From positions 1-64,000 of the forward strand of contig JACQBG010000040.1 in assembly GCA_016194585.1 (NCBI GenBank): 64,000 nucleotides of DNA, written 5' to 3'. The stretch comes from Gemmatimonadota bacterium. GTDB taxonomy: Bacteria; Gemmatimonadota; Gemmatimonadetes; Gemmatimonadales; Gemmatimonadaceae. Shown here piece after piece: positions 1-64,000 of the stretch (position 1 is its first letter; each line of letters starts with the position of its first letter). The notes under the pieces were generated by a model that saw only the letters and a program-made list of their open reading frames with translations, did no database searches and was not told the DNA's origin. Made by a program: the position numbers and the translations under genes.

Positions 1-2
1 CC

Positions 3-512
3 GGACCCTGCGTCATGATCACCGTGACGGACACTGGCGATGGCATGGATGCGGCAACGGTGTCCCGGTGCTTTGAGCCGTTCTTTTCGACCAAGCCGGT
101 CGGTGAGGGAACCGGGTTGGGTCTCTCGACGATCGCCGAGCTGGCTGCACAGTACCACGGATTCGTGCAGGTGGAGAGTGAGGAGCGTCGCGGAACGACC
201 TTTCGTCTCTTGCTGCCGGTGGCTGCCGTGCCGCCCGGTGCGTTCCGGCAAGGGCTGCTCGAGGTGTCACCGTCCGGTGACGCCGGAAACACGCCCGCCA
301 CGAACTTGTCACCGGCGATCGACGCGTCGGCGCACGCGGCCCGGCGTTCGCTTCCCGCGCTGCGCGACCCCACGGCAGGCGTCGCCAGCGACGACGAATT
401 CGCGGAGGACATCCTCGCGAACGCCGAACCACCGATCCGGCTCTTGGAGATTGCGCGAGCGGCACTCCTCCCGACCATCACGACCCCCCGCGGCAACGAG
501 GCTCCGTCATGA
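3..512 (+). CDS. Sensor histidine kinase, C-terminal part (5' truncated by window edge)
   Basis: Only the end of the ATP-binding (HATPase_c) domain is inside the window. The G1 box (DTGDGM), F box (EPFFSTK) and G2 box (GEGTGLGLS) are all visible. The reading frame is open to the window edge, so the gene starts upstream. After the catalytic core there is an extension of about 80 residues, rich in Ala and Pro, with no recognised domain. It overlaps the next gene by an ATGA junction, which suggests the kinase and the receiver-EAL protein form a co-translated two-component pair. The sensed signal is unknown because the sensor half is missing. Identification as a histidine kinase is secure; specificity is not. 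Confidence 0.9.
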   Translation, partial: GPCVMITVTDTGDGMDAATVSRCFEPFFSTKPVGEGTGLGLSTIAELAAQYHGFVQVESEERRGTTFRLLLPVAAVPPGAFRQGLLEVSPSGDAGNTPATNLSPAIDASAHAARRSLPALRDPTAGVASDDEFAEDILANAEPPIRLLEIARAALLPTITTPRGNEAPS

Positions 513-1735
513 CTGGACCAAGCGCCACGTTCGACGTCTCGTCGCTTCGCGTGCTCGTGGTGGACGATCAAGAACACGCGCGGCGGTACAGCCAGTGCAT
601 CTTGAACGAAGCGGGCATCGACCGCGTCACGCTGGTCGGGAGCGGTCGCGATGCGATTGCCGCCGTGGCCGAGCCGGAGGCGGCTTTCGACCTCATCATG
701 TGCGATCTCCAGATGCCGGGTGTCGATGGGGTGGAGACGGTGCGCGCACTCGCCGCGATGAAGGTCCACGCGGCCATCGTCATCATGAGCGTCGAGAACG
801 AACGCGTGATCGAGTCGGCGGGACTCCTGGCCCTGGCGGGGGGGCTGCCCTTTTTCGGGGGAATCGCCAAGCCGCTGACGCTCGAGAAACTGCAGCCGGT
901 GTTGGCGCGGCTCAACGACATGCGACGCCCCGCGGGCGCACCACGGCGCGCGCCCTCGCTCGCGGAACTGGAGCATGCCATCGTGGCCGGCGAGATCGTC
1001 CTCGAGTACCAGCCGAAGATCGATATCCGCAGCGGTGCGTTCGCTGGTTCGGAGGCGCTCGTGCGCTGGCGGAGCGCCGCGCTTGGCGTGCTCGAGCCGT
1101 CCACGGTCCTCGCCATCGCCGAACAGTCGGATGCACTGGTCGAGCGCCTGACGACCTTCGTGCTCGACTCGGTGCTGACGTTCATCGGGCAGTGGCCGCA
1201 CCGCGGACCGCACCATGCCGTGTCCGTGAACCTGTCCGCGCGCGCGTTCGACGTCCTTGACCTTCCCGAACATCTCGCGTCAATGTGCATCACGCACTGC
1301 GTTGATCCGCAGGCGCTCACGATCGCCGTGGACGAGGCGCAGGTCTCGCTGGACGCTGCCCGAACCCGCGACGTGCTCACGCGCCTTCGCCTCAAGCGAT
1401 GTGGCCTTGCCCTGGACCGGTTCGGCCGGGGTGCCTCGGGACTGCACTGGCTGTGGCAGTCGCCCTTCACGGAAATCAAGATCGACCCGGTGCTGGTACA
1501 CGGCTGCGCCGGGTCCGCGGCGCAGCGCTCGGTAGTGGAGGCGAGCATCGCGATGGCCCGGGGTCTCGGCGTGGTTTCCGTTGCGGATGGGGTGCACGGC
1601 CGGTCCGAATGGACGTATCTGCAACGGGCAGGCTGTGATCACGCGCAAGGACCCTTCATTGCACGCCCGATGACTGCGGTGGTACTCGAGGCTTGGGCGA
1701 CGCAGTGGATCATGCAACATGCGCAGCCACTTTGA
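509..1735 (+). CDS. Response regulator: receiver domain fused to a degenerate EAL domain
   Basis: 408 aa. Residues ~13-130 form a CheY-like receiver with the acidic pair D19/D20 and a phospho-acceptor Asp at 66 (MCDLQMPG). Residues ~155-400 form an EAL (cyclic-di-GMP phosphodiesterase) fold, with EALVRW and VNLS recognisable. Several catalytic positions differ from active enzymes: the usual DDFG is LDRFGRG, and the AEGVE glutamate region reads VADGV. This suggests a binding or protein-interaction role instead of hydrolysis of c-di-GMP. It starts inside the stop codon of the upstream kinase, its probable partner. Family assignment is strong; lack of activity is inferred from motif loss. Confidence 0.88.
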   Translation: MTGPSATFDVSSLRVLVVDDQEHARRYSQCILNEAGIDRVTLVGSGRDAIAAVAEPEAAFDLIMCDLQMPGVDGVETVRALAAMKVHAAIVIMSVENERVIESAGLLALAGGLPFFGGIAKPLTLEKLQPVLARLNDMRRPAGAPRRAPSLAELEHAIVAGEIVLEYQPKIDIRSGAFAGSEALVRWRSAALGVLEPSTVLAIAEQSDALVERLTTFVLDSVLTFIGQWPHRGPHHAVSVNLSARAFDVLDLPEHLASMCITHCVDPQALTIAVDEAQVSLDAARTRDVLTRLRLKRCGLALDRFGRGASGLHWLWQSPFTEIKIDPVLVHGCAGSAAQRSVVEASIAMARGLGVVSVADGVHGRSEWTYLQRAGCDHAQGPFIARPMTAVVLEAWATQWIMQHAQPL

Positions 1736-2080
1736 CGCCGAGCACGCCACTGGGTGCGCTCGAGAAGCGCCTTGCGCCGCAGTGCGGCATGGGGCGATGC
1801 GCTCGCTCCCGCTCCGCAAGGCCATCGGGACGTGCGGGGCTGTGGCTCGCGCGGTCACCCGCGATGTGACCGAGCAGGGCCAGACGGCACGTCGGTGGCG
1901 CCACCCGCCGGCGCTGACCGCGCTGCTGACGATTCGAGAGGAGGACGCGTGTGCGGCGTCGGCGCGATTTCGCAGTGTCGATGACGCCGACACCGACGCC
2001 CCGAGAGGGGAGGGATGGGGACTCACTGGTCGGAGTTCCCGCGATCGAGGGAGACGAGACTCACCAACAGGGAGGGCACA
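1736..2080. other. Intergenic stretch without a convincing gene
   Basis: 345 bases between the EAL protein and the next secreted protein. Open frames here have skewed, Arg-rich composition and no recognisable domain, and I see no RNA gene. The last bases hold a good ribosome-binding site (GGGAGG) for the gene at 2081. Confidence 0.5.
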
Positions 2081-2575
2081 ATGAGACGCAGGGCTTGCGT
2101 CGTACTGCTGTGGCTCGCCGCGGTCGCGCACGAAGGCGTCGCGCAACATCATGGCCGCGGCGTGGTGGACAGTCTAGGCGGCGCAGATCCCGCCCGTGCG
2201 GCGCTGCTGTCGATTCAGCCACTGCCGGTCGATCTCGGCAACTTCTACACCGGCAGCTGGCGACGCGGCGTGCTCTATACGACGGCGGAACTCGTGCTCC
2301 TCGTTCCGGCCGGCGTCTTACTGCAGCGGAATGGCTGGATGGCTGGCATGCACGGGTATCCCGACTATGCCGCAACGGCGAATCGCCGATCGTGGACCAG
2401 CACCGAACGGTCCCAGTTCACGTCGCTGATGGCGGGATACGTCGTGGTCAAGCTCATTGCAGCGTTCGATGCGGGCAAGACGGCGGAACGGCACCATCGA
2501 CGTCTCGCGCTGGGCTATGACGCGACAGCTCGCGCGGCGGTGCTCGCGGTGGCCGCTCCGTTTGCGCCGCGTTAG
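2081..2575 (+). CDS. Small exported protein of unknown function
   Basis: 164 aa. The start at 2081 is chosen because a GGGAGG ribosome site lies just upstream and translation then begins with a classical signal peptide (MRRRACVVLLWLAAVA, probable cleavage after GVAQ). The rest has one likely membrane-associated helix around TTAELVLLVPAGVLL and a second hydrophobic patch near the C terminus. I do not recognise the family. It sits between a signalling pair and a Cyc2-like cytochrome-porin, in the same direction as both. Confidence 0.6.
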   Translation: MRRRACVVLLWLAAVAHEGVAQHHGRGVVDSLGGADPARAALLSIQPLPVDLGNFYTGSWRRGVLYTTAELVLLVPAGVLLQRNGWMAGMHGYPDYAATANRRSWTSTERSQFTSLMAGYVVVKLIAAFDAGKTAERHHRRLALGYDATARAAVLAVAAPFAPR

Positions 2576-2666
2576 GGAATGCGGTGCGTCATGGCCAACT
2601 CAGGTGCGTTCGCCGAGTCCGGTATTGCGCTCACACCGAATCGGGGAAGGCCTGACAGCGCGCAGT

Positions 2667-2681
2667 TTTATGGGGCGTCAA
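2667..2681 (+). promoter_or_regulatory. BlaI-type operator-like site 1a (TTTATGGGGCGTCAA)
   Basis: Imperfect 15-bp dyad of the form TTTAY-N5-RTMAA. The same pattern recurs at 2683, 17503, 17642, 19844, 25180 and 25408, including just upstream of the blaI-like gene. It lies with its twin 350 bp upstream of the cytochrome-porin gene. Which promoter it controls is uncertain because of that distance. Confidence 0.55.
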
Positions 2682-2682
2682 G

Positions 2683-2697
2683 TTTATGGTGCGTAAA
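2683..2697 (+). promoter_or_regulatory. BlaI-type operator-like site 1b (TTTATGGTGCGTAAA)
   Basis: Second copy of the 15-bp dyad, centred 16 bp from site 1a. Tandem placement suggests cooperative repressor binding. The remaining sequence from 2576 to 3033 (458 bp) contains no convincing coding region; I read it as the leader of the cytochrome-porin gene. Confidence 0.55.
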
Positions 2698-3033
2698 ATT
2701 CTGCGGGATGACGCCCGGCGAGAGGAAGACGCGTGGGGGGCTAGCACCGTGCCGGGGACGATCTGCGTGTCACCGGAAGGCTTAGCACCGCCGCGTTCTC
2801 TACGGTCCAGGAAACGTTGTACGTCGTCCTCTGCGGGGCCAGTCTTGGACGATCGACCGTCGCTGTCGGAGTCTCGTGACTGGCCGGTCGCGGTGCCGCG
2901 GTACGCACGATGAAGCGTTGGGAAGTCGCCGGCCTCGCGGCATCGGCGCGCGTTGGAGACACGACAGGGCCCAGGCGGGCCGACGCGACGACGCCGAAGA
3001 CACTCTCATTCACAGCGACTGGAGCACTCCGCA

Positions 3034-4227
3034 ATGACATCGATTCGACCTGTCTTCATGATCGTCCTCGCGCTCGCGCTGCTGCCGCGCCCGGCGCACG
3101 CGATCCCGGCGTGGGCACGCCGCTATAACGTGAACTGTTCGTTCTGCCACAGTCCGTCCGTGCCGCGCCTTAACGCGACCGGCATCGGCTTCAAGTGGGC
3201 TGGCTATCGCATGCCGGAAGATCTCGGCAGCAAAGTGGACGTCACCAAGATCGAGAACTATCTCTCCGCTCGCGTGATCGCGGCCTACGACTACGCGACG
3301 CGCAAGAACGCGGGGACCGAAGCCGACGCATTCTCCGTGCCATCGGCGAGCGTGTTCGCGGCCGGACCGATGGGGACGCACTTCGGGGGCTACCTCGAGT
3401 TCGAACGCCTCCCCGACGCCACCGTCGACCTGATCGGATCGATGACCGGCGTCTGGGGCTCGGAGCAGCGCTTCGGCGGGTTCCGGGTGGGTCAGGGTCA
3501 CATGCTCATGGCCGCCGGGGGCGTCGCCGGGTTCGATCGCCCGACGGGGATCTCGATGCCGTTGGCGTATGACGAATCCGTGACCGATGCGGTGCCATTG
3601 CGGCTCGGCGGCGACCAAGGCGGCATCGAAGCCTTCCTGGTACTCGGCGGCAGGAATCGGACCGCGGTGCAAATTGTGAACGGCGTCGTGGCAGGGGCCG
3701 GAATGGAGGGGCGCGCGGTCAGCAAGCGCGACATCGTCCTCACCAACCAGCTGATGTGGGACGATGTCGGCAGCGGTCTGGGGCTCGCCGCCTATTTCGG
3801 CACGGTGACTGGCGTCGTCGCGAATCAGCCCGATCTCGGGAAGCAATACGTGCGCCTCGCCGCGACGGCCAACAAGATCGTCGGCCGCTACGAGTTGATG
3901 GGCGGCTACGTCTACGGCAAGGATTCCGATGTGCCGGTGGACAGTGCGTCGACACTCACGCGCTCTCCGGCGGGACAGTCGTATTGGGCCCAAGGGCAGT
4001 ACACGTTCAAGCGCAGCCCCCTTTCCGTGTTCGGTCGGTACGAGTTCGTCGATCCCGATCGTGACGCGGTGGACCGTTCGCGGCAGCGGTATGTGCTGGG
4101 GGCGGTCCTCCCGATCAATGTGCCGGAGTACTTGCGCTGGAGTATCGAACTCTTTCGCGATTCGTACCGGTCCGCGGCAACGCCGGAACGGAATGGACTG
4201 TCGACACAGCTCCAGTTTGTCTTTTGA
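3034..4227 (+). CDS. Cyc2-like fused monoheme cytochrome c / outer-membrane porin
   Basis: 397 aa. A signal peptide (cleavage after AHA, ~residue 23) is followed directly by one c-type heme motif, CSFCH (35-39), inside the context YNVNCSFCH...PRLNATGIGFKWAGYR. This layout matches Cyc2-type proteins, in which a short N-terminal cytochrome plugs a beta-barrel. The remaining ~340 residues show alternating amphipathic strands and end in an aromatic residue (QLQFVF), as outer-membrane barrels do. Family knowledge: Cyc2 proteins pass electrons across the outer membrane, best known from Fe(II) oxidisers. Iron oxidation here is inference; the heme-barrel architecture is seen. The start at 3034 gives the signal peptide; a longer in-frame start at 2953 is unlikely. 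The electron-transfer operon downstream could receive its electrons. Confidence 0.75.
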   Translation: MTSIRPVFMIVLALALLPRPAHAIPAWARRYNVNCSFCHSPSVPRLNATGIGFKWAGYRMPEDLGSKVDVTKIENYLSARVIAAYDYATRKNAGTEADAFSVPSASVFAAGPMGTHFGGYLEFERLPDATVDLIGSMTGVWGSEQRFGGFRVGQGHMLMAAGGVAGFDRPTGISMPLAYDESVTDAVPLRLGGDQGGIEAFLVLGGRNRTAVQIVNGVVAGAGMEGRAVSKRDIVLTNQLMWDDVGSGLGLAAYFGTVTGVVANQPDLGKQYVRLAATANKIVGRYELMGGYVYGKDSDVPVDSASTLTRSPAGQSYWAQGQYTFKRSPLSVFGRYEFVDPDRDAVDRSRQRYVLGAVLPINVPEYLRWSIELFRDSYRSAATPERNGLSTQLQFVF

Positions 4228-4333
4228 GTTGATGGCGGCATGGACTCGGCGGGCGGCGACGCGGCCGTTCGACGCGCGGAGCACGCGGACGTGCCGGAAA
4301 CGGGCGTGTTTGCGCAGACGCGGTAACTAAGCT

Positions 4334-4372
4334 GGGCGACTCCATGCGGCGCGTGGCCGCGTGGAGTCGCCC
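4334..4372 (+). terminator. Strong hairpin downstream of the cytochrome-porin gene
   Basis: An 11-bp perfect inverted repeat (GGGCGACTCCA / TGGAGTCGCCC) continues, after one T-G mismatch, into a 5-bp stem (GCGGC / GCCGC) around the loop GCGTG. There is no T-tract, so it may be an mRNA 3' stabiliser or attenuator instead of an intrinsic terminator. It sits 24 bp before the next start codon. Confidence 0.5.
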
Positions 4373-4395
4373 GGATTCACGGGGGAGGCAGGTCC

Positions 4396-4638
4396 GTGCG
4401 CGACGGTATTTCGGGATGGTGGCCGAGCGGCGCCGCGTCCGTTGGCGCGTTTGTCGTCGGTTTGGGACTGGGCCTATGGCTCGCGCCATTTCACAATGTC
4501 CTCGCGCTCCCACTGATGGCGTTCGGCGGTGTCTTGCATGTGGCGGCGATGGTCGACGCCATCCTCGCCTCAGGGACGGAGAGGCGTTCGGCGCGGGACG
4601 CTGCCTCGATCTCTTCGGATGTTGTTCACTCGGTGTGA
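4396..4638 (+). CDS. Small two-TM membrane protein
   Basis: 80 aa, starting with GTG preceded by a very strong ribosome site (GGGGGAGG). Two hydrophobic segments (about residues 10-30 and 37-58) are separated by a short loop. No family is recognised. It lies directly before a copper-type lipoprotein and the Rieske/cytochrome operon, so a role as an assembly or small accessory membrane subunit is possible but not shown. Confidence 0.6.
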   Translation: MRDGISGWWPSGAASVGAFVVGLGLGLWLAPFHNVLALPLMAFGGVLHVAAMVDAILASGTERRSARDAASISSDVVHSV

Positions 4639-4754
4639 AACCACAGCTCGTCGGCGTCACGGTCCGTGCGTGGATGGTCCGGAAATGCTTGAGGGGCGGA
4701 CGCGTTCCGCGAGGTCGTTCACCAGGGCACCGTCGCCCGAAACCAGAGTTACAG

Positions 4755-5411
4755 ATGCGGAGAATGGGTGCGGGGCTTCTCGTGTCGTTGCTGCTGAGCG
4801 GCTGCATGATGCCCGGAATGGTCGGCATGGGTGGGGTGGGTGGCGGTGGGACGCACGGCGGGGATCATGCGAGCGCCGCGGTCAGTCCCACGGTGATCAA
4901 GGAAACGGTTCTCGAAGGGATCCGCGTCACGGCCACGTTTCCGCCATTCATGCTGGGCGATACCCCGGTGTACTCCGTGACGGTCATGCACGTCCTGGAC
5001 AAGTCGCCCGTGAACGACGCCTCCGTGTCATTGATTGTTGCCACTGACGAGGGGCGCGGCCCGGCGGAGTCAACCGGTCACGCGCATACGGACGCTCGCG
5101 ACGTCGCGGCGGCCGCTCCGCGCGCACTCGTGGCGGGCACCACGTGGTCGCCGACTACTGTCAGTGGCGGCTCGTACGTGTTCCGTCCATCGATCGCAAC
5201 AGAGGGCACCTACCGCTTGGTCGTCGTGGTTGAACGCGCCGGAAACCGCGTGCTGGACCCTCGGGCTGAACTGGAGCACGTGGTGCAGTTCCGACGCGTC
5301 GTGGACCAGCACGGCGGCGATGGTGGCGGGATGCACGGAGTGGGCGCCACGGCGCTCGTCCTTGCTGGGGCCGCCGTGATGGTCCTCATGATGGCTGTCA
5401 CACTGCGATGA
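4755..5411 (+). CDS. Met/His-rich lipoprotein with a YtkA/FixH-like domain
   Basis: 218 aa. Residues 1-17 are a lipoprotein signal with lipobox LLSGC. The mature N terminus is rich in Met, Gly and His (MMPGMVGMGG, THGGDH), a composition common in periplasmic copper-handling proteins. The middle (~50-175) is a beta-sandwich domain of the YtkA/FixH kind, and a C-terminal hydrophobic helix follows a second Gly/Met/His cluster. Metal binding is inferred from composition. The neighbours are respiratory cytochromes, fitting a role in metallocentre supply or protection. Confidence 0.6.
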   Translation: MRRMGAGLLVSLLLSGCMMPGMVGMGGVGGGGTHGGDHASAAVSPTVIKETVLEGIRVTATFPPFMLGDTPVYSVTVMHVLDKSPVNDASVSLIVATDEGRGPAESTGHAHTDARDVAAAAPRALVAGTTWSPTTVSGGSYVFRPSIATEGTYRLVVVVERAGNRVLDPRAELEHVVQFRRVVDQHGGDGGGMHGVGATALVLAGAAVMVLMMAVTLR

Positions 5412-5606
5412 TGGCACTGCGACAGGTCGCGGTCCGGGCGCGTCCACGGCGAGCGTTCGACCGTTGCTGGGGTTTCGGCCACCGTTGGACGGGGTATCTC
5501 GTGGACGGATTACCGCATCCTCATGACCATGTCGTTCTCGCGCGCCGAGCTTTTGCGCCTTCGGCGCGCGTTCGCCACCTCTTCACATGGAGTTGACGCA
5601 CCCACT

Positions 5607-6173
5607 ATGGACGAATCCTCTCCGACTCCGACTACCCCTCCCGAAGAGGAGGCGCCTGACGCCGGTACCATCGACCGGCGAGGGTTCCTGCACAAGGTGA
5701 GCACGGTCAGCGCCGGCATCACCGCGCTCGCGGTCGGCATCCCCGCGGCCGCCGCGTTCGTCTCGCCCGCCCTGCCGCAGAAGCCGCTCGACGACTGGAT
5801 CAAGGTGGCCGACGATGTGGCGCTGCTCGACGTCGGCGAGCCGGTGCGCGTGAACTTCGTGAAGACCGACCAGGACGCGTGGATCGAGACGCGCACCCTG
5901 AACAGCGTGTGGCTCTTCACGGAAGACGGCGAGAAGTTCAAGGCCTACAACGCCAAGTGCACGCACCTTGGCTGTTCCTACGTGCACGACAAGGAGAAGA
6001 AGGCGTTCTTCTGCCCCTGTCATCGCGGGCAGTTCGACATCAAGACGGGCAAGGTGCTCGACGGTCCGCCGCCGCGTGGCCTCGACGAGCTGCAGGTCGA
6101 GATCCGCGACAGCGCGGTGTACGTCAAGTACCGCGACTTCCGGCTCGGCATCGCCGAGCAGGTGGTGGCCTAA
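5607..6173 (+). CDS. Rieske [2Fe-2S] iron-sulfur protein
   Basis: 188 aa. A Tat-type signal anchor (DRRGFLHK followed by a hydrophobic stretch) places the domain in the periplasm, anchored to the inner membrane. The two Rieske boxes, CTHLGC and CPCHRGQFD, supply two Cys and two His ligands; the disulfide-forming cysteines are also in the boxes. The start at 5607 is preferred over an upstream ATG at 5523 because it leaves a normal-length N region. It ends one base before the cytochrome b start and is the Rieske subunit of the quinol-cytochrome c oxidoreductase encoded here. Confidence 0.93.
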   Translation: MDESSPTPTTPPEEEAPDAGTIDRRGFLHKVSTVSAGITALAVGIPAAAAFVSPALPQKPLDDWIKVADDVALLDVGEPVRVNFVKTDQDAWIETRTLNSVWLFTEDGEKFKAYNAKCTHLGCSYVHDKEKKAFFCPCHRGQFDIKTGKVLDGPPPRGLDELQVEIRDSAVYVKYRDFRLGIAEQVVA

Positions 6174-6174
6174 G

Positions 6175-7662
6175 ATGCCGACCCCGTTCAAGTGGCTCGA
6201 CGAGCGCGTGGACCTCGTCGGCGTTCGCAGGGCACTCCTCGACCGCAAGATGCCGGGCGGCCTCACCTGGTGGCACACGCTGGGCAGCGCGACGCTCACG
6301 GTGTTCGCGGTGCAGGTCGTCACGGGCATCATCCTCGCGATGTACTACTCGCCGTCGCCCGATCACGCGTACGACAGCATCCGGTACCTGCAGGACCAGG
6401 TCGTGAGCGGCAGCGTGCTGCGCGGCATCCATCACTGGGGCGCGTCGGCGATGGTGGTGCTGGTGGTCGCCCACATGATCCGCGTGTTCGTGATGGGCGC
6501 GTACAAGTATCCGCGCGAGATCAACTGGCTGTTGGGCGTGGTGCTGCTCTTCATCGTGCTCGGGTTCGGCTTCACCGGCTACCTGCTGCCGTGGGACCAG
6601 AAGGCGTACTGGGCGACGCAGGTGGGGACGAACATCGCGGGCACGACGCCGCTGATCGGCGGCGTGCTGGTGAAGTTGCTGCGGGGCGGCAGCCAGCTCG
6701 GCGCCGCGACGCTGGCGCGTTTCTTCGCGCTGCACGTGCTGCTGCTCCCCTTCATGCTGTTCATCGTCGTGCTGATGCACCTGGCCATCGTGGTGCGGCA
6801 GGGGATCGCCCCGCGGACGAAGGCGCTCGAGGAAGACGCGCCGGTGCACACGAGCGACGCGGCCTACCCGGCCTTCTACAAGAAGGCGTACGACCGCAGC
6901 AAGGGCGCCGGCGTGCCGTTCTGGCCCGACATCACCACGAAGGACGTCGTCGTCGGCGCGGTGATCGTGCTGTTGCTCCTGCAGCTGGCGCGCAGCTTCG
7001 GCGCCGGTCTCGAGCCGCCGGCCGATCCGACCGACAGCACCTACGTACCCCGTCCCGAGTGGTACTTCCTGCCGTTCTTCCAGCTGCTGAAGCTGGTGCC
7101 GGGCTCGATGGAGAGCGCGGTCGCGGTCGGGATCCCCACGGTGCTGGTGGCGTTGATGCTCCTCCTGCCCTTCTTCGATCGCAAGAGCACGCGGTCGTTC
7201 CGCAAGCGTCCCGTGGCCCGCGTCGCGCTCATGGTGCTCGGTGGGAGCTGCGTGCTCCTCATCGGCGCCTCGATGAGTGAGGACAGCGCGGCGGCGGTGA
7301 CGCCCGAGACGGGGCGGCCGTTGACGTCGGTGCAGCGTGCGGGACGCGCGTTGTATGCCGCGCAGGGCTGCGGCAGTTGCCACGCCATCGGCGGCAAGGG
7401 AGGCGGCAGCAAGGAAGACGCGCCGCCGCTCACGGAGATCGGCTTGAAGCACTCCGGGGCGTGGATCCACTCGTTCCTCGAGAATCCGCTCCGGTTCCAC
7501 GCGCAGACCAAGATGCCGAGCTTCGGCCCGCCGACGCTCTCGCACCAGGAGATCGAGGAGATGACGCGGTATCTCGTGACCCTGCGCGGCCCGAACGGCG
7601 ATCTCCGGAAGCCGGAGTTCGTCGACACGTTCCCCGAACCTCCCAAGACCAAGGAGAAGTGA
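6175..7662 (+). CDS. Cytochrome b / cytochrome c fusion of a bc-type quinol oxidoreductase
   Basis: 495 aa. The N-terminal ~220 residues carry the four-helix heme-b bundle with paired His (RGIHHWGAS, VVAHMIRVF; later FFALHVLLL, LMHLAIVV). The middle region holds the quinol-site motif PEWY (~285). The C-terminal ~110 residues are a cytochrome c domain with CGSCH and a distal Met (TKMPSF). Fusion of both b parts plus a c domain means this single polypeptide and the Rieske protein could form a minimal complex. It starts one base after the Rieske stop and ends one base before the next cytochrome, indicating one transcript. Confidence 0.93.
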   Translation: MPTPFKWLDERVDLVGVRRALLDRKMPGGLTWWHTLGSATLTVFAVQVVTGIILAMYYSPSPDHAYDSIRYLQDQVVSGSVLRGIHHWGASAMVVLVVAHMIRVFVMGAYKYPREINWLLGVVLLFIVLGFGFTGYLLPWDQKAYWATQVGTNIAGTTPLIGGVLVKLLRGGSQLGAATLARFFALHVLLLPFMLFIVVLMHLAIVVRQGIAPRTKALEEDAPVHTSDAAYPAFYKKAYDRSKGAGVPFWPDITTKDVVVGAVIVLLLLQLARSFGAGLEPPADPTDSTYVPRPEWYFLPFFQLLKLVPGSMESAVAVGIPTVLVALMLLLPFFDRKSTRSFRKRPVARVALMVLGGSCVLLIGASMSEDSAAAVTPETGRPLTSVQRAGRALYAAQGCGSCHAIGGKGGGSKEDAPPLTEIGLKHSGAWIHSFLENPLRFHAQTKMPSFGPPTLSHQEIEEMTRYLVTLRGPNGDLRKPEFVDTFPEPPKTKEK

Positions 7663-7663
7663 G

Positions 7664-7996
7664 ATGCGTTCCTTCCTGATGGTGTGCGCGCTGTTCGCGA
7701 TCGTGACGTCGCGCGTGTCCGCTCAGGGCGCCGACGGCAAGGCCCTGTACGACGAGTTCTGCAAGAAGTGCCACGGCGTGATCGGCAAGCCGCCGGCCAC
7801 GATGCAGAAGAAGTTCGAGAAGATCGCCACGTTCAACGCCGAGTTCATGGCGAAGCACTCGGTCGACTCGGTGGTGAAGGTGCTGTCGAAGGGGAAGAAC
7901 GAGGACATGAAGTCCTTCAAGGAGAAGATGAAGCCCGACGAGCTGACCGCGGTCGCGAAGTACGTGCACGAGCTCGCGGCGAAAGCCAAGCCGTAA
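7664..7996 (+). CDS. Monoheme cytochrome c
   Basis: 110 aa. A signal peptide (cleavage after VSAQ) is followed by heme motif CKKCH and a candidate distal Met in the sequence EDMKSF. It is a small, Lys-rich class I cytochrome. A ribosome site (AAGGAG) overlaps the end of the upstream gene. It probably carries electrons from the bc complex to a terminal acceptor in the periplasm. A small GC hairpin (8029-8047) lies after it and may mark partial termination. Confidence 0.9.
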   Translation: MRSFLMVCALFAIVTSRVSAQGADGKALYDEFCKKCHGVIGKPPATMQKKFEKIATFNAEFMAKHSVDSVVKVLSKGKNEDMKSFKEKMKPDELTAVAKYVHELAAKAKP

Positions 7997-8176
7997 CCCC
8001 GCGCTCTCACCTCACCTCGTCCCGAGCGCCGCCCCGACCGGGGGCGGTCATGAGGAAGCGATATGCAAGGAATGCGAGAGGTGTGGCGTGTCTTGGGCAA
8101 GGTCGTGATCGCGGCTCCGTCGGTGCGGTGTTTCGCCGAGCGACACGAAGACGGGTCACCCTGAAGGGGACGGTGC

Positions 8177-8698
8177 ATGCGGCACGCGAAGCACTTCGTA
8201 CGACTGTTCGCACTCCTGGCGGTTGTGTTGATCGCCTTCCTCGCCGTGCGTGCGCAGGTCGTGCCGAAGGATTTCGGCACGCTGGGCCGCTTCCGGGCCT
8301 CGGCGATCAAGGAGGCGGCGATGCGGGAACCCCGTCACCTCGGGAACGAGGCCTGCTCCGACTGTCACGCGAAGGTCAACGACGCCTGGGCGGCGGGCAA
8401 GCACCATACGCCGCAATGCGAGAACTGCCACGGCCCGGGCCTGCTCCACGTGAAAGTGATGAGCGAGGATTCGGTCGCCGCGTACCCCGACAGGATCAAG
8501 GCATTCCCAAAGGCGCTCCGCCCGACGACGGGCACGCAGGAATGCCTCTGGTGCCACCTCAAGACGTTCGAGCGCCCCAGCGCCCTCAAGTCCATCAAGA
8601 ACGTCGAGCGGCACACGATTGAGAAGGGTGGAACGTTCACCGCCGCGTCAAAGTGCACGGATTGCCACAACCCTCACACGACGGTGGTCAAGCAGTGA
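8177..8698 (+). CDS. Tetraheme cytochrome c
   Basis: 173 aa. An N-terminal hydrophobic anchor is followed by four CxxCH sites: CSDCH, CENCH, CLWCH and CTDCH. Spacing and length resemble the multiheme partners of NrfCD-type modules. The following ferredoxin gene starts with GTG inside this gene's stop codon, so the two are translationally coupled. Predicted role: periplasmic electron transfer between the membrane quinol-oxidising NrfD unit and soluble or outer-membrane cytochromes. Confidence 0.9.
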   Translation: MRHAKHFVRLFALLAVVLIAFLAVRAQVVPKDFGTLGRFRASAIKEAAMREPRHLGNEACSDCHAKVNDAWAAGKHHTPQCENCHGPGLLHVKVMSEDSVAAYPDRIKAFPKALRPTTGTQECLWCHLKTFERPSALKSIKNVERHTIEKGGTFTAASKCTDCHNPHTTVVKQ

Positions 8699-9516
8699 CG
8701 AGCCCCGCGGACCACGAGGAGCTTACCCGGCGCGCCTTCCTCGAGAAGTGCGCGGAAGCCGGGGCGCACACCTTCCTCTTCGGCAGCCTGTTCGTGACGA
8801 CCGCGATGATGCGGCTGCCCCAGGAAGCCACGTCGCGCACGGTGGGTCCGCGAGGGGGCACGGCGAAGGAGGTCATCTACGGATTCGTGGTGGACACCAC
8901 GAAATGCATCGGCTGCGGCTCCTGCGTCCGCGCGTGCAAGGCCGAGAACAACGTCCCGGACGGCTACAACCGCACGTGGGTCGAACAGTACACCTTCTTC
9001 CCGAACGGCGAAGTGATCGTGAACTCGCCGAATGGCGGCGAGAACGGGTTTGAGGACGACCTCCCCGAGCGCAACATGCCCGAGGAGATCGGGCAGCTTC
9101 CAGTGCGCGGCTTCTTCGTGCCCAAGCTCTGCAACCACTGCATCGACACGCCGTGCATCCAGGTGTGCCCCGTGGGCGCGTCGTACAAGACCGCCGAAGG
9201 GGTGGTGCTGGTGGACCCGCAGCGCTGCGTCGGCTGCGGCTACTGCGTACAGGCCTGTCCGTTCGGGTCGCGTTTCCTGAATCCCGAGACCAACACCGCC
9301 GACAAGTGCACATGGTGCTACCACCGCATCACGAAGGGGCTCAAGCCCGCCTGCGTCGAATACTGCCCGGCCAAGGCACGCATCTTCGGCAACGTGAACG
9401 ACCCGTACAGCGAGATCAGCCAGATCCTCGCGACGAACCGGGTACAGGTACTGAAGTCGTATCTGGGCACCCGGCCCCGGACCCGCTACATCGGGCTCGA
9501 CTCCGAGGTCATCTAG
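8695..9516 (+). CDS. Periplasmic four-cluster ferredoxin (NrfC/HybA/DmsB family)
   Basis: 273 aa from the GTG at 8695, which overlaps the preceding stop. The N terminus has a Tat-like TRRAFLEK signal. Four cysteine groups are visible: CIGCGSCVRAC, CNHCIDTPCIQVC, CVGCGYCVQAC and CTWCYH...CVEYC. These bind four [4Fe-4S] clusters in this family. It relays electrons between the NrfD membrane subunit encoded next and the multiheme cytochrome. An upstream in-frame ATG at 8653 is rejected because it would overlap the cytochrome and displace the Tat signal. Confidence 0.92.
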   Translation: MTSPADHEELTRRAFLEKCAEAGAHTFLFGSLFVTTAMMRLPQEATSRTVGPRGGTAKEVIYGFVVDTTKCIGCGSCVRACKAENNVPDGYNRTWVEQYTFFPNGEVIVNSPNGGENGFEDDLPERNMPEEIGQLPVRGFFVPKLCNHCIDTPCIQVCPVGASYKTAEGVVLVDPQRCVGCGYCVQACPFGSRFLNPETNTADKCTWCYHRITKGLKPACVEYCPAKARIFGNVNDPYSEISQILATNRVQVLKSYLGTRPRTRYIGLDSEVI

Positions 9517-9518
9517 CC

Positions 9519-10751
9519 ATGCATCACTATGTCACCGAAGGCTACGTCCTGCCGAACCAGACGCACATCTACTGGACGACGATGATCGTGCTGTATCCGT
9601 ACATCACGGGGATCGTCGCGGGCGCGTTCATCATCTCGTCACTCTATCACGTCTTTGGCAAGCAGGAACTGCAGCCGGTGAGCCGCTTCGCGATGGTGAT
9701 GGCGTTCGCCTTCCTGCTGTTCGCGACGCTCCCGTTGCTCAATCACCTCGGGCATCCGGAGCGGGCCTTCAACATCATGTTCACGCCGAACCCCACCTCC
9801 GCCATGGCGGGGTTCGGGTTCATCTACACGGCGTACTTGGCGATCCTCGCCGTGGAGATCTGGCTGGTGTACCGGAGCGACATCGCCTACCTGGCCCACC
9901 ATGCCAAGGCCCCGGCGATGCGCGCCCTCTACTGGGTGCTCGCACTCGGCGTGACCGACGTGCAGGAGGAGTCGCGCCGGCTCGACCACCGGGTGATGCT
10001 CGTCCTCGCGGCGATCGGCATCCCGGCGGCCTGCGTGCTGCACGGATACGTCGGATTCCTGTTCGGCGCGATCAAGGCGAACCCGTGGTGGGCCAGCCCG
10101 CTGATGCCGGTGATCTTCCTGCTCAGCGCGATCGTGTCTGGGATCGCGATGGTGCTCGTGTGCTACATCACCGTGCAGAAGGTCAAGGGACGGGTCATCG
10201 ACACCGCTTGCGTCCAATCGCTGATCGAGTACGCGTGGTACTCCCTGATCATCGACGTGACGCTTGAGATGCTCGAGCTCGTGAATCACGCCTACGTGGG
10301 GAACGAGGATTGGGAAATCCTGAAGCAGTTGCTCACGACGAAGCTCTTCGTGAGCATGTTCCTGGTGCAGGTGCTCGTCGGCTCGGTCCTCCCCTTCTTC
10401 CTGCTCGGCGCCGTCGTCGTCTTCAAGGACCGGATCGCCGCGGCGACGCGCCACAACATCGGCCTGGTCGGCGGCGTCCTTCTCCTCGTGCAGGTGCTCG
10501 CCATGCGGTGGAACGTCGTCATGGGCGGGCAGATGTTCTCGAAGAGCTTACGCGGTTTCCTAGACTTCAAGGTCGACGTCTTCGGCCGTGACGGCTTGCT
10601 CTCGGCCGTCGCGCTGTTTGCATTACCCTTTGGTGCGCTGTTCGTGTTCTCGAACGTCCTTCCCCTGTGGGGATCGATCGCGACGGATCCGAAGGACAGG
10701 CTGAGTGAACGTTCCCTCGACTCGGTGCAACCGAGGCGATCATGGCATTGA
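9519..10751 (+). CDS. NrfD/PsrC-family membrane quinol-interacting subunit
   Basis: 410 aa integral membrane protein with roughly nine to ten hydrophobic helices. It lacks heme-ligating His pairs, as expected for NrfD/PsrC/ActC proteins that exchange electrons with quinones. It starts three bases after the ferredoxin, forming the standard FeS-NrfD pair. Together with the tetraheme cytochrome it could form a quinol:cytochrome module parallel to the Rieske/b-c complex, a layout reminiscent of Cbc complexes. Direction of electron flow cannot be read from sequence. Confidence 0.9.
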   Translation: MHHYVTEGYVLPNQTHIYWTTMIVLYPYITGIVAGAFIISSLYHVFGKQELQPVSRFAMVMAFAFLLFATLPLLNHLGHPERAFNIMFTPNPTSAMAGFGFIYTAYLAILAVEIWLVYRSDIAYLAHHAKAPAMRALYWVLALGVTDVQEESRRLDHRVMLVLAAIGIPAACVLHGYVGFLFGAIKANPWWASPLMPVIFLLSAIVSGIAMVLVCYITVQKVKGRVIDTACVQSLIEYAWYSLIIDVTLEMLELVNHAYVGNEDWEILKQLLTTKLFVSMFLVQVLVGSVLPFFLLGAVVVFKDRIAAATRHNIGLVGGVLLLVQVLAMRWNVVMGGQMFSKSLRGFLDFKVDVFGRDGLLSAVALFALPFGALFVFSNVLPLWGSIATDPKDRLSERSLDSVQPRRSWH

Positions 10752-10900
10752 GCGGGGGTATCACGCACGTGCGGGTCTCGGTTATCCCGGTTCGCTGGCT
10801 GGATTGGCGTGCGACATGTCGCCCGCCTGTCACCGGTCGTCCCGCGGCGGATGCGCCGTGCGGTGATCACACCACCCTCACCCTCCTCAGGAGTGGCCGT

Positions 10901-11221
10901 ATGACACCCGATCGAATGGAGTTGGCCCCCGGCGCCCTCGGCTTCGCGGCCGCCACCATGGCCGCAGCGCTGTTCGCCCTGTGCGCCATCGCAGCTGCGG
11001 TTGCTCCGGAGACCGCGACCACCGCCCTGCATCGCCTCTTCGACATGGATCACGCGAGCCTCGTGCGTCCGTTCTCGGCCGGTGTGTTCGTCCAAGGGCT
11101 GCTGTGTGTGAGCGTCGGCAGCGGGCTGACGTTCGCCGCGATCGGTGTCCTGTACAACCGCTTCCTCGGACGGTCGAAGACGAGGCTGGGCAACGCCGGT
11201 GACGAGGCCGAATCGGTATGA
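10901..11221 (+). CDS. Small membrane protein (DUF5676-like) preceding the copper ATPase
   Basis: 106 aa. The start at 10901 has a CAGGAG ribosome site. Two hydrophobic segments (~12-35 and ~65-90) flank a short loop. It overlaps the ATPase start by ATGA. Proteins of this size and shape commonly precede copper-exporting ATPases; the DUF5676 label is from memory of that context and is tentative. A role as a small ATPase partner is inferred. Confidence 0.65.
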   Translation: MTPDRMELAPGALGFAAATMAAALFALCAIAAAVAPETATTALHRLFDMDHASLVRPFSAGVFVQGLLCVSVGSGLTFAAIGVLYNRFLGRSKTRLGNAGDEAESV

Positions 11222-13287
11222 CCCACGCGCATCACACGCCCGACGACCCGAATCGTCCGGGTCACGCCGATCACGAGGCGGCGCACGGCGCCGCTTCACG
11301 GGAAGCGCTTGGGGCCGCGCTCGACAAGCACGCGGGCCACTCCGTCGCGATGTTTCGCCGCCGGTTTTGGCTGGCGCTCGCGCTCACGGCTCCGACGATC
11401 ATCTGGGGCGAGATGATGCCTCGCGTGCTCGGGTTTACGCCGCCGATCGTGCCTGGGGCGCGGTGGATTCCGGTCGTGTTCGGAACCGCTGTGTTCGTGG
11501 TGGGCGGGTGGATCTTCGTGCAGGGGGCGTGGCGCGAGGTCCGTGACCGCCGACCGGGGATGATGACGCTCATCTCGCTCGCGATCACCGTCGCGTTCGT
11601 GTTCAGCCTCGCCGTGACCGTCGGGTTCCCCGGCATGCCACTCTGGTGGGAGTTGGCGTCGCTCGTCACGATCATGCTGTTCGGACACTGGATGGAGATG
11701 CGTTCCGTGTCGCAGGCGCAGGGCGCGCTCAGAGAACTGGCCAAGTTGCTGCCAGACGTCGCCACGCGACTCGTGGACGGAACGCCGGTCGAAGTGCCGC
11801 GTTCGGCGTTGCAGGAGGGCGACTTGGTCCTGCTCCGGCCGGGAGCGAGCGTCCCGGCGGATGGCGTGGTGCGCGACGGACGGACCACGATGAATGAGTC
11901 GATGATCACGGGGGAATCGCGGCTGATCGAGAAGCGGATCGACGACAGCGTGATCGCCGGGACGGTCAATGGCGACGGGTCGCTGCGCATCCAGGTCACG
12001 CGCACGGGGGAGCGCACGGCGCTCGCCGGGATCATGCGGCTGGTGGCCGAGGCGCAGCAGTCGCGGTCGCGTGCCCAGGTCTTGGCCGATCGCGCGGCGT
12101 TCGCTCTTACGCTCGTCGCCATCGGGGCAGCGCTCATCACCGGTGTCACCTGGACGGTGCTGGGCGCCGCACCGAGCTTCGTGATTGAGCGCGTCGTCAC
12201 CGTGCTCGTGATCGCGTGTCCGCACGCGCTCGGCTTGGCAGTGCCGCTCGTCGTGGCCATCTCGACCACGATCGGCGCTCGCAGCGGACTCTTGGTGCGG
12301 GACCGACGGGGCCTTGAAGAGGCCCGGACGATCGGCACAGTCGTCTTTGACAAGACGGGAACACTCACCCTCGGCGAGCACCGCGTCGTTGCCATACGTA
12401 CCGTGGACGGCGGTGCTGACGATGCAATGTTGCAGTTGGCGGCGGCCGTGGAGCAGGACGCCGAACACTCCGTGGCGCGCGCGATTGTCGCGAGTGCGGC
12501 CGCGCGGGGCCTGATGTTGCCACGCACGCAGGAGTTCGCCGCGATGCCGGGCTTCGGCGCGCACGCCCTCATCGACGGGCAGCGCTACGCGGTCGGCGGA
12601 CCCAGTTTGCTCACGAAATTCGCAATCGAGGTGCCATCGTCGCTGATTCCGTTCAGCGAGGATGCCACGGCGCGAGGGGAAGCCACCGTCTACTTGATCG
12701 AACAGCAGCGCATCCTCGCCGCGTTCGTCGTGGCGGACGCCGTGCGACCCGAAGCCGCCGAGGCCGTGCGGGCGCTGCAGGCACGTGGCATCGAGGTCGT
12801 CATGCTCACGGGCGACGCGAGGCGTGTTGCGGAGGCCGTCGCGAAAGCGGTCGGCATCCAAACGGTGTTCGCGCAGGTGTTGCCCGCTGAGAAAACGGAC
12901 CTGATTCGGTCGTTGCAGGCGAAGGGTCAGCGCGTGGCGATGGTCGGCGACGGCGTCAACGACGCCCCCGCGCTTCTCACCGCCGACGTGGGAGTAGCGA
13001 TCGGCGCAGGGACCAGCGTCGCCGTCGAGGCGGGTGACATCGTGCTCGTCGGCAATGATCCGCGCGCCGTCGCGCGCATCATCGCGCTCAGCGCCGCCAC
13101 CTATCGAAAAATGGTCCAGAATCTGTGGTGGGCGGCGGGCTACAATATCGTAGCCATTCCGCTGGCTGCGGGGGTTCTCGACCGCTGGGGCCTCGTGCTC
13201 AGTCCGGCGGTCGGCGCCGTACTCATGTCCGTCAGTACAATCATTGTGGCGATCAACGCGCAGCTACTACGTCGAGCGCCGCTGTAA
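11218..13287 (+). CDS. copB: Copper-exporting P1B-type ATPase, CopB type
   Basis: 689 aa. The N terminus is a short His-rich tail (MTHAHHTPDD...HADHEAAHG) in place of CxxC metal-binding domains. The membrane metal site is CPH (C334), typical of CopB-like (P1B-3) pumps linked to Cu(II)/Ag export, in contrast to CPC in CopA. TGES, the phosphorylation motif DKTGT (D378) and GDGVNDAPAL are intact. The usual SEHP His-Pro motif reads AEHSVA. It lies in an operon with the small membrane protein and heads a group of copper genes on both strands. Confidence 0.93.
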   Translation: MTHAHHTPDDPNRPGHADHEAAHGAASREALGAALDKHAGHSVAMFRRRFWLALALTAPTIIWGEMMPRVLGFTPPIVPGARWIPVVFGTAVFVVGGWIFVQGAWREVRDRRPGMMTLISLAITVAFVFSLAVTVGFPGMPLWWELASLVTIMLFGHWMEMRSVSQAQGALRELAKLLPDVATRLVDGTPVEVPRSALQEGDLVLLRPGASVPADGVVRDGRTTMNESMITGESRLIEKRIDDSVIAGTVNGDGSLRIQVTRTGERTALAGIMRLVAEAQQSRSRAQVLADRAAFALTLVAIGAALITGVTWTVLGAAPSFVIERVVTVLVIACPHALGLAVPLVVAISTTIGARSGLLVRDRRGLEEARTIGTVVFDKTGTLTLGEHRVVAIRTVDGGADDAMLQLAAAVEQDAEHSVARAIVASAAARGLMLPRTQEFAAMPGFGAHALIDGQRYAVGGPSLLTKFAIEVPSSLIPFSEDATARGEATVYLIEQQRILAAFVVADAVRPEAAEAVRALQARGIEVVMLTGDARRVAEAVAKAVGIQTVFAQVLPAEKTDLIRSLQAKGQRVAMVGDGVNDAPALLTADVGVAIGAGTSVAVEAGDIVLVGNDPRAVARIIALSAATYRKMVQNLWWAAGYNIVAIPLAAGVLDRWGLVLSPAVGAVLMSVSTIIVAINAQLLRRAPL

Positions 13288-13299
13288 CAGCTGGGCCGG

Positions 13300-13328
13300 G
13301 GCTGGGGTGGCGTCCGTCCGCCCCAGCC
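13300..13328. terminator. Bidirectional hairpin between convergent genes
   Basis: Inverted repeat GGCTGGGG / CCCCAGCC around an 13-base loop, placed between the converging copB stop (13287) and the stop of the leftward gene at 13343. No clear T-tract, but the location suits a shared terminator. Confidence 0.5.
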
Positions 13329-13342
13329 GACCAAGCACACCG

Positions 13343-14608
13343 TCAGAGCGGCACGGCGATGGCCTCGATGGCCTTCAAGCTCGAACCGAACTGCGCGATC
13401 GCTCCGCGATGCTTCGCCAGCGCGCCGTACGGAATGAACCGGACGGCGAGATCGCCGATCCGCTGGAATGCGGGACGGGCCAACTGCGCTCGCACGTCCG
13501 CCTCTCTCGTGTCCGGCGCCACGAGAAAGAGCCCGTGCGCGGATCCAGAGCCCGCGCCGAGGGCCAAATCGAGAAGCCTGACGATTCCGCTGTAGATCGA
13601 CGTCGTGTGTTCCACCTCGAACGCGGCACAAACGTTGCGCGTGCTACGGTCCAGCCAGAGAACGTCGATCAGCCGAATGGCCTCCGCTCCCGGCCCGTCC
13701 CGCAAGCGGGCCGGGAGCTCAGTCATGCATCCGTCGCCCAGAAGGCCGTCGCCGAACCGCCGCCCGCGATCATTGCTCGCGATCCACACATCGAAGCCCA
13801 AGGCTCGGCCGAGGTCGCGCAGCCAACTTTGCACTTCGGTATGGGTGAGGTCATCGCTGGCGTCCGCAGGCGCGCCTGCCGCCGAAGCGGCCGCCACCGC
13901 GGCGTCGAGTGACTGCCGCCAGGTCAGCATCGCATCGGTTGCCGTCATCGGGTCACGCGGAGGCGCAGGATAGCGGTCGCAACCCATGTCATACAGAAAC
14001 CCCGCGATCGCGCCGAGATCGTTGGAGAGCAAGTCTCGGAACTCCGCCGTGAGCCGCACCATGCCCTCGCGCATGGCGAGGTAGGCGGGCCACTGTCCGA
14101 GTGGCACGCGAACGCCGGTCATCCGCTCATAGCCTCTCGCAATCGCCGTATTGCTGGGAGGCGCTATCGTGGGATGCAGAAAGTAGAGCAGATTGGCGGC
14201 CGCCGGCCCCAGGCCCTTGATGCACTTCGCATTGAGGCGATGGATCGCGCCGAGCACCTCCGTTTCGGTGTCGCAGCAGGCGCACGAATGCAGGAGGTCG
14301 GCGAAGGCCAGTTGGTTCTCGCGATTCTCGTAGATATCGGGAATGCGGAGCTTGGGCTTCCAAAGGAAGGCATGGTCGGCGCCCCGAAATACTTGACGCT
14401 GCTCGGCCACCGACTTCACCACGGTTTCCAGAGAGGATCCGCGGTACTGGCGTCCAAAACGATCGGCGCGGATATCCTCGACGACGACCGAGAGGCCACG
14501 ACGGATGCTTCGGAAATTCTTGAGGCGCTCTTCCCAGAGGAACCAACGCTGATACGAGCCGCCAGCGTCGCTGCGCCAATGTTCGATGAGCGTGCGGCGG
14601 GGATCCAT
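13343..14608 (-). CDS. Predicted nuclease-like protein: helix-hairpin-helix plus PD-(D/E)XK-like C-terminus
   Basis: 421 aa. Around residues 130-160 is a helix-hairpin-helix pattern (IKGLGPAAANLLYFLHP) like those of DNA glycosylases. The C-terminal part has an Asp (D315, RLIDVLWLD) followed by FEVEHTTS (E331, E333), which resembles a PD-(D/E)XK nuclease core in the D...ExE variant. I infer DNA binding and possibly cleavage. It sits alone between copper genes, convergent with copB, and does not look like part of the metal system; it may be a solitary restriction- or repair-type enzyme. Family name not recognised. Confidence 0.6.
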   Translation of the reverse strand: MDPRRTLIEHWRSDAGGSYQRWFLWEERLKNFRSIRRGLSVVVEDIRADRFGRQYRGSSLETVVKSVAEQRQVFRGADHAFLWKPKLRIPDIYENRENQLAFADLLHSCACCDTETEVLGAIHRLNAKCIKGLGPAAANLLYFLHPTIAPPSNTAIARGYERMTGVRVPLGQWPAYLAMREGMVRLTAEFRDLLSNDLGAIAGFLYDMGCDRYPAPPRDPMTATDAMLTWRQSLDAAVAAASAAGAPADASDDLTHTEVQSWLRDLGRALGFDVWIASNDRGRRFGDGLLGDGCMTELPARLRDGPGAEAIRLIDVLWLDRSTRNVCAAFEVEHTTSIYSGIVRLLDLALGAGSGSAHGLFLVAPDTREADVRAQLARPAFQRIGDLAVRFIPYGALAKHRGAIAQFGSSLKAIEAIAVPL

Positions 14609-14744
14609 GCGTGCCTGCGGAGAGAGGAAACGAGCCGACGGCCATATCCGATGGAATCTTGCGTCCCGCGCACACTCGCGGCAAGCGAGCGTGTCGAGCG
14701 GATCCGACCATCCACGCGGCGAGGCGCGGCTGTTCGCCGCGATG

Positions 14745-16097
14745 CTACAGCGCGATACCGTCTCGGTGCAGTTCGTCCGCCGTGGCCTCGGCCGCGACGG
14801 TTCCAGGCGGGTTCTTGTACCACGCCGCGTCGCCCCCGACGGGCAAATGCTCTCGGATCTTCAGGATGGTGAACATTCCGCCCATGTCGATATAGCCGTG
14901 CGGGCCCGCGCCGCCGAGCATGGAGATCGCACCCACGGGAAGAGGCATGCCCATCTCGCCCATCCCACCCATCCCGGTATCGCCCATCGTCATGTAGTCC
15001 GGCAGCAACTTTGACGCCAGTGCGTCGATGGCGCTCGGGTCCGCCCCGACGAGATTCGTGCCGCTGTGCCCCATCTGATTCATCACGTGGTGTGTCATAT
15101 GGCAATGCATCGCCCAGTCGCCCGGATTGTCCGCGACGAACTCGACCGTCCGCGTCGTGCCGACGGGCACGAGCGTCGTCGCTTCCGGCCACTGGCTCGC
15201 CTCGGCAATGTCGCCGCCATCCGTGGCGACGACCCGCCAGCGGAGACCGTGCACATGAATCGGGTGGTGGCTCATCGCGCTCAGATTGCCGAAGCGGATG
15301 CGGACCCGCTCACCCAACTGCAGCTGCAGCGGCTCGGTGGCGGGGAACACTTTGCCGTTGAACGTCAGGAGGTTGAAGTCCGTCATCTCGTTGGGATCGG
15401 GGCGCGACGCGCCGATCGGCACACGCCATTCCGACGAGAGCAGTACGAAATCGCGATCCGGACGTCGCGCCGGATGCCGCGGATGCACGACGATCATGCC
15501 CATCAGGCCGAGTGCTTGTTGCACCATCTCGTCGTAGTGCGCATGGTACATTAGCGTGCCATGCTGCCGCAGTGTGAACTCATACTTGAAGGTCGCGTTG
15601 ACGGGGATCGGCGCTTGGTTCAGTCCGGCGACCCCATCCATCCCCGAGGGCAGGAGGACGCCGTGCCAGTGTACGCTCGTCGGCTCGGGCAGTTTGTTGG
15701 TGACGTAGATCCGCAAGCGATCACCCTCCACCGCTTCGATGGTCGGTCCCGGCGTGCGCCCGTTGTAGCCCCAGCAGGTGCTGACGAGGCCCGGAGCGAA
15801 CTCGTGCGTGATCGGCTCGGCCACGAGGTGAAAAACCTTGACGCCATCGACGATGTGAAATGGCAGGGTGACACCGTTCGGGGTGATCACGGGTGTGTAA
15901 TCGCGGTCGGGCTGGCCCGGCATCGGCGTTCGGTCCGCCGAGTCCGCGGGCGGTGCTTCGATCAGGCCCTGCTGCGCGAGCACGGAAGCCGGGCTCAGCG
16001 CCATCGCGCCACCCGCCAGCGCGGCCGCACTCTGGCACATCATCTCCCGCCGCGAGAGCCGCGCTGCGACCGGAGCACCCCCCGGGGTCGAGTGCAT
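14745..16097 (-). CDS. Multicopper oxidase (CopA-like, Tat-exported)
   Basis: 450 aa. A Tat signal (SRREMM followed by a hydrophobic stretch ending SVLAQ) directs folded export. All copper motifs are visible: HWHG, YHAHYDEM, HPIHVHG and HCHMTHH. The last carries the type 1 site. A Met/Gly-rich segment (MTMGDTGMGGMGEMGMP) near residue 375 resembles the Met-rich loops of cuprous oxidases. It probably oxidises Cu(I) in the periplasm. The start at 16097 has an AGGGAG ribosome site; an alternative ATG at 16118 overlaps the upstream stop. It follows the TolC-like gene in one operon. Confidence 0.92.
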   Translation of the reverse strand: MHSTPGGAPVAARLSRREMMCQSAAALAGGAMALSPASVLAQQGLIEAPPADSADRTPMPGQPDRDYTPVITPNGVTLPFHIVDGVKVFHLVAEPITHEFAPGLVSTCWGYNGRTPGPTIEAVEGDRLRIYVTNKLPEPTSVHWHGVLLPSGMDGVAGLNQAPIPVNATFKYEFTLRQHGTLMYHAHYDEMVQQALGLMGMIVVHPRHPARRPDRDFVLLSSEWRVPIGASRPDPNEMTDFNLLTFNGKVFPATEPLQLQLGERVRIRFGNLSAMSHHPIHVHGLRWRVVATDGGDIAEASQWPEATTLVPVGTTRTVEFVADNPGDWAMHCHMTHHVMNQMGHSGTNLVGADPSAIDALASKLLPDYMTMGDTGMGGMGEMGMPLPVGAISMLGGAGPHGYIDMGGMFTILKIREHLPVGGDAAWYKNPPGTVAAEATADELHRDGIAL

Positions 16098-16114
16098 CGA
16101 ATCGTCTCCCTTCC

Positions 16115-17473
16115 TCATCGCGTGTGCCCTCCAGGGAGCGCTCCGCCGGCGGCTCGTTCCAGTTCGGCGCGCCCGATCCAATAGTCGCGCAGCGCGTCGA
16201 GATACGCGCGACCAGCCTCGATCTCCGCCTCTTTCGCCTGCAGCAACGCGAAAATCGTGAGATCCATGGCGTTAACGTGTCGTTGCGCCTCGGCGAGTAC
16301 CCGTTCGCGAAGTGGTAGCACCACGGTGCGCAGCTGGCGCGCCCGCTGGCTCGCGTTACGCACTTGCGCTAGTCGTGTGCGCACTTCCGCGTGTACGTTG
16401 ACCACGAGCGCATCGTGCATTGCGACGCGTTGGCGCAGAACCGCCGCGGCACGGGCCACGCCGGCCCCACCGCGATCGAACAACGGAAGCGGCACGCTGG
16501 CGCTCGGGCCGGCGAACCTGCCGTCCGGCTCTCGCTCGAACGTGGCGCCAATCGTGCCATCCGCGAGGAATCGAAAGCTGGTGCTCAGGCCGAGCGTGGC
16601 GGCCGCCGCACGTGCGCTCTCTCGGGCCGCACCGATGTCGAGTCGGCGGGCCAGGGCGAGGGAATCGATGATTGCCAGCGTCCAATCGGCCGCATCCGGA
16701 TCGGCCAATCGTGCCGGAACGGTCCACCCTGAATCCGGCACGTCGGCGGCCATCAGCCGGGCGAGTTCGGCGCGCGCGCCGAGCAGCTCGCCCTCGGCAT
16801 CCATCACGCCGACAACGCTTTCGGCCGCCGCGGCCTCTTCACTCGCCAGCCGGAGGGCGGGTACGTTGCCTGCCGCCCGCAGTGCCTTCGCCGCAGTCGC
16901 GGCAACTTCGGCCGCGCTGGCGGCGGTACGCCGCAGTTCGACCACCTGCTGGGCATGCTGGACGGTCACATACGCCCGCTGGGCATCGACCGCCACGCGA
17001 AGCACGACATCCGCAATACGTAGCTCGGTGCTTGTCAACTCCGCCGCCGCCACGCGGCGACGGAGCGGTACCTGCAACGCACGTACGACCGAGAAGCCGA
17101 CGTTCGCGCTCGAAACGGCGATGCCGCTCGCCGGGAATGCGTACAAGGCGTCAAGCACGGGATTGGGGAAGGTACTCGCCTGCCAGAGGTCCGCCGCGGC
17201 GATGCCGACCTCCGCGAGCGCCGCGCGGATGTGCGGGCTTCGTAGGATGGCCAGTCGTACGGCTGAATCTGCGGCGAGCGGTCCGCTCGGGATGCGCGCG
17301 AGCGGCGCGGGCGAGGAATCTGGCGGGAACCACCCGGCAGGCATACCCGCGCGCGCCGTCACTAGCGTTGCGACGCCTTCGCTTCCACGGTGTGCCGCGG
17401 GCGGTATGCACGCGGTGCCTGCAAGAGCGGCGGCGGCGACCACTGCTCGTCGAATCGTACTTAAAGACGGCAT
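16115..17473 (-). CDS. TolC-like outer-membrane efflux lipoprotein
   Basis: 452 aa. A lipoprotein signal with lipobox LAGTAC is followed by two OEP-type alpha-hairpin/barrel repeats rich in Ala and Arg (heptad-like stretches ~95-220 and ~300-440). No inner-membrane RND pump or adaptor is encoded nearby. Its operon partner is the multicopper oxidase, so it may act with the oxidase or with a pump elsewhere. An operator-like dyad lies 30 bp upstream (17503-17517). The start at 17473 is chosen for the signal peptide; the frame remains open far upstream. Confidence 0.85.
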   Translation of the reverse strand: MPSLSTIRRAVVAAAALAGTACIPPAAHRGSEGVATLVTARAGMPAGWFPPDSSPAPLARIPSGPLAADSAVRLAILRSPHIRAALAEVGIAAADLWQASTFPNPVLDALYAFPASGIAVSSANVGFSVVRALQVPLRRRVAAAELTSTELRIADVVLRVAVDAQRAYVTVQHAQQVVELRRTAASAAEVAATAAKALRAAGNVPALRLASEEAAAAESVVGVMDAEGELLGARAELARLMAADVPDSGWTVPARLADPDAADWTLAIIDSLALARRLDIGAARESARAAAATLGLSTSFRFLADGTIGATFEREPDGRFAGPSASVPLPLFDRGGAGVARAAAVLRQRVAMHDALVVNVHAEVRTRLAQVRNASQRARQLRTVVLPLRERVLAEAQRHVNAMDLTIFALLQAKEAEIEAGRAYLDALRDYWIGRAELERAAGGALPGGHTR

Positions 17474-17502
17474 CACCGGATGTGCGTGGCGGGCGGGGGG
17501 AT

Positions 17503-17517
17503 TTGATGTTGCGTAAA
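17503..17517 (-). promoter_or_regulatory. BlaI-type operator-like site 2 (reads TTTACGCAACATCAA on the minus strand)
   Basis: 15-bp dyad just upstream of the TolC-like / multicopper-oxidase operon. One half-site (GTAAA) is perfect and the other reads TTGAT. It is in the intergenic region shared with the divergent blaI-like gene. Confidence 0.6.
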
Positions 17518-17641
17518 AGGTCACACTCGTCTCAAAGGAAATCGCCGGCGTGGCTCGTGTCAACCGTGTCGGCTCGTCCTTGTGCCGGCTCGCCCTGCCG
17601 ACGCGCCGTGTGCGAGGGTGCGGCGGCTTCGGCCGCGGCGC

Positions 17642-17656
17642 TTTACGAATGGTAAA
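17642..17656 (+). promoter_or_regulatory. BlaI-type operator-like site 3 (TTTACGAATGGTAAA)
   Basis: Perfect half-sites (TTTAC / GTAAA) separated by five bases, 61 bp upstream of the blaI-like start. Placement suits autoregulation, as is usual for BlaI/CopY-family repressors. Confidence 0.65.
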
Positions 17657-17716
17657 AGACCGGATAGATTCCTTGCAACGGCACGCGCGTGTGCCGGGCC
17701 CTCGCAGGGAGCGCAT

Positions 17717-18187
17717 ATGGCTGCATCGAAGAAACCCGCGGCGCGCGCCGCGGCGACACCCAAACTGCAAGACACGGTGCGCCTTTCCGCGGACGGGCTC
17801 GCCAAGGTGCTCGGCGATCTGGAGGCGCGTGTGCTGCGTGTCGTCTGGGCCCTCGGGCGTCCGGCCACGGCTCGGGACGTGCACGCGCGGGTGGTGCGGG
17901 CCCATCAGGTCTCTCCGCTCACGACTATCACCGTGCTCAATCGACTGGTCGCGAAGCACGTGTTAACGCGCACTCGCACGGACGACCGCTTGCACTATGC
18001 CGCGCGGCTCGACGAGCGCGCGTTCATGACGCATGCGTCACGACGCGTGATGGAAGGCATCGTATCGCTCGGGCCGGACGCCGTCGCGGCCTCCTTGGTG
18101 GATGTACTGGCGGAGCGCGATCCCCGACAACTCGAGGAACTCGCGCGGCTCGTGCGCCGGAAGTTGCGCGAACGCGGCGAACGTTAA
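17717..18187 (+). CDS. BlaI/MecI/CopY-family winged-helix repressor
   Basis: 156 aa. After a basic, Ala/Lys-rich tail, residues ~25-100 form the winged helix (LEARVLRVVWALGRPATARDVHARV...TTITVLNRLVAKHVL). The C-terminal part is the dimerisation region. The BlaR1-type protease is encoded four bases downstream, the standard pairing in which a membrane protease triggers repressor inactivation. With dyads at its own promoter and at six other points, it is the best candidate regulator of the copper and cytochrome genes in region 1. Start chosen at 17717 after a GGGAG ribosome site. Confidence 0.88.
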   Translation: MAASKKPAARAAATPKLQDTVRLSADGLAKVLGDLEARVLRVVWALGRPATARDVHARVVRAHQVSPLTTITVLNRLVAKHVLTRTRTDDRLHYAARLDERAFMTHASRRVMEGIVSLGPDAVAASLVDVLAERDPRQLEELARLVRRKLRERGER

Positions 18188-18191
18188 GTTG

Positions 18192-19238
18192 ATGCGCGGC
18201 GACGCGTCAGCGATTCTCCTGCCGCTCGTGCGCCGCGAGCAGCGCCACCGGCGGTTGGTGCTCCTGGCCCTCGCTCTGTTACTCGTCCTCAGTATCAGTC
18301 CGGTCGTCGGGCATCACCTGATCGGTGCGGTCCGCTGGTTGCCGGCGTCGCAGCAGCATCTGGGTATCATCTGCCTGGTCGCGCTCCATCACCTCCTGGC
18401 ACCCGTGCACGAAGCGACGCACGTCCTGCTGTACGCGGGCGTGATATACGCCGTCATCAACCGGAGCCGTGCCGCGTGGCGCCAGAGCGTCATAACGCGC
18501 GTCCTGGCGGTCGAGTTGCCGCCGGCTGACGCACCGTTGTCGGTCGCTGCGGCCCGCGTCGGGTTGGACCCAGCGCGGTTGCGTGTGGTGGGGGGGCTCC
18601 CGAACCCGGCGTTCACCACGGGGTGGTGGCGACCTCGCGTCTTTGTGGCGCGCGACCTTCCCTCCCGACTCTCACTGGATGAACTCGAGGCCGTGCTCGC
18701 GCATGAAGCCGAGCACGTGCGCCGGCGGGATCCGCTCCGCCTCTTTTTGCTGCGGACCCTCGCGGCCGTTCTCTTCTGGTTGCCAGCCATTCGGCGCCTC
18801 GTGGACGATCTCGGCGACGAGGTGGAAATCACCGCCGACGATGCGGCCGCACGGTCCCACGCGCTACCGCTTGCAGCCGCGATCCTCAAGATGGCGGGAG
18901 CCGACCTCGGCGTGCCGGATGTCAGTGTGGGTTTCCAGCGCGCCGATCTGTTCGAGCGGCGCATCCGGCGGTTGGCGGGCGAGGATGCGATGGTCGGCAC
19001 CCATGTGTCGCGCCGATCCATCGCCGCTGCCGCCGCCGCGCTGCTGGCAGTGTGGGTTTCCGGTGTCATCGTCCTGCATCCGTTGCCTGCGCCGGGCGAC
19101 CCCGTTTCCGCGGCCACCCATTGCGAGCATCCCGGCGCTTGGGCGATCTCCCACCTGTTCTGTCGAGGCCTGCACCCCACCGGGTCGTCAGAGCACTGCC
19201 CGCATGAACGTGCGGCGCCCTCCATCCCCTCTGCCTGA
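18192..19238 (+). CDS. BlaR1/MecR1-like M56 membrane metalloprotease
   Basis: 348 aa. Several N-terminal membrane helices are followed by the zinc-protease motif HEAEH (~residue 170) and the M56 signature region up to ADDAAA. One more helix (~280-300) leads to a short C-terminal periplasmic tail with four Cys and several His. It lacks the penicillin-sensor domain of true BlaR1, so it must sense something else; the Cys/His-rich tail is a candidate metal sensor (inference). It follows the BlaI-like repressor by four bases. Confidence 0.85.
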   Translation: MRGDASAILLPLVRREQRHRRLVLLALALLLVLSISPVVGHHLIGAVRWLPASQQHLGIICLVALHHLLAPVHEATHVLLYAGVIYAVINRSRAAWRQSVITRVLAVELPPADAPLSVAAARVGLDPARLRVVGGLPNPAFTTGWWRPRVFVARDLPSRLSLDELEAVLAHEAEHVRRRDPLRLFLLRTLAAVLFWLPAIRRLVDDLGDEVEITADDAAARSHALPLAAAILKMAGADLGVPDVSVGFQRADLFERRIRRLAGEDAMVGTHVSRRSIAAAAAALLAVWVSGVIVLHPLPAPGDPVSAATHCEHPGAWAISHLFCRGLHPTGSSEHCPHERAAPSIPSA

Positions 19239-19247
19239 GCAACCTCC

Positions 19248-19778
19248 ATGTCCCGTGTCATCCCGTGTTTCAGTTGGCTGTCGCTCACCGCGGTGCTGTG
19301 GACAGCCGTTCCCATCGACGCGCAGTCGTCGCGCGGCGCTGCCGCCCCAGCCGCCCCAGCCGCCCCAGCCGCGACGGTGGCTGAGACCGCGAATGTGGCG
19401 GCCGTGCTGCGCGCGGTGTTCCGCGCGGCCGAGCGCGGGGACTTGGCCGCGCTCGACACACTCTATGCGGGCGACAGTCTGACCATCATTGAGGGCGCGG
19501 GCATCAATCGCGGCTGGGCGGACTATCGGGACCACCACCTCGGGCCCGAACTCAAGGAGATGAAGAACCTTCGATACCAGCCCTCCGACCTGGAAGTGCA
19601 TGTGGTGCAAGGCACGGCGTGGGTGCTGTTCACGTACACGCTGAAAGCGGACGTTAATGAACGCGCGGCCGACTCGGTCGGCCGAGGCACGGCGGTCCTC
19701 GAACGGCGTGGCACGCGCTGGGTGGTGCGGCACATGCAGACGGGCGGTCGGGCCCGCCGCCCCACCGATCCCGCGTAA
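19248..19778 (+). CDS. Exported NTF2-like (SnoaL/DUF4440) protein
   Basis: 176 aa. A signal peptide (cleavage near PIDAQ) is followed by a linker with a short tandem repeat, PAAPAAPAA, encoded by three copies of GCCCCAGCC. Residues ~50-165 form an NTF2-like fold (AERGDLAALDTLYAGDS, TYTLKADV, RWVVRHMQ). Ligand and activity are unknown. It starts nine bases after the BlaR1-like gene and probably shares its transcript. Confidence 0.7.
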   Translation: MSRVIPCFSWLSLTAVLWTAVPIDAQSSRGAAAPAAPAAPAATVAETANVAAVLRAVFRAAERGDLAALDTLYAGDSLTIIEGAGINRGWADYRDHHLGPELKEMKNLRYQPSDLEVHVVQGTAWVLFTYTLKADVNERAADSVGRGTAVLERRGTRWVVRHMQTGGRARRPTDPA

Positions 19779-19843
19779 GGCCGCGAGAGCACTCGGCCGG
19801 CCAGCAGTCGAAGGGCCTCACACGGGTTGCGAGAAGTGACTAT

Positions 19844-19858
19844 TTTATGTAGAATAAA
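19844..19858 (+). promoter_or_regulatory. BlaI-type operator-like site 4 (TTTATGTAGAATAAA)
   Basis: The most symmetrical copy: outer bases extend it to TTTTAT-N5-ATAAAA. It lies 213 bp upstream of the small secreted protein at 20071, in an otherwise GC-rich stretch. Confidence 0.6.
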
Positions 19859-20070
19859 ATCCAGGTGTCCGCACAACGCGGCATGCCGAACCTGTGTTCC
19901 GCGAAGCACGGCGTATGAGCCGCCGACGGGCCCTTGTGGTACGGTGCACCGCTCGCCGCCTGACCACGGAGGTGGGCGTCGCGAGGGATGCGTCTGGTGT
20001 GCACGTCGTGCTGTTCATTCGTCGTTCGTGTTGCTCTTCGCCGAACATCTAATCGCTACAGGAGACTTGT

Positions 20071-20478
20071 ATGCTCTTTCAGTTCACGACGGTCGCCGCG
20101 TTCCTCGTTGTGGTCGCCGGGGCCATGCATCCCGGAAGCTATATGGCTCGGCTCGGCTCTCCGAGCGGTGCCAAGACGCCTGGCGGCATGGTGATGGTCA
20201 CGAATGCCAAGGATGTAACTCTGACCCTCAGCGGTGACAACGCGGGCGGTAGCCGAGCGTGGTACGTGCACAAAGGCACGTGCAAGGACGATCGCGGCAT
20301 CGTCGGCAGCAACGACATGTTCCCGGCGTTCCAAATCTCGGAGAAGGGGGAAGGACGCGCCAAAGCGACGCTGGCCACGCCCCTCGTGGATGGCACGAAT
20401 TACTTCGTGGCGGTCCACGCGTCGGCGGAGGACGTGAAGACGATCGTGGCTTGTGGTGAACTGAAGCCGGAACACTAG
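20071..20478 (+). CDS. Small secreted protein, unknown family
   Basis: 135 aa with an N-terminal signal (FTTVAAFLVVVAGAMH) and a strong ribosome site (CAGGAG). The mature part is predicted all-beta (AKDVTLTLSGDN, TNYFVAVHASAED) with two Cys that could form a disulfide. The style recalls CHRD/superoxide-dismutase-like exported domains, but I cannot assign a family. A BlaI-type dyad upstream suggests membership of the same regulon as the copper genes. Confidence 0.65.
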   Translation: MLFQFTTVAAFLVVVAGAMHPGSYMARLGSPSGAKTPGGMVMVTNAKDVTLTLSGDNAGGSRAWYVHKGTCKDDRGIVGSNDMFPAFQISEKGEGRAKATLATPLVDGTNYFVAVHASAEDVKTIVACGELKPEH

Positions 20479-20582
20479 CCGCGTGGCGGGCCGCCACTCG
20501 CTCGGGACGGCCCGCAACGCCGGTGTGAAGACTTGAGGCCGGACAACGTCCACGGTAGCTGGTCGGACAGATCGAACGGTTC

Positions 20583-20950
20583 ATGCCGTGTCGTCACGCG
20601 GCGATTGCGGCAACAGGGGTGAAGTCCGAGCAGCGAGTCCGGAGTTGCGCCGGAGCCCGACGGGTGAGTCGCCAGTCGAAGCGACACCCGTCGAGCTGGT
20701 TGAGCCAGCTCGCGTGTATGAGCAGGTGCATCGGAATGCGATTGGGCCAGTGCGTTTCGAGGCGGCCGGTCGCCCGATGCCCCCGAGGGATGTGCCGTGG
20801 TTGACCTCCTCGATCACGTGCGCCGAGGCGATTGTCGTCCGCTCCGACACGTGTCGCGCGGCCCGGCTTGGTCGCGTGATCGCATGCCGCCGGCTAAGGA
20901 TGGGAAGCGGGGTCTTGTCGTCCGCGGAGAGCACGACGTCGCGTCGGCCG
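20583..20950 (-). pseudogene. Degraded IS630-family transposase remnant
   Basis: Read leftward, fragments in different frames recall the IS630 DDE transposase: VVLSADDKTPLPILSRRHA (like the first Asp block), NHGTS, and in a shifted frame HASWLNQLDG (like the block before the catalytic Glu). Frameshifts separate them, so no product is expected. No intact ends were found. The flanking sequence (20479-20582 and 20951-21068) shows no gene. Confidence 0.55.
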
Positions 20951-21068
20951 AGTGGCCGGCCATTTCACTCTCCATGGTACACGCGTTGAGGGAAGGCGGG
21001 CTTGGCTAGCCGCTGTCCTTCGGCTCTATATCCTCCATGCGATCTACCTCCTCTGGCGGCGGTTCCTC

Positions 21069-22658
21069 ATGCGGCGTGATCCGGCGGGCGGCGAGCGAGC
21101 GATGAGGCCCCGGGTGGCACCGACGCATCGAGGATTGGGCCTCGGGCTGCGACTTGGTCTCCTCACGACCCTCGTCGTCGGCGGTGTGATGGCCGTCCTC
21201 TCCGGCGCGCAGCTCGCAGTAGAGCTGCGCACCGAGTTGCGCGAACGACGGGCGCAACTCGGAGAGTCTCTGGCCCCACTCGTCACGGATCTACGAAGTG
21301 CTTCCAAGCGCGACGACGTGCGCAGGGCCGTTGAGCGGTTTCACGCGTCCTATATGGACCAGGGGCACTCCTACCACTACCTGGCGGTCGTCGACTCCTC
21401 CGGCCGGTTCGTCCTCGGCACACGCGACGACGGCAGACACGGACCACACGCCTTGCTGACGGCCAGCGTGTCGTTCGTTTCCCCGGCTTTCGGACCCCGG
21501 CCCGTCGTGCTGAGCATCACGGTGGATAGCTTTGACTTTTCCGCCGCTCGTACCCGGCGGTGGAGGGCCTGGGCGGTGCATGTTGGCGTGACGGCGCTGC
21601 TGATCGTGGCGCTGCTGATCATCGTGATTCGTCGCGAGGTCACGGGGCCGATCGGGCGGCTCTTGGATGGCGTCCACAAGATGGAGCTGGGGTACTGGGA
21701 CGACATGCCGGATCCCGGTGGCGCCTGGGAGCTCCGCTGGCTCGGTTGGCGTTTCCGCAGCCTCGGGCACGAGCTGAGTCGTACGGTCGAGCTGCTTGTC
21801 GCCGCGCAACGGCGCGCGTATGCCATGGAGCGAGACACGCATGCGGATACCGAGGCAACCGACACGGGACTACCCCGGGTCGCCGTTTCACCGGTCCACT
21901 ACGATTCAGGCGACGCCATCCCTTGGCTCCGGGCGCAACTTGAACGCCTCCGAGGCACCGAAGCCGGTGACGCAACGACCCGATCGTTGGCGCAGGTCAT
22001 CCTGGACCATTATGCGACTGAGGCGGAGAGGCTCGGCCAGACCGCGCTGCGCATGGGTCTCGAAGACGCCGCCCTGCGCGTGCTTGATCCGGAGCGCTTC
22101 CTCAACATCTCAGGGCGGATCGAGGCGGATCGCCCCAGGCTCGAAGCGCTGGCTCAAGCGCGCGCGGCACAGATCCACCGCGCCCTGGCTGTGCAGGGCG
22201 TGCCGATCGTCGAGATGTGCCACCGGGTCAAGCACCCGGCGGGCATATGGAAGAAGATGCACCAGAAGCATCTGACGTTCGAGCAGGTTCACGACCTCGT
22301 CGCGCTGCGCATCGTTGTGCCGACGGAGACGGACTGCTACCACGCGCTCGGCGTCGTTCACGACCTGAACGCACCGATCGTTGGTCGCTTCAAGGACTAC
22401 ATCGTCCAACCCAAATCCAACGGATATCGGGGGTTGCACACGAGTGTACGTGACCCAGCGGGGGCGGTGTTCGAGGTACAGGTGCGCTCGATCGCGATGC
22501 ACCGGCACGCCGAGCAGGGGTCGGCCGCATACGCGGATTACAAACACGCGACGCGAGTCCCAGTGAGCGCGGGGCGCGCGGCCCCTTGGAAACGCCTCTT
22601 GGCGCTGTTCGGCGGCGGTCCGCCGCACGGCAAACGTGAGAGAGACGGCTCCCACTGA
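21069..22658 (+). CDS. Membrane HAMP sensor fused to a RelA/SpoT (p)ppGpp synthetase domain
   Basis: 529 aa from the ATG at 21069; a start at 21102 is equally possible, as neither has a clear ribosome site. Two membrane helices (~20-45 and ~167-188) enclose a ~120-residue periplasmic sensor region. A HAMP-like segment follows (REVTGPIGRLLDGVHKMELG). Residues ~330-500 match the RelA/SpoT synthetase: CHRVKHPAGIWKKM, DLVALRIVV, GRFKDYIVQPKSNGYRGLHT, FEVQVRS and HAEQG. The RFKD motif is the form found in bifunctional Rel/SpoT enzymes. There is no HD hydrolase and no TGS/ACT region. Predicted role: making (p)ppGpp in response to an envelope signal. The domain order is seen; activity is inferred. 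Confidence 0.85.
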   Translation: MRRDPAGGERAMRPRVAPTHRGLGLGLRLGLLTTLVVGGVMAVLSGAQLAVELRTELRERRAQLGESLAPLVTDLRSASKRDDVRRAVERFHASYMDQGHSYHYLAVVDSSGRFVLGTRDDGRHGPHALLTASVSFVSPAFGPRPVVLSITVDSFDFSAARTRRWRAWAVHVGVTALLIVALLIIVIRREVTGPIGRLLDGVHKMELGYWDDMPDPGGAWELRWLGWRFRSLGHELSRTVELLVAAQRRAYAMERDTHADTEATDTGLPRVAVSPVHYDSGDAIPWLRAQLERLRGTEAGDATTRSLAQVILDHYATEAERLGQTALRMGLEDAALRVLDPERFLNISGRIEADRPRLEALAQARAAQIHRALAVQGVPIVEMCHRVKHPAGIWKKMHQKHLTFEQVHDLVALRIVVPTETDCYHALGVVHDLNAPIVGRFKDYIVQPKSNGYRGLHTSVRDPAGAVFEVQVRSIAMHRHAEQGSAAYADYKHATRVPVSAGRAAPWKRLLALFGGGPPHGKRERDGSH

Positions 22659-22833
22659 GTCTCATGTGCGCCGAAGGGGTCATCACGGCCGCACATGCGA
22701 GACCAGCTGTACCACCGGATTGTGCCTTGCGAGCAATGCCCGCGCTGCCGTGCGTGCGTGGCGGGAGGAACCTGTCGAACCTGGGTGGCGAGTCCCCCTG
22801 CCCGCACACAGCGTGGGTTCTCCCGGGTCGCGC

Positions 22834-23361
22834 CTACATGCCGTCTCGGCCACTCAGGGCCGCGTCAACCCGAGCGCCAAGCGCCGGGTACTTTCGCGAC
22901 AGATACACACCCATGACGCCTGCCGCCAGGAGATTCCCCGAGGCGACCAAGTACCACGCCGGCATGCCGAGGCGATGTGACTGCATCATCAGCAGCGTGA
23001 GCAAGAAGAAGCCACACTCGAACACCACAAACAGGAGGAGCGCGCCGGCGAGCAGCGAGGGCTGACGTTCGCTGCGCCGCAGCACCGCCGCGGCGAAGAC
23101 GCCGACGGCGACGAATGCGGCGACATGAAACGCCGTGTAGGCGAGCACGTGGGCGAACGCGCCTTCGGCGACCCCTCCGCCTCCCATGTGGAACAGAATG
23201 TGCCCAAGCGCGTCCGGTACGAGAAATGGCGTCCCGCGCGCGATGTCGACGAGCAGAAACCATGCGGCAACGGAGGCGGCACCCAGCAGCCCCCCGAGGA
23301 TGCCCTCGCGTAGAATCGAGGCTCGCGCCGTCAGTCGAATACCTTCACGCGCCATGTCCAC
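22834..23361 (-). CDS. Four-helix integral membrane protein, unknown
   Basis: 175 aa with four hydrophobic segments (~18-38, ~72-92, ~100-122, ~132-155). The frame starts with GTG at 23361; an ATG six bases later with GGGG upstream may be the true start. No family recognised. It is the last gene of a leftward set that begins with the cytochrome b at 25133. The gap 22659-22833 shows no gene. Confidence 0.6.
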   Translation of the reverse strand: MDMAREGIRLTARASILREGILGGLLGAASVAAWFLLVDIARGTPFLVPDALGHILFHMGGGGVAEGAFAHVLAYTAFHVAAFVAVGVFAAAVLRRSERQPSLLAGALLLFVVFECGFFLLTLLMMQSHRLGMPAWYLVASGNLLAAGVMGVYLSRKYPALGARVDAALSGRDGM

Positions 23362-23442
23362 CCCATGGTGAGCGTCGGTGTGGAAATCGTTGTGCGTAGA
23401 GGCGCGGTGCTGTCATGCGGCGAGCGCCTTGGTGGCCGTGCC

Positions 23443-24039
23443 TCATGCTGTGCGCGCGGAACCGCTCGTCGCGCCGCGTAGCAACAGCACGCCCCCCACG
23501 AGGGCGAACACGATCAGGCCGATGATGACGGTCCATGCTCGCGATGACGTGACGACGCGAATGTCGGCCGGGGCTGCCGTGGCGCGACTCTCCATGACAT
23601 GCATCGTAGTCATGTCCGGCATCCTGGTCATCGAAGGGACCGCCGCCGCTTGGACGGGTCGCAGCACGAGATTCTCCTGCGCCGAGACATCGCCGTCGGA
23701 GGCGATCGCCACGACACGATATGCGCCCGGTTTGGCGTCGGCCGGAATCGGCAGGCGCATTTCGAACTTGCCGGCCGCATCCGTATGCACGCTCCCGAAC
23801 GGGAAGGTCTTCAGCGCTCCGCGTATCTCGATGCGAAGCGCCGCGCCCTTTGCGAGTTTGCTGCCTCGAGCGACCAGCGTGTCGCCGGGGGCGGCCTGCT
23901 TGGTATTGAGCGTCAACACGCCCTTCTCGTGCGCGAAGAGCGGCGTCGCGGCGAGCCCGATGGCGGCGAGGGTGAGCGCCACGCCGAGGCGCCATCGCAG
24001 TTGGGTAAATCGACCTGGGGCAGACACCGGCGACCTCAC
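23443..24039 (-). CDS. Exported beta-sandwich protein with a C-terminal membrane anchor
   Basis: 198 aa from a GTG that overlaps the stop of the cytochrome b gene (GTGA). A signal peptide (ending PLFAHEKG) precedes an Ig-like domain (~35-125: APGDTLVARGS, GKFEMRLPIPADA, AYRVVAIASDGD). A Met/Thr-rich linker and one C-terminal helix (VIIGLIVFALVGGVLLL) with a basic tail follow. It probably stands on the periplasmic face of the inner membrane as an accessory subunit of the cytochrome b protein. Longer in-frame starts would lie within the cytochrome gene. Confidence 0.65.
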   Translation of the reverse strand: MRSPVSAPGRFTQLRWRLGVALTLAAIGLAATPLFAHEKGVLTLNTKQAAPGDTLVARGSKLAKGAALRIEIRGALKTFPFGSVHTDAAGKFEMRLPIPADAKPGAYRVVAIASDGDVSAQENLVLRPVQAAAVPSMTRMPDMTTMHVMESRATAAPADIRVVTSSRAWTVIIGLIVFALVGGVLLLRGATSGSARTA

Positions 24040-25133
24040 ATTCCGAGATGTTGCATCTGCGGCGCAAACACGCCGTAGACAATGCCCGCGATATATGCCA
24101 GCAGCACGAGCATGCCCAGCCCCATCACCCATCGCGGCCGACCGGCCCCCTGGTCATGTCCCCGATCGAGCAACGGCACCGCGGCGAGGAAGCCAAACAG
24201 CACAATCGGCGCGATGAGCATCCCGGTCATGCCCACCGTGTTCTCGACCGCATAGATCCACAGAAACGGCCACGCGGGCTTCGTCACTTCGACCCCCTCG
24301 ACGCCCGGATGTCCAAGCACCGCCGGAAACACGGCCGCCAAGATGCCGAGGCCGGCGCACAGGAACAAGCCGAACGCCGTCAACCGGCGCACGTGCTGCG
24401 TAAAGCGCGCGGTCTTCGCCTCGTGCGAATGAATCCCGTGGACGCGAATGAGGGCGAAATGTCCGAGAACCAACGCGAGGAGCACCAGCGGCAGCACGCT
24501 GACGTGCAGGCTGTGCAGCCGGGACAGCAGGGTCGTGCTCGACGTGAAGTCCGGGGTCAGCACGGCTCCACCGGGCGACATCTTGGCGCCGGCGACCGCG
24601 TGCGCGAGCGCTTCGACGGCTTCCTGATCCCCCTTGAGCGTGGTGCCCGTGAACATCAGGCCGAAGACCGTGATGAACAGCCCGACGCCCAGCCACCACG
24701 TCACCTCACGTGGCCGGGTATAGCTCCGCCGCCAGAATACGTAGAGGATGTGAAAAAACAGCGTGACGAACACTACGGTCGCAGCCCAATAGTGGATCGA
24801 GCGCACCCAGTTGCCGAGCGGTACGCGCGTCATGATGTACACGACGCTGTCATAGGCGGACAGCGGCTCGGGATTGAAGAACTGGTCGAGGAGCACCCCG
24901 GTACCGATCAATGCCAGAAGACCGACGAAGGTCAATCCACCGAGCATGTATGGCAGCCGGTTGGCGGATGGCGGGATCGCATAATCGAGAGCGCGCACAC
25001 CCAAGCGTCCGGCGATGGAGTGCTCGGGCACGGCGGCATGTGCGGACGAGGAATCCGGTACGACTCCATCATGTGCGGCGATGGTGCCCGCCGATGGGAC
25101 CGCGCCCGCGTCGTTCGGGGCCGACGATGACAT
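24036..25133 (-). CDS. Cytochrome b (bc/b6-type) membrane subunit
   Basis: 365 aa. A polar N-terminal tail of ~50 residues precedes a four-helix cytochrome b core with two His pairs (RSIHYWAATVV / LFFHILYVF and HSLHVSVLP / LGHFALIRVHG). C-terminal helices follow. No cytochrome c domain and no Rieske gene accompany it, so it may act as a stand-alone quinol-linked b-type cytochrome or pair with subunits elsewhere. A GGAGG ribosome site precedes the chosen start. A BlaI-type dyad lies 47 bp upstream. Confidence 0.85.
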   Translation of the reverse strand: MSSSAPNDAGAVPSAGTIAAHDGVVPDSSSAHAAVPEHSIAGRLGVRALDYAIPPSANRLPYMLGGLTFVGLLALIGTGVLLDQFFNPEPLSAYDSVVYIMTRVPLGNWVRSIHYWAATVVFVTLFFHILYVFWRRSYTRPREVTWWLGVGLFITVFGLMFTGTTLKGDQEAVEALAHAVAGAKMSPGGAVLTPDFTSSTTLLSRLHSLHVSVLPLVLLALVLGHFALIRVHGIHSHEAKTARFTQHVRRLTAFGLFLCAGLGILAAVFPAVLGHPGVEGVEVTKPAWPFLWIYAVENTVGMTGMLIAPIVLFGFLAAVPLLDRGHDQGAGRPRWVMGLGMLVLLAYIAGIVYGVFAPQMQHLGM

Positions 25134-25179
25134 GGAGATGTATCCTCCGGGAGGAAGGCACGTGATACGACGCGAATGC

Positions 25180-25194
25180 TTTACGCAGTGTAAA
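25180..25194 (-). promoter_or_regulatory. BlaI-type operator-like site 5 (TTTACGCAGTGTAAA)
   Basis: Perfect half-sites (TTTAC / GTAAA) around five bases. On the minus strand it overlaps a possible -35 (TTTACA), so binding would block the leftward cytochrome b promoter. Confidence 0.65.
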
Positions 25195-25407
25195 ATACGC
25201 ACCGCGGCCACCGCTGTCTAGTCCCGCCGCCTCGTGTACGCCGCGGAACGCGCTTCGGCCCAGCCTCCGCTCCTACGCGTCGCGGCGAGACTATCGTGCG
25301 ACTAGTCGTCGTCACAGGGGGCTGCAACAGGCGCGGCTCGCAGCGCGCAATCGTTCGCTGTCAATAACGGTGCAAAATGTCCGCGCGGGATTGCGGCCGA
25401 CTGGCAT

Positions 25408-25422
25408 TTTATGTAACGTCAA
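25408..25422 (+). promoter_or_regulatory. BlaI-type operator-like site 6 (TTTATGTAACGTCAA)
   Basis: Dyad 148 bp upstream of the DUF4198 gene, in the divergent interval (25134-25569) shared with the leftward cytochrome b operon. I see no gene in this interval. Confidence 0.55.
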
Positions 25423-25569
25423 ATGTGCGCGCGACGGCCAAGCCGTCCGGCAGAGCGGGCGCGATGGTCGGCTGACGCCCCGTGTGACACGCGTCGTGTT
25501 CGCGCACGACCGTCTGGACCCGTTTCTCTCACCGCGGCCGTCTCTTCTTGCGGCCCCCACGGAGTTCGC

Positions 25570-26385
25570 ATGCGTCGCCTTTTGCTCGCCGTTCTCGCGC
25601 TGTCCATCGGGGCACTCCCGCTCCGCGCGCACGATCTCTTCCTCACGATGCGGACGTTCTTCGTGCCCGCCGAGACGCCGGTTGTCATCCACGCCCTGAA
25701 TGGCACGTTCACGTCGAGCGAAGCGGTCGTCGCCCGCGGCCGCCTCCGCGACGTCTCGGTGGTGTCCCCGGCGGGTCGCACGCATCCCGATACCACGGCG
25801 TGGCAGGATCAGGGCGACACGAGCGTGCTGACCGTCCGGACCGGACCCGCCGGCACCTACGTGGTCGGCATGGCGACCGCGCCGAGAGTCTTGGCGCTCG
25901 ACGCGGCCTCGTTCAACGCCTATCTGGCCTCGGAAGGTGTCCCGGAGGTCCTCGCGGCGCGTCGTCGCGACGGGGAACTCACCCAGCCCGCTCGTGAGCG
26001 CTACGCCAAGAACGCCAAGGTACTGCTGCAGGTTGGGGACCAGCGCACGGACGGGGCCACGGGCGCGCTGGGGTACGCGGCCGAACTGGTGCCACTCCGC
26101 AACCCGTACGCCCTTCGTGCAGGCGCGAACACCGTTCTCGCCGTTCGGGCGCTCGTCGACGGCACACCACAAGCGCACCTCATCGTCCAGGTCGGTGGCC
26201 GCGGCGCGCGTGGGGTGCGCGTCGCGCCCCGAAGCCTGCGGACCGATTCCGCTGGGGTCGCACAGATCCCGCTTCGATACCCCGGCCGATGGTACATCAA
26301 GTTCATCCACATGCGACGACTCACCAACGACCCCGACGCGGACTACGCTTCGCATTGGGCGACACTCACGTTCGAGGTGCGGTAA
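25570..26385 (+). CDS. DUF4198-family periplasmic protein
   Basis: 271 aa. A signal peptide (LLAVLALSIGALPLRAHD) leads directly into the HDLFL start that is typical of DUF4198 mature proteins. The rest is predicted beta-rich with two domains (~25-150, ~165-270), the second resembling a transthyretin-like module ending YPGRWYIKFIHM. Members of this family are often found with nickel, cobalt or copper transport genes. The start has GGAG five bases upstream. The BlaI-type dyad upstream links it to the metal regulon. Confidence 0.8.
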   Translation: MRRLLLAVLALSIGALPLRAHDLFLTMRTFFVPAETPVVIHALNGTFTSSEAVVARGRLRDVSVVSPAGRTHPDTTAWQDQGDTSVLTVRTGPAGTYVVGMATAPRVLALDAASFNAYLASEGVPEVLAARRRDGELTQPARERYAKNAKVLLQVGDQRTDGATGALGYAAELVPLRNPYALRAGANTVLAVRALVDGTPQAHLIVQVGGRGARGVRVAPRSLRTDSAGVAQIPLRYPGRWYIKFIHMRRLTNDPDADYASHWATLTFEVR

Positions 26386-26526
26386 TGCACACGCTCCCGT
26401 CGGGCGTGCGAGCAACCGCCAGCAACCGTGCACGCACATCGGCGCGGCCGCGCGGCAGTCGTCGGGCGACGAGGCGCCGCTGAACCTCATCATGACGATC
26501 ACCGGAAGGTTGGACGCACATCCTCG

Positions 26527-26757
26527 ATGACATCGAGCGAAGCGTTCGAAGCGTCCGCCCGCGCACGACGTGTCGAACGACTGGCCATGCTGGCGCGTCT
26601 CGTCTGGCACGGCCATGTGTCGTTGGCGAACGAGTTCCTGCGCACGCCGCATCCGCTGCTCCACGGCAAGACCCCGCTCGCGTGTGCGGATTCCGAAGCC
26701 GACACCGTCATGGCGGAGCGCGTGCTTCGGCGTCTCGCGTACGGCGTGGTCGGTTGA
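26527..26757 (+). CDS. Short MbcA/ParS-type antitoxin-like protein (DUF2384 C-domain)
   Basis: 76 aa. The C-terminal half (LANEFLRTPHPLLHGKTPLACADSE...VLRRLAYGV) follows the ParS/MbcA toxin-binding signature (FL..PN..L.G..P...). The Xre-like N-terminal domain of full-length members is absent, so this is either a minimal form or a truncated gene. No RES toxin gene follows. It is related in type to the three larger antitoxin-like genes at 30.4, 31.5 and 55.3 kb. Confidence 0.65.
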   Translation: MTSSEAFEASARARRVERLAMLARLVWHGHVSLANEFLRTPHPLLHGKTPLACADSEADTVMAERVLRRLAYGVVG

Positions 26758-27084
26758 GGTGTTCACCCGCGACGATCGCGTGTCGGGACGATGGGCCGCG
26801 CGCCGAGCGCTCCTGCGGATGTGCTGCGTCTCGCGCGGGCTGCCTCGGACGCAGCGTTGATGCTCGTGCGAGCGCCGCGCGCTATCTGGTCTCCGCCCTG
26901 AAACGGCGCGTTTCTCGGTGCGGTGCCGTGCTCAGCCCTCGAAAACGGGTGAAGGGCGACGCAGTGGTGCACGGCCGCGCAAGAGGGTCGTCAGCGCTCG
27001 CCGATGGTGGCTGCGGTGAAGATCGCGGCGACGCCAAGGATCGCGGCGACCCATCCGCTTCGGCGTCGTACGCGATGGGCGTAC

Positions 27085-27542
27085 GGACGGTGATCAGCTG
27101 AGACGGGCGCGCAAGCAGCAGCAGATTCGCCGCGAAGACGGCCGTGCGCACGTAGGCGTGAAGATCCGATGGCGCCTTTCCACACGCAGCGCGCGAGGCC
27201 GAAGACGCGCTTCAAGAGGGAGATGCCCGCCTCAATGCCGGCCCGAAAGCGCCGCAGTTTGTCATAGACCCACTGGCTCCGCGTCATGTCGCGCACGGCG
27301 AGGCCGCGCTTCTTGGCGAAGCAGACATCGGCGACGCCGAGCGCCTTGAGATCGGCGAGATCGTCCTCGGAGGCGAATGCGCCATCCATACTCACTTGGC
27401 GCGGCACGCGGCCGAACAGGTGTTCCTGGCGACGCACCGGCGGGACCGTCCAGGTTGACATCGCCCGCATTTCCCTGCGGGATTGCGCAATCGAGGATGA
27501 GGCTCTGACGTCACTGACGGACGGTTGGTCGAACAGCGGCAC
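27085..27542 (-). pseudogene. Transposase C-terminal fragment with a frameshift
   Basis: Reading leftward, one frame gives DGAFASEDDLADLKALGVADV, YDKLRRFRAGIEAGISLLKRVFG and CVWKG, typical of the last third of DDE transposases (IS5/IS1182/ISNCY type). The expected continuation (TAVFAANLLLLAR) is found near 27115 in another frame, so a one-base change has broken the gene. The N-terminal catalytic part is missing. The 327 bases between 26758 and this fragment hold no recognisable gene. Confidence 0.7.
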
Positions 27543-27656
27543 GCACGAATCGCTTGGCGGCCCAGAGCCGCGCCAGCGTATGCAGGTTCCCTTCTGGGTC
27601 GCCGCCTCGCGCAGTCTGCCAGAGCACCGTCATGGTCAACAGAGAGGGCTCCACTC

Positions 27657-28301
27657 ATGAGGTCGAACAGTGCGCCGAGTCGCGGCCTGCTTCTGTGTGT
27701 CGTGCTTGGCTTCGGTGGAGCATCGACGGCTGCGGCGCAGGAAGTGCCGCGGCCGCCATGGTCGGTTGGTGTGGCAGCTGGAGTTGGGGCGACTCACGTC
27801 GCTCTCGGAAGCGATACCGTTCGACAGGGCAGCGCGATAGTGCTGATGAATGTGAGCGCAAATCTTCGTCTGTCGAGCCATTGGGGGCTCGGAGCGGAAG
27901 TTATGATGTCAGCAGGCGAGAACGCGTCAGACTGCATTCGAGGTGTCACCATCTGCGCGCCGCCGACACGCTTCGGGAGAGTCCACGCCGCAGGAAGCTA
28001 CTCGTTTGCGGAACGCGCAACGTCGTGGAGTCCGACCATGTTGTTCGGCGTCGGCGCGACGAGGCTCTCGGCCGCAGAATGGGGAACGAGAACCCTCGCG
28101 CCCGCGCAGACTGTCGCAAGCTACTCGGTCGGAGTTGATGTCCCGGTAGCGATCTTCGCGCAGGGCAGCATCGTCGTAGGAATGCGCAGTGCGTTCGTTC
28201 CGAAGGTCTCTGGGGGAGACGCCACGACTTGGAACCTGCAGCTGGGCTTTCAACGGTGGCCGAAGACGACCGATTTCCGTCTACCCGAAGATCGCCACTG
28301 A
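27657..28301 (+). CDS. Secreted / outer-membrane beta-barrel-like protein, paralog of the gene at 63 kb
   Basis: 214 aa. A signal peptide (LLCVVLGFGGASTAAAQ) is followed by alternating beta strands with the look of a small outer-membrane barrel (WSVGVAAGVGATHVALG, GLGAEVMMSAGENASDCIRG, WNLQLGFQRW). Two Cys (DCIRGVTICAP) are conserved in the paralog at 63058-63678, as are the strings ENASDCI, SYSF and AAEWGT. Function unknown. Its stop codon is followed in the same frame by a CopD fragment, so the locus has been rearranged. Confidence 0.65.
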   Translation: MRSNSAPSRGLLLCVVLGFGGASTAAAQEVPRPPWSVGVAAGVGATHVALGSDTVRQGSAIVLMNVSANLRLSSHWGLGAEVMMSAGENASDCIRGVTICAPPTRFGRVHAAGSYSFAERATSWSPTMLFGVGATRLSAAEWGTRTLAPAQTVASYSVGVDVPVAIFAQGSIVVGMRSAFVPKVSGGDATTWNLQLGFQRWPKTTDFRLPEDRH

Positions 28302-28439
28302 GATCAGGGGCGTTCCAAAGAGCGCCTCCGTAGATCCGCGGCGCTCGAACTCTTCGTCGGACTGGTTGCGTTGATCGTGACTGCGGTTCTTGTTGCGACC
28401 CCGATGCCAGGCGTGATGCTCGACGCCGTGCAGCCCTAG
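28302..28439 (+). pseudogene. CopD C-terminal fragment
   Basis: 45 codons open in the same frame as the upstream barrel gene but separated by its stop codon. The residues LRRSAALELFVGLVALIVTA followed by VLVATPMP match the final helix of CopD/YcnJ copper-resistance membrane proteins. There is no start codon of its own and the rest of CopD is missing. It is a relic of a copper gene cut by insertion of the barrel gene. Confidence 0.55.
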
Positions 28440-28455
28440 CCTGTGGAAACGGTTC

Positions 28456-29094
28456 ATGTCTTGGTTTGTCGCCTCAATCTATGACCGCTGGATGCGCCCC
28501 GCGGAAACCGCATGTCTTGTCGAATGGCGCGCAGCACTGGTCCGCGGCCTGGCGGGCGATGTTCTTGAGATTGGTGCCGGGACCGGCGCCATGCTCGCGC
28601 ATTATCCGTCGACAATCACGCGACTCGTACTCGTTGAGCCCGACCGCCACATGCGGCGGCGACTCGAGGCGAGGTGTCGCGCCATGGCGTGGCCGCATGC
28701 GGAGGTATCGGATGCGGCCGTCGAACAGATGAGGCTGCCTGATCACTCGTTCGACGCCGTGGTTTGTTCGCTCGTCTTGTGTTCGGTCCCCTCGATGTCT
28801 GCCGCACTCGACGAGGTCTTCCGTGTCCTCAAGCCTGGCGGTCGGTTCTGCTTTCTTGAGCACGTTGCCGCGGAGAAAACCTCCACATGTTACGCGTGGC
28901 AACGTCGCCTGGAGCCGGCGTGGCGCTTGTGCGCCGGGAACTGTCACCTGACGAGGGACACCGAGCATGCCATCTGTGCTGCTGGTTTTCAGGCCGAACA
29001 GATCACGCGGGAGAGCCTTCGAAAGGCGATGCCGCTCATGCGACCGAGCATTCGAGGGATCGCGAGGAAGCCGCTACGCACGGAGGACGTATGA
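28456..29094 (+). CDS. Class I SAM-dependent methyltransferase
   Basis: 212 aa. The SAM-binding glycine motif VLEIGAGTG (~residues 35-43), the acidic loop LVEPD, and the post-motifs FDAVVCSLVLCSV and VLKPGGRFCFLEHV are all intact. It resembles METTL7/UbiE-like small-molecule methyltransferases. Substrate unknown; metal(loid) or thiol methylation would fit the metal island but is speculative. An IS end remnant lies 80 bp downstream. Confidence 0.85.
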   Translation: MSWFVASIYDRWMRPAETACLVEWRAALVRGLAGDVLEIGAGTGAMLAHYPSTITRLVLVEPDRHMRRRLEARCRAMAWPHAEVSDAAVEQMRLPDHSFDAVVCSLVLCSVPSMSAALDEVFRVLKPGGRFCFLEHVAAEKTSTCYAWQRRLEPAWRLCAGNCHLTRDTEHAICAAGFQAEQITRESLRKAMPLMRPSIRGIARKPLRTEDV

Positions 29095-29176
29095 GGATGC
29101 GGCCTGCCCGGCCGTCGACGTTGGTGCGACTGTGGTCAAGCTGAGTTGTGGTGGGCCGCGGTCGCCTACGGGGAAT

Positions 29177-29222
29177 TGAGTCGCCCCGGGTTTCCCGCAG
29201 ACTGTTTCAGTTGAGTGCCGCC
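29177..29222 (+). repeat. Solitary IS terminal end, matching the IS3-family element at 48.5 kb
   Basis: The sequence beginning TGAGTCGCCCCGGGTTTCCC and ending CAGTTGAGTGCC matches the left end of the element at 48476 with only a few mismatches, including the end of the transposase stop region. No transposase accompanies it. It marks an earlier, related insertion that was lost or deleted. Confidence 0.75.
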
Positions 29223-29297
29223 CCCCTGACCGCGGTCGCATCGCCGACCGCTTCTGTGGATGGCGGAGTGGCGCCAACCGTAGCGGGCGATGGTAGG

Positions 29298-29549
29298 TCA
29301 CCGCCGCCGATCCGTCGCGGAAACGTCGAGCAACCGCCCGAACTCTTCCCAGCTGAGGCCCAGCACGGCGAGGAGGCGAGCGAGGTTTGATAAGCGGGGC
29401 TCCCGCTCCGCTCGTTCCAGTAGGCCCACATAGGTCCGGTGCACCTTCGCCCGGTCGGCGAGCGCCTCCTGCGACAGTCCGCGCGCTGTTCGCACCTCCC
29501 GGAGGAGGCGCGCGAGGCGGCGCTGGAGGGGGGTGGGTGGGCGGGACAC
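29298..29549 (-). CDS. Xre-family helix-turn-helix regulator
   Basis: 83 aa consisting of one HTH_3 domain: LLREVRTARGLSQEALADRA (helices 1-2), then VHRTYVGLLERAEREP (recognition helix region). Start has no strong ribosome site visible. It is divergent from the sigma-factor gene at 29743 and may control it. Target unknown. Confidence 0.8.
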   Translation of the reverse strand: MSRPPTPLQRRLARLLREVRTARGLSQEALADRAKVHRTYVGLLERAEREPRLSNLARLLAVLGLSWEEFGRLLDVSATDRRR

Positions 29550-29742
29550 AGCCTATGTATCTCCCGCCTGCGCCGATTCGTCTACAGACAAAGCGACGAC
29601 CGCCAAACCGTATAGTACCTTATCCACGGCATGGAAGAACGCGTGCCGACACGTCGCGATGCGGTCGCGAACATGGTGTCACGTGCTCGTCATCTACTCG
29701 ATGCGCAATCCTTGGGAGGGAAGCGGCCGCGGGAGGTGCGGA

Positions 29743-30342
29743 ATGCCAGCGAACGAGTCACCAGAAGAGAATGTGACGTTGGACGCACTGATCGCCGCCG
29801 TTCGGGCGGGCGACGGCGACGCGGCAACGCCCCTCTTTCGCTCGCTCCGTCCCATTGTGCGGCGCTTTCTGGTCACGCGGTTCGGCCGGGGCGGCATCGT
29901 ACAGCCATGGGCCGAGGACGTCGAGCAGGAGACCCTCTTCCGCGTGCACGTGCATTTTCACGCCTGCCGAGCCAACTCCGTCGGGGGATTCGTCGCGTGG
30001 GTCCTGGTCATTGCGCGCACCGCTGCGCTCGACGCGCTCCGTGCCGAGTTGCCTGTTGAGCGCGACACCTACCGGTCCGCGATCGAACGGTTCGCCGATG
30101 AGAGCGGCGCCGGCGACGACGATTCCCCGAGCCTCGCCGTGCGTGTCGTGCAGGCGCAATCACTCCTTCCGCCGCGCGACGCGGAGCTGCTCTGGCTCCG
30201 GGTCGTGGCGAACCGATCATGGGTCGAGGTAGGCAGCGAGATGGGAATTTCGTGGACGGCGGCCCGTCGGCGATTCCAGCGGGCGCAGCGGTTCCTGCGA
30301 TCCGTACTCGAGAATGGGGACCGTCCGGGGAACGCGCAGTAG
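29743..30342 (+). CDS. ECF-like sigma-70 family factor
   Basis: 199 aa. Region 2 spans ~15-95 (AAVRAGDGDAATPLFRSLRP, DVEQETLFRVHVHF, WVLVIARTAALDALR). Region 4 spans ~135-190 with an HTH (SWVEVGSEMGISWTAARRRF). A GGGAGG ribosome site precedes the ATG. No anti-sigma factor is adjacent. It could drive genes of this accessory region. Confidence 0.8.
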   Translation: MPANESPEENVTLDALIAAVRAGDGDAATPLFRSLRPIVRRFLVTRFGRGGIVQPWAEDVEQETLFRVHVHFHACRANSVGGFVAWVLVIARTAALDALRAELPVERDTYRSAIERFADESGAGDDDSPSLAVRVVQAQSLLPPRDAELLWLRVVANRSWVEVGSEMGISWTAARRRFQRAQRFLRSVLENGDRPGNAQ

Positions 30343-30396
30343 GCTCCGGTGTCACCGCACCGTCTTCAAGTGAAACACACGCACGAGGAGTACCCG

Positions 30397-30932
30397 ATGG
30401 CACCCGTCGCAAGCCCAAGTCGAAGACACCCCGCAGCCCAAAGGGCGTGTCCGGGCCGCCACCATCCTTGCCCGACAATCCGAGCTGGCGCCTCGGAACG
30501 GCCACGTTGATCGCGCCCGTTGTACGGCTCAGCGAGCTCTCGGGAGCCATGCACCGGCTGGCAGTCTCGGGCCTTCCATTCCATGTGGCCATGGACCTGA
30601 TCGGCACGATCGCCGATACCTCGGAGGCCAAGAACACCTTGCTCGACAACGCGGCCCCAGGTCTGCGCACACTCAGCCCAGCCGGTCGTCTGTCTGAGGT
30701 CTAGAGTGAACGCCTGCTCCACGTCGGCCGACTGTTCACGATACTCGAGGCCGCGTACGGAAGCGCCGCGATGGCGCGCGCCCTGCTCACGGTGCCGATC
30801 ATCGGCATGGGCAATCGCTCGGCTCTCCAGAATAGCGGTTCGGTCGCCGGACTGGAGCATGCATGCATGCTCCTGGTGGCGTGGGTGGCGATCGAATTCA
30901 CCGAGGACGCTCGTGGGGGGGGGACGGCGTGA
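30397..30932 (+). pseudogene. Decayed Xre/MbcA/ParS antitoxin relative (copy A)
   Basis: The protein NPSWRLGTATLIAPV...HVAMDLIGTIADTSE...RTLSPAGRLSEV parallels copies B (31476) and C (55286). After LSEV an in-frame TAG (30702-30704) interrupts it. The frame then continues with SERLLHVGRLFTILEAAYG and the ParS-like tail GMGNRSALQNSGSVAG. The only suitable ATG (30397) is one base out of frame. Two lesions mean it is not functional as read. Confidence 0.7.
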
Positions 30933-31475
30933 GGTGATCCGCGTCACACGCGCGCGCGGGTCATGCGCTCCTCGGCGCGGCAACCTGGAGTTGTTGCTCC
31001 TGAATGCGTTCCATCAGCGGGGAGCGAGACTCTTCGCGTCAGACGTGGTGTTGTCCGCTCGATCCATCGTCGGTCTGCACGTGACCTACGCGCGGAGTCT
31101 CGGCGTCGCATGACCCAAGGAGCAGCGATTCCGGAATGTGCACGGGCTGCGCATGTACTGAGCGCAGGGTCACGGGGTGGAAGCTCGCGCAAGGTCCACG
31201 TCGAGCGCTGCAGCGCGCACCGCGCGACAGCCGTTCGAGCAGAACGGGAGCCCGCGGTTCGTGACGCGCTTGCCCGACGGCACTCCCATCCGGCAAGGGG
31301 TGAGCGGCAGTCTTCGTTCACGCGCTTTCTAACGCGGCCATTTCCGTGCGCGACCCGTTGCGGTCGCGGCTTGGTGCGGATCCGATGCGCGACGGTCGGC
31401 GCCGCCTTCTGACTCCGGCGGCGTCGGGTGTCATACACCCGTCTAAGGGAGAAACCCCAGCCGACGGAGCCCGAC
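30933..31475. other. Accessory stretch without a confident gene
   Basis: 543 bases between the two antitoxin-like loci. One short open piece ending at 31113 (NLELLLLNAFHQRGARLFAS) reads like protein but has no credible start, so it may be another gene fragment. Nothing else recognised. Confidence 0.4.
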
Positions 31476-31951
31476 ATGCCGAAGCCACCACGCCGAACGA
31501 AGCCCGCGAAGAAACACTCCACCCCGCGCCCGGAGGCCGAGGCATCGGCATCACTTCCCGCACAGCCGAACTGGCGGCTCGGAACCGCCGAGCAGCTGTC
31601 ACCTGCTGTCGTTGTGCGTGAGCCGCTGGGAGCCCTGCACCAGCTCGCGCTCGCGCGACTTCCATATCACGTGGCCATGGATCTTGTGGGAACCATCGCG
31701 GAATCTCACGACGCGGAGTCCACGTTGATCAATACCGCCGTCCCGAGCCTCCGCACGCTGATCCCGTCAGGACACGTTTCGGTGGTGGAAAGCGAGCGAC
31801 TGCTGCATGTCGGTCGGCTCTTCGTGATCCTCGAGGCTGCGTACGGAAAGCCGCTGGCGCTCAGAAGTGGTCTCGGTTTTCTGAACAGCTAGGATAAGTG
31901 GACAAGCGGGCTCCCCGGGCGACATCTTCGCCCACTACCCAGGAGCTCCTG

Positions 31952-32257
31952 ATGCCGAAACGCCAACGCCGGAACCACGCCCCCGCCTTCAAGGCCAAGG
32001 TCGCCTTGGCCGCCGTCCGCAACGAGGGCACGCTCGCCGAGCTGGCCAAGCGCTTTGATGTGCACCCCGGGCAGATCACCGCCTGGAAGGACCAGTTGCT
32101 GAGCGGTGCCGCCGACGTGTTCGCGGAGGGCGGCCGGCGCACCGAGCCGCCCGTCGACGTGAAGACGCTGCATGCGAAGATCGGCGAGCTCGCGCTCGAG
32201 AATGATTTTTTAGAACACGCGCTCGGCAAGGCCGGCCTGTTGAGCGCCAAGCGATGA
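31952..32257 (+). CDS. IS3-family transposase OrfA
   Basis: 101 aa. An HTH (AFKAKVALAAVRNEGTLAEL...HPGQITAWKDQL) is followed by a leucine-rich coiled coil (LHAKIGELALENDFLEHAL). It ends ATGA-overlapped with orfB, from which a fused OrfAB could form by -1 frameshifting as in other IS3 elements. AGGAG ribosome site precedes the ATG. Confidence 0.93.
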   Translation: MPKRQRRNHAPAFKAKVALAAVRNEGTLAELAKRFDVHPGQITAWKDQLLSGAADVFAEGGRRTEPPVDVKTLHAKIGELALENDFLEHALGKAGLLSAKR

Positions 32258-33081
32258 TCGACCGGACGCACCCGCTGTCCCTCACGCGGCAGGCCGCCGC
32301 GCTCGGGATCAGTCGCGGCGCGGTGTACTACGTGCCGCGCGCCGCCTCGGCGGGCGATCTCGCCCTGATGCGGCGACTCGACGCGCTGCATATGGAGATG
32401 CCCTGGTTTGGCGCGCGCGGCCTGCGGCGCGTGCTCAAGCGCGAGGGCATCTACGTCGGCCGCCGTCGTGTCGGCACGCTCATGCAGCAGATGGGGATCG
32501 CGGCGATCTGCCCGCAACCCGGGACGAGTCGCCGGCACCGCGGCCACCCCGTGTACCCGTACTTGCTCCGGCATCGCACGATCACCGCGCCGAACGCGGT
32601 GTGGGCGATGGACATCACGTACATCCCGATGGCGCGCGGCTTCGTCTATCTCGCCGCCGTGATGGACTGGGCGAGCCGCCGCGTCTTGTCCTGGCGCATC
32701 TCGATCACGCTCGACAGCGCGTTTTGCATCGCGGCGGTCGAGGAGGCCATCGCGCGGTACGGCCGCCCGGAGATCTTCAACACCGACCAGGGCGCCCAAT
32801 TCACGAGTGCCGCGTTCACCGGCCTGCTCCTCGATCACGGCATCCGCCTCAGCATGGATGGGAAGGGCTGCTGGCGCGACAACGTCTTCGTCGAACGGCT
32901 CTGGCGCTCGCTCAAGTACGAAGAGGTCTACCTGCACGGCTACGACACGGTCTCCGCCGCCACGGCGGGCATCGGGCGCTACCTCACGCTCTACAACACC
33001 CGCCGGCCCCACTCGAGTCTCGCGGATCAAACCCCCGACGAGGCATACTTCTTCCCACGGTCGCTCTCCCTGGCGGCCTGA
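32254..33081 (+). CDS. IS3-family transposase OrfB (DDE integrase)
   Basis: 275 aa. N-terminal HTH_21-like part (MPWFGARGLRRVLKREGI), then the rve integrase core with D (WAMDITYIP), D (FNTDQGAQFTS) and E (NVFVERLWRSLKYEEV). The catalytic triad is intact and the frame complete, so the element is probably active. Confidence 0.95.
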   Translation: MIDRTHPLSLTRQAAALGISRGAVYYVPRAASAGDLALMRRLDALHMEMPWFGARGLRRVLKREGIYVGRRRVGTLMQQMGIAAICPQPGTSRRHRGHPVYPYLLRHRTITAPNAVWAMDITYIPMARGFVYLAAVMDWASRRVLSWRISITLDSAFCIAAVEEAIARYGRPEIFNTDQGAQFTSAAFTGLLLDHGIRLSMDGKGCWRDNVFVERLWRSLKYEEVYLHGYDTVSAATAGIGRYLTLYNTRRPHSSLADQTPDEAYFFPRSLSLAA

Positions 33082-33354
33082 CCCACCCCGCTTCCACTTA
33101 TCCCAGCCCGTTTAGCTGTACAGAAAAGCGGAGCCACTTCTCTCGCCCTGCTCGAGACGCCGCTCGCGGGACTGGGCAACCGGTCGGCGCTGCAATGCAG
33201 TGATTCCGTCACGGGCCTGCAACTCGCGGGCGCACTCCTCGTTCCGCTGGTGGCGATCGAGTACACATCGGACGGCGGGGACGCGTCCGCATGACGACCG
33301 TGTGCCCTCGTCTGTATGACACACCTCGTATGACAGGCGCTGCTCGCGCGACCG

Positions 33355-33696
33355 ATGTCTACTGAGGGCGATGACGTGACGGCTGTCGCCGTGACGCTCG
33401 CCGTCCGCCGGTGGTTCCGTGTGGCAACGCAGTCAGGCTCCGTCTACCACGTCGTAGAGACCACGTGCGGTGAGTTCTTCGCGCGCGTCGATAGTGTCCC
33501 GAACCCATTTTCCGTTGCGATCAGTCCCGCGCGTTGGTGGCGGATCCAGCCGGCGGTGCCGTGGCCCCCGCAGATCGGGCAATCGCTCGCGCTGGTCGCC
33601 CGGGCGGAACTGCCGCTCGATCACGCCGAGCGAATGCCTGGCGGCGGCAAGGTCACCTCCGTCGTTCTCGCCATCGAGGAGGCCACGTGGACGTAA
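33355..33696 (+). CDS. Hypothetical protein downstream of the split antitoxin gene
   Basis: 113 aa, beta-rich (VAVTLAVRRWFRVATQSG, SVYHVVETT, SVVLAIEEATW). Not recognised. Its position just after an antitoxin-like gene could make it the partner toxin, but it shows none of the RES motifs (Arg-Glu-Ser) normally paired with Xre/ParS antitoxins. Moderate coding likelihood. Confidence 0.4.
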   Translation: MSTEGDDVTAVAVTLAVRRWFRVATQSGSVYHVVETTCGEFFARVDSVPNPFSVAISPARWWRIQPAVPWPPQIGQSLALVARAELPLDHAERMPGGGKVTSVVLAIEEATWT

Positions 33697-33855
33697 GGCG
33701 TGAGTTGCTGCCGCGCGACGAGCCGGTGCGGTGATGACATGTGACCCGAGACGACCTGGCCGTTCTGCGACGATCCTGACCGCACCTGACGTGCGCTAGG
33801 GCAAACGGCATCAGAGATGACGCGACGATGCACGAAGACAGCCGCTGCGGCGAGA

Positions 33856-34514
33856 ATGGCAGTGACCCTCGCTCCGGCGCCTCCACGACTCGTGACGGCA
33901 CGGCGGGATGCGGTCCGCCGCGTGATCCTCGCGCGCTCACGCCAGGGGCGCCCCGTTTTCGTCAGAATTCCCGGCTTCGAACGGTTGATGCGCCGGGTCA
34001 CGTGGCACCGATCCGCGAGACCGGCTCAGCGCGCTGCTGCGTCAACTCGCCGACCAGACCGCGTACGTCACCGACGGCCTGCTATCGGGCGTGCCGTTGG
34101 TCATCCTCGGTCCTCTCGAGCGCGTGCTCGTCACCAACGGCCGTGCCCTGCGCTTGCGAGCGGGTCTGCCGGCCTGTTCGGAGGCGATGGCACCGCCCCC
34201 GTGCCTTACTGCCGCGTCATGACACCGCGTGGGACATCACGCGAGCCGCGCGGGCGATCGACCGCCCGAGCCGCAACGGCGATCTCCCGCGCGCGTGGTC
34301 GGACGGCAACCGGTGTCCACTCGACCGATTCGCTGACGGTCGGCCGCCCCTCAATGGCGGGGGATTCCCGCGCTATGCGTTGGTGCTCCAGCTCGATGTC
34401 GGCGTGCCCGCCGATCCCGAGGACCTCCTCAACACCATCCTGTGCGAGCCATTTCCCGCGCCCCTCACCGGCGCACCGGAGGCGATTCGCCATCGGCTGG
34501 CGGCGATCCTATGA
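33856..34514 (+). pseudogene. Unknown gene broken by two frameshifts
   Basis: Three protein-like segments follow one another in three frames: PRLVTARRDAVRRVILARSR (to ~34012), DRLSALLRQLADQTAYVTDG (to ~34220), and WDITRAARAIDRPSRNGDLP to the stop at 34514. Joined, they would make a ~215-residue protein. The last segment overlaps the next gene by ATGA, supporting a former operon. Could equally be assembly indels. Confidence 0.45.
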
Positions 34515-34945
34515 CTGGCATGGCGTTCGACACCATCCTGGTGCGTCTCGAAAGCGTGCTCATGGACCCCGACGTCGGCCGCGCCCGTGCGGGCGTCCCA
34601 GCGTTCTGCGCGCAGCTGCAGACCTTCGGCGATGTGCGAGTGATCGCGGAATGGGACACGGCGATTGCCGAGGCGGAGATGCGCCAGTTGGCGCGCACGG
34701 GCCACATCCCGCGCGCGTGGGGTCGGCGCGGCACCATGCCGCTGCTCGCGTATCCGCAGAACGGCCGTCCGGCGCTGTCCGTGTTCGGTCCGCCCGGTCG
34801 CGTGTTGTTGATCGACGCGTTCCCGCCACCGAGCGACGCGGATTCGGAGTGGACGATTCGCGCGCGCTGGATCCCGGAGACTCTGCACGGGGTGATCGGT
34901 GCGATTCGGGAGCGGGTGAACGCGCGGGCAGACGAGCCATGGTGA
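34511..34945 (+). CDS. Hypothetical protein
   Basis: 144 aa starting in the stop of the preceding (broken) gene. Composition is normal for a soluble alpha/beta protein (VRVIAEWDTAIAEAEMRQLA, ALSVFGPPGRVLLIDAFPPP). No family recognised. The 352 bases that follow, to 35297, contain no convincing gene. Confidence 0.5.
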   Translation: MTGMAFDTILVRLESVLMDPDVGRARAGVPAFCAQLQTFGDVRVIAEWDTAIAEAEMRQLARTGHIPRAWGRRGTMPLLAYPQNGRPALSVFGPPGRVLLIDAFPPPSDADSEWTIRARWIPETLHGVIGAIRERVNARADEPW

Positions 34946-35297
34946 CGTTGCCGTTGGCCGGTGGGCGTGGTCGCTCGGGTCGGTCGAACTGCAGCCAGCG
35001 CGGGGGGCGGGACGAAATTGACCGTCAGGTCGACGCGGCGACAGCATCTCGGGTTGGCGTTCGCAGTCACGGGCGCGGATTGGCCGAGCACGCGACGTGG
35101 TGGGGCCGGTCGTGGCGTGTCCGCTCGCTCGGGGCGAGGCCACCGACGATGCCGACGCACGGCAACCCTGCGGTGCGTGCCTCGCGAATCGCTCGCGAGC
35201 GACGACGCACGCCGCGGCTGGGGCGAGGGACCCGTCGATGCGGGCCTCGCGCAAGGGCGATGGACGTCCGTTCGACAACGGGAGGGGCGAAGCACAC

Positions 35298-35726
35298 ATG
35301 GCGACCAACGGCAAGAAGAAGCATGGCGACACCGCGCTCGCTGTCACACTCGAGCAGGCCATCCGAACGGCGATCGCGGAGAGCACCTGGCCGGTACCGC
35401 CGGTCTCCGAACAGCCGGAGGTGCGCCTCGGCGGCTGGTTCCTCGTGCGGCAGCCAGATAACGGCGCGCTCCACCTCGCGGGGAGGAACGTCAGCGAGGG
35501 CGCGGGACGTATGAGCAGCGCGATCACTGGGTTTGATCGGGCGTCGAAACGAGCGGTCACGGCGTCCGGTCGTGTCTATTCCCTCGTCGGTCCGCCCGGG
35601 CGCGATGCCGACGGCGTGTGGGTCGCCGATCAGTGGCTGCGGCGACGCGGCCTCGGTGGACTCACCCCGGCGTGTGTGTTGACGGCCGCAGAGACGGCGA
35701 CGTTCCTCGCCACGTCACGGGAGTGA
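35298..35726 (+). CDS. Hypothetical protein
   Basis: 142 aa, with a purine-rich ribosome site (GGGAGGGG) upstream. Mixed alpha/beta composition (LGGWFLVRQPDNGALHLAGR, SGRVYSLVGPPG). The phrase GWFLVRQ...SGRVYSLV faintly resembles RRWFRVATQSGSVYHVV in the ORF at 33355, which may hint at relatedness. Function unknown. Confidence 0.55.
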   Translation: MATNGKKKHGDTALAVTLEQAIRTAIAESTWPVPPVSEQPEVRLGGWFLVRQPDNGALHLAGRNVSEGAGRMSSAITGFDRASKRAVTASGRVYSLVGPPGRDADGVWVADQWLRRRGLGGLTPACVLTAAETATFLATSRE

Positions 35727-35928
35727 GCATGGCGGCGGCACCGACGGAGGAACCCCGTTCGCGAAACCCGCGGGCGTCGACGACGTCCTGCGTTCTCACG
35801 GGAAACAACGAATGGGCCTCACGGACGTCCGACGCCACCGCTGGCGCTTCTCGCGGGGACTCGTGTTCGTCATCGTCGACCACCGCGACGTCCGTCCGCA
35901 ATGACTGCTCACCGTCCCGCGATCCACG

Positions 35929-36564
35929 ATGCGCCTCGTCATCCTGAGTGACACGCACGGCTTGCATGGAGCCATCGGTGCGGTGCCCGACGGCGATGTA
36001 CTTATTCACGCCGGGGATATGACTGGGCGCGGGTCGTACGAGGAGCTCGAAGGGTTTCTTGGGTGGTTCGGGTCGCTCCCCCACCGGAACAAGCTGCTCG
36101 TGGCGGGCAATCACGATTGGCTGTTCGAGCGCCGCCCGACGATGGCAGAAGGGCTCGTGCCCGCAGGGGTCACCTATCTACGCGACGCCGGTGTGTGCAT
36201 CGACGGCGTGACGTTCTGGGGATCGCCGTGGCAGCCGTGGTTCTTTGATTGGGCGTTCAATCTGCAACGAGGTCCTGAAATCGCGGCGAAGTGGGCGCTC
36301 ATCCCTGACGATGTCCAAGTCCTCATCACACACGGTCCACCGCACGGCATGCTCGACGAGGTCCTGCGTCCGCCGGGGAAACACCAAGGGTGCGAGGCGC
36401 TGCGGGAGCGGCTGGCCGCCCTGTCGGAGCTTCAGATGCACGCGTTCGGACACATCCACGAAGCGTACGGCACTCGCGAAGAGAACGGCTGCCGGTTCGT
36501 CAATGCCTCGATCTGCGACTTCTTCTATGCGCCCGTCAACGCGCCCGTGATCGTCGACCTGTGA
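35929..36564 (+). CDS. Calcineurin-like metallophosphoesterase
   Basis: 211 aa. All five metal motifs are present: SDTHG, HAGDMTG, GNHDW, THGPPHG and GHIHEAYG. This compact class includes predicted phosphodiesterases and 2',3'-cyclic nucleotide enzymes; substrate not predictable. It stands between accessory unknowns and a Fic gene. No clear ribosome site. Confidence 0.9.
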   Translation: MRLVILSDTHGLHGAIGAVPDGDVLIHAGDMTGRGSYEELEGFLGWFGSLPHRNKLLVAGNHDWLFERRPTMAEGLVPAGVTYLRDAGVCIDGVTFWGSPWQPWFFDWAFNLQRGPEIAAKWALIPDDVQVLITHGPPHGMLDEVLRPPGKHQGCEALRERLAALSELQMHAFGHIHEAYGTREENGCRFVNASICDFFYAPVNAPVIVDL

Positions 36565-36638
36565 GTGCGGCACGAGCCTTCGTGCAACCGTTTGCGAGGC
36601 TTCCGCAGGAGCACACCTGCAATTCAGGATCACGTACA

Positions 36639-37010
36639 GTGGAGCAACGCCCGTACAACATCACGGCGGAGTCTTTGCCGCAGCGACAGCTGCGGCGCGC
36701 CCGCGCCCGCGGGTTCATCCGCATGGAGGCGCTTGGGGCGACGGAAGCGGAGGCCGTGGCCACGCTCCGCACCCTGCTTGATCGGGAAATCGCCCGGATC
36801 CGCCAGCAAGTCGCACCGCTCCTCCGTGTGGACGCGGTAAGCGGCATCGCGTGTCCGCTCGGAGGGCCAGCATGGTGTCTGAAAAGCGTCTGTTGTCGCG
36901 CGTGCGGAACCGCGCGCTCCCGTGACCTCACGCGTCGCGGCGAAAGGACGCCTTCCACGAAACACACTCACTCGGTCGCAACTGATAGCGAGCCGCAGAT
37001 CCGTCGTTGA
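36639..37010 (+). CDS. Possible small hypothetical protein
   Basis: 123 aa if started at GTG 36639. The first ~70 residues are helical and plausible (ESLPQRQLRRARARGFIRME, AVATLRTLLDREIARIRQQV). The C-terminal third runs antisense to the fic 3' end and is probably not meaningful. Low certainty. Confidence 0.35.
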   Translation: MEQRPYNITAESLPQRQLRRARARGFIRMEALGATEAEAVATLRTLLDREIARIRQQVAPLLRVDAVSGIACPLGGPAWCLKSVCCRACGTARSRDLTRRGERTPSTKHTHSVATDSEPQIRR

Positions 37011-38319
37011 GGTTTAGTAGCTGGGCCAACGCGCGTTCTGCGAATCCGTCGAGGTCATCTGCGTTCACGCCGAGCGCAGCGCCCCGTTCGCGCAGAGTGC
37101 CGACGCCTGGGGCCTCCCCCGCCTTCACGGTGTCATGGACCACCGCTCGCAGTTCGGCGCGGTAGCGTAGGCGCAGGGGATCGGGCTGTGCGATGGAGCC
37201 CCGCACCACGCGGTACTGCGCACACGAGCGCTCGTAAGCCCAAACGAACACGTCGCGCAGAAGCTCCACACGATGGTGCTCATACACGCCCAACGTCCCT
37301 TCGACGTACGCGCGCTCGGGCACCTCGACGAACGAAAGCGGGCAGAGATTCTCGCGGATGAGTGGCCAGTTTGCTGCCAGACGTGACGTGCGTTTGTTGA
37401 TGTCGACGAATGGCTGCAAGTACGGGATGTGCACCATCATGAAGAACGCCGCCTCAAATGGATCCGGAATGGCTGACACGCTCAGGACGATGCGGTCGAC
37501 ACACTCCCGGATCACCTGCGGGATGGCCGTCGGCGTGTAGCTGGTGCCCGTGATGCTCACCGGGCGCTCGCGAAGTCGCCCTTCATCGGCAGCATCGGCG
37601 AGAAGATTCTCCGCGAGCGCGGCGTGCACTGTGAGGAGTAGTGCCCGCTGGAACACGCCGTGTTCGGCGTCGTCCACCAGCAACTCGATCGCGGCCTTGT
37701 GGTTGAGGATCATCTGCGTCTCCTCCGCGTCCTTGCCCTCGGCACGCTGGCCAAACTCCAAGAGATTCTGCGTGTCGAGTCGCGTGTACGTGTTCCCCTC
37801 GAGGCGGCTCGAGGCCCACGCCAGGTCGATGAGGAGGCGACTGAAGATTTCTCGGGCAAACGTGCCGGCGGGTCGATCGGCGTCCGGAGTTCGACCGACC
37901 TCGTGAAGCCTTCGGCGTGTCTGGACCGGCAGGTACCACGTCTTCCCGGGCTCATAGGCAAAGAGCCAGTCGGGGTCGTATCCGACCGGCGTCTTCTCCA
38001 TCATCGGCCGCCGCACGAGCGCACGGACGCTGATGCCGGCGCTCGTCAACGGCACATAGCCCTCTTCCGACGCGGTCGGTCCCGCAGCGGCGGCTGGGCG
38101 ATACACCCGTCGTGAGGCGTCTCCCACCGGTGCGACGCGCTCCGCGACGGTCAGTTCTTCGAGACGGCGCCGTAGTGTTCGTGGTGCGATGGCGCTCTTG
38201 TGCTTGGCGGCGTAGGCCTCGGCCACGTCCGCGCGACTAATTCCGTCGGGGTGTTTCCCGATGATCACCGCGATCTCGTCGAGCTGCTTGTCGATCAGGG
38301 CCTTTTCGACGCGCGCCAT
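36928..38319 (-). CDS. Fic-domain protein with N-terminal winged helix and altered core motif
   Basis: 463 aa. N-terminal ~65 residues form a winged HTH (ISRADVAEAYAAKHKSAIAP...RTLRRRLEEL). The inhibitory motif SSRLEGN (170-176) precedes the Fic core (~200-340). The core loop reads QPFVDINKRTSR (302-313) where AMPylators have HPFxxGNGRxxR, so the catalytic His is Gln and the nucleotide-binding GNGR is INKR. The same substitution, as I recall, is common in a Fic subfamily, so activity may be different instead of lost. Upstream GGTCA repeats suggest autoregulation by the HTH. Confidence 0.85.
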   Translation of the reverse strand: MARVEKALIDKQLDEIAVIIGKHPDGISRADVAEAYAAKHKSAIAPRTLRRRLEELTVAERVAPVGDASRRVYRPAAAAGPTASEEGYVPLTSAGISVRALVRRPMMEKTPVGYDPDWLFAYEPGKTWYLPVQTRRRLHEVGRTPDADRPAGTFAREIFSRLLIDLAWASSRLEGNTYTRLDTQNLLEFGQRAEGKDAEETQMILNHKAAIELLVDDAEHGVFQRALLLTVHAALAENLLADAADEGRLRERPVSITGTSYTPTAIPQVIRECVDRIVLSVSAIPDPFEAAFFMMVHIPYLQPFVDINKRTSRLAANWPLIRENLCPLSFVEVPERAYVEGTLGVYEHHRVELLRDVFVWAYERSCAQYRVVRGSIAQPDPLRLRYRAELRAVVHDTVKAGEAPGVGTLRERGAALGVNADDLDGFAERALAQLLNLNDGSAARYQLRPSECVSWKASFRRDA

Positions 38320-38407
38320 GGCTGTTGGCTTGGAGGTTGTGTTCTTCGGCGTTGCATCAGCGTCTCTGGTCGTATGCGGCGCAGTCCGGCGATGAAGACG
38401 TCTCTGT

Positions 38408-38488
38408 GGTCACAGTAATAGATGTTATGGTCATAAAATACAATACACGGTCAAATAACGCAATGTTTGGTCATATAAGCAATGAGGG
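38408..38488 (-). repeat. Four 20-21-bp-spaced GGTCA direct repeats upstream of fic
   Basis: GGTCA occurs at 38408, 38429, 38449 and 38469. The last three units share the longer form GGTCAWAWAA-n-CAAT. Spacing of 21, 20 and 20 bp puts them on one face of the helix. The AT-rich array contains a possible leftward promoter (TTGCGT-N17-TATTTT). Probable operator for the Fic protein's HTH; iteron-like replication repeats are the alternative, but no rep gene is near. Confidence 0.65.
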
Positions 38489-38611
38489 AGCAACCGATAA
38501 ACGGACTCCGCACGCTTCCGGGCAACCAGCGGACTTGAGGCCGGCTCCCGGCGAAGATCGGGGGACCGCCGGGAACGGATGGGATCCCGCCGCGCTCACC
38601 TCACATCATGC

Positions 38612-38652
38612 ATCGGCTTCACCCGAAATGGGTGATCGGCTTGGACCGAAAT
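38612..38652. repeat. Two 18-bp direct repeats resembling an IS21-type end
   Basis: ATCGGCTTCACCCGAAAT (38612-38629) and ATCGGCTTGGACCGAAAT (38635-38652) differ at three positions. Multiple internal terminal repeats of this kind are, from memory, typical of IS21-family ends. No istA/istB genes are present. The stretch from 38653 to 39035 holds only an uncertain ORF. Confidence 0.5.
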
Positions 38653-39035
38653 ACGGAGCCGGGAGCGATGGATCGAGCACCGGAGCCTGATATCTGCGAG
38701 TCCTGCGGTGCCGCGGCCAGCGAGGTGAAGCGCCAGGGATGGTATCGCACCCTGTGGGCCACGGGCGATTGGCGCTGCCAGGCGCGGGGAGTTGGCCCGA
38801 CATACGTGGGGACCGCGAGATCGACTGAAGGGGTCAATGCCAACAGGTTAGGGCGCCGTTACGCCCTGCCATCGTGCGCCCTAAATCCAGGGCTTGCTGG
38901 CGCCCTGATGTTGCTGCCTGGCGAGGCCCTTCACGGCCGCTGCTACGTCCGCGGCGAACTGGCGTCGAAAGTAGCAGTCCGCGAGTGCAGCGCGTCTCGA
39001 TGCTCCGAGACCCAGACGGAAGCTGGCTCGCGCCA

Positions 39036-39761
39036 TCACGGCGAGGCGAGGTATTCCTGCAAGAGAATCCGAGCGTAGTTTGCGCTGTAACGCTGCAGGA
39101 TCGGTCGGCTGCACACGAGGACGCTGGTGTAGCCGAGCGCGAGGCCGAGCGACACGCGAAACGCGATTACGTTCGGGATGCACAGACTGAAGATGTACAT
39201 GTTCGCGGTGGACACGTACGCACTCAACAGCGAGCCGCCGACGAAGTTCCGGGCCATGCCATACTCGATGTTGTGCTGGAGCAGGAGACGTCCGTCCTGC
39301 ACGCGGGCGCGGATCCGTGAGACGATCTCCCCAATGCGGCGACGGACCGCCGTGCCGTCGGCCAGTTCGTCCGTCGCGGAGGGCAAGTTGTCACCGAAGT
39401 CACGCCTTATCTTTGCGCGCAGCTGCTGCTTGTACGCGGGCGAGTACGTCGAATCGCTCGGAAGCAATGTCACCGTCGACGGGAACGCGCGGCCGTCTTG
39501 AAACTGCTGCCGCTCGAATAGCTCCTTGCCGACAAATCGCCCTGCCTGCGCCAGCAGGTACATGAGCATCACGCTGAAGGTCGCACCGCCGGCCCACTTG
39601 AGGTGGTCGTACGCGCCGAAGACGTCGGCCGTATAGCGACGCAAGAAGAAGAAATTCAGCACGAGAATCGGCGCAACACACCATGCCGCGGGGAATCCGC
39701 GCGCCACCACGGTGTACTTGCTGGTTAGCACCGCCGACCTCGGTTTCTTCGCTGCATACAT
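39036..39761 (-). CDS. Membrane protein with four predicted helices, defence-island context
   Basis: 241 aa. Two N-terminal helices (WCVAPILVLNFFF, TFSVMLMYLLAQAG), a soluble middle (~85-175: STYSPAYKQQLRAKIRRDFG, RARVQDGRLLLQHNIEYGMA) and two C-terminal helices. I do not recognise a named family, although this middle region recalls uncharacterised bacterial membrane proteins. It is the last gene of the leftward set led by the AAA+ ATPase and could be a membrane effector (inference from position). Confidence 0.65.
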   Translation of the reverse strand: MYAAKKPRSAVLTSKYTVVARGFPAAWCVAPILVLNFFFLRRYTADVFGAYDHLKWAGGATFSVMLMYLLAQAGRFVGKELFERQQFQDGRAFPSTVTLLPSDSTYSPAYKQQLRAKIRRDFGDNLPSATDELADGTAVRRRIGEIVSRIRARVQDGRLLLQHNIEYGMARNFVGGSLLSAYVSTANMYIFSLCIPNVIAFRVSLGLALGYTSVLVCSRPILQRYSANYARILLQEYLASP

Positions 39762-39828
39762 CCAAGAAGACGCACGCGGGCCGACCGTTGGGTGTCGTCC
39801 GACCGGCCACCGCCCGAGTGCGGTGCCG

Positions 39829-40407
39829 TCATGGCGACGGCGCGTCGTCAGGGAGCGTAATGTCCAGGGCTTCGGACTCGAGATACCGACCCTCGAGGTT
39901 CACCGCGCCGAAGCGACGATCGATCACCGCGGTAAACAACAGACGGACCCGATTGGCGGGCGCCGACCAGATGTTGGGCGCCACGTTGCTCGCGGCTCGC
40001 ATGGCCGCCACGTCGCGTGCGTGCAAGCGAATCGTCACCGAGGCCTCAACGATGGCGGTCCGCGGAATCACGACACGCAACGGACGAATCGTCGTATCGG
40101 GGGTGGCCATTGCATGTCCGTTGAACTCCCAATAGCTCACCTGACAGTGCGTCAAGACGATTTCCGACGTTGAGAGATTCACGAACTGCACGGTGACCGT
40201 CATCTCGCCGTCGACTTGGCCACGAAGCGACGCGCGACCGCGTACGATCGCGATCACAAGCTGTGGGAACGTGCCATCCGGTCGCAAACGGCGTTGCGCC
40301 CAGCGCCAGAAGTCCTTCGTCTTCGCGATGAACGCGCCGGCGACGAGCAGCCCAATTTCGCCTGAGAACTTCTCAAAGAAATGCTGAAGATAGGGCAGGG
40401 GATTCAT
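39829..40407 (-). CDS. Unknown protein with N-terminal membrane segment
   Basis: 192 aa from the ATG at 40407 (MNPLPYLQHFFEKFSGEIGL). One hydrophobic N-terminal segment is followed by a beta-rich domain (EMTVTVQFVNLSTSEIVLTH, ASVTIRLHARDVA). No family recognised. Lies between two other small genes of the leftward set. An upstream extension to 40605 is open but Arg-rich and unlikely. Confidence 0.6.
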   Translation of the reverse strand: MNPLPYLQHFFEKFSGEIGLLVAGAFIAKTKDFWRWAQRRLRPDGTFPQLVIAIVRGRASLRGQVDGEMTVTVQFVNLSTSEIVLTHCQVSYWEFNGHAMATPDTTIRPLRVVIPRTAIVEASVTIRLHARDVAAMRAASNVAPNIWSAPANRVRLLFTAVIDRRFGAVNLEGRYLESEALDITLPDDAPSP

Positions 40408-40546
40408 GCGGCAGGCTCCGCGTGCATCGGCGACGACGCGTGATGGTCGGCCGATGGCCACGCGAGTCGATCGCGGCAGAGTTTGCCACGTCGGTCTCGG
40501 CGCTCGGATTCCGTGCCGCGAATGGTCGTGTGGCTGAGCGAACGCT

Positions 40547-41059
40547 TCATGTCGCGTCAGCCGGCGGGAAGGTGTCCCCCTGCAGCGGCGCGCTGTCCAG
40601 CACACGATCGACGAAGGCGCGAAGCGGGAGGCTCCGAGTTGACCGTCGGATCCACGACAGCGCGTCTACGCAGCGCTCATGTATGCCGAGGAAGTAGAGC
40701 TCGTGGGCATCACACTCGGTCAAGACGGCATCCGCGGGGCGCGCCATCGGGTCATCGGCGGTGATCATCGCCTCCAAGAGTTCGCCCTCGAGCCAGCGCA
40801 GCGCTTGCCCGGCGATGAACGATTCATCGACGACCAAGGGTGGAAACGCGAACGTGGTATAGTAACGGAATCGGCGTCCGTGACACGTCTTCTCTCGCGT
40901 GAAGAAAAGGTACGCTTCGGCGTGAACCGTCTGCTCGTCGGGCGGCGTTGCTACGATGACGGCGTACGCTCGACCAACGCGGCCGAGCGGCGGCGTCCGG
41001 TGCACCACGAAGTCAGTCACCAATACTCTCAGGTCGAGGGTCATGTGAGGTCGCGACAT
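40547..41059 (-). CDS. Unknown soluble protein in the ATPase operon
   Basis: 170 aa (or 165 aa from the ATG at 41044). Beta-rich N-terminal half (VLVTDFVVHRTPP, GRAYAVIVATPPDEQ, FRYYTTFAFPPLVVD) and helical C-terminal half (FIAGQALRWLEGELLEAMI, HERCVDALSWIRR). Not recognised. It starts about 50 bases after the ATPase stop. Confidence 0.6.
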   Translation of the reverse strand: MSRPHMTLDLRVLVTDFVVHRTPPLGRVGRAYAVIVATPPDEQTVHAEAYLFFTREKTCHGRRFRYYTTFAFPPLVVDESFIAGQALRWLEGELLEAMITADDPMARPADAVLTECDAHELYFLGIHERCVDALSWIRRSTRSLPLRAFVDRVLDSAPLQGDTFPPADAT

Positions 41060-41109
41060 GCCACGGTGGCACCGTCGCCTCGCACCCGGCGATGGCGTCG
41101 CGCTGTTGC

Positions 41110-42375
41110 TTACAAGTCGAGGAGTGTGGCGCCCTTGAACGGTATACGTTGTCGCCGAATGAACCGACCGAGCAGTGGGACCGCGAACGAGTACTTGCCG
41201 TGGCGGTTCTTGTAGACCAGTCCGTGTTCCGTCAGCGCACTCAGGATCTGGCTTACATGTGAATTGCTGAAGGGCTTGGCCAACTCCTGCTGCGACTTCT
41301 CCACGATCTCCTGCACCGTGAACTCGCTGTCCATATCATCGAGGTGAGAGATGACGCCCAGGAGCTCCCGCTGGCGATCCGTCACACGCGCCCATCGGCC
41401 GGCGAAGAAATCGGTATCGAGCTTGCGCTCGATTTCGACCACCGGGACGATGGGTTCTTGACCATCGCTCAGCCGTTGCAGGAACACATCGTACACTTCG
41501 CGGCAGACGAACTGAATGAAGTATGGGTAACCGCCGGAGGTGAGTACGATGGTCTCGACGGAGGTGTCGCCAAGCCTGACAGGGCAGTGGGCGTCCTCGA
41601 TCGGCTTGGTGATCGCGTCTCGGCTCTCGCCGTCGGTGAGCTTGTCGAGGAAGACGACGCGAAACATCCGCTCTGCGAACGTGCGCGCCTCGACCAGCTT
41701 CGGGAACAGGGTGGGGAGGCCGGTCAACACCAACATGAACGGGATGCCCTTGCGCTGAATCGACTGGAACACATCGAGCAGCAAGGAGAGCGGGAATTGC
41801 TCCTTCGCTACCTGGTCTGAGAGCGTCTGCGCCTCATCGTACGCGAAGATGATGCCACGGACTCCGGTGGCGGACGGTGGTTGCTGCTGTTGGAGATACG
41901 CCCACGTGGTTTCGAGGACGGCCTTCAGTTTGTCGGCGACGAGACCCGGCGTCTGCTGATACAGGCTGACGAACGCCGCGAAATCCAAGCGGCGCTCGAC
42001 GTCGTCGACGCGCTCTTCGAAACCCACGGCGCGCTGCGAGGCGCGACCGATGATCATTCCCGACGTCACGACGCTGAGATCGGTGAACAAGCGAATCGCG
42101 ATGTTCTCCTCACTGATGCTCGTCGACTCGGAGAGGTCCGTGCCAACCCATAGCCAGTTCTCGTGCATTGCGATCGGCTTGAACGACTCGAGGAGCACCG
42201 TCTTGCCCACTCCGCGCAGGCCGGTGAGCACCATGTTCTCCAGAATCGTTCGCTGCTGAAGCAGTCGCACGAACTCGGCGCGTTCTTGCTCGCGGCCGGC
42301 GAGATACGGCGGCGTGTGGCCGGCGCCTGGCCGGAAGGGGTTGGTAAACGCTGGCGTTGGAGTCGGGCTTGACAT
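41110..42375 (-). CDS. AAA+ (ORC/Cdc6-like) ATPase with C-terminal winged helix
   Basis: 421 aa. Walker A GLRGVGKT (52-59) and Walker B GIIFAYDEAQ (D180, E181) are intact. The sensor region contains MLVLTGLP, then a lid domain, and residues ~335-410 form a winged helix (FTVQEIVEKSQQELAKPFSN, VSQILSALTEHGLVYKNRHG). This layout matches archaeal/bacterial ATPases of the ORC1/STAND-like group found in defence and mobile regions. A near-perfect promoter lies 18 bp upstream, giving an almost leaderless mRNA. It heads the leftward set, divergent from the E2-E1-JAB operon. Confidence 0.85.
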   Translation of the reverse strand: MSSPTPTPAFTNPFRPGAGHTPPYLAGREQERAEFVRLLQQRTILENMVLTGLRGVGKTVLLESFKPIAMHENWLWVGTDLSESTSISEENIAIRLFTDLSVVTSGMIIGRASQRAVGFEERVDDVERRLDFAAFVSLYQQTPGLVADKLKAVLETTWAYLQQQQPPSATGVRGIIFAYDEAQTLSDQVAKEQFPLSLLLDVFQSIQRKGIPFMLVLTGLPTLFPKLVEARTFAERMFRVVFLDKLTDGESRDAITKPIEDAHCPVRLGDTSVETIVLTSGGYPYFIQFVCREVYDVFLQRLSDGQEPIVPVVEIERKLDTDFFAGRWARVTDRQRELLGVISHLDDMDSEFTVQEIVEKSQQELAKPFSNSHVSQILSALTEHGLVYKNRHGKYSFAVPLLGRFIRRQRIPFKGATLLDL

Positions 42376-42392
42376 AGTGTTTTGTGAGGCTA

Positions 42393-42421
42393 ATATTAGA
42401 TCACGTACTAACTATAGTCAA
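42393..42421 (-). promoter_or_regulatory. Sigma-70 promoter of the ATPase operon (TTGACT-N17-TAATAT)
   Basis: On the minus strand TTGACT (42421-42416) and TAATAT (42398-42393) are separated by exactly 17 bases. Transcription would start near 42386, about 11 bases before the ATG, with no ribosome site. The surrounding 42380-42450 is markedly AT-rich and contains the near-palindrome CTATAGTCAATAG overlapping the -35, a possible operator. Confidence 0.75.
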
Positions 42422-42730
42422 TAGGCTATCATCAAATAACTATCGACGCGTCATGTCTCACCGGCGAGTCAGTTTCATTACCGCCGACTGCGAGGCGGTG
42501 CGGCGCGAAAAGTAACGTGGCTGAGTTGTGTACGTATCCTGCCGAACCGGGAGCTCCCGAATATATGCCGAAACTTCTACGTTTCGAGTTGCATGACCGA
42601 GCACGTGATCCACAGAGGGCACGCGGCCTCGCGCGCTCACCGAGTTCTGAAGAGCCGGAAGGGGCCGGTCGCCGCGCTGCCCCGTTCGACAGGCCCCGCG
42701 GTCGATGACCCAGACTTCGTGGAGGTTGGG

Positions 42731-43738
42731 ATGAGCAGCAAGAACATGGTGGTCTCCTTCCTGAACGTGGGACAGGGCGATGCGACCCACATCGTGTTTC
42801 CCAACGGCGAGCACATGCTGGTGGACATCAACCTCGATCGCAAGAATGGCGGTATCGACGTCATTCAGTATCTCGAGGATGTGCTGCCGAAGAACGGGAA
42901 GAAGAAGCCCCAGCTCGCGGTCTTCGTGAACACGCATCCCCATGACGACCACCTGCGCGGCATCGGGGAACTCGCCGAGCGCGTCGACATCAAGGAAGTC
43001 TGGCACGCCGGCCATGAACTGGAGAGCGACAAGGGCGCCCGGCCCTCGTACGACGAGTTCCTGGCGCTGCTGAAAGCGAAAGGCGACGACGCCATGCAGC
43101 TGGTCGCCAAGTCCGATGCGTTCCGCACCGTCGGGGATGCCACGGTGCACGTGTATCGTCCGAGCCGGGGCGTGAAGAAGAAGATGTCGGACACCGATCA
43201 GGAGCAGGTGGTGCACGATGAGTGTGCGGTACTCAAGCTCACGTATGGCGGGACATCGATCCTGCTCACCGGTGACAGTAACCTCGGCGCGTGGAAGAGT
43301 ATCGTGAAGCACTATGGAGGCGATCTGCAGGCCCACGTCCTGTCGGCGAGTCATCACGGTTCGCGGACCTTCTACAAGGCAGCGACCGAAGACGACGAAG
43401 CGTACACCGAGCATCTGGATGCGATCGCGCCCGAAACCGTCGTCATCTCGGTGGGCGCCGACAATCCGCACGACCATCCGCACACCGACATGCGCAAGGA
43501 GTACGAGTCCCGCGCATCTGTACTGCACACCGCCGATAATCTCACTGTCGTCGCGACGGTCAGCGCGGAGGGGGCCGTGACACTCGCGCACGGTGACGCG
43601 GATTTTCAGGATACGTATCAACTCCCGGCACCGGATGACGAAAAGCAATCGGCAGCGAAGTGTGCGAGTGCCGCCGCGCCAGCGGCCGCTACGCTGACAT
43701 CACGTACGCGTCTCGGTGACGTTAGCAAGACGGCCTGA
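42731..43738 (+). CDS. Metallo-beta-lactamase-fold hydrolase (ComEC/Rec2-C-like)
   Basis: 335 aa. The MBL signature HPHDDH (69-74) is preceded by the FLNVGQGDATHI start that is typical of the ComEC C-terminal family. A later GDSNLGAW and SASHHGSRTFY complete the site. There are no membrane helices, so it is a cytosolic stand-alone domain, possibly a nuclease or phosphodiesterase. A GGAGG ribosome site lies just before the ATG. It overlaps the E2-E1 gene by the last base (TGATG), fixing it as the first gene of that operon. Confidence 0.88.
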   Translation: MSSKNMVVSFLNVGQGDATHIVFPNGEHMLVDINLDRKNGGIDVIQYLEDVLPKNGKKKPQLAVFVNTHPHDDHLRGIGELAERVDIKEVWHAGHELESDKGARPSYDEFLALLKAKGDDAMQLVAKSDAFRTVGDATVHVYRPSRGVKKKMSDTDQEQVVHDECAVLKLTYGGTSILLTGDSNLGAWKSIVKHYGGDLQAHVLSASHHGSRTFYKAATEDDEAYTEHLDAIAPETVVISVGADNPHDHPHTDMRKEYESRASVLHTADNLTVVATVSAEGAVTLAHGDADFQDTYQLPAPDDEKQSAAKCASAAAPAAATLTSRTRLGDVSKTA

Positions 43739-45768
43739 TGCCGCGCAGTGATCGTGGCGACCCCACGAGCGCTCCTGCCGGACCATGGTGGTGGGAGCGC
43801 TTCCCCGATGTCTATGCAAATGAGAAGGCGCGATGCGAGACGGAGCCGAATCGTTTTCGCCTCCGCTTGGAAGAGTGGCCTGCGGCCGCCGATGGCAGCA
43901 CTACGCCAGCCGATCGGCGGCTGGTCGCACGCGGTCGCGTGTTTGCCAACATCGCACCCAGCGACGCGCCTCCCGACCTGCGCCCGCTGACCGTCGATGT
44001 CGCCTATCCGCCGGCGTTTCCCTTCGCGCGGCCCGATGTGCGCCCCGTCTATCCGCGCATCCGCCGCGCGCGGCACCAAGGACCGTTTGATGGCTATCTC
44101 TGCCTCTGGCCTGAGGCGGAGGCTCCTTGGTGGCCGGGCGACGGTATCGATCGTGTGCTCGACGGCGTGCGGGCGTGGTGGCGTGGCCACCTGACCGGGC
44201 ACTTTCACGAACTGCCCGTCTCGGAACTTGCGTCGTACGTGCCAATTGCACACGCGCTGCGGTCCGTACTGATTCCCGCGTTTGCCATGCCTGATCGACC
44301 GCATGCACCTGACTTCGGCGACCTCGAGATCGCGACGGCGAGCACGGCGGGCGACGTGGGCATCGTGACGTCGGTGCTCACCGGGCCGCCGTGGACCGAT
44401 GACAGGGCGCGCGCCGAGCAGGCTCGTCTGTGGCGCGCCGTCCGTCGTCAGGCCGCGCGCGACGCCGCGAAGGGCCTCTGGTTTTGGCTTGAGACGGAGC
44501 CGCCACCCATCCATGATCTGCCTGCGCTCGAGTCATTCTTGACGGATGCGACCGGCCTGAAGCCCGACGCATTTCGCGTGGCCATGCGCAGTCGGTTGAA
44601 CAACGTTTCGCGTCGTATCAAGTGGATGCCCGTCGGGTTGAGCTACCCTCGCCGTGCGGCGGAGACGCCGTCTACGGCGGTCGGTCATGCAGGTGCCGAA
44701 CCGGAAACGCGACCCCCAGAACGCGAGTGGTTGCTGCTGTCGGTCGAGTGGCCCGGTATCGCAACATCGACGGAGCGGCGACCGACACTCGGCCCGAAAG
44801 CGAAGGGCGGGTTCTGGGCCGGTGCATCGATTCGCGGCCTGCCCGCGCACGCGATGCGCCCCGACGACCTCTTCCGTCGCTCCGGCGCGCTCTACCCCAC
44901 GGCGCGCCTCACCGATGCATGTGTCCTGATCGTCGGCCTCGGCGCGCTCGGGTCGACGATCGCGAGCAGCCTCGCCCGCGCTGGCGTCCGGCATTTTGCC
45001 GTGTCAGAGGGCGACCGTATTGCGCCGGGGAACATCGTCCGACACGAAGCGCGATTGCCCGATGTGGGTCGCTGGAAGGTCGAGGTCATCGACGAGTTGA
45101 TCGCCACGACCAATCCGTGGGCCGACGTGCAGCAGTTACCCGCGACGCGGGATCGGGACTTCATGACGCGGCTTGACGCACTCCCAGTTCAGCCGACGCT
45201 GATCGTGTCGGTGGTCGCGGTCGATGCGGTCGACGCACAGTTGGATGCGCTCGTGCGCGATGTGTTCCCCGGGGTGCCCGTGATACACGCATGGGTGATG
45301 GCCGACGCGCAGGTGCTGCGCGTGTTCGTCTTTCGTGCTGGGCAGACGGCATGCGCGATGTGCCTGCTGGAGTACGACCATGACGCCCGCGAAGGCCGCG
45401 ACGCTTCCGAATACCCGCTCGGACCCGACACGACGACTGCGCCGTTCTTCGAAGGGGGCTGTAGCAGCGTCACGCGCGAGGGTGCCGGCAACGCCGTGGC
45501 GCTCGCGGCACACATTGCGACGGAATTCACGCTGGACGTGCTCTTGGAACGGCTCGATGCAAAGGAGACGCACTGGCTCTTCGCGGGGAATCGAATTCAC
45601 GATGTGGCGCCCGGGTATCTCCCCGGACCGCTCACGGGCCGACGCCAGCATTTTGGACCGCATCCACGCTGCGCCGCATGCACGACGGCCGCTGCAACAG
45701 ATGGAGCGCCGGTCGAGCGCGCCGAATCCCATGCGGCGATGATGGCCCGCGCGGGCGCGACGCCGTGA
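43738..45768 (+). CDS. E2-E1 fusion: ubiquitin-conjugating-like plus ThiF/E1-like activating enzyme
   Basis: 676 aa. Residues ~15-165 resemble an E2 (UBC) fold, with YPPAFPFARPDVRP and a candidate catalytic Cys at 122 in GYLCLW. Residues ~395-560 are an E1/ThiF nucleotide-binding domain: VGLGALGS (from 400), then NIVRHEA and later CAMC and EGGCSS cysteines that could bind zinc or form the thioester. A CAAC pair sits near the C terminus. The order E2 then E1 is as in CBASS Cap2. It overlaps both neighbours (TGATG and GTGA). Confidence 0.85.
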   Translation: MPRSDRGDPTSAPAGPWWWERFPDVYANEKARCETEPNRFRLRLEEWPAAADGSTTPADRRLVARGRVFANIAPSDAPPDLRPLTVDVAYPPAFPFARPDVRPVYPRIRRARHQGPFDGYLCLWPEAEAPWWPGDGIDRVLDGVRAWWRGHLTGHFHELPVSELASYVPIAHALRSVLIPAFAMPDRPHAPDFGDLEIATASTAGDVGIVTSVLTGPPWTDDRARAEQARLWRAVRRQAARDAAKGLWFWLETEPPPIHDLPALESFLTDATGLKPDAFRVAMRSRLNNVSRRIKWMPVGLSYPRRAAETPSTAVGHAGAEPETRPPEREWLLLSVEWPGIATSTERRPTLGPKAKGGFWAGASIRGLPAHAMRPDDLFRRSGALYPTARLTDACVLIVGLGALGSTIASSLARAGVRHFAVSEGDRIAPGNIVRHEARLPDVGRWKVEVIDELIATTNPWADVQQLPATRDRDFMTRLDALPVQPTLIVSVVAVDAVDAQLDALVRDVFPGVPVIHAWVMADAQVLRVFVFRAGQTACAMCLLEYDHDAREGRDASEYPLGPDTTTAPFFEGGCSSVTREGAGNAVALAAHIATEFTLDVLLERLDAKETHWLFAGNRIHDVAPGYLPGPLTGRRQHFGPHPRCAACTTAAATDGAPVERAESHAAMMARAGATP

Positions 45769-46349
45769 AACGCTGGGTCGAGGCGCTGCGAGCGCGGCGT
45801 CGCGTGCGCGTCACCGATGCGCCACCGTACTTCAGCGAAGTCTGCATTCTGTGCGAAGTGGAGCGAGCGATCGCCCGCGAGGCGGAGGCGCGCGTCGGAC
45901 TCGAGACCGGCGGGGTGCTCATCGGGTTTACCGATCAGAGTCGGAACGCCGTCGTAGTCGTTGGTGCGAGCGGTCCAGGACCGCGCGCGCGGCATAGACG
46001 CGACGCGTTCAATCGAGATCGCGCGTTCTGTCAGGCGTATCTCGACGCCGCCGCGCAGCGGTCGGGCGGGCGGATCGACTTCGTCGGCGAGTGGCACAAG
46101 CATCGTGAGCCCGATCCGTACCCGAGTCCGACGGACCAGGCGACGTATCGCGCGCTCGCCGCGGATCCGCGAGCTGGACTGGCGCAAGTCGTCGTGTTGA
46201 TTGCCGGAACGACACCTCAGTCGAGACCGACGGCCGAAGACCGCTATGCGCGGACGAGACCTTTCGTATTTGTTCGGACAGGCTTCGCGCCCCGTGCGCT
46301 GCGCATCCTGCCGAACGCCGCGTACGCCGATCTGACGACCGGTCGGTAG
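45765..46349 (+). CDS. JAB/JAMM-family isopeptidase-like metalloprotease
   Basis: 194 aa starting with GTG inside the E2-E1 stop. The JAMM motif is canonical: E47 (LETGGVLIGF), H111-K-H113, seven residues, S121, two residues, D124 (WHKHREPDPYPSPTD). In eukaryotic and CBASS systems such enzymes remove conjugated modifiers. With the E2-E1 protein it forms a conjugation/deconjugation pair. No separate ubiquitin-like protein is evident, so a target's own C terminus may be activated, as in CBASS. Confidence 0.9.
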   Translation: MKRWVEALRARRRVRVTDAPPYFSEVCILCEVERAIAREAEARVGLETGGVLIGFTDQSRNAVVVVGASGPGPRARHRRDAFNRDRAFCQAYLDAAAQRSGGRIDFVGEWHKHREPDPYPSPTDQATYRALAADPRAGLAQVVVLIAGTTPQSRPTAEDRYARTRPFVFVRTGFAPRALRILPNAAYADLTTGR

Positions 46350-46379
46350 ACGAGGCGACGGGTTTGCACGGATCACAGG

Positions 46380-46750
46380 TCACGGGGTGTCTCGACTCCC
46401 TTCGAACTGGAAGAAGGCGTCTACCTCTGCTAAGAGCCGTTCGACGCGAGCTTTTCCCGTCATCACTCGGAACCAGCCGAGCCGCACGGCGTCTTTCCTC
46501 GCGAGACGCGGGAACACCACCGCCAGCATCGCGCTGAGAAATAGTTGAGCCCGGACATCGACGTTCTCCAGGCTCGGCAGGGCAAGTCGTCGTGCGCGCT
46601 CATGAACAGGCAGGCGTCATCCCATTTCCGGTTCGCGTAGGCCTCAATTGCCCGAACGAACTCCACGCGGCGCCCAAGCGCATCGAGCGCCCCGAGCCTG
46701 TCGGTAGCGAACAGCTCTGCCTCGACGAACATGGCATCGGTGACGCGCAT
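46380..46750 (-). pseudogene. Unknown ~123-aa gene with one frameshift
   Basis: The first frame reads RVTDAMFVEAELFATDRLGA and RKWDDACLFMSAHDD. Near 46585 the protein continues in another frame as LPSLENVDVRAQLFLSAMLA to the stop at 46380. A one-base deletion explains it. No family recognised. It converges on the JAB operon. Confidence 0.5.
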
Positions 46751-46965
46751 ACGAAGGCGGCCTCCGTGTCAGCAGCGGGACTCGTGACGATCGGTGCGTC
46801 TCACCGGCCAATCGATGGACGCGGCATCGCGTGGCGACGTGCGGTTCCGGCGCCGACACACGGAACGGAGGCGCAGCGTAGTGAGACGAGCGACCACAGT
46901 CGTGATACCGTAATGACTTGTCGTGATTCCTGCAGGAGATCGTCGAGAAATGCCTCGCGGCGCAC

Positions 46966-46994
46966 TTGAGTTCCTCGTGAGAGGGACCTATACT
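46966..46994 (+). promoter_or_regulatory. Sigma-70 promoter (TTGAGT-N17-TATACT)
   Basis: TTGAGT (46966-46971) and TATACT (46989-46994) separated by exactly 17 bases; predicted start near 47001. No ORF begins at a suitable place, but a strong terminator follows about 60-85 bases later. Confidence 0.7.
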
Positions 46995-47000
46995 CTTGGC

Positions 47001-47087
47001 ACAGAGTTCGAACGCTCTAGGTTCCTTCGGGAGCATGGCGCCGAACCCAGTAGTAGCCGGCAGCGCTTCGCGCTGCCGGTTTTTCTT
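47001..47087 (+). ncRNA. Candidate small RNA of about 87 nt
   Basis: Bounded by the promoter above and the terminator at 47057-47087. A short hairpin near the 5' end (AGAG...CTCT) precedes a single-stranded middle. No good start codon with ribosome site exists inside. It is placed between the ubiquitin-like operon and the DUF3800 gene. Existence as a transcript is inferred only from signals. Confidence 0.5.
47057..47087 (+). terminator. Intrinsic terminator
   Basis: Perfect 9-bp stem CCGGCAGCG / CGCTGCCGG with loop CTTCG, followed by TTTTTCTT. A textbook rho-independent terminator on the + strand. Confidence 0.85.
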
Positions 47088-47724
47088 TGCGCCAACCGTG
47101 GTTTCGTTCCTGTCCTGCGCGGCGGAGCGGTCACGTCGAAGCACCGGCGTCGGTACTGGAGGAACGTCGCACGTTGGAAGACCCGGACCGTTCGAGCAAG
47201 CGAGGCAGACCGAATCCAGACAGGTCGCTTGCGACGTGCCACACGTTGAACCGGTGACGTCGGCAGTGCCGTGCATGTCCTGTTACCGCGGTACGCGCTG
47301 CGATCGAGTCGCACTCGGTGTGCAACGACGGGGTCGTCAGCGGCTCGCGCCTGCTGTCCGTTGGTTGCGCGGCAGGTCGGTTGACGAGGCACCGGGCCTG
47401 CACGCCCCGCGACAGCGCGGCTTCTGATGCCGGAGTACGGCCACAGCACGCTGGTCTTGGGCACCGATCTCCGGTAGCCGATTGATCTGCGTGTGCCAAG
47501 GCAGCACTCTGCTCCACGTCATGCATGAAGCGCGCGGGCGCTCACGAAGCGCGGGAGGTCAACCTCGAGGCGCAGAACCTCCCGTGGCCGCTGAGGTGAC
47601 GGATCGGGTGTGGAGGGTCGAGGACGTGCCGGCGATACCGTGACATTGGGATGAAACGTTCGGTATTGCGAATCGTATCAGGAGCAGGTAGCATTATGCC
47701 AACCTGCATCACCCTGTATTAAGA
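47088..47724. other. Stretch with no recognised gene
   Basis: 637 bases between the terminator and the palindromic element. Open frames overlap on both strands without recognisable domains. Near its end, an AGGAG site precedes an 8-codon ORF (ATG at 47696, stop TAA) directly before the structured element; it could be a leader peptide or chance. Confidence 0.4.
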
Positions 47725-47777
47725 GCGGCCGACGAAAGAGCCCCTGGGCTCTGCCAGTGTACTGGCTAGTCGGCCGC
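47725..47777. repeat. Three-way-junction palindromic element
   Basis: Outer 9-bp stem GCGGCCGAC (47725-47733) / GTCGGCCGC (47769-47777). Inside are two adjoining hairpins: AGAGCC-CCTG-GGCTCT (47737-47752) and GCCAG-TGTA-CTGGC (47753-47766). A further palindrome CCCTTTTAAGGG follows at 47780-47791. It lies 16 bp beyond the stop of the leftward DUF3800 gene; could be a branched terminator, structured RNA, or single-strand recombination site. Confidence 0.7.
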
Positions 47778-47793
47778 ACCCTTTTAAGGGACC

Positions 47794-48450
47794 TCAGTAG
47801 TGATGGGTCGTCCCGCTCTTGAAGATGTCGAACTCGGTGTGAACTTTCGACGAAATCAAGACATGCGAACGCGGGTCACCTTTCTCCCACTTTCGCTGGA
47901 TCGCCCACGCGCAATAGTCGACGGCCTGTAGACACGGCTCGCTGTTGGCCGTCCACGACGCGACCTGATAGGTCACCGTCGGCGTGACCTGATTGACCAC
48001 GTCCCGCACCGCTTCATAGAACGCCGCGCGTTGTTTCTTCACGCCGACGGACGCCCCAACGACGAGCAATTCGTCGTGCGGGCGCACCACTTTGGGGGCG
48101 ATGTGCTTGAAGTGGTAAAACCACGCGTATTGGTAGAACCGCTCCTGGGACGACCGGAGATGCGGCTGCGCCTTGGATTTCTCAACAATCGTTGCGTCGA
48201 CCCGAAAGGTATGGCCGGAAAGCAGCGCGAAAACCCGGTCGCGGATGGCCTGCTGGTCTGTGGTCGCGTGAAACTCACGATCCAGCGCCTCGCCACTCCA
48301 CGCAAGCTCTCGGCGCAAGTCCAAGAGCGCCGATCCGACCGAACAGTCGGGCACCGTGAGTGTGGTAAGGAGGAAGTACTTGGACGCATTGGGCGTCCGG
48401 GCGAAAACAAAGTCGCCGCTCTCATCGGCGAAGACATACACGCGAGCCAT
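47794..48450 (-). CDS. DUF3800 protein (RNase H-like fold, mobile/defence-associated)
   Basis: 218 aa. Begins with the family hallmark YVFADESGDF and has the expected later acidic and hydrophobic blocks (DREFHATTD, LLVVGASVG, LQAVDYCAWAI). DUF3800 proteins are predicted RNase H-like and common in defence islands. An IS3-family element begins 26 bp upstream of its start, so its original promoter has probably been displaced. Confidence 0.88.
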   Translation of the reverse strand: MARVYVFADESGDFVFARTPNASKYFLLTTLTVPDCSVGSALLDLRRELAWSGEALDREFHATTDQQAIRDRVFALLSGHTFRVDATIVEKSKAQPHLRSSQERFYQYAWFYHFKHIAPKVVRPHDELLVVGASVGVKKQRAAFYEAVRDVVNQVTPTVTYQVASWTANSEPCLQAVDYCAWAIQRKWEKGDPRSHVLISSKVHTEFDIFKSGTTHHY

Positions 48451-48505
48451 GCAGCAACTTGCCCGTGCGTATGTCTGAATCGCCCCGGGTTTTCCGGAGA
48501 CTGTT

Positions 48506-49743
<1,238 letters not shown>

Positions 49744-49917
49744 GACTCCAACCTCTCAGGGAATGGAGTCTCCGGCAATCCCGGGGCGATTCAGTCGCCG
49801 AACAAGAAGCGTGGCGCAATCGCCCCTTTCAGGACACCCAATCAGTCAAACTCAGACTGACCCAACGCCGAGCGGTGCGTCGCGCTCGACGAGCCGCGAC
49901 GGGTGCACACCGACTCG

Positions 49918-50442
49918 TCAGATCATCGCATGCTGCACACGCAGGATCGCCGCGCAAGCCAGCACCAATTCGCCAGCGACAAACCATCCGATCGGCCATC
50001 GAGGCCACCCCGCGTACGCACCCGCGGACGTCCGAGCTGTCACGACGATCAGGGTCAGGAGCGCGAACAGGACGAGGCAGAGCGTTGCGGCCGCGAATGC
50101 GAACGCCGAAGGGTTGCGCGCTCCGAGATGGACCACACCCGCAAGCTCAGCGAGCGAGAAAACGACCACCGCTTTGGGAACGGCGTGAAGGCATCGCAGC
50201 TCCCATGGGTTGCTGCCTGCGGGCGCTGGGCGGCCGAGCCGACGGATCGCAGAACGCACCGTCGCATGGGCGAGCGCGCCGCAACGCTCGCAAGCCGTGA
50301 TCAGGCGCTGGGCCGTGCGCGCAGAAAAGTCGATGCATACGAGGGCGACCACGGGCAGCTTTGCGAGTGCCCGGCCCAAAGCATTCGCAAACCGGCCCAC
50401 CGTCTGCGACGTCTTCCTAACTGAATTTCGGTCGTTTTTCAC
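49918..50442 (-). CDS. Membrane protein with C-terminal helices, unknown
   Basis: 174 aa from a GTG with GGAG ten bases upstream. The N-terminal ~90 residues are basic and soluble (VGRFANALGRALAKLPVVAL, RTAQRLITACERCGALAHAT); three hydrophobic helices follow (~97-115, ~122-142, ~150-170). No family recognised. The next 250 bases to 50693 show no gene. Confidence 0.5.
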   Translation of the reverse strand: MKNDRNSVRKTSQTVGRFANALGRALAKLPVVALVCIDFSARTAQRLITACERCGALAHATVRSAIRRLGRPAPAGSNPWELRCLHAVPKAVVVFSLAELAGVVHLGARNPSAFAFAAATLCLVLFALLTLIVVTARTSAGAYAGWPRWPIGWFVAGELVLACAAILRVQHAMI

Positions 50443-50693
50443 GCGGAAACTCCATGTCCGAGGGGGAAAACCGCGCGGCGCGGCGCGTTTCGACACAGAA
50501 AGGAACGTAATGTCGGGCGCCCGCCGGCACTCAAGTCGCCTAGCACGGCTTAAGACGGGGATTTCGCGCAAAGCCTCACCTCGTCTACATCGAAACAAAC
50601 GCCGATCCGCTTCCGGACGAGCGGCGGTGTCCCGCCTCAGGGCTGAGGGGTGTCGGACGACGCCGAGCCGTCGTCGCGCGCGCACCGCGGCGG

Positions 50694-51059
50694 ATGAAAC
50701 ACACTCGCCGCCGTTCGCTCCGACCCGTCCCGCCGACGCCTGTCCTCCCGGCGGTGGACCTGCCTGTCGCGCTCTTCTCGCGCGTTGACCTCGTTCGAAT
50801 TCTCGAGGCGGCGGACCAGCTCGAGGCCGCCGTCGAGGCGCGAAGGGCTTCCAGGGACATCGTAGGTGTCGCCCTGACGTCTATCCGACAGCCCGTTCGC
50901 GTCTACCACGCCACCACAGTTCCCGGTGCCGACCCCGCCTCGTATCCACCGCCACTGCTGTGTGTTCGCGCCGTCCGCGGCCCAGCCCCCGACGCGCGTG
51001 CGTCCGTCGAACCACTCGACGGCGTCGAGGACGGTGGCGAAGGCGACGACGATGTATGA
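50694..51059 (+). CDS. Small protein upstream of the serine recombinase (first of three overlapping genes)
   Basis: 121 aa. A helical core (VDLVRILEAADQLEAAVEAR) is followed by beta strands and an acidic tail (GVEDGGEGDDDV). Not recognised. Its end overlaps the next small ORF, which in turn overlaps the recombinase; that chain of overlaps is the main reason to accept it. Confidence 0.5.
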   Translation: MKHTRRRSLRPVPPTPVLPAVDLPVALFSRVDLVRILEAADQLEAAVEARRASRDIVGVALTSIRQPVRVYHATTVPGADPASYPPPLLCVRAVRGPAPDARASVEPLDGVEDGGEGDDDV

Positions 51060-51261
51060 GCCGGAGGATCTGGCCCGACTGGGCCATGAACTCGTCGCGG
51101 TCGCGTCGCGCGTGCTCAGCGACTGCGGCGACATCACGCCGCTCTCGCCTACGTGGCTGGCTCGGCACATCACGCCGGCCAAACGGCGGCGCCCGCCCGC
51201 TCGTGCATATGGCGGCCACAACGCACCGCAGTCTGAATCCACCCCCGAGGTGCCCGCATGA
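51052..51261 (+). CDS. Small protein overlapping the serine recombinase
   Basis: 69 aa (MYEPEDLARLGHELVAVASR...). Begins 8 bases inside the preceding ORF and ends ATGA-overlapped with the recombinase start. Mostly helical with a disordered basic tail. A possible recombination directionality or control factor, by position only. Confidence 0.5.
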   Translation: MYEPEDLARLGHELVAVASRVLSDCGDITPLSPTWLARHITPAKRRRPPARAYGGHNAPQSESTPEVPA

Positions 51262-54101
51262 CGGTCCTACCGGCGCCGCTGGCGCATGCGACTCCCGACT
51301 TCGCGCACTCGACGCGTCCGGATCTCAGAGAGTTGAGCTCAAATATCCAGCGCCGGCTCGAGGTGCTCGCGCATGGACCCATCGGCCTGATCGTTCGCGT
51401 CTCGTCGGAGGAGCAACTCGAGCACGCGGGCAGCTTGGAGATCCAACAACATCAGTTTCGACATCTCGAGCCGTACGGCGTCGAGTCGATCCAGGTCGAG
51501 CGCTATATCAGCGTCGAGTCCGCACACGGCGAGCAGGAGCGTCCGGATTTCGAACGCCTGCTTCGTCGCGTGTCGTGTGGCGCGATCCGATTTGTGGTCG
51601 CCGCGTTCGCCGATCGTGTCAGCCGGAACTGGCCGCAATTCGACCGGCTCGGCGCCGCGCTGAAGGCCGTGAAGGGCATGATCATGCTCGAGGGCGACAT
51701 CTTCGATCTGTCCACCTCCAAGGGCGAGTTCGATTACCGAGACGCGGCCAACCGGGCGGTCTATCAGAGTGAGCAACGCATTCAACGCAACATCGTGCAC
51801 AAATGCGGCAAGGCCAAGCGGCTCGCGTTGCCGGTGCAGCAGCCGGTCGGGTACTGCTGGGCATCACTCGAGGATCCCGCCTACGTCCGCGAGATCGACC
51901 GGCAGCACATGCGCCACGCGCTGGGGAGCGCGCCAGAGGGACACCTTACCAACGTCGTCCGCCAGGGATTGCGGTATCTCGTTCTCCCGTATCCCGATCG
52001 TGAGGTCTACGAGTCCATGGTGCTGCGCCGTGACGTCCTGTTACAGACGGAGGACATTCGCGCGGTGGTGGACATGATCCACACGGACTCGGCCTGGCCG
52101 CGCAAACATCACATCCCCGTGCGTCGGCGCGGCAACCTCTTTGCACTCACCGCGCCGTTGGGATGGGCCGATCTGCGGGAGTATCGGGCGATGACGTCGC
52201 GAGACAGCGTGGCGAGTCTCCTCGCGGGGTGGTATCGCTCGCCGAGCCTCTACGGTGTCTATCACTGGCAGCTCGGTGCCGACGTGGACCTCGACGACTC
52301 CCTGCGCCTGTTCGGGGGCAAGGTGTGGCAGCCGCGCGCGAATCCCGACGCGCTCTTTCGTCCGGAACAGCGAGGCATCGTCAAGCGGATTCTCTCGCGC
52401 GGCGACCACAAGCTCTGGACCGTGTCGACCGATGTGACGGCCGACGCGCCACGCACCCCGCGGCCGCCGAGCGGCCTCCGCCGACTCGGCTTGGAGCCGC
52501 TCCTTCCCGAGGTACGCTGCTCGGTGGTCTGGCAGCGCGATGAAGTGTGCGAGGCGAAGCTCGTGCCATTGGCCAACCCGGACTGGTCGGCGTGGCGTCT
52601 CCGCTACCGAGCGGAAGACTGCCGGCACCGCCACCCGCTCACGTCGTACTTCGGGAACGAGGCCGAACAGCTCATCGTTCAGACGGTGTTTGAGCAGTTG
52701 ACGCCCGAGATCTTTCGCACGGCGGTGTCGAGGATCGATCTGAAGCTGTCGGTCGAGCATGGTCGATTGACGGAGATCAATCGCGAACTCAAGCTGCTTG
52801 GCGAGCATCTCGCGTTCTTGCGCAGGGAGTTGCAAAAAGCGCACCCGGCGACGCATCCGGGGCTCGGTCGCCAGCTGACGAAAGCGCTGGGCGAAGCGGG
52901 CGAGCGATACGAGCAGCTGGACCGCCATCGCATGGATGCCGAGGTGGGTCTCGCCACGGAACGCGCGGTGGAAGCGCGCGACCGCGCGAGGATCTACCGT
53001 CTCGCAACGCGCCTTCCCGAACTCTGGGAACGCGCCGAACACGTCCCTGGTGCGCGCGCGGCGCTCATGCGCGTGCTCATTCGCCGCGTGAGTGTCCGGC
53101 GTATCGCGGCGCGGATGGACTTCGTGGAGATCGAGTTTCCGTCGGGCGTGCGCATCGAGCGGATCATCTGCGTGTCGCCCCTGATCACGTCGCCGGCATG
53201 GCAGCAATGGTGCTTGGAGCGGCTGCGCCCACAACTGGAGGGCGACCGGCTCACTCGCGTCACGACCGAGGATATTGAAGAGGCCGACCGTGTCGGTCTC
53301 GCCCTGGCGCAGGAGCATCCCTGGCGGGCGGGGAAGCCCTATCGTGGACTCGACGTCCGCGCGGCGGCGGTCTTGGCCCTCTGCAACGTGGACGCCTCGA
53401 CGTTGGGTCAGCCCGTCGGAGAGACCCTGACCGAGCTGGCCACCCGCAGCGGCGCGACGACAGAGGAGTTGGAGAAGCACGTGCGCTTGCAGCGCTTCGG
53501 CGCCGCATCGCGATTCGGCGGCGTCATGCGGTACCAGCCGACGGAGGCGCAGTTGTGTCGGTGGCTGCTGTCGTATGCGCGCGGGCAGGTCGCGCGTGCG
53601 TCGGGTTGGCCCGAAGACGACATCACCCCGTTCGCCGACTATCGGCGACTCCATGGGCTGCACCGTGTTTCGTTCGACCAGCTAGTCCGTCGGGCCGGGC
53701 ACATGGTCACCGACGCGAGCGGCCGGATCTGGATCCGAGTGTCGGCCGTTGAGGCCCTGTTCCCGCCACCGCTGCCGGGGGTGGTCGAAGCGCTCGGCAT
53801 CGCTGGGGTCACGCCAGACGACTTCATGCCGGCGGAAGACGGTTTGTCTCTGCTCGAGGCAAAGAGCGGGCGGCGGTTGTACCCGCAATGGCCGGTCATG
53901 GCGTCGGCGCGCGGTTACGCGATGGTGGTGCGCGCTCGTCAGCCGGGCAAACTGCTGCGACCGCATCTGTGGTTGTACGTGCCGAAGGCGATCCGCACGG
54001 CGACGAGCCTCGCGCTCGTCTGCCGGTGGATGGACGGACAGGCTCCCAACTTGAGCGCGTGGTCCCCGATGCCGCCGCGCCGTGCTCGGTCGACCTCGTG
54101 A
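51258..54101 (+). CDS. Large serine recombinase
   Basis: 947 aa, long even for this class. Residues ~42-190 are the resolvase catalytic domain: LIVRVSSEEQ (nucleophile Ser 49 or 50), ERPDFERLLRRV and FADRVSRNW. The recombinase domain follows, then a zinc-ribbon-like region and a coiled coil (~530-600: LTEINRELKLLGEHLAFLRR). The last ~250 residues (after ~690) are an extra helical module with no recognised domain. Such enzymes integrate phages and mobile elements. ATGA overlap with the upstream small ORF shows co-translation. Confidence 0.88.
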   Translation: MTVLPAPLAHATPDFAHSTRPDLRELSSNIQRRLEVLAHGPIGLIVRVSSEEQLEHAGSLEIQQHQFRHLEPYGVESIQVERYISVESAHGEQERPDFERLLRRVSCGAIRFVVAAFADRVSRNWPQFDRLGAALKAVKGMIMLEGDIFDLSTSKGEFDYRDAANRAVYQSEQRIQRNIVHKCGKAKRLALPVQQPVGYCWASLEDPAYVREIDRQHMRHALGSAPEGHLTNVVRQGLRYLVLPYPDREVYESMVLRRDVLLQTEDIRAVVDMIHTDSAWPRKHHIPVRRRGNLFALTAPLGWADLREYRAMTSRDSVASLLAGWYRSPSLYGVYHWQLGADVDLDDSLRLFGGKVWQPRANPDALFRPEQRGIVKRILSRGDHKLWTVSTDVTADAPRTPRPPSGLRRLGLEPLLPEVRCSVVWQRDEVCEAKLVPLANPDWSAWRLRYRAEDCRHRHPLTSYFGNEAEQLIVQTVFEQLTPEIFRTAVSRIDLKLSVEHGRLTEINRELKLLGEHLAFLRRELQKAHPATHPGLGRQLTKALGEAGERYEQLDRHRMDAEVGLATERAVEARDRARIYRLATRLPELWERAEHVPGARAALMRVLIRRVSVRRIAARMDFVEIEFPSGVRIERIICVSPLITSPAWQQWCLERLRPQLEGDRLTRVTTEDIEEADRVGLALAQEHPWRAGKPYRGLDVRAAAVLALCNVDASTLGQPVGETLTELATRSGATTEELEKHVRLQRFGAASRFGGVMRYQPTEAQLCRWLLSYARGQVARASGWPEDDITPFADYRRLHGLHRVSFDQLVRRAGHMVTDASGRIWIRVSAVEALFPPPLPGVVEALGIAGVTPDDFMPAEDGLSLLEAKSGRRLYPQWPVMASARGYAMVVRARQPGKLLRPHLWLYVPKAIRTATSLALVCRWMDGQAPNLSAWSPMPPRRARSTS

Positions 54102-54212
54102 AACAACCGACCCGCACTACGGCCTGGTCCGGCTACGCGCAGAGAATCGACGCTGTTAGGACGGACCGTACCCTCGCTGGCGAAATCCTCGGATTTCGCG
54201 CGCCGCGATGGT

Positions 54213-55109
54213 CTACGGACTCTCGACGTCGGGTACTGCGCGACCCATCGACGCCATCTGCTTGTCGATCTCGTCCCAACTGACAAATAGGTGCCGGCAC
54301 TCCGGTCGAGGCTCCAAGGTGTCTAGGTCGATCCCTTCCTCCTCAAGTAGAGCGTCGAAGAATCCATGTGACGCTCTCAACATCTCGTCCCACGTCGGCC
54401 GCCCCACGCGAAACGGCAGCCCGTAGGTGGTTGACAAGAACTCGGCGGGCTCCCGTAATGACTCCGGCACGAACTGCATACCCCACGTGACCACGTATCC
54501 ACCGGCCGCCGCAATCTTCTGGCCCTCATACCGCTCCACGCGCCGTGCGAGGAAGATCGGCCGCACGTTCATCGCCGTCGCCAGCTTGAGCTTCTTGTCC
54601 ACGTCCAGAAAGCTCAACGGAGCCATTTGGTTCTTGACCTCGACACCGTAGCCACGGCCTCCCCACTCGAAAGTGAGGTCAAAGGAACTCTCCGTCGCTC
54701 CAAGGGCCGCGCGCCCAGAGGCCGTGACCTGAAGCTGCGCATGGTCATGAACATCAGCCGTCTCGAGCCATTCGATGGCGATGTCCTCGCCCCACGAGCC
54801 GATCGCGTCGGCCGCGGCACGCCCGCGCAGCGCGCGCCGAGCCGCGCGCATCTCGCGGTACTCGCCGTGATAGTTCGCGTACGCGGCTGGCCGGAGGAGG
54901 ACGTCTCGCCGCTTCTTCGAGAAGATCGTGCGCGTCATCGTCCGTAGGTCGCGTCGTTCGGAGAGCTTCTTCACCGCGCGGAGCACTTGATAGTGATCCC
55001 ACGCGGCCTCATTGCGCGTGGCGAGCTGCGTCACCCACGACAGGTGGAACGGCGCTTCGCAGATCTGCCCGTGCAACAGGGCAACGAGCGGACTCTCGGG
55101 TCGAGGCAT
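54213..55109 (-). CDS. PD-(D/E)XK nuclease-like protein
   Basis: 298 aa. The nuclease core reads GSWGEDIAIEWLE (~104-117), SSFDLTFEWGGRGYGVEVKN with D144, E157 and K159, the classical D...ExK arrangement. N-terminal ~90 residues look like a winged-helix region (AAWDHYQVLRAVKKLSERRD). The remaining C-terminal part resembles none known to me. Predicted DNA endonuclease, possibly restriction-like. Convergent with the serine recombinase. Confidence 0.75.
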   Translation of the reverse strand: MPRPESPLVALLHGQICEAPFHLSWVTQLATRNEAAWDHYQVLRAVKKLSERRDLRTMTRTIFSKKRRDVLLRPAAYANYHGEYREMRAARRALRGRAAADAIGSWGEDIAIEWLETADVHDHAQLQVTASGRAALGATESSFDLTFEWGGRGYGVEVKNQMAPLSFLDVDKKLKLATAMNVRPIFLARRVERYEGQKIAAAGGYVVTWGMQFVPESLREPAEFLSTTYGLPFRVGRPTWDEMLRASHGFFDALLEEEGIDLDTLEPRPECRHLFVSWDEIDKQMASMGRAVPDVESP

Positions 55110-55285
55110 ATCGAGTGGATGTGGGAGGGCACCGAAGGGGAGTGATCGCGGAGGACAAGAAAAGGTGGGCGCGGGAGCCCCCTCCCGACAGACACGATTG
55201 CGACAGGCGTGTGTCGTTCCGGGTCGCAATAGGGCAGGGTGTCGCGCGTGCGTCTCCGTGGGCACAGTCCAACACGGAGTTCGCC

Positions 55286-55840
55286 ATGCCCCGTCGCTCA
55301 CGAAACCGCCCACGCGCTCGGCCCGAATCGGCCACAACGGGTGGTACCGTCGGTGCTGTCGGTACCGACGCCGACGAGACGCTGGCGTCGAGTCCCCAAA
55401 CGCCCGTCTGGCAGGTCGCACGGTGCATCAGCATGGCCCCGGTGGTCGAGGAAGTGATCGGCGCGCGCCTCGCGCTGCTCGCGCGCGGACTAACCGGAGC
55501 GGAGGCGCGGGACTTGGTCCGAACGGTTGCCTCGTCCGACGCCGATCGCAGCCTCCTGGTTGCCACGGCCGCGCCATCTCTCCGGAGGGTACCGCGGCGC
55601 GGCCGGCTCTCCGCGACGGACACGGAACGCCTCGTTCGCCTCGGCACCCTCTTCACGCTGCTGCGTGCGGCGTATGGGAGCGAGTCCCTCGCGCGAGAGA
55701 TCCTGCACATGCCGGTGCCGGCGCTGGGCGACCGGTCCGCGCTCGCGTGCGCCGACACGCTGACCGCCATTGAACGGGCGCAAGACCTGTTCGTGCCGTA
55801 CACGATCACGATCGTGGTCGATGCACCCGCCTCGCCCTAG
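55286..55840 (+). CDS. Xre/MbcA/ParS antitoxin relative, intact copy (copy C)
   Basis: 184 aa. Parallels copies A and B: APVVEEVIGARLALLARGLT, AAPSLRRVPRRGRLSATDTE, RLVRLGTLFTLLRAAYGSE, then the ParS-like PVPALGDRSALACADTL. A disordered Arg/Pro-rich head precedes. No RES toxin follows; instead an excisionase-like gene and integrase do, so it may act as a regulator of the mobile element. Confidence 0.65.
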   Translation: MPRRSRNRPRARPESATTGGTVGAVGTDADETLASSPQTPVWQVARCISMAPVVEEVIGARLALLARGLTGAEARDLVRTVASSDADRSLLVATAAPSLRRVPRRGRLSATDTERLVRLGTLFTLLRAAYGSESLAREILHMPVPALGDRSALACADTLTAIERAQDLFVPYTITIVVDAPASP

Positions 55841-55972
55841 GCGGTCGACCCCGCGCGCGCGGCGGTCGCGCCGTCCCGGCACTCGGTCGGTTGCCGACGA
55901 ACCCGTCCGGGACGCCGATCCGCGTGCGCGTCGCGCGTGCACACCGGCTCACCCCAAACCGGAGGTGAGACC

Positions 55973-56431
55973 GTGCGTGCCAGCCGTTCGCAGGAGCCGA
56001 AGGAATCCGCCCACGTCGCCGAGGCGCAGTCGGCGGCGTCACCACCGGCGCTCGAGTCGCTGCTCGCGTGGATGCCCGACGAGGCGTTGCTCCCGGTCCA
56101 CTGGCTCCGGGCCGCGCTCGCGGCGGAACGGGCGCGAGCGGCGGACCCCGGGATTCCCGAGATGCTGACGACGACGGCGTTCTGCGAGCACTACCGCCCC
56201 GCGCGCACCGCGGAATGGGTGCGCGACATGTGCAACGCCGCCCGGTTCCCCGGGGCCGTTCGGCGCGGACGTCAGTGGCTCATCCCGTCCGCGTGCCTCA
56301 TGGAGGGTCCGACGCCGGCGAACACCGAGCGCTTCGACGCCGGCGCGACACTCCCGGCCAGCCGTGGTGCTGATGTCGCTCGCGGACCCCGACTCGCGCC
56401 GCGCAAGTCGCGCGGCACCCACCGCTACTAG
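55973..56431 (+). CDS. Excisionase-like HTH protein
   Basis: 152 aa from a GTG with GGAGGTG upstream. The core (~70-110) has the MerR-like excisionase pattern: MLTTTAFCEHYRPARTAEWV, VRRGRQWLIPSACL. Flanks are disordered. The integrase begins just after its stop, matching a typical xis-int arrangement. Confidence 0.7.
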   Translation: MRASRSQEPKESAHVAEAQSAASPPALESLLAWMPDEALLPVHWLRAALAAERARAADPGIPEMLTTTAFCEHYRPARTAEWVRDMCNAARFPGAVRRGRQWLIPSACLMEGPTPANTERFDAGATLPASRGADVARGPRLAPRKSRGTHRY

Positions 56432-56445
56432 AGGGAGTGCCCCCC

Positions 56446-57690
56446 GTGTCGCACGCACTGAAGACGTCCGAGTTGACCCGTCGCCTCTATGAGCGAAATG
56501 GCCACTGGTACGTGGACCTGCGCGCGTACGGTGCCGGTCGCATCGCGCTGGCGGCGAACGGGTCGTCCCGCGCGACAACGGACTATGATGAGGCCCTCAC
56601 GCTCGGTGGTACGGAGCTGCGGCAAGCGAAGGCCGACGCGGCCGAGCTTCGCGATCGGCGCGTCGCACGCTTCAAGACCGTGGGCGAGGTGGCCCACGAG
56701 TTCGAAGAGCAACTGGCGACGAACGCCGCGAAAGGCCTCGTGAGGGAATCGACGAGGACACGCTACCTGCTCGCGCTCCGTCAACTCCTCGGCACAACGG
56801 ATGAACGCCAACGGCCGCGGGTTGCCGCGCTCGATCAGGATCGCCGCATCGATCGGCTCACGGTCGACGACGTACGCGCGTCGCTGAAGGTCCTGAACGC
56901 CCGGGTGACGCGACGTGGAGGACCGCTGTCCGCGTCCTCGATCCACCACATCCTCGTGGTGTTGCACTACCTCTGCGCCATGGCGCGGAGCGCCGGGTGT
57001 GCGCCGTCCGGGTTCGACCCCTGCCGCGACCTCACCGCCTGGGAGAAGCCCAAGATGTCACGCGATCGCGAACCGACCGACTTCCTCGAGGTGCCTGAAG
57101 TACGCGCCTTGCTGGCAACCATCCAACAGGAGTACACGGGCCCCCTGCCGCTCTATGAGATCGCCGCCACGTTGCTTTACACGGGCGGTCGCAAGACCGA
57201 GGTGCTCGGCCTGCTCGTGAGCGACTTGGACTTTCCGCGCGAGCTCGTGCGCTTTCGCCGGAACCAGTACCGCAGGATCAAACGCGATCAGGACCGTCCG
57301 GTACCGTTCGTGCGCGAGCTGCGCGACATCCTTCGCGCGTATCTCACCCGGACGGGCCGCGTGGGCGGCTTGGTCTTTCCGCCCCCGCACGATCCGGCAG
57401 CGACGCACCTGATCACGACGGACCTGATTGCCCCGCTCCGTGAGGCACAGTGTGCGGCGGTGCTGCGGCTTCCGGAAGGCGAGCGCGAGGCGTTCGCGAC
57501 GAAACGGATCCACCCGCATGCGTTCCGCACGACCTACTGCTCGGCCCGCTTGCAGACGCTGGACAACGGGGCGGCCGTCTCGCCGTTCACCGTCTGTCGC
57601 GAGCTGGGTCACAAGTCGATGCAGATGGTCCTGCGCGTGTACGGCAACCTCGGGAACGTGCGTCAGCGCGGCGACGAGGTGTCGTACTGA
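56446..57690 (+). CDS. Tyrosine recombinase / integrase
   Basis: 414 aa using GTG 56446, which has GAGGGAG at good spacing; GTG 56437 is the alternative. The N-terminal SAM-like binding region (~75-190) precedes the catalytic domain with Arg (YTGGRKTEVLGL), HPHAFRTTY (His, Arg), ELGHKSMQ (His) and Tyr (LRVYG). All catalytic residues are present. With the excisionase-like gene it forms the integration module of an element whose att sites I could not locate. The 264 bases after it hold nothing recognised. Confidence 0.92.
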   Translation: MSHALKTSELTRRLYERNGHWYVDLRAYGAGRIALAANGSSRATTDYDEALTLGGTELRQAKADAAELRDRRVARFKTVGEVAHEFEEQLATNAAKGLVRESTRTRYLLALRQLLGTTDERQRPRVAALDQDRRIDRLTVDDVRASLKVLNARVTRRGGPLSASSIHHILVVLHYLCAMARSAGCAPSGFDPCRDLTAWEKPKMSRDREPTDFLEVPEVRALLATIQQEYTGPLPLYEIAATLLYTGGRKTEVLGLLVSDLDFPRELVRFRRNQYRRIKRDQDRPVPFVRELRDILRAYLTRTGRVGGLVFPPPHDPAATHLITTDLIAPLREAQCAAVLRLPEGEREAFATKRIHPHAFRTTYCSARLQTLDNGAAVSPFTVCRELGHKSMQMVLRVYGNLGNVRQRGDEVSY

Positions 57691-57954
57691 ACGCGCGTGC
57701 GCTCCGCGCCGTTGTCACGACCCCGCGTAGTCATGTGACCCCTGCCGTGGAGCGCCGTATGCCGACGACGTCATGCCGAACGCCGCCCGCGAGGACGCAC
57801 CTCTCGACGCGCCGTGCCGCCGAGCCGTCTCTGCCTGATGCTGAAGCGCCGACCCGGTGGCTCGGCACCGCTGCGGCTCCCCCCGCCAACCGTGCCAACG
57901 CGCGCCGGACACTCGGGCCCCGACTAACCCCGGGAGATGCATCCCTCGCCGCCT

Positions 57955-58611
57955 CTACGAACAATGCTCGTTGGTGCCAGGTGTCCACATCGCCCACGTC
58001 TGCCTCGGCTGGCCTGGCGATTTCGCCGACGACACCACCGGCGCGCCAGCCTTGTCGAAGACCACCGATTTGAGCCTCGCCTGGGCATGAAAGCGGTAGT
58101 AGACACCCTTCTGAGGACGCATCAAGAACTGGATCGCCCCCTCCATGCGATCCTTCGGTCCGACGACCCCAAGCGGTGCGTCTGAGTCCGAGTTGTCGGC
58201 TGTGATGATGGTGTCAACAAGCATGGGGTAGTCTGTAGGCGCGATGGCGGCGAATCGTCGCTTCCCCAGCACCATATCAGCAGCGAGGGTATCAATGCTG
58301 ATCTCAATGCTGTCTATTCCCAGAGGAACGGCGCCCTCATTGCGAGTCTCTATATGCATGGAGATAAACGCCACTCCGTCTGCGGCGCCCAACCGGGTCT
58401 CTTCGGCGACGCACGCAGTCAACGTGCCGAGCACATCCCCCGCGAGTCGCGTCTGATAGGCGCTCCATGCCTCCGCCGGCTGTTCCACGCGAATCCACTT
58501 GTTGTACGTCCAGTAGCCTCCGACCAGGATGGCGCCGATCTGAACGAGCTTGAGCGCCAGCTCGACGCGATCAGCGAATCGCGAAAGCGACACATCGCTT
58601 ACTCCGGCCAT
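57955..58611 (-). CDS. Single-pass membrane protein, unknown
   Basis: 218 aa. One N-terminal helix (LKLVQIGAILVGGYWTYNKW) anchors a beta-rich domain (VAFISMHIETRNEGAVPLGI, EGAIQFLMRPQKGVYYRFHA). Not recognised. It overlaps the nuclease gene by 13 bases and is the last gene of a four-gene leftward operon. Confidence 0.6.
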   Translation of the reverse strand: MAGVSDVSLSRFADRVELALKLVQIGAILVGGYWTYNKWIRVEQPAEAWSAYQTRLAGDVLGTLTACVAEETRLGAADGVAFISMHIETRNEGAVPLGIDSIEISIDTLAADMVLGKRRFAAIAPTDYPMLVDTIITADNSDSDAPLGVVGPKDRMEGAIQFLMRPQKGVYYRFHAQARLKSVVFDKAGAPVVSSAKSPGQPRQTWAMWTPGTNEHCS

Positions 58612-59582
58612 AGAGCCGCCTTCGCCGTCTTGAGGCCGGCGAGTTCACCAGGAAGACCAGGAAAGAACCTCAGACCTGTGCGCTCTTCAATCCATGACAC
58701 GGGAACAAGCTGTTTCTCGAGATGGAAAGGCGATGAATACCCGCGATTCTCCATGACGAACGCTAGGAACTGCCAGCCCTCGCTTCCGCGGGGCGGCGAG
58801 GCGAGAATCTTGTAGAAGTGCGTTGGCACAGCGACCTCATCTGGACCGATGAGGTAATACGGAGTCGACCCATCTGCGGTCGACGGATCGTCCTCCTTAG
58901 GGTCGTAGAACATCGGTCCGGTGATCACGAACAGCTCGCCCTTGGCCGCGGCCCAGTCGCGCACATGTTCCTCGAGGTTCTTCCAAATGCGCTGGTTAAG
59001 CTGCGGCGCCTGCGGAGCCATGTTCGAGAGGTAGTAGGTCTCGTTCTGCCGCACCTGGCTGCGCGTCTGATCCGCGCTCGGGGCCTGATGTCCACGGTCG
59101 TACGAGCTTCCGACATAGTCCTTCTTCTCCGCCCGCGATCCCGGCGGCAATTCGGGGTCTGGTGCAAACGGCTCCGGCTTCGGGCGTTTCAGCGAACCGG
59201 TGACGTCATACTTGGTCATGTGCTCGCACACCCACAGCGGGATCTTGTCCGTCGCGCTATGCTCGAGTTCGTACCCTGCGCGCGTGATGACTTTCGTGGG
59301 GCCGAACTCCCACACACCCGTCGTGTCTCTGACGGGCTCGCCGAACGCACACAGACCCGCCGGCGCGCCGGGAGCGGCGGCCCGTCGATGCGCCGCACTA
59401 TACGGCGCAGGCTTGGAGGCTGCGCGCGCTGTGGTTTCCGCCTCTGGTGGCGCTCCCGCAAAGTTCGCGGCGAGGCCCAACGCCAGCGGCAGCGCGGCGA
59501 ACAGAGAAGTCCTACCGCGCGTGTTGCATAGAGGACTCCCGAAAGCCGGCGATGCTGCCGACTCACCACTTCGACCCGGCAT
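58599..59582 (-). CDS. Secreted DNA/RNA non-specific endonuclease (NUC1/EndoG family)
   Basis: 327 aa. An N-terminal hydrophobic segment (FAALPLALGLAANFAGA) suggests export. The active-site DRGH motif (YDRGHQAPSAD) and the metal/structural block SNMAPQ...LNQRIWKNLE are intact. It would degrade nucleic acid in the periplasm or outside the cell. Operon partners are membrane proteins, so this may be a membrane-linked nuclease system (inference). Confidence 0.88.
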   Translation of the reverse strand: MPGRSGESAASPAFGSPLCNTRGRTSLFAALPLALGLAANFAGAPPEAETTARAASKPAPYSAAHRRAAAPGAPAGLCAFGEPVRDTTGVWEFGPTKVITRAGYELEHSATDKIPLWVCEHMTKYDVTGSLKRPKPEPFAPDPELPPGSRAEKKDYVGSSYDRGHQAPSADQTRSQVRQNETYYLSNMAPQAPQLNQRIWKNLEEHVRDWAAAKGELFVITGPMFYDPKEDDPSTADGSTPYYLIGPDEVAVPTHFYKILASPPRGSEGWQFLAFVMENRGYSSPFHLEKQLVPVSWIEERTGLRFFPGLPGELAGLKTAKAALWPE

Positions 59583-59591
59583 GGTTCGCTC

Positions 59592-59993
59592 CTATCGCGA
59601 CGAGTCGCCAAGACTGGGCTGTCCATCGCTTCCTGACGCGGCGCCGTCACTCGGCTGTTTGTCCATGCTCTTCCCGACCAGAAACGACGACCCGCTGATG
59701 CCAATGAGCGTCAACACGCTTCCGGGGATGACTGGGAAGCCCACCGCGTCAGGCTTAGTGACAACGAAGAGGAACGCGAACGCGACCACGAACGAGAAGA
59801 GCAGAAGCTGAAAGCGCGACATGCTCGCGGAGCCCTCCGCATCCCCGATCAGGTACGTGAGGTCGATCTTCCCCGTGTAGACACGCCAAATGATCGCTGC
59901 CGCGAACGCTGACACGGTTGCAAGGGCGACGACACCGGTCGCCATACTCAGCAGCCCCGAGACACTCTCCACCTGCGTTTCCGGAACGATCAT
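59592..59993 (-). CDS. Small membrane protein (QLLLF type), paralog of the next gene
   Basis: 133 aa from the ATG at 59993, which overlaps the preceding gene's stop (ATGA). Three hydrophobic segments; the second begins RFQLLLFSFVVAFAFLF. The C-terminal tail is Gly/Ser-rich and disordered. It resembles the partner at 59990-60367 in layout and in the QLLLF helix start. Function unknown. Confidence 0.6.
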   Translation of the reverse strand: MIVPETQVESVSGLLSMATGVVALATVSAFAAAIIWRVYTGKIDLTYLIGDAEGSASMSRFQLLLFSFVVAFAFLFVVTKPDAVGFPVIPGSVLTLIGISGSSFLVGKSMDKQPSDGAASGSDGQPSLGDSSR

Positions 59994-60367
59994 GATCTCA
60001 TCTCCTGTTGAGAGGTTCTCTCGGCACGAGCGCTGTTGACGATCCGGCGAATGACCTTCGTGATGACGTAGATCCCGTTGCTCCCCGCGCCCGCAACGAG
60101 CCACTTATCGTCCATCGGTGGGAGCGCTGTGGTGTCCGTCCACGCCAACGTCGAGGCGAGATACATCGCCGACGTGGCAAGCGTGAAAAGCAGCAACTGC
60201 ACGCGCTCAGGGCTTGCCTGATCCCGGTTCGGACCTGCCTTCTGCGCCAATATGCCACGCGTCCGGATTCGGCCATTGAGCAGGCCGAGCGCTACCATGG
60301 CTGCGAGAAAGCCAAGCCAAGCAATCGCCATCGACCGCGTCGCAGGCGCAAGGGAGAGGGGCGACAA
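59990..60367 (-). CDS. Small membrane protein (QLLLF type)
   Basis: 125 aa. Hydrophobic segments near residues 12-30, 57-75 (VQLLLFTLATSAMYLASTLA) and 85-105. The second helix matches that of the downstream paralog, so the two probably form a hetero-oligomer. First gene of the leftward operon that includes the secreted nuclease. The 280 bases upstream to 60647 show no gene. Confidence 0.6.
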   Translation of the reverse strand: MSPLSLAPATRSMAIAWLGFLAAMVALGLLNGRIRTRGILAQKAGPNRDQASPERVQLLLFTLATSAMYLASTLAWTDTTALPPMDDKWLVAGAGSNGIYVITKVIRRIVNSARAERTSQQEMRS

Positions 60368-60647
60368 AGCGGTACCTCGCTGGAAATGCTGTCAGCAGAT
60401 TGCCGTGGCTGCGGCGCGCGATCGCGTGTGGTAGATGGGCTCGTCTCGCGGATATAGTGGCAATCCTTCGGTGTCGCGCAAGAGTGCGGCCCTATTTGAG
60501 ACACCTCGATGTCCGGCCTTGCGTGAACTGCCGAGGAAGTCAGTATTGCGCGCTGGCGAGATACGAGCCGCCTTTCCAGTCACCGTTGCCGACCGACGAG
60601 ACCTCGGCCGCTAGGATCCTCACCGCCATCTCCCGTGGAGGCGCCAC

Positions 60648-61346
60648 ATGTCCCAGACCCAGCGGATCGCACTCGCGTTACGAATCCTCGTGCTGCTCGC
60701 CGCGGCCTCGACCTCGGCAGTAGCGCAGAAGGTGTCGTGCGCGGAACGCGCGTGTGATCGGTGGTCGATCAAGACATCGACGGTTGGCGACCGCGTCGCT
60801 GTGGAACAGTCCGCGACGCTGGACGAATTGATCGCGTACCGCGCCCCCGATCATGCCATGGACACCGGGGCGAAGGCGGCGTATCAGAAGAAGCGCTTGC
60901 CAGGTGCCGTCGGATCACACGGGGAGCACGAAGGCACCATCATCAGAGTGGAAGGATTCCTTCGTCTGATGCAGCACGACACCGGCGACAGCGACTATCA
61001 CCTCCAGCTGAGCCCCACGTGGGATAGCACCGCCGATTCGACGGACGTGATCGTGGAGGTACCCGATCCCGATCTGCTACCCGACGGCGAGTTGAAGACG
61101 CGCGCCGCCGCGATGCGCACCTGGCTGGATCACTTGGCGGCCAAGGGAGCAGTCTCCTCGGGCAAAGGCAATCTGCTGCAGCGAAAGACCTGGGTCTTCG
61201 TGGAAGGCCAGCTCTTCTTCGACCATCACCACTACCCCGGCTGCGGCCAACGAGGAAAGCAGCAGCGGCACGCCGTTACGTGCTGGGAGATCCACCCGAT
61301 CACGGCCATTGGGTTCGCGAACAAGGCCAACATGCCGAAGGACTAG
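60648..61346 (+). CDS. Secreted protein, unknown
   Basis: 232 aa. Signal peptide ends AVAQ (~26). The mature part (HEGTIIRVEGFLRLMQHDTG, DYHLQLSPTW, WVFVEGQLFFDHHHYP) is beta-rich and ends CWEIHPITAIGF. This resembles secreted proteins that precede DUF2235-type hydrolases only by context. Precedes the hydrolase by 47 bases and may be its partner. Confidence 0.65.
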   Translation: MSQTQRIALALRILVLLAAASTSAVAQKVSCAERACDRWSIKTSTVGDRVAVEQSATLDELIAYRAPDHAMDTGAKAAYQKKRLPGAVGSHGEHEGTIIRVEGFLRLMQHDTGDSDYHLQLSPTWDSTADSTDVIVEVPDPDLLPDGELKTRAAAMRTWLDHLAAKGAVSSGKGNLLQRKTWVFVEGQLFFDHHHYPGCGQRGKQQRHAVTCWEIHPITAIGFANKANMPKD

Positions 61347-61393
61347 GCGATGTCTCCGAACTTCGGCCACCACGCCGAGCGAGGTCCCCTCCC

Positions 61394-62485
61394 ATGAAAC
61401 GCATCATCATTTGCGCCGATGGCACGTGGAACAACCGCGATCAAGTCGACCAGAAAACGAAGAAGCGCCGACCGACGAACGTCACCAAACTGGCACGTGC
61501 CATCCCGCCGGAGGCGGGCGACGTCTCGCAGGTCGTGATCTATCACGAGGGCGTCGGTACGGGCGGGCCGCTGGACAAGATCACCGGCGGCGCCTTCGGG
61601 GATGGGGTCGAACGCAACGTCCGCGACCTCTACCGATCCATCCTCTACAACTACGCGGATGGCGACGAGCTGTTCCTGTTCGGTTTCAGTCGCGGCGCGT
61701 TCACCGTGCGTACACTCGCCGGCTTCCTGAACGCGGTCGGCTTGCTGGAAAAGCAGGATGACTACTGGCTGCCGGAGGTGTACGGCTGCTATCAAAACGG
61801 CGCGAAGCCCGGCTCCGCCGCGTGGCAGCAGGCCTTCCACGGAGTCCGCGGACAGTCGCGCTTTCCCACGATACGCTTCATCGGCGTGTGGGACACGGTG
61901 GGTGCCCTCGGAGCGCCGGGGGCCCTCGGACAGCTGCTCAATCGCAACAAGTACCAGTATCACGACATCAGCTTGAACGATCACATCGTTAGCGCAGCCC
62001 AGGCGCTAGCGATCGAGGAACGGCGCAAGCCGTTTGCGCCCAGCGTGTGGGAGCGGCCGGCCGGATGGAAGGGCACGCTTCAGCAGGCGTGGTTCCCGGG
62101 AGTACACTCCGACGTCGGCGGCGGCTATACGCCGGACGGGTTGGCGAATGAAGCGCTGCACTGGATCGTCGAATGCGCGAAGGCGGAGGGCCTTGCGGTC
62201 GACGATGCGTTCTTGGCGCCCTATCAGGCGTGCTTCAACTCGGTACTCCACGATTCGATGAGCTTCAAGTACCGTCTCCTGGGAACGATCCTCCGTCCCA
62301 TCGGAAAGGCGGATTCCGCGTCCGAGGGATTGCACCAGGCGACGGAAGACCGGCAGCACATGACGAGTCTCGCGTACGCCCCGAAGAACGTCGCCGACTA
62401 CAAGGCGGCCGGTGGCCAACGCGTCTACGGCACACCAAACGTCGCGCGCGGCCAACCGTGCCCGGCCTTTGAGAAGACGCCGTGA
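61394..62485 (+). CDS. DUF2235 (Tle1-like) alpha/beta-hydrolase
   Basis: 363 aa. Starts with the family hallmark RIIICADGTWNN. The nucleophile elbow GFSRGAF, the acid WDTVGA and the histidine region VHSDVGGGY form the Ser-Asp-His triad. Family members include type VI secretion phospholipases (Tle1). No VgrG or PAAR is nearby, so delivery is unknown. It overlaps the next small ORF by GTGA. Confidence 0.88.
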   Translation: MKRIIICADGTWNNRDQVDQKTKKRRPTNVTKLARAIPPEAGDVSQVVIYHEGVGTGGPLDKITGGAFGDGVERNVRDLYRSILYNYADGDELFLFGFSRGAFTVRTLAGFLNAVGLLEKQDDYWLPEVYGCYQNGAKPGSAAWQQAFHGVRGQSRFPTIRFIGVWDTVGALGAPGALGQLLNRNKYQYHDISLNDHIVSAAQALAIEERRKPFAPSVWERPAGWKGTLQQAWFPGVHSDVGGGYTPDGLANEALHWIVECAKAEGLAVDDAFLAPYQACFNSVLHDSMSFKYRLLGTILRPIGKADSASEGLHQATEDRQHMTSLAYAPKNVADYKAAGGQRVYGTPNVARGQPCPAFEKTP

Positions 62486-62670
62486 GGAAGCAGTCGAAAA
62501 TCGCCCAAGTGAACGACGTCGCGAAGAGCGCCGCGGCGGCAGCGGGCATCCCGGCAAACAGCGCGGACGGATTTTGTCGCGGGCACGCTGCACGAGGCGT
62601 CTCGTGGCGTCAGCGACGACGCTCAGACCAGCGGGCGGCCCCGACGTCTCGTGGACGACCGGGCGGCTGA
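62482..62670 (+). CDS. Truncated partner ORF of the DUF2235 hydrolase
   Basis: 62 codons from GTG. The start (RKQSKIAQVNDVAKSAAAAA) is plausible. After GF the sense seems to continue in another frame (VAGTLHEASRGVSDD) until the IS remnant at 62678. It is likely the damaged remainder of a gene cut by the insertion, perhaps an immunity or accessory gene. Confidence 0.4.
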   Translation: MRKQSKIAQVNDVAKSAAAAAGIPANSADGFCRGHAARGVSWRQRRRSDQRAAPTSRGRPGG

Positions 62671-62677
62671 ATTCACC

Positions 62678-63022
62678 CAGTTTACCAGTGCGGCCTTCAC
62701 AGGGCTGCTGCTCGATCACGGCAGCCGCCTCATCATGGATGGGAAGGGCTGCTGGCGCGACAACGTCTTCGTCGAACGGCTCTGGCGCTCGCTCAAGTAT
62801 GAAGAGGTGTACCTGCATGGCTACGAGACCGTCTCCGCCGCGACGGCCGGCATCGGTCGCTATCTCACCCTCTACAACACCCGCCGTCTACACTCGAGTC
62901 TCGCGGATCAGACGCCCGGCGAAGCATACTTCACCCGGTCGTCGCTTTCCGCGGCGGCCTGATCCACCCCGCTTCCACATATCCAAGCCCGTTTAGCTGT
63001 ACTGAAGAACGGAGCCACTTCT
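62678..63022 (+). mobile_element. IS3-family remnant: 3' end of orfB plus right terminal repeat
   Basis: Encodes FTSAAFTGLLLDHGSRL, GCWRDNVFVERLWRSL and the rest of OrfB to its stop. It is close to, but clearly diverged from, the complete copy at 31863-33141. The right end CCACTTCT is retained; the left two-thirds are gone. Confidence 0.88.
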
Positions 63023-63057
63023 GATGTCGCGCAGGGTTTCCGCGAAAGAACGTCGTC

Positions 63058-63678
63058 TCAGTGGTTCTTTGAGCTCACGAGCCACAGTTCGTAGCCTAGA
63101 CGGACATTCCAAGTCGTGACCGCTCCACCAGTGGCCCCGTGAACCCAAGCGTTACGAAATCCGAGGATCACTCCACCGTAACGGAGAACCGCAACTGGGA
63201 CGTCGAGCCCCAGCTCGTAGCTTGCGAGCGTTTCCTCCCGCGCGAGCGTCTGCGTTCCCCACTCGGCAGCGGCCAGTCTCGCTGCGCCAACTCCGAGAGT
63301 CACTGTCGGTATCCACGCTTCTCTTTTCGCGCTGAACGAATAACTGGCGGCGAAGTGGGCACTCTTGTATCGCGCGGCGGGTGCACACACGGTGAAGCCC
63401 TGAATGCAGTCCGACGCATTTTCCCACACTGGCAACTCAAGTTCCACTCCGAGCGCGAGCTGCGAAGCGAGGTGCTTGCTGACGCTCGCACCCACGAGCA
63501 CCACGGTACCGCTCTGGCGAACTGGGTCCGGGCCGGGCGCAACGTGCGCCATTCCAGCCCCGAGAGACAGTCCGACGTTCCACGAAGGGTCCACTTGGGC
63601 TGACAGCTGCCACGGTAGCGAGAGCCCGAGCGCGACGCAGGTCACGGTGGAGAGCAGAACCTTTCTCGAGATTCCCAT
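63058..63678 (-). CDS. Secreted / outer-membrane beta-barrel-like protein, paralog of the gene at 27.7 kb
   Basis: 206 aa from ATG 63678, with GGAGG at good spacing (the frame extends to 63693). Signal peptide to LSAQ. It shares with the 27657 gene WENASDCI/GENASDCI, SYSF, GVGA.RL.AAEWGT and a final WN.(R/Q)LG strand. Small barrel-like secretory protein of unknown role. On the minus strand it follows the attC-like palindrome, an arrangement seen in gene cassettes. Confidence 0.7.
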   Translation of the reverse strand: MGISRKVLLSTVTCVALGLSLPWQLSAQVDPSWNVGLSLGAGMAHVAPGPDPVRQSGTVVLVGASVSKHLASQLALGVELELPVWENASDCIQGFTVCAPAARYKSAHFAASYSFSAKREAWIPTVTLGVGAARLAAAEWGTQTLAREETLASYELGLDVPVAVLRYGGVILGFRNAWVHGATGGAVTTWNVRLGYELWLVSSKNH

Positions 63679-63742
63679 CGGAACATCCTCCATTTCTCAG
63701 AATGGTGCAGGTACGCTCGTGTGCAGCCTCGACGCGCTCACG

Positions 63743-63824
63743 GCCGGACGCCCTATTCTTGAAACGCCTGGGATGGGGCAACGCCCACCGTGCGACGTTG
63801 CCCCAGCATAGAATCGCGTTAGGC
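63743..63824 (-). repeat. attC-like palindromic site (candidate)
   Basis: On the minus strand it begins GCCTAAC (RYYYAAC-type box) two bases after a stop codon. Nested complementary arms follow (ATTCT/AGAAT; TGGGGCAACG/CGTTGCCCCA, the latter a perfect 10-bp stem at 63774-63805), and it ends near GTCCGGC, a poor match to GTTRRRY. Overall 82 bp, within the attC range. No integron integrase is in the window. Confidence 0.4.
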
Positions 63825-63826
63825 GG

Positions 63827-64000
63827 TCAGCAGCGACCCGTACATGTGTTCGTCGTCTGGAACCAGACGGCCGTGGAAGGAGCCGACAGCTCGCTCGAGC
63901 CGCCGATTGCAATCACTTGGTACCACGCGTATATGCCACTGCCTATCGGCGTCGTGCCGTTGTAGGAGGTGGCTAGCGTGACTCCATCAACAAACGACGT
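63827..64000 (-). CDS. 3' end of a secreted-type protein (truncated by window edge)
   Basis: 57 codons open to the window edge, ending TGA at 63829-63827. The residues (VTLATSYNGTTPIGSGIYAW, VWFQTTNTCTGRC) look like the end of a beta-rich exported protein. The stop lies two bases before the attC-like palindrome. Function unknown. Confidence 0.55.
   Translation of the reverse strand, partial: TSFVDGVTLATSYNGTTPIGSGIYAWYQVIAIGGSSELSAPSTAVWFQTTNTCTGRC

Follow-up and report, generated by a model that had tools for sequence, protein, structure and literature searches.

Whether a single bacterial protein can both perceive a signal in the cell envelope and synthesize the alarmone (p)ppGpp is the question raised by one gene of a Gemmatimonadota bacterium, situated in a 64,000-nucleotide stretch of contig JACQBG010000040.1 (positions 1 to 64,000; hereafter the window). 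The gene had been predicted to encode a transmembrane HAMP sensor fused to a RelA/SpoT homologue (RSH) synthetase.

Gene model and domain organization

The frame proposed in the original prediction (21069-22658, plus strand) is open as described, extending from 20952 with no stop codon throughout, while its start is revised. ATG 21102 is the likely initiation codon rather than 21069, since the Gemmatimonadota homologues begin at the same methionine and a GGCGG-type site lies upstream of it ( Table 1 ). The deduced protein consists of a first transmembrane helix (TM1), an alpha/beta region of ~120 residues, a second transmembrane helix (TM2), a divergent HAMP domain, a variable linker, RSH-type helices and the synthetase domain (SYNTH), beyond which it continues for ~35 residues. 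Pfam detects no HD domain in its 518 residues, TGS and ACT are absent too, and the alignment to TIGR00691 covers only positions 133-319 of the 687 in that model, that is, the linker helices and SYNTH, in line with the original prediction. The fusion is not direct, as had been stated: ~25-35 variable residues and ~100 residues of helices, the RSH helical core, separate HAMP from SYNTH. The structure model of the whole protein is of moderate confidence (pLDDT 75, pTM 0.41, 12 sequences in the alignment). The claim that sensor, HAMP and SYNTH are joined in one protein stands. A separate, canonical bifunctional Rel is encoded in the same genome.

Table 1. Coordinates of the fusion gene, its predicted parts and neighbouring genes in the window.
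Feature	Coordinates	Strand	Basis or remarks
P-type metal ATPase	11218..13287	+	PF00122/PF00702; homologues adjoin the fusion in L050 and lie near it in L059
Multicopper oxidase	14745..16181	-	Neighbour of the fusion
Outer-membrane efflux protein	16118..17431	-	PF02321
BlaI-type repressor and M56 peptidase pair	17582..19238	+	Neighbours of the fusion
Fusion CDS, 518 aa (2TM-periplasmic domain-HAMP-linker-RSH synthetase)	21102..22658	+	Alternative starts 21069 or 20952
TM helix 1, residues 18-36	21153..21209	+	Hydropathy; AF2 helix 14-56
Predicted periplasmic sensor domain, alpha/beta, residues 37-157	21210..21572	+	Hydropathy, model, Foldseek
TM helix 2, residues 158-176	21573..21629	+	Hydropathy; AF2 helix 144-195
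Divergent HAMP and its C-terminal helix, residues 177-249	21630..21848	+	Family profile, conservation
Variable low-confidence linker, residues 244-268	21831..21905	+	pLDDT<50 at 244-266
RSH-type helical linker/core, residues 269-370	21906..22211	+	TIGR00691 from position 133; Foldseek matches with catalytic domains of Rel
RelA_SpoT synthetase domain, RXKD type, residues 374-483	22221..22550	+	PF04607
Cytochrome b	24036..25211	-	PF00033

The synthetase half

Searching with the RelA_SpoT profile, set beforehand as a refutation test, gave a strong match (PF04607, E 9.3e-36, 123 bits against a cut-off of 27 bits), and the synthetase motifs quoted in the original prediction are all present. The same profile matches 12/12 intact members of the family. 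Catalytic positions are kept in the window copy (R375, K377, K385, D398, K431, K438, Y442, H446, E458, Q460 and R462, equivalent to R241, K243, K251, D264, K297, K304, Y308, H312, E323, Q325 and R327 of Streptococcus equisimilis Rel) and in all 12 fusions except for K431, which is retained in 11; the guanine-stacking tyrosine is invariant. The enzyme core for (p)ppGpp synthesis is thus apparently intact. Positions 443/444 in the G-loop are R/G, against Q/S in the long RSHs compared, and position 465 is A, S or G in some members. The motif is of the RXKD form (RFKD in the window protein), which has been tied to a preference for GTP (PMC3153485).

The domain is of the long-RSH type, scoring 184 bits with the spoT_relA model versus 30 bits with the model of the small alarmone synthetase (SAS) YjbM, whose cut-off is 320. 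Foldseek searches with the fusion model likewise place Rel catalytic domains on top (S. aureus Rel 7oiw, E 1e-17). In a SYNTH tree of 37 domains, a single branch with support 100/100 has the 12 intact fusions on one side and 25 long RSHs on the other, among them the genome's own Rel and E. coli RelA and SpoT; the tree is unrooted, so that this separation alone is no proof of a clade, and several long branches call for caution on its details.

Sensor half, HAMP and linker

The two membrane helices and the extracytoplasmic region of ~120 residues were recovered as two hydrophobic segments separated by a 121-residue loop, and the topology predicted from hydropathy and the AF2 model is that of two TM helices flanking a periplasmic domain. 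Pfam calls a HAMP domain in 2/12 family members (best E 1.7e-5) and not in the window protein. The family profile, in turn, matches solved HAMP structures (Tsr, 7.7e-6; NarQ, 0.002; Af1503, 0.027), P183 and E210 are invariant, and this stretch is the best conserved of the sensor half, its conservation across groups equalling that of the enzyme. On these profile matches the HAMP domain following TM2, as originally proposed, is judged real though divergent.

The model of the N-terminal half (pLDDT 82) retrieves in Foldseek an integrative WalK model first (E 8e-6), followed by weak matches to all four chains of the Ag(I)-bound CusS sensor domain 5ku5 (E 0.008-0.015). Comparison of profiles between this domain and CusS gave no significant relationship (hhalign probability 1.9%), and the resemblance to CusS is a weak structural lead. 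The BaeS_SmeS model matches the fusion protein with E 7e-5. Three histidines, H81, H89 and H92, do not vary within the six-member clade holding the window copy; the cluster is lost in L046-L049 and absent from the copies of genomes G874 and G1005, and H160 is kept somewhat more widely. The ligands of CusS are H42, F43, H176, S84, M133, M135 and H145 (PMC10100754), and any correspondence of the conserved fusion histidines to these residues is conjectural.

In cross-genus pairs, dN of the periplasmic domain is about 0.14-0.41 versus dS of 0.45-1.3, dN/dS is 0.14-0.5 for the sensor and roughly 0.1-0.25 for HAMP and SYNTH, and in most pairs the linker has dN close to dS, with a ratio near 1. By these ratios purifying selection acts on sensor, HAMP and SYNTH and spares the linker. 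A degenerate copy is ruled out for the window fusion by this selection and its intact residues.

Recurrence and distribution of the fusion

Surveying related genomes for the same fusion yielded 11 other intact full-length copies with 31-72% identity, distributed among Gemmatimonadota relatives, a Leptothrix metagenome-assembled genome (MAG) and the phylum of an 'Oligoflexia' MAG. Three come from genomes of another genus within the family of the window genome (L004, L005 and L030, with 72, 71 and 72% identity), one from the Leptothrix MAG (L023, 64%), one from the 'Oligoflexia' MAG (L024, 46%) and six from five further genomes of the latter's phylum (L044-L049, 31-39%). Genome G1492 has an additional copy interrupted by a scaffold gap. 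Full-length homologues in independent assemblies rule out an assembly join between two genes or a chance open reading frame, and make it very likely that the fusion represents a real, undescribed type of receptor. A frameshifted relative, reflecting decay or sequencing error, occurs in G747 (L042/L059) beside a metal-ATPase/CusF cluster. The genome carrying L024 also has a separate 477-aa frame (L040), whose RelA_SpoT domain is divergent (E 1.8e-12) and which contains masked stretches.

With the sensor half as query, 14/14 matches at E <= 1e-12 lie on an RSH synthetase, including one broken by a scaffold gap and one frameshifted; since each sensor match is coupled to SYNTH, the two halves travel together.

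Members of the family are rare and patchily distributed. They were found in 4/394 genomes sampled from the class of the window genome, 3/11 of a second genus, 2/401 of the Leptothrix family, 6/284 of the phylum of G407 and 3/174 of the class of G837, samples that overlap and whose counts are not additive. An actinobacterial phylum sample gave 0/149, an empty answer without a positive control. A plasmid-borne family was considered and rejected, no full-length match being found among 72,556 plasmid records, as was a viral one, viral contigs containing no relative. The window and Leptothrix fusions are 64% identical, compared with 38% identity over its length between the Rel of the window genome and the SpoT-like RSH of the Leptothrix genome. 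Together with the patchy distribution, this difference suggests that the fusion has moved horizontally, provided that the 13-kb Leptothrix contig, which may have been misbinned, belongs to that genome.

Genomic setting

The fusion had been placed in a metal and respiration island, and the window bears this out with genes for a metal ATPase, a multicopper oxidase and efflux ( Table 1 ), as well as Rieske, cytochrome b/c and NrfD genes and a further cytochrome b gene. A restriction-enzyme-like gene (13343-14608, minus strand, 421 aa) has no Pfam match and a C-terminal PADLOC REase_II match (E 3e-10); its homologues occur near the fusion in L050, L052 and L056, and a short piece in L023. A transposase-like pair lying some 9 kb downstream of the fusion (31898-33081, plus strand), a short ORF followed by a gene with an rve integrase core, is consistent with a mobile setting.

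In L050-L052 the fusion is the last gene of a tight operon with DUF411, COX2-like, 4Fe-4S, COX2-cytochrome c and DUF1573-like genes (assigned with Pfam in L050 and by similarity in L051 and L052), among which no oxidase subunit I was seen. In L050 (9034-14197) the products preceding the fusion are a CuA-like COX2 cupredoxin, a NosR/NapH-like 4Fe-4S membrane protein, COX2-cytochrome c and a DUF1573-like protein, and a metal ATPase directly follows the operon. DUF411 and an RND pump are encoded near the Leptothrix fusion, a metal ATPase, CusF, a cupredoxin and MerR near the frameshifted copy, and MerR near the more distant copy L056. Neighbourhood comparison revealed no metal genes at L057/L058, where Pfam covered part of the genes, nor beside the G874 and G1005 copies. 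Homologous proteins of ~186 aa with two apparent TM helices, a HAMP-like region and no recognised output domain are encoded at L053:3251-3817, immediately upstream of the fusion, and at L056:4839-5396. Altogether, six fusion loci are set among copper or cytochrome genes, an association that is suggestive only, because three same-genus loci are not independent.

Proposed mechanism and alternative readings

The protein is predicted to be a one-piece transmembrane receptor that makes (p)ppGpp upon an envelope signal, a reading to which we assign a probability of about three in four. The periplasmic domain, predicted to be PAS/CusS-like, would detect the signal, and TM2 and HAMP would pass the change inward. 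The cytoplasmic SYNTH, no longer under the usual control of HD, TGS and ACT domains, would then make (p)ppGpp near the membrane from ATP and, as its RXKD motif indicates, GTP, being activated by release or in a dimer-dependent manner. The separate bifunctional housekeeping Rel would act as the eraser of the product. Topology, synthetase activity, ligand control and crossing of the linker by the signal are what we infer, and ligand-controlled alarmone synthesis appears the most economical reading. In the clade of the window copy the signal may be stress from copper or in the respiratory chain, a tentative lead drawn from the six copper or cytochrome settings and the weak resemblance to CusS.

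The route of signal transmission is the weak step, because the linker is flexible, unlike the rigid helix usual after HAMP. A disordered, fast-evolving linker, as modelled, speaks against the proposed receptor, and the signal would probably cross it through dimer geometry or proximity rather than along one rigid helix. An unconstrained linker would also fit a constitutively active synthetase tethered to the membrane, with TM and HAMP segments as anchor and dimeriser and output set by expression, for example from a copper-regulated operon, instead of ligand. The L050-L052 arrangement points the same way, since expression could carry the signal where the gene closes a tight operon with CuA-like COX2 and cytochrome c genes. 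Purifying selection on the periplasmic domain and a HAMP as conserved as the enzyme would be needless for an anchor, which makes this main rival rather unlikely.

Two further readings concern the output. Long RSHs are known to lose one of their activities, and SYNTH might similarly be a catalytically silent domain of a membrane sensor, binding nucleotides or (p)ppGpp for regulation; the G-loop Q to R and S to G changes and the A, S or G that some members have at position 465 agree with this, but retention of the catalytic Lys, Arg, Asp, Glu and Tyr residues across deep divergence renders it highly improbable. The same low standing is given to a toxin or anti-phage alarmone synthetase of the toxSAS/CapRel kind with a membrane half. 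In PADLOC, SYNTH matches the candidate system PDC-S33 (E 3e-12) and the restriction-enzyme-like gene recurs near the fusion, yet SYNTH is of the long-RSH rather than the SAS type, Pfam scans of nearby genes show no antitoxin-like domain, viral contigs lack relatives, and HAMP plus sensor is the anatomy of a receptor.

Comparison with known systems

The fusion shares linker helices, SYNTH, catalytic residues and the RXKD motif with the long RSHs Rel, RelA and SpoT, and has HAMP, two TM helices, a predicted periplasmic domain and a separate SYNTH branch where these have HD, TGS and ACT. Small alarmone synthetases (RelQ/YjbM, RelP) are also synthetases without hydrolase, but they lack TM or sensor domains. 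The mycobacterial RNase HII-synthetase is a known precedent for a fused synthetase without hydrolase. Transmembrane diguanylate and adenylate cyclases with HAMP follow the same plan of periplasmic sensor, TM2, HAMP and nucleotide-messenger output, the output here being an alarmone synthetase. CusS/BaeS-type histidine kinases have in common the 2TM topology, HAMP and possibly a related sensor fold, whereas the fusion has no kinase. Exported alarmone synthetases are likewise RSH-family synthetases linked to the envelope, but are secreted enzymes (PMC12691689), while the fusion synthetase is predicted to be cytoplasmic and receptor-attached.

No description of a HAMP/TM-RSH fusion was found in the open-access literature, subscription papers being outside the search, and the text of a 2011 RSH survey contains neither "transmembrane" nor "HAMP". 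In the literature considered, (p)ppGpp enzymes are either regulated from within the cell or secreted. The sensor module being always found with the synthetase, the system is tractable, with one gene, one product and one assay. It is possible, if far from assured, that the family turns an extracytoplasmic signal, perhaps Cu(I) or damage to the respiratory chain in the clade carried on islands, directly into (p)ppGpp and has spread horizontally with copper islands; the stringent response would then possess its own envelope receptor, independent of the ribosome and of charged-tRNA sensing. If the receptor reading is true, the alarmone would rank with c-di-GMP and cAMP among the messengers that membrane receptors produce, and envelope or metal stress would have a direct, testable route to growth arrest.
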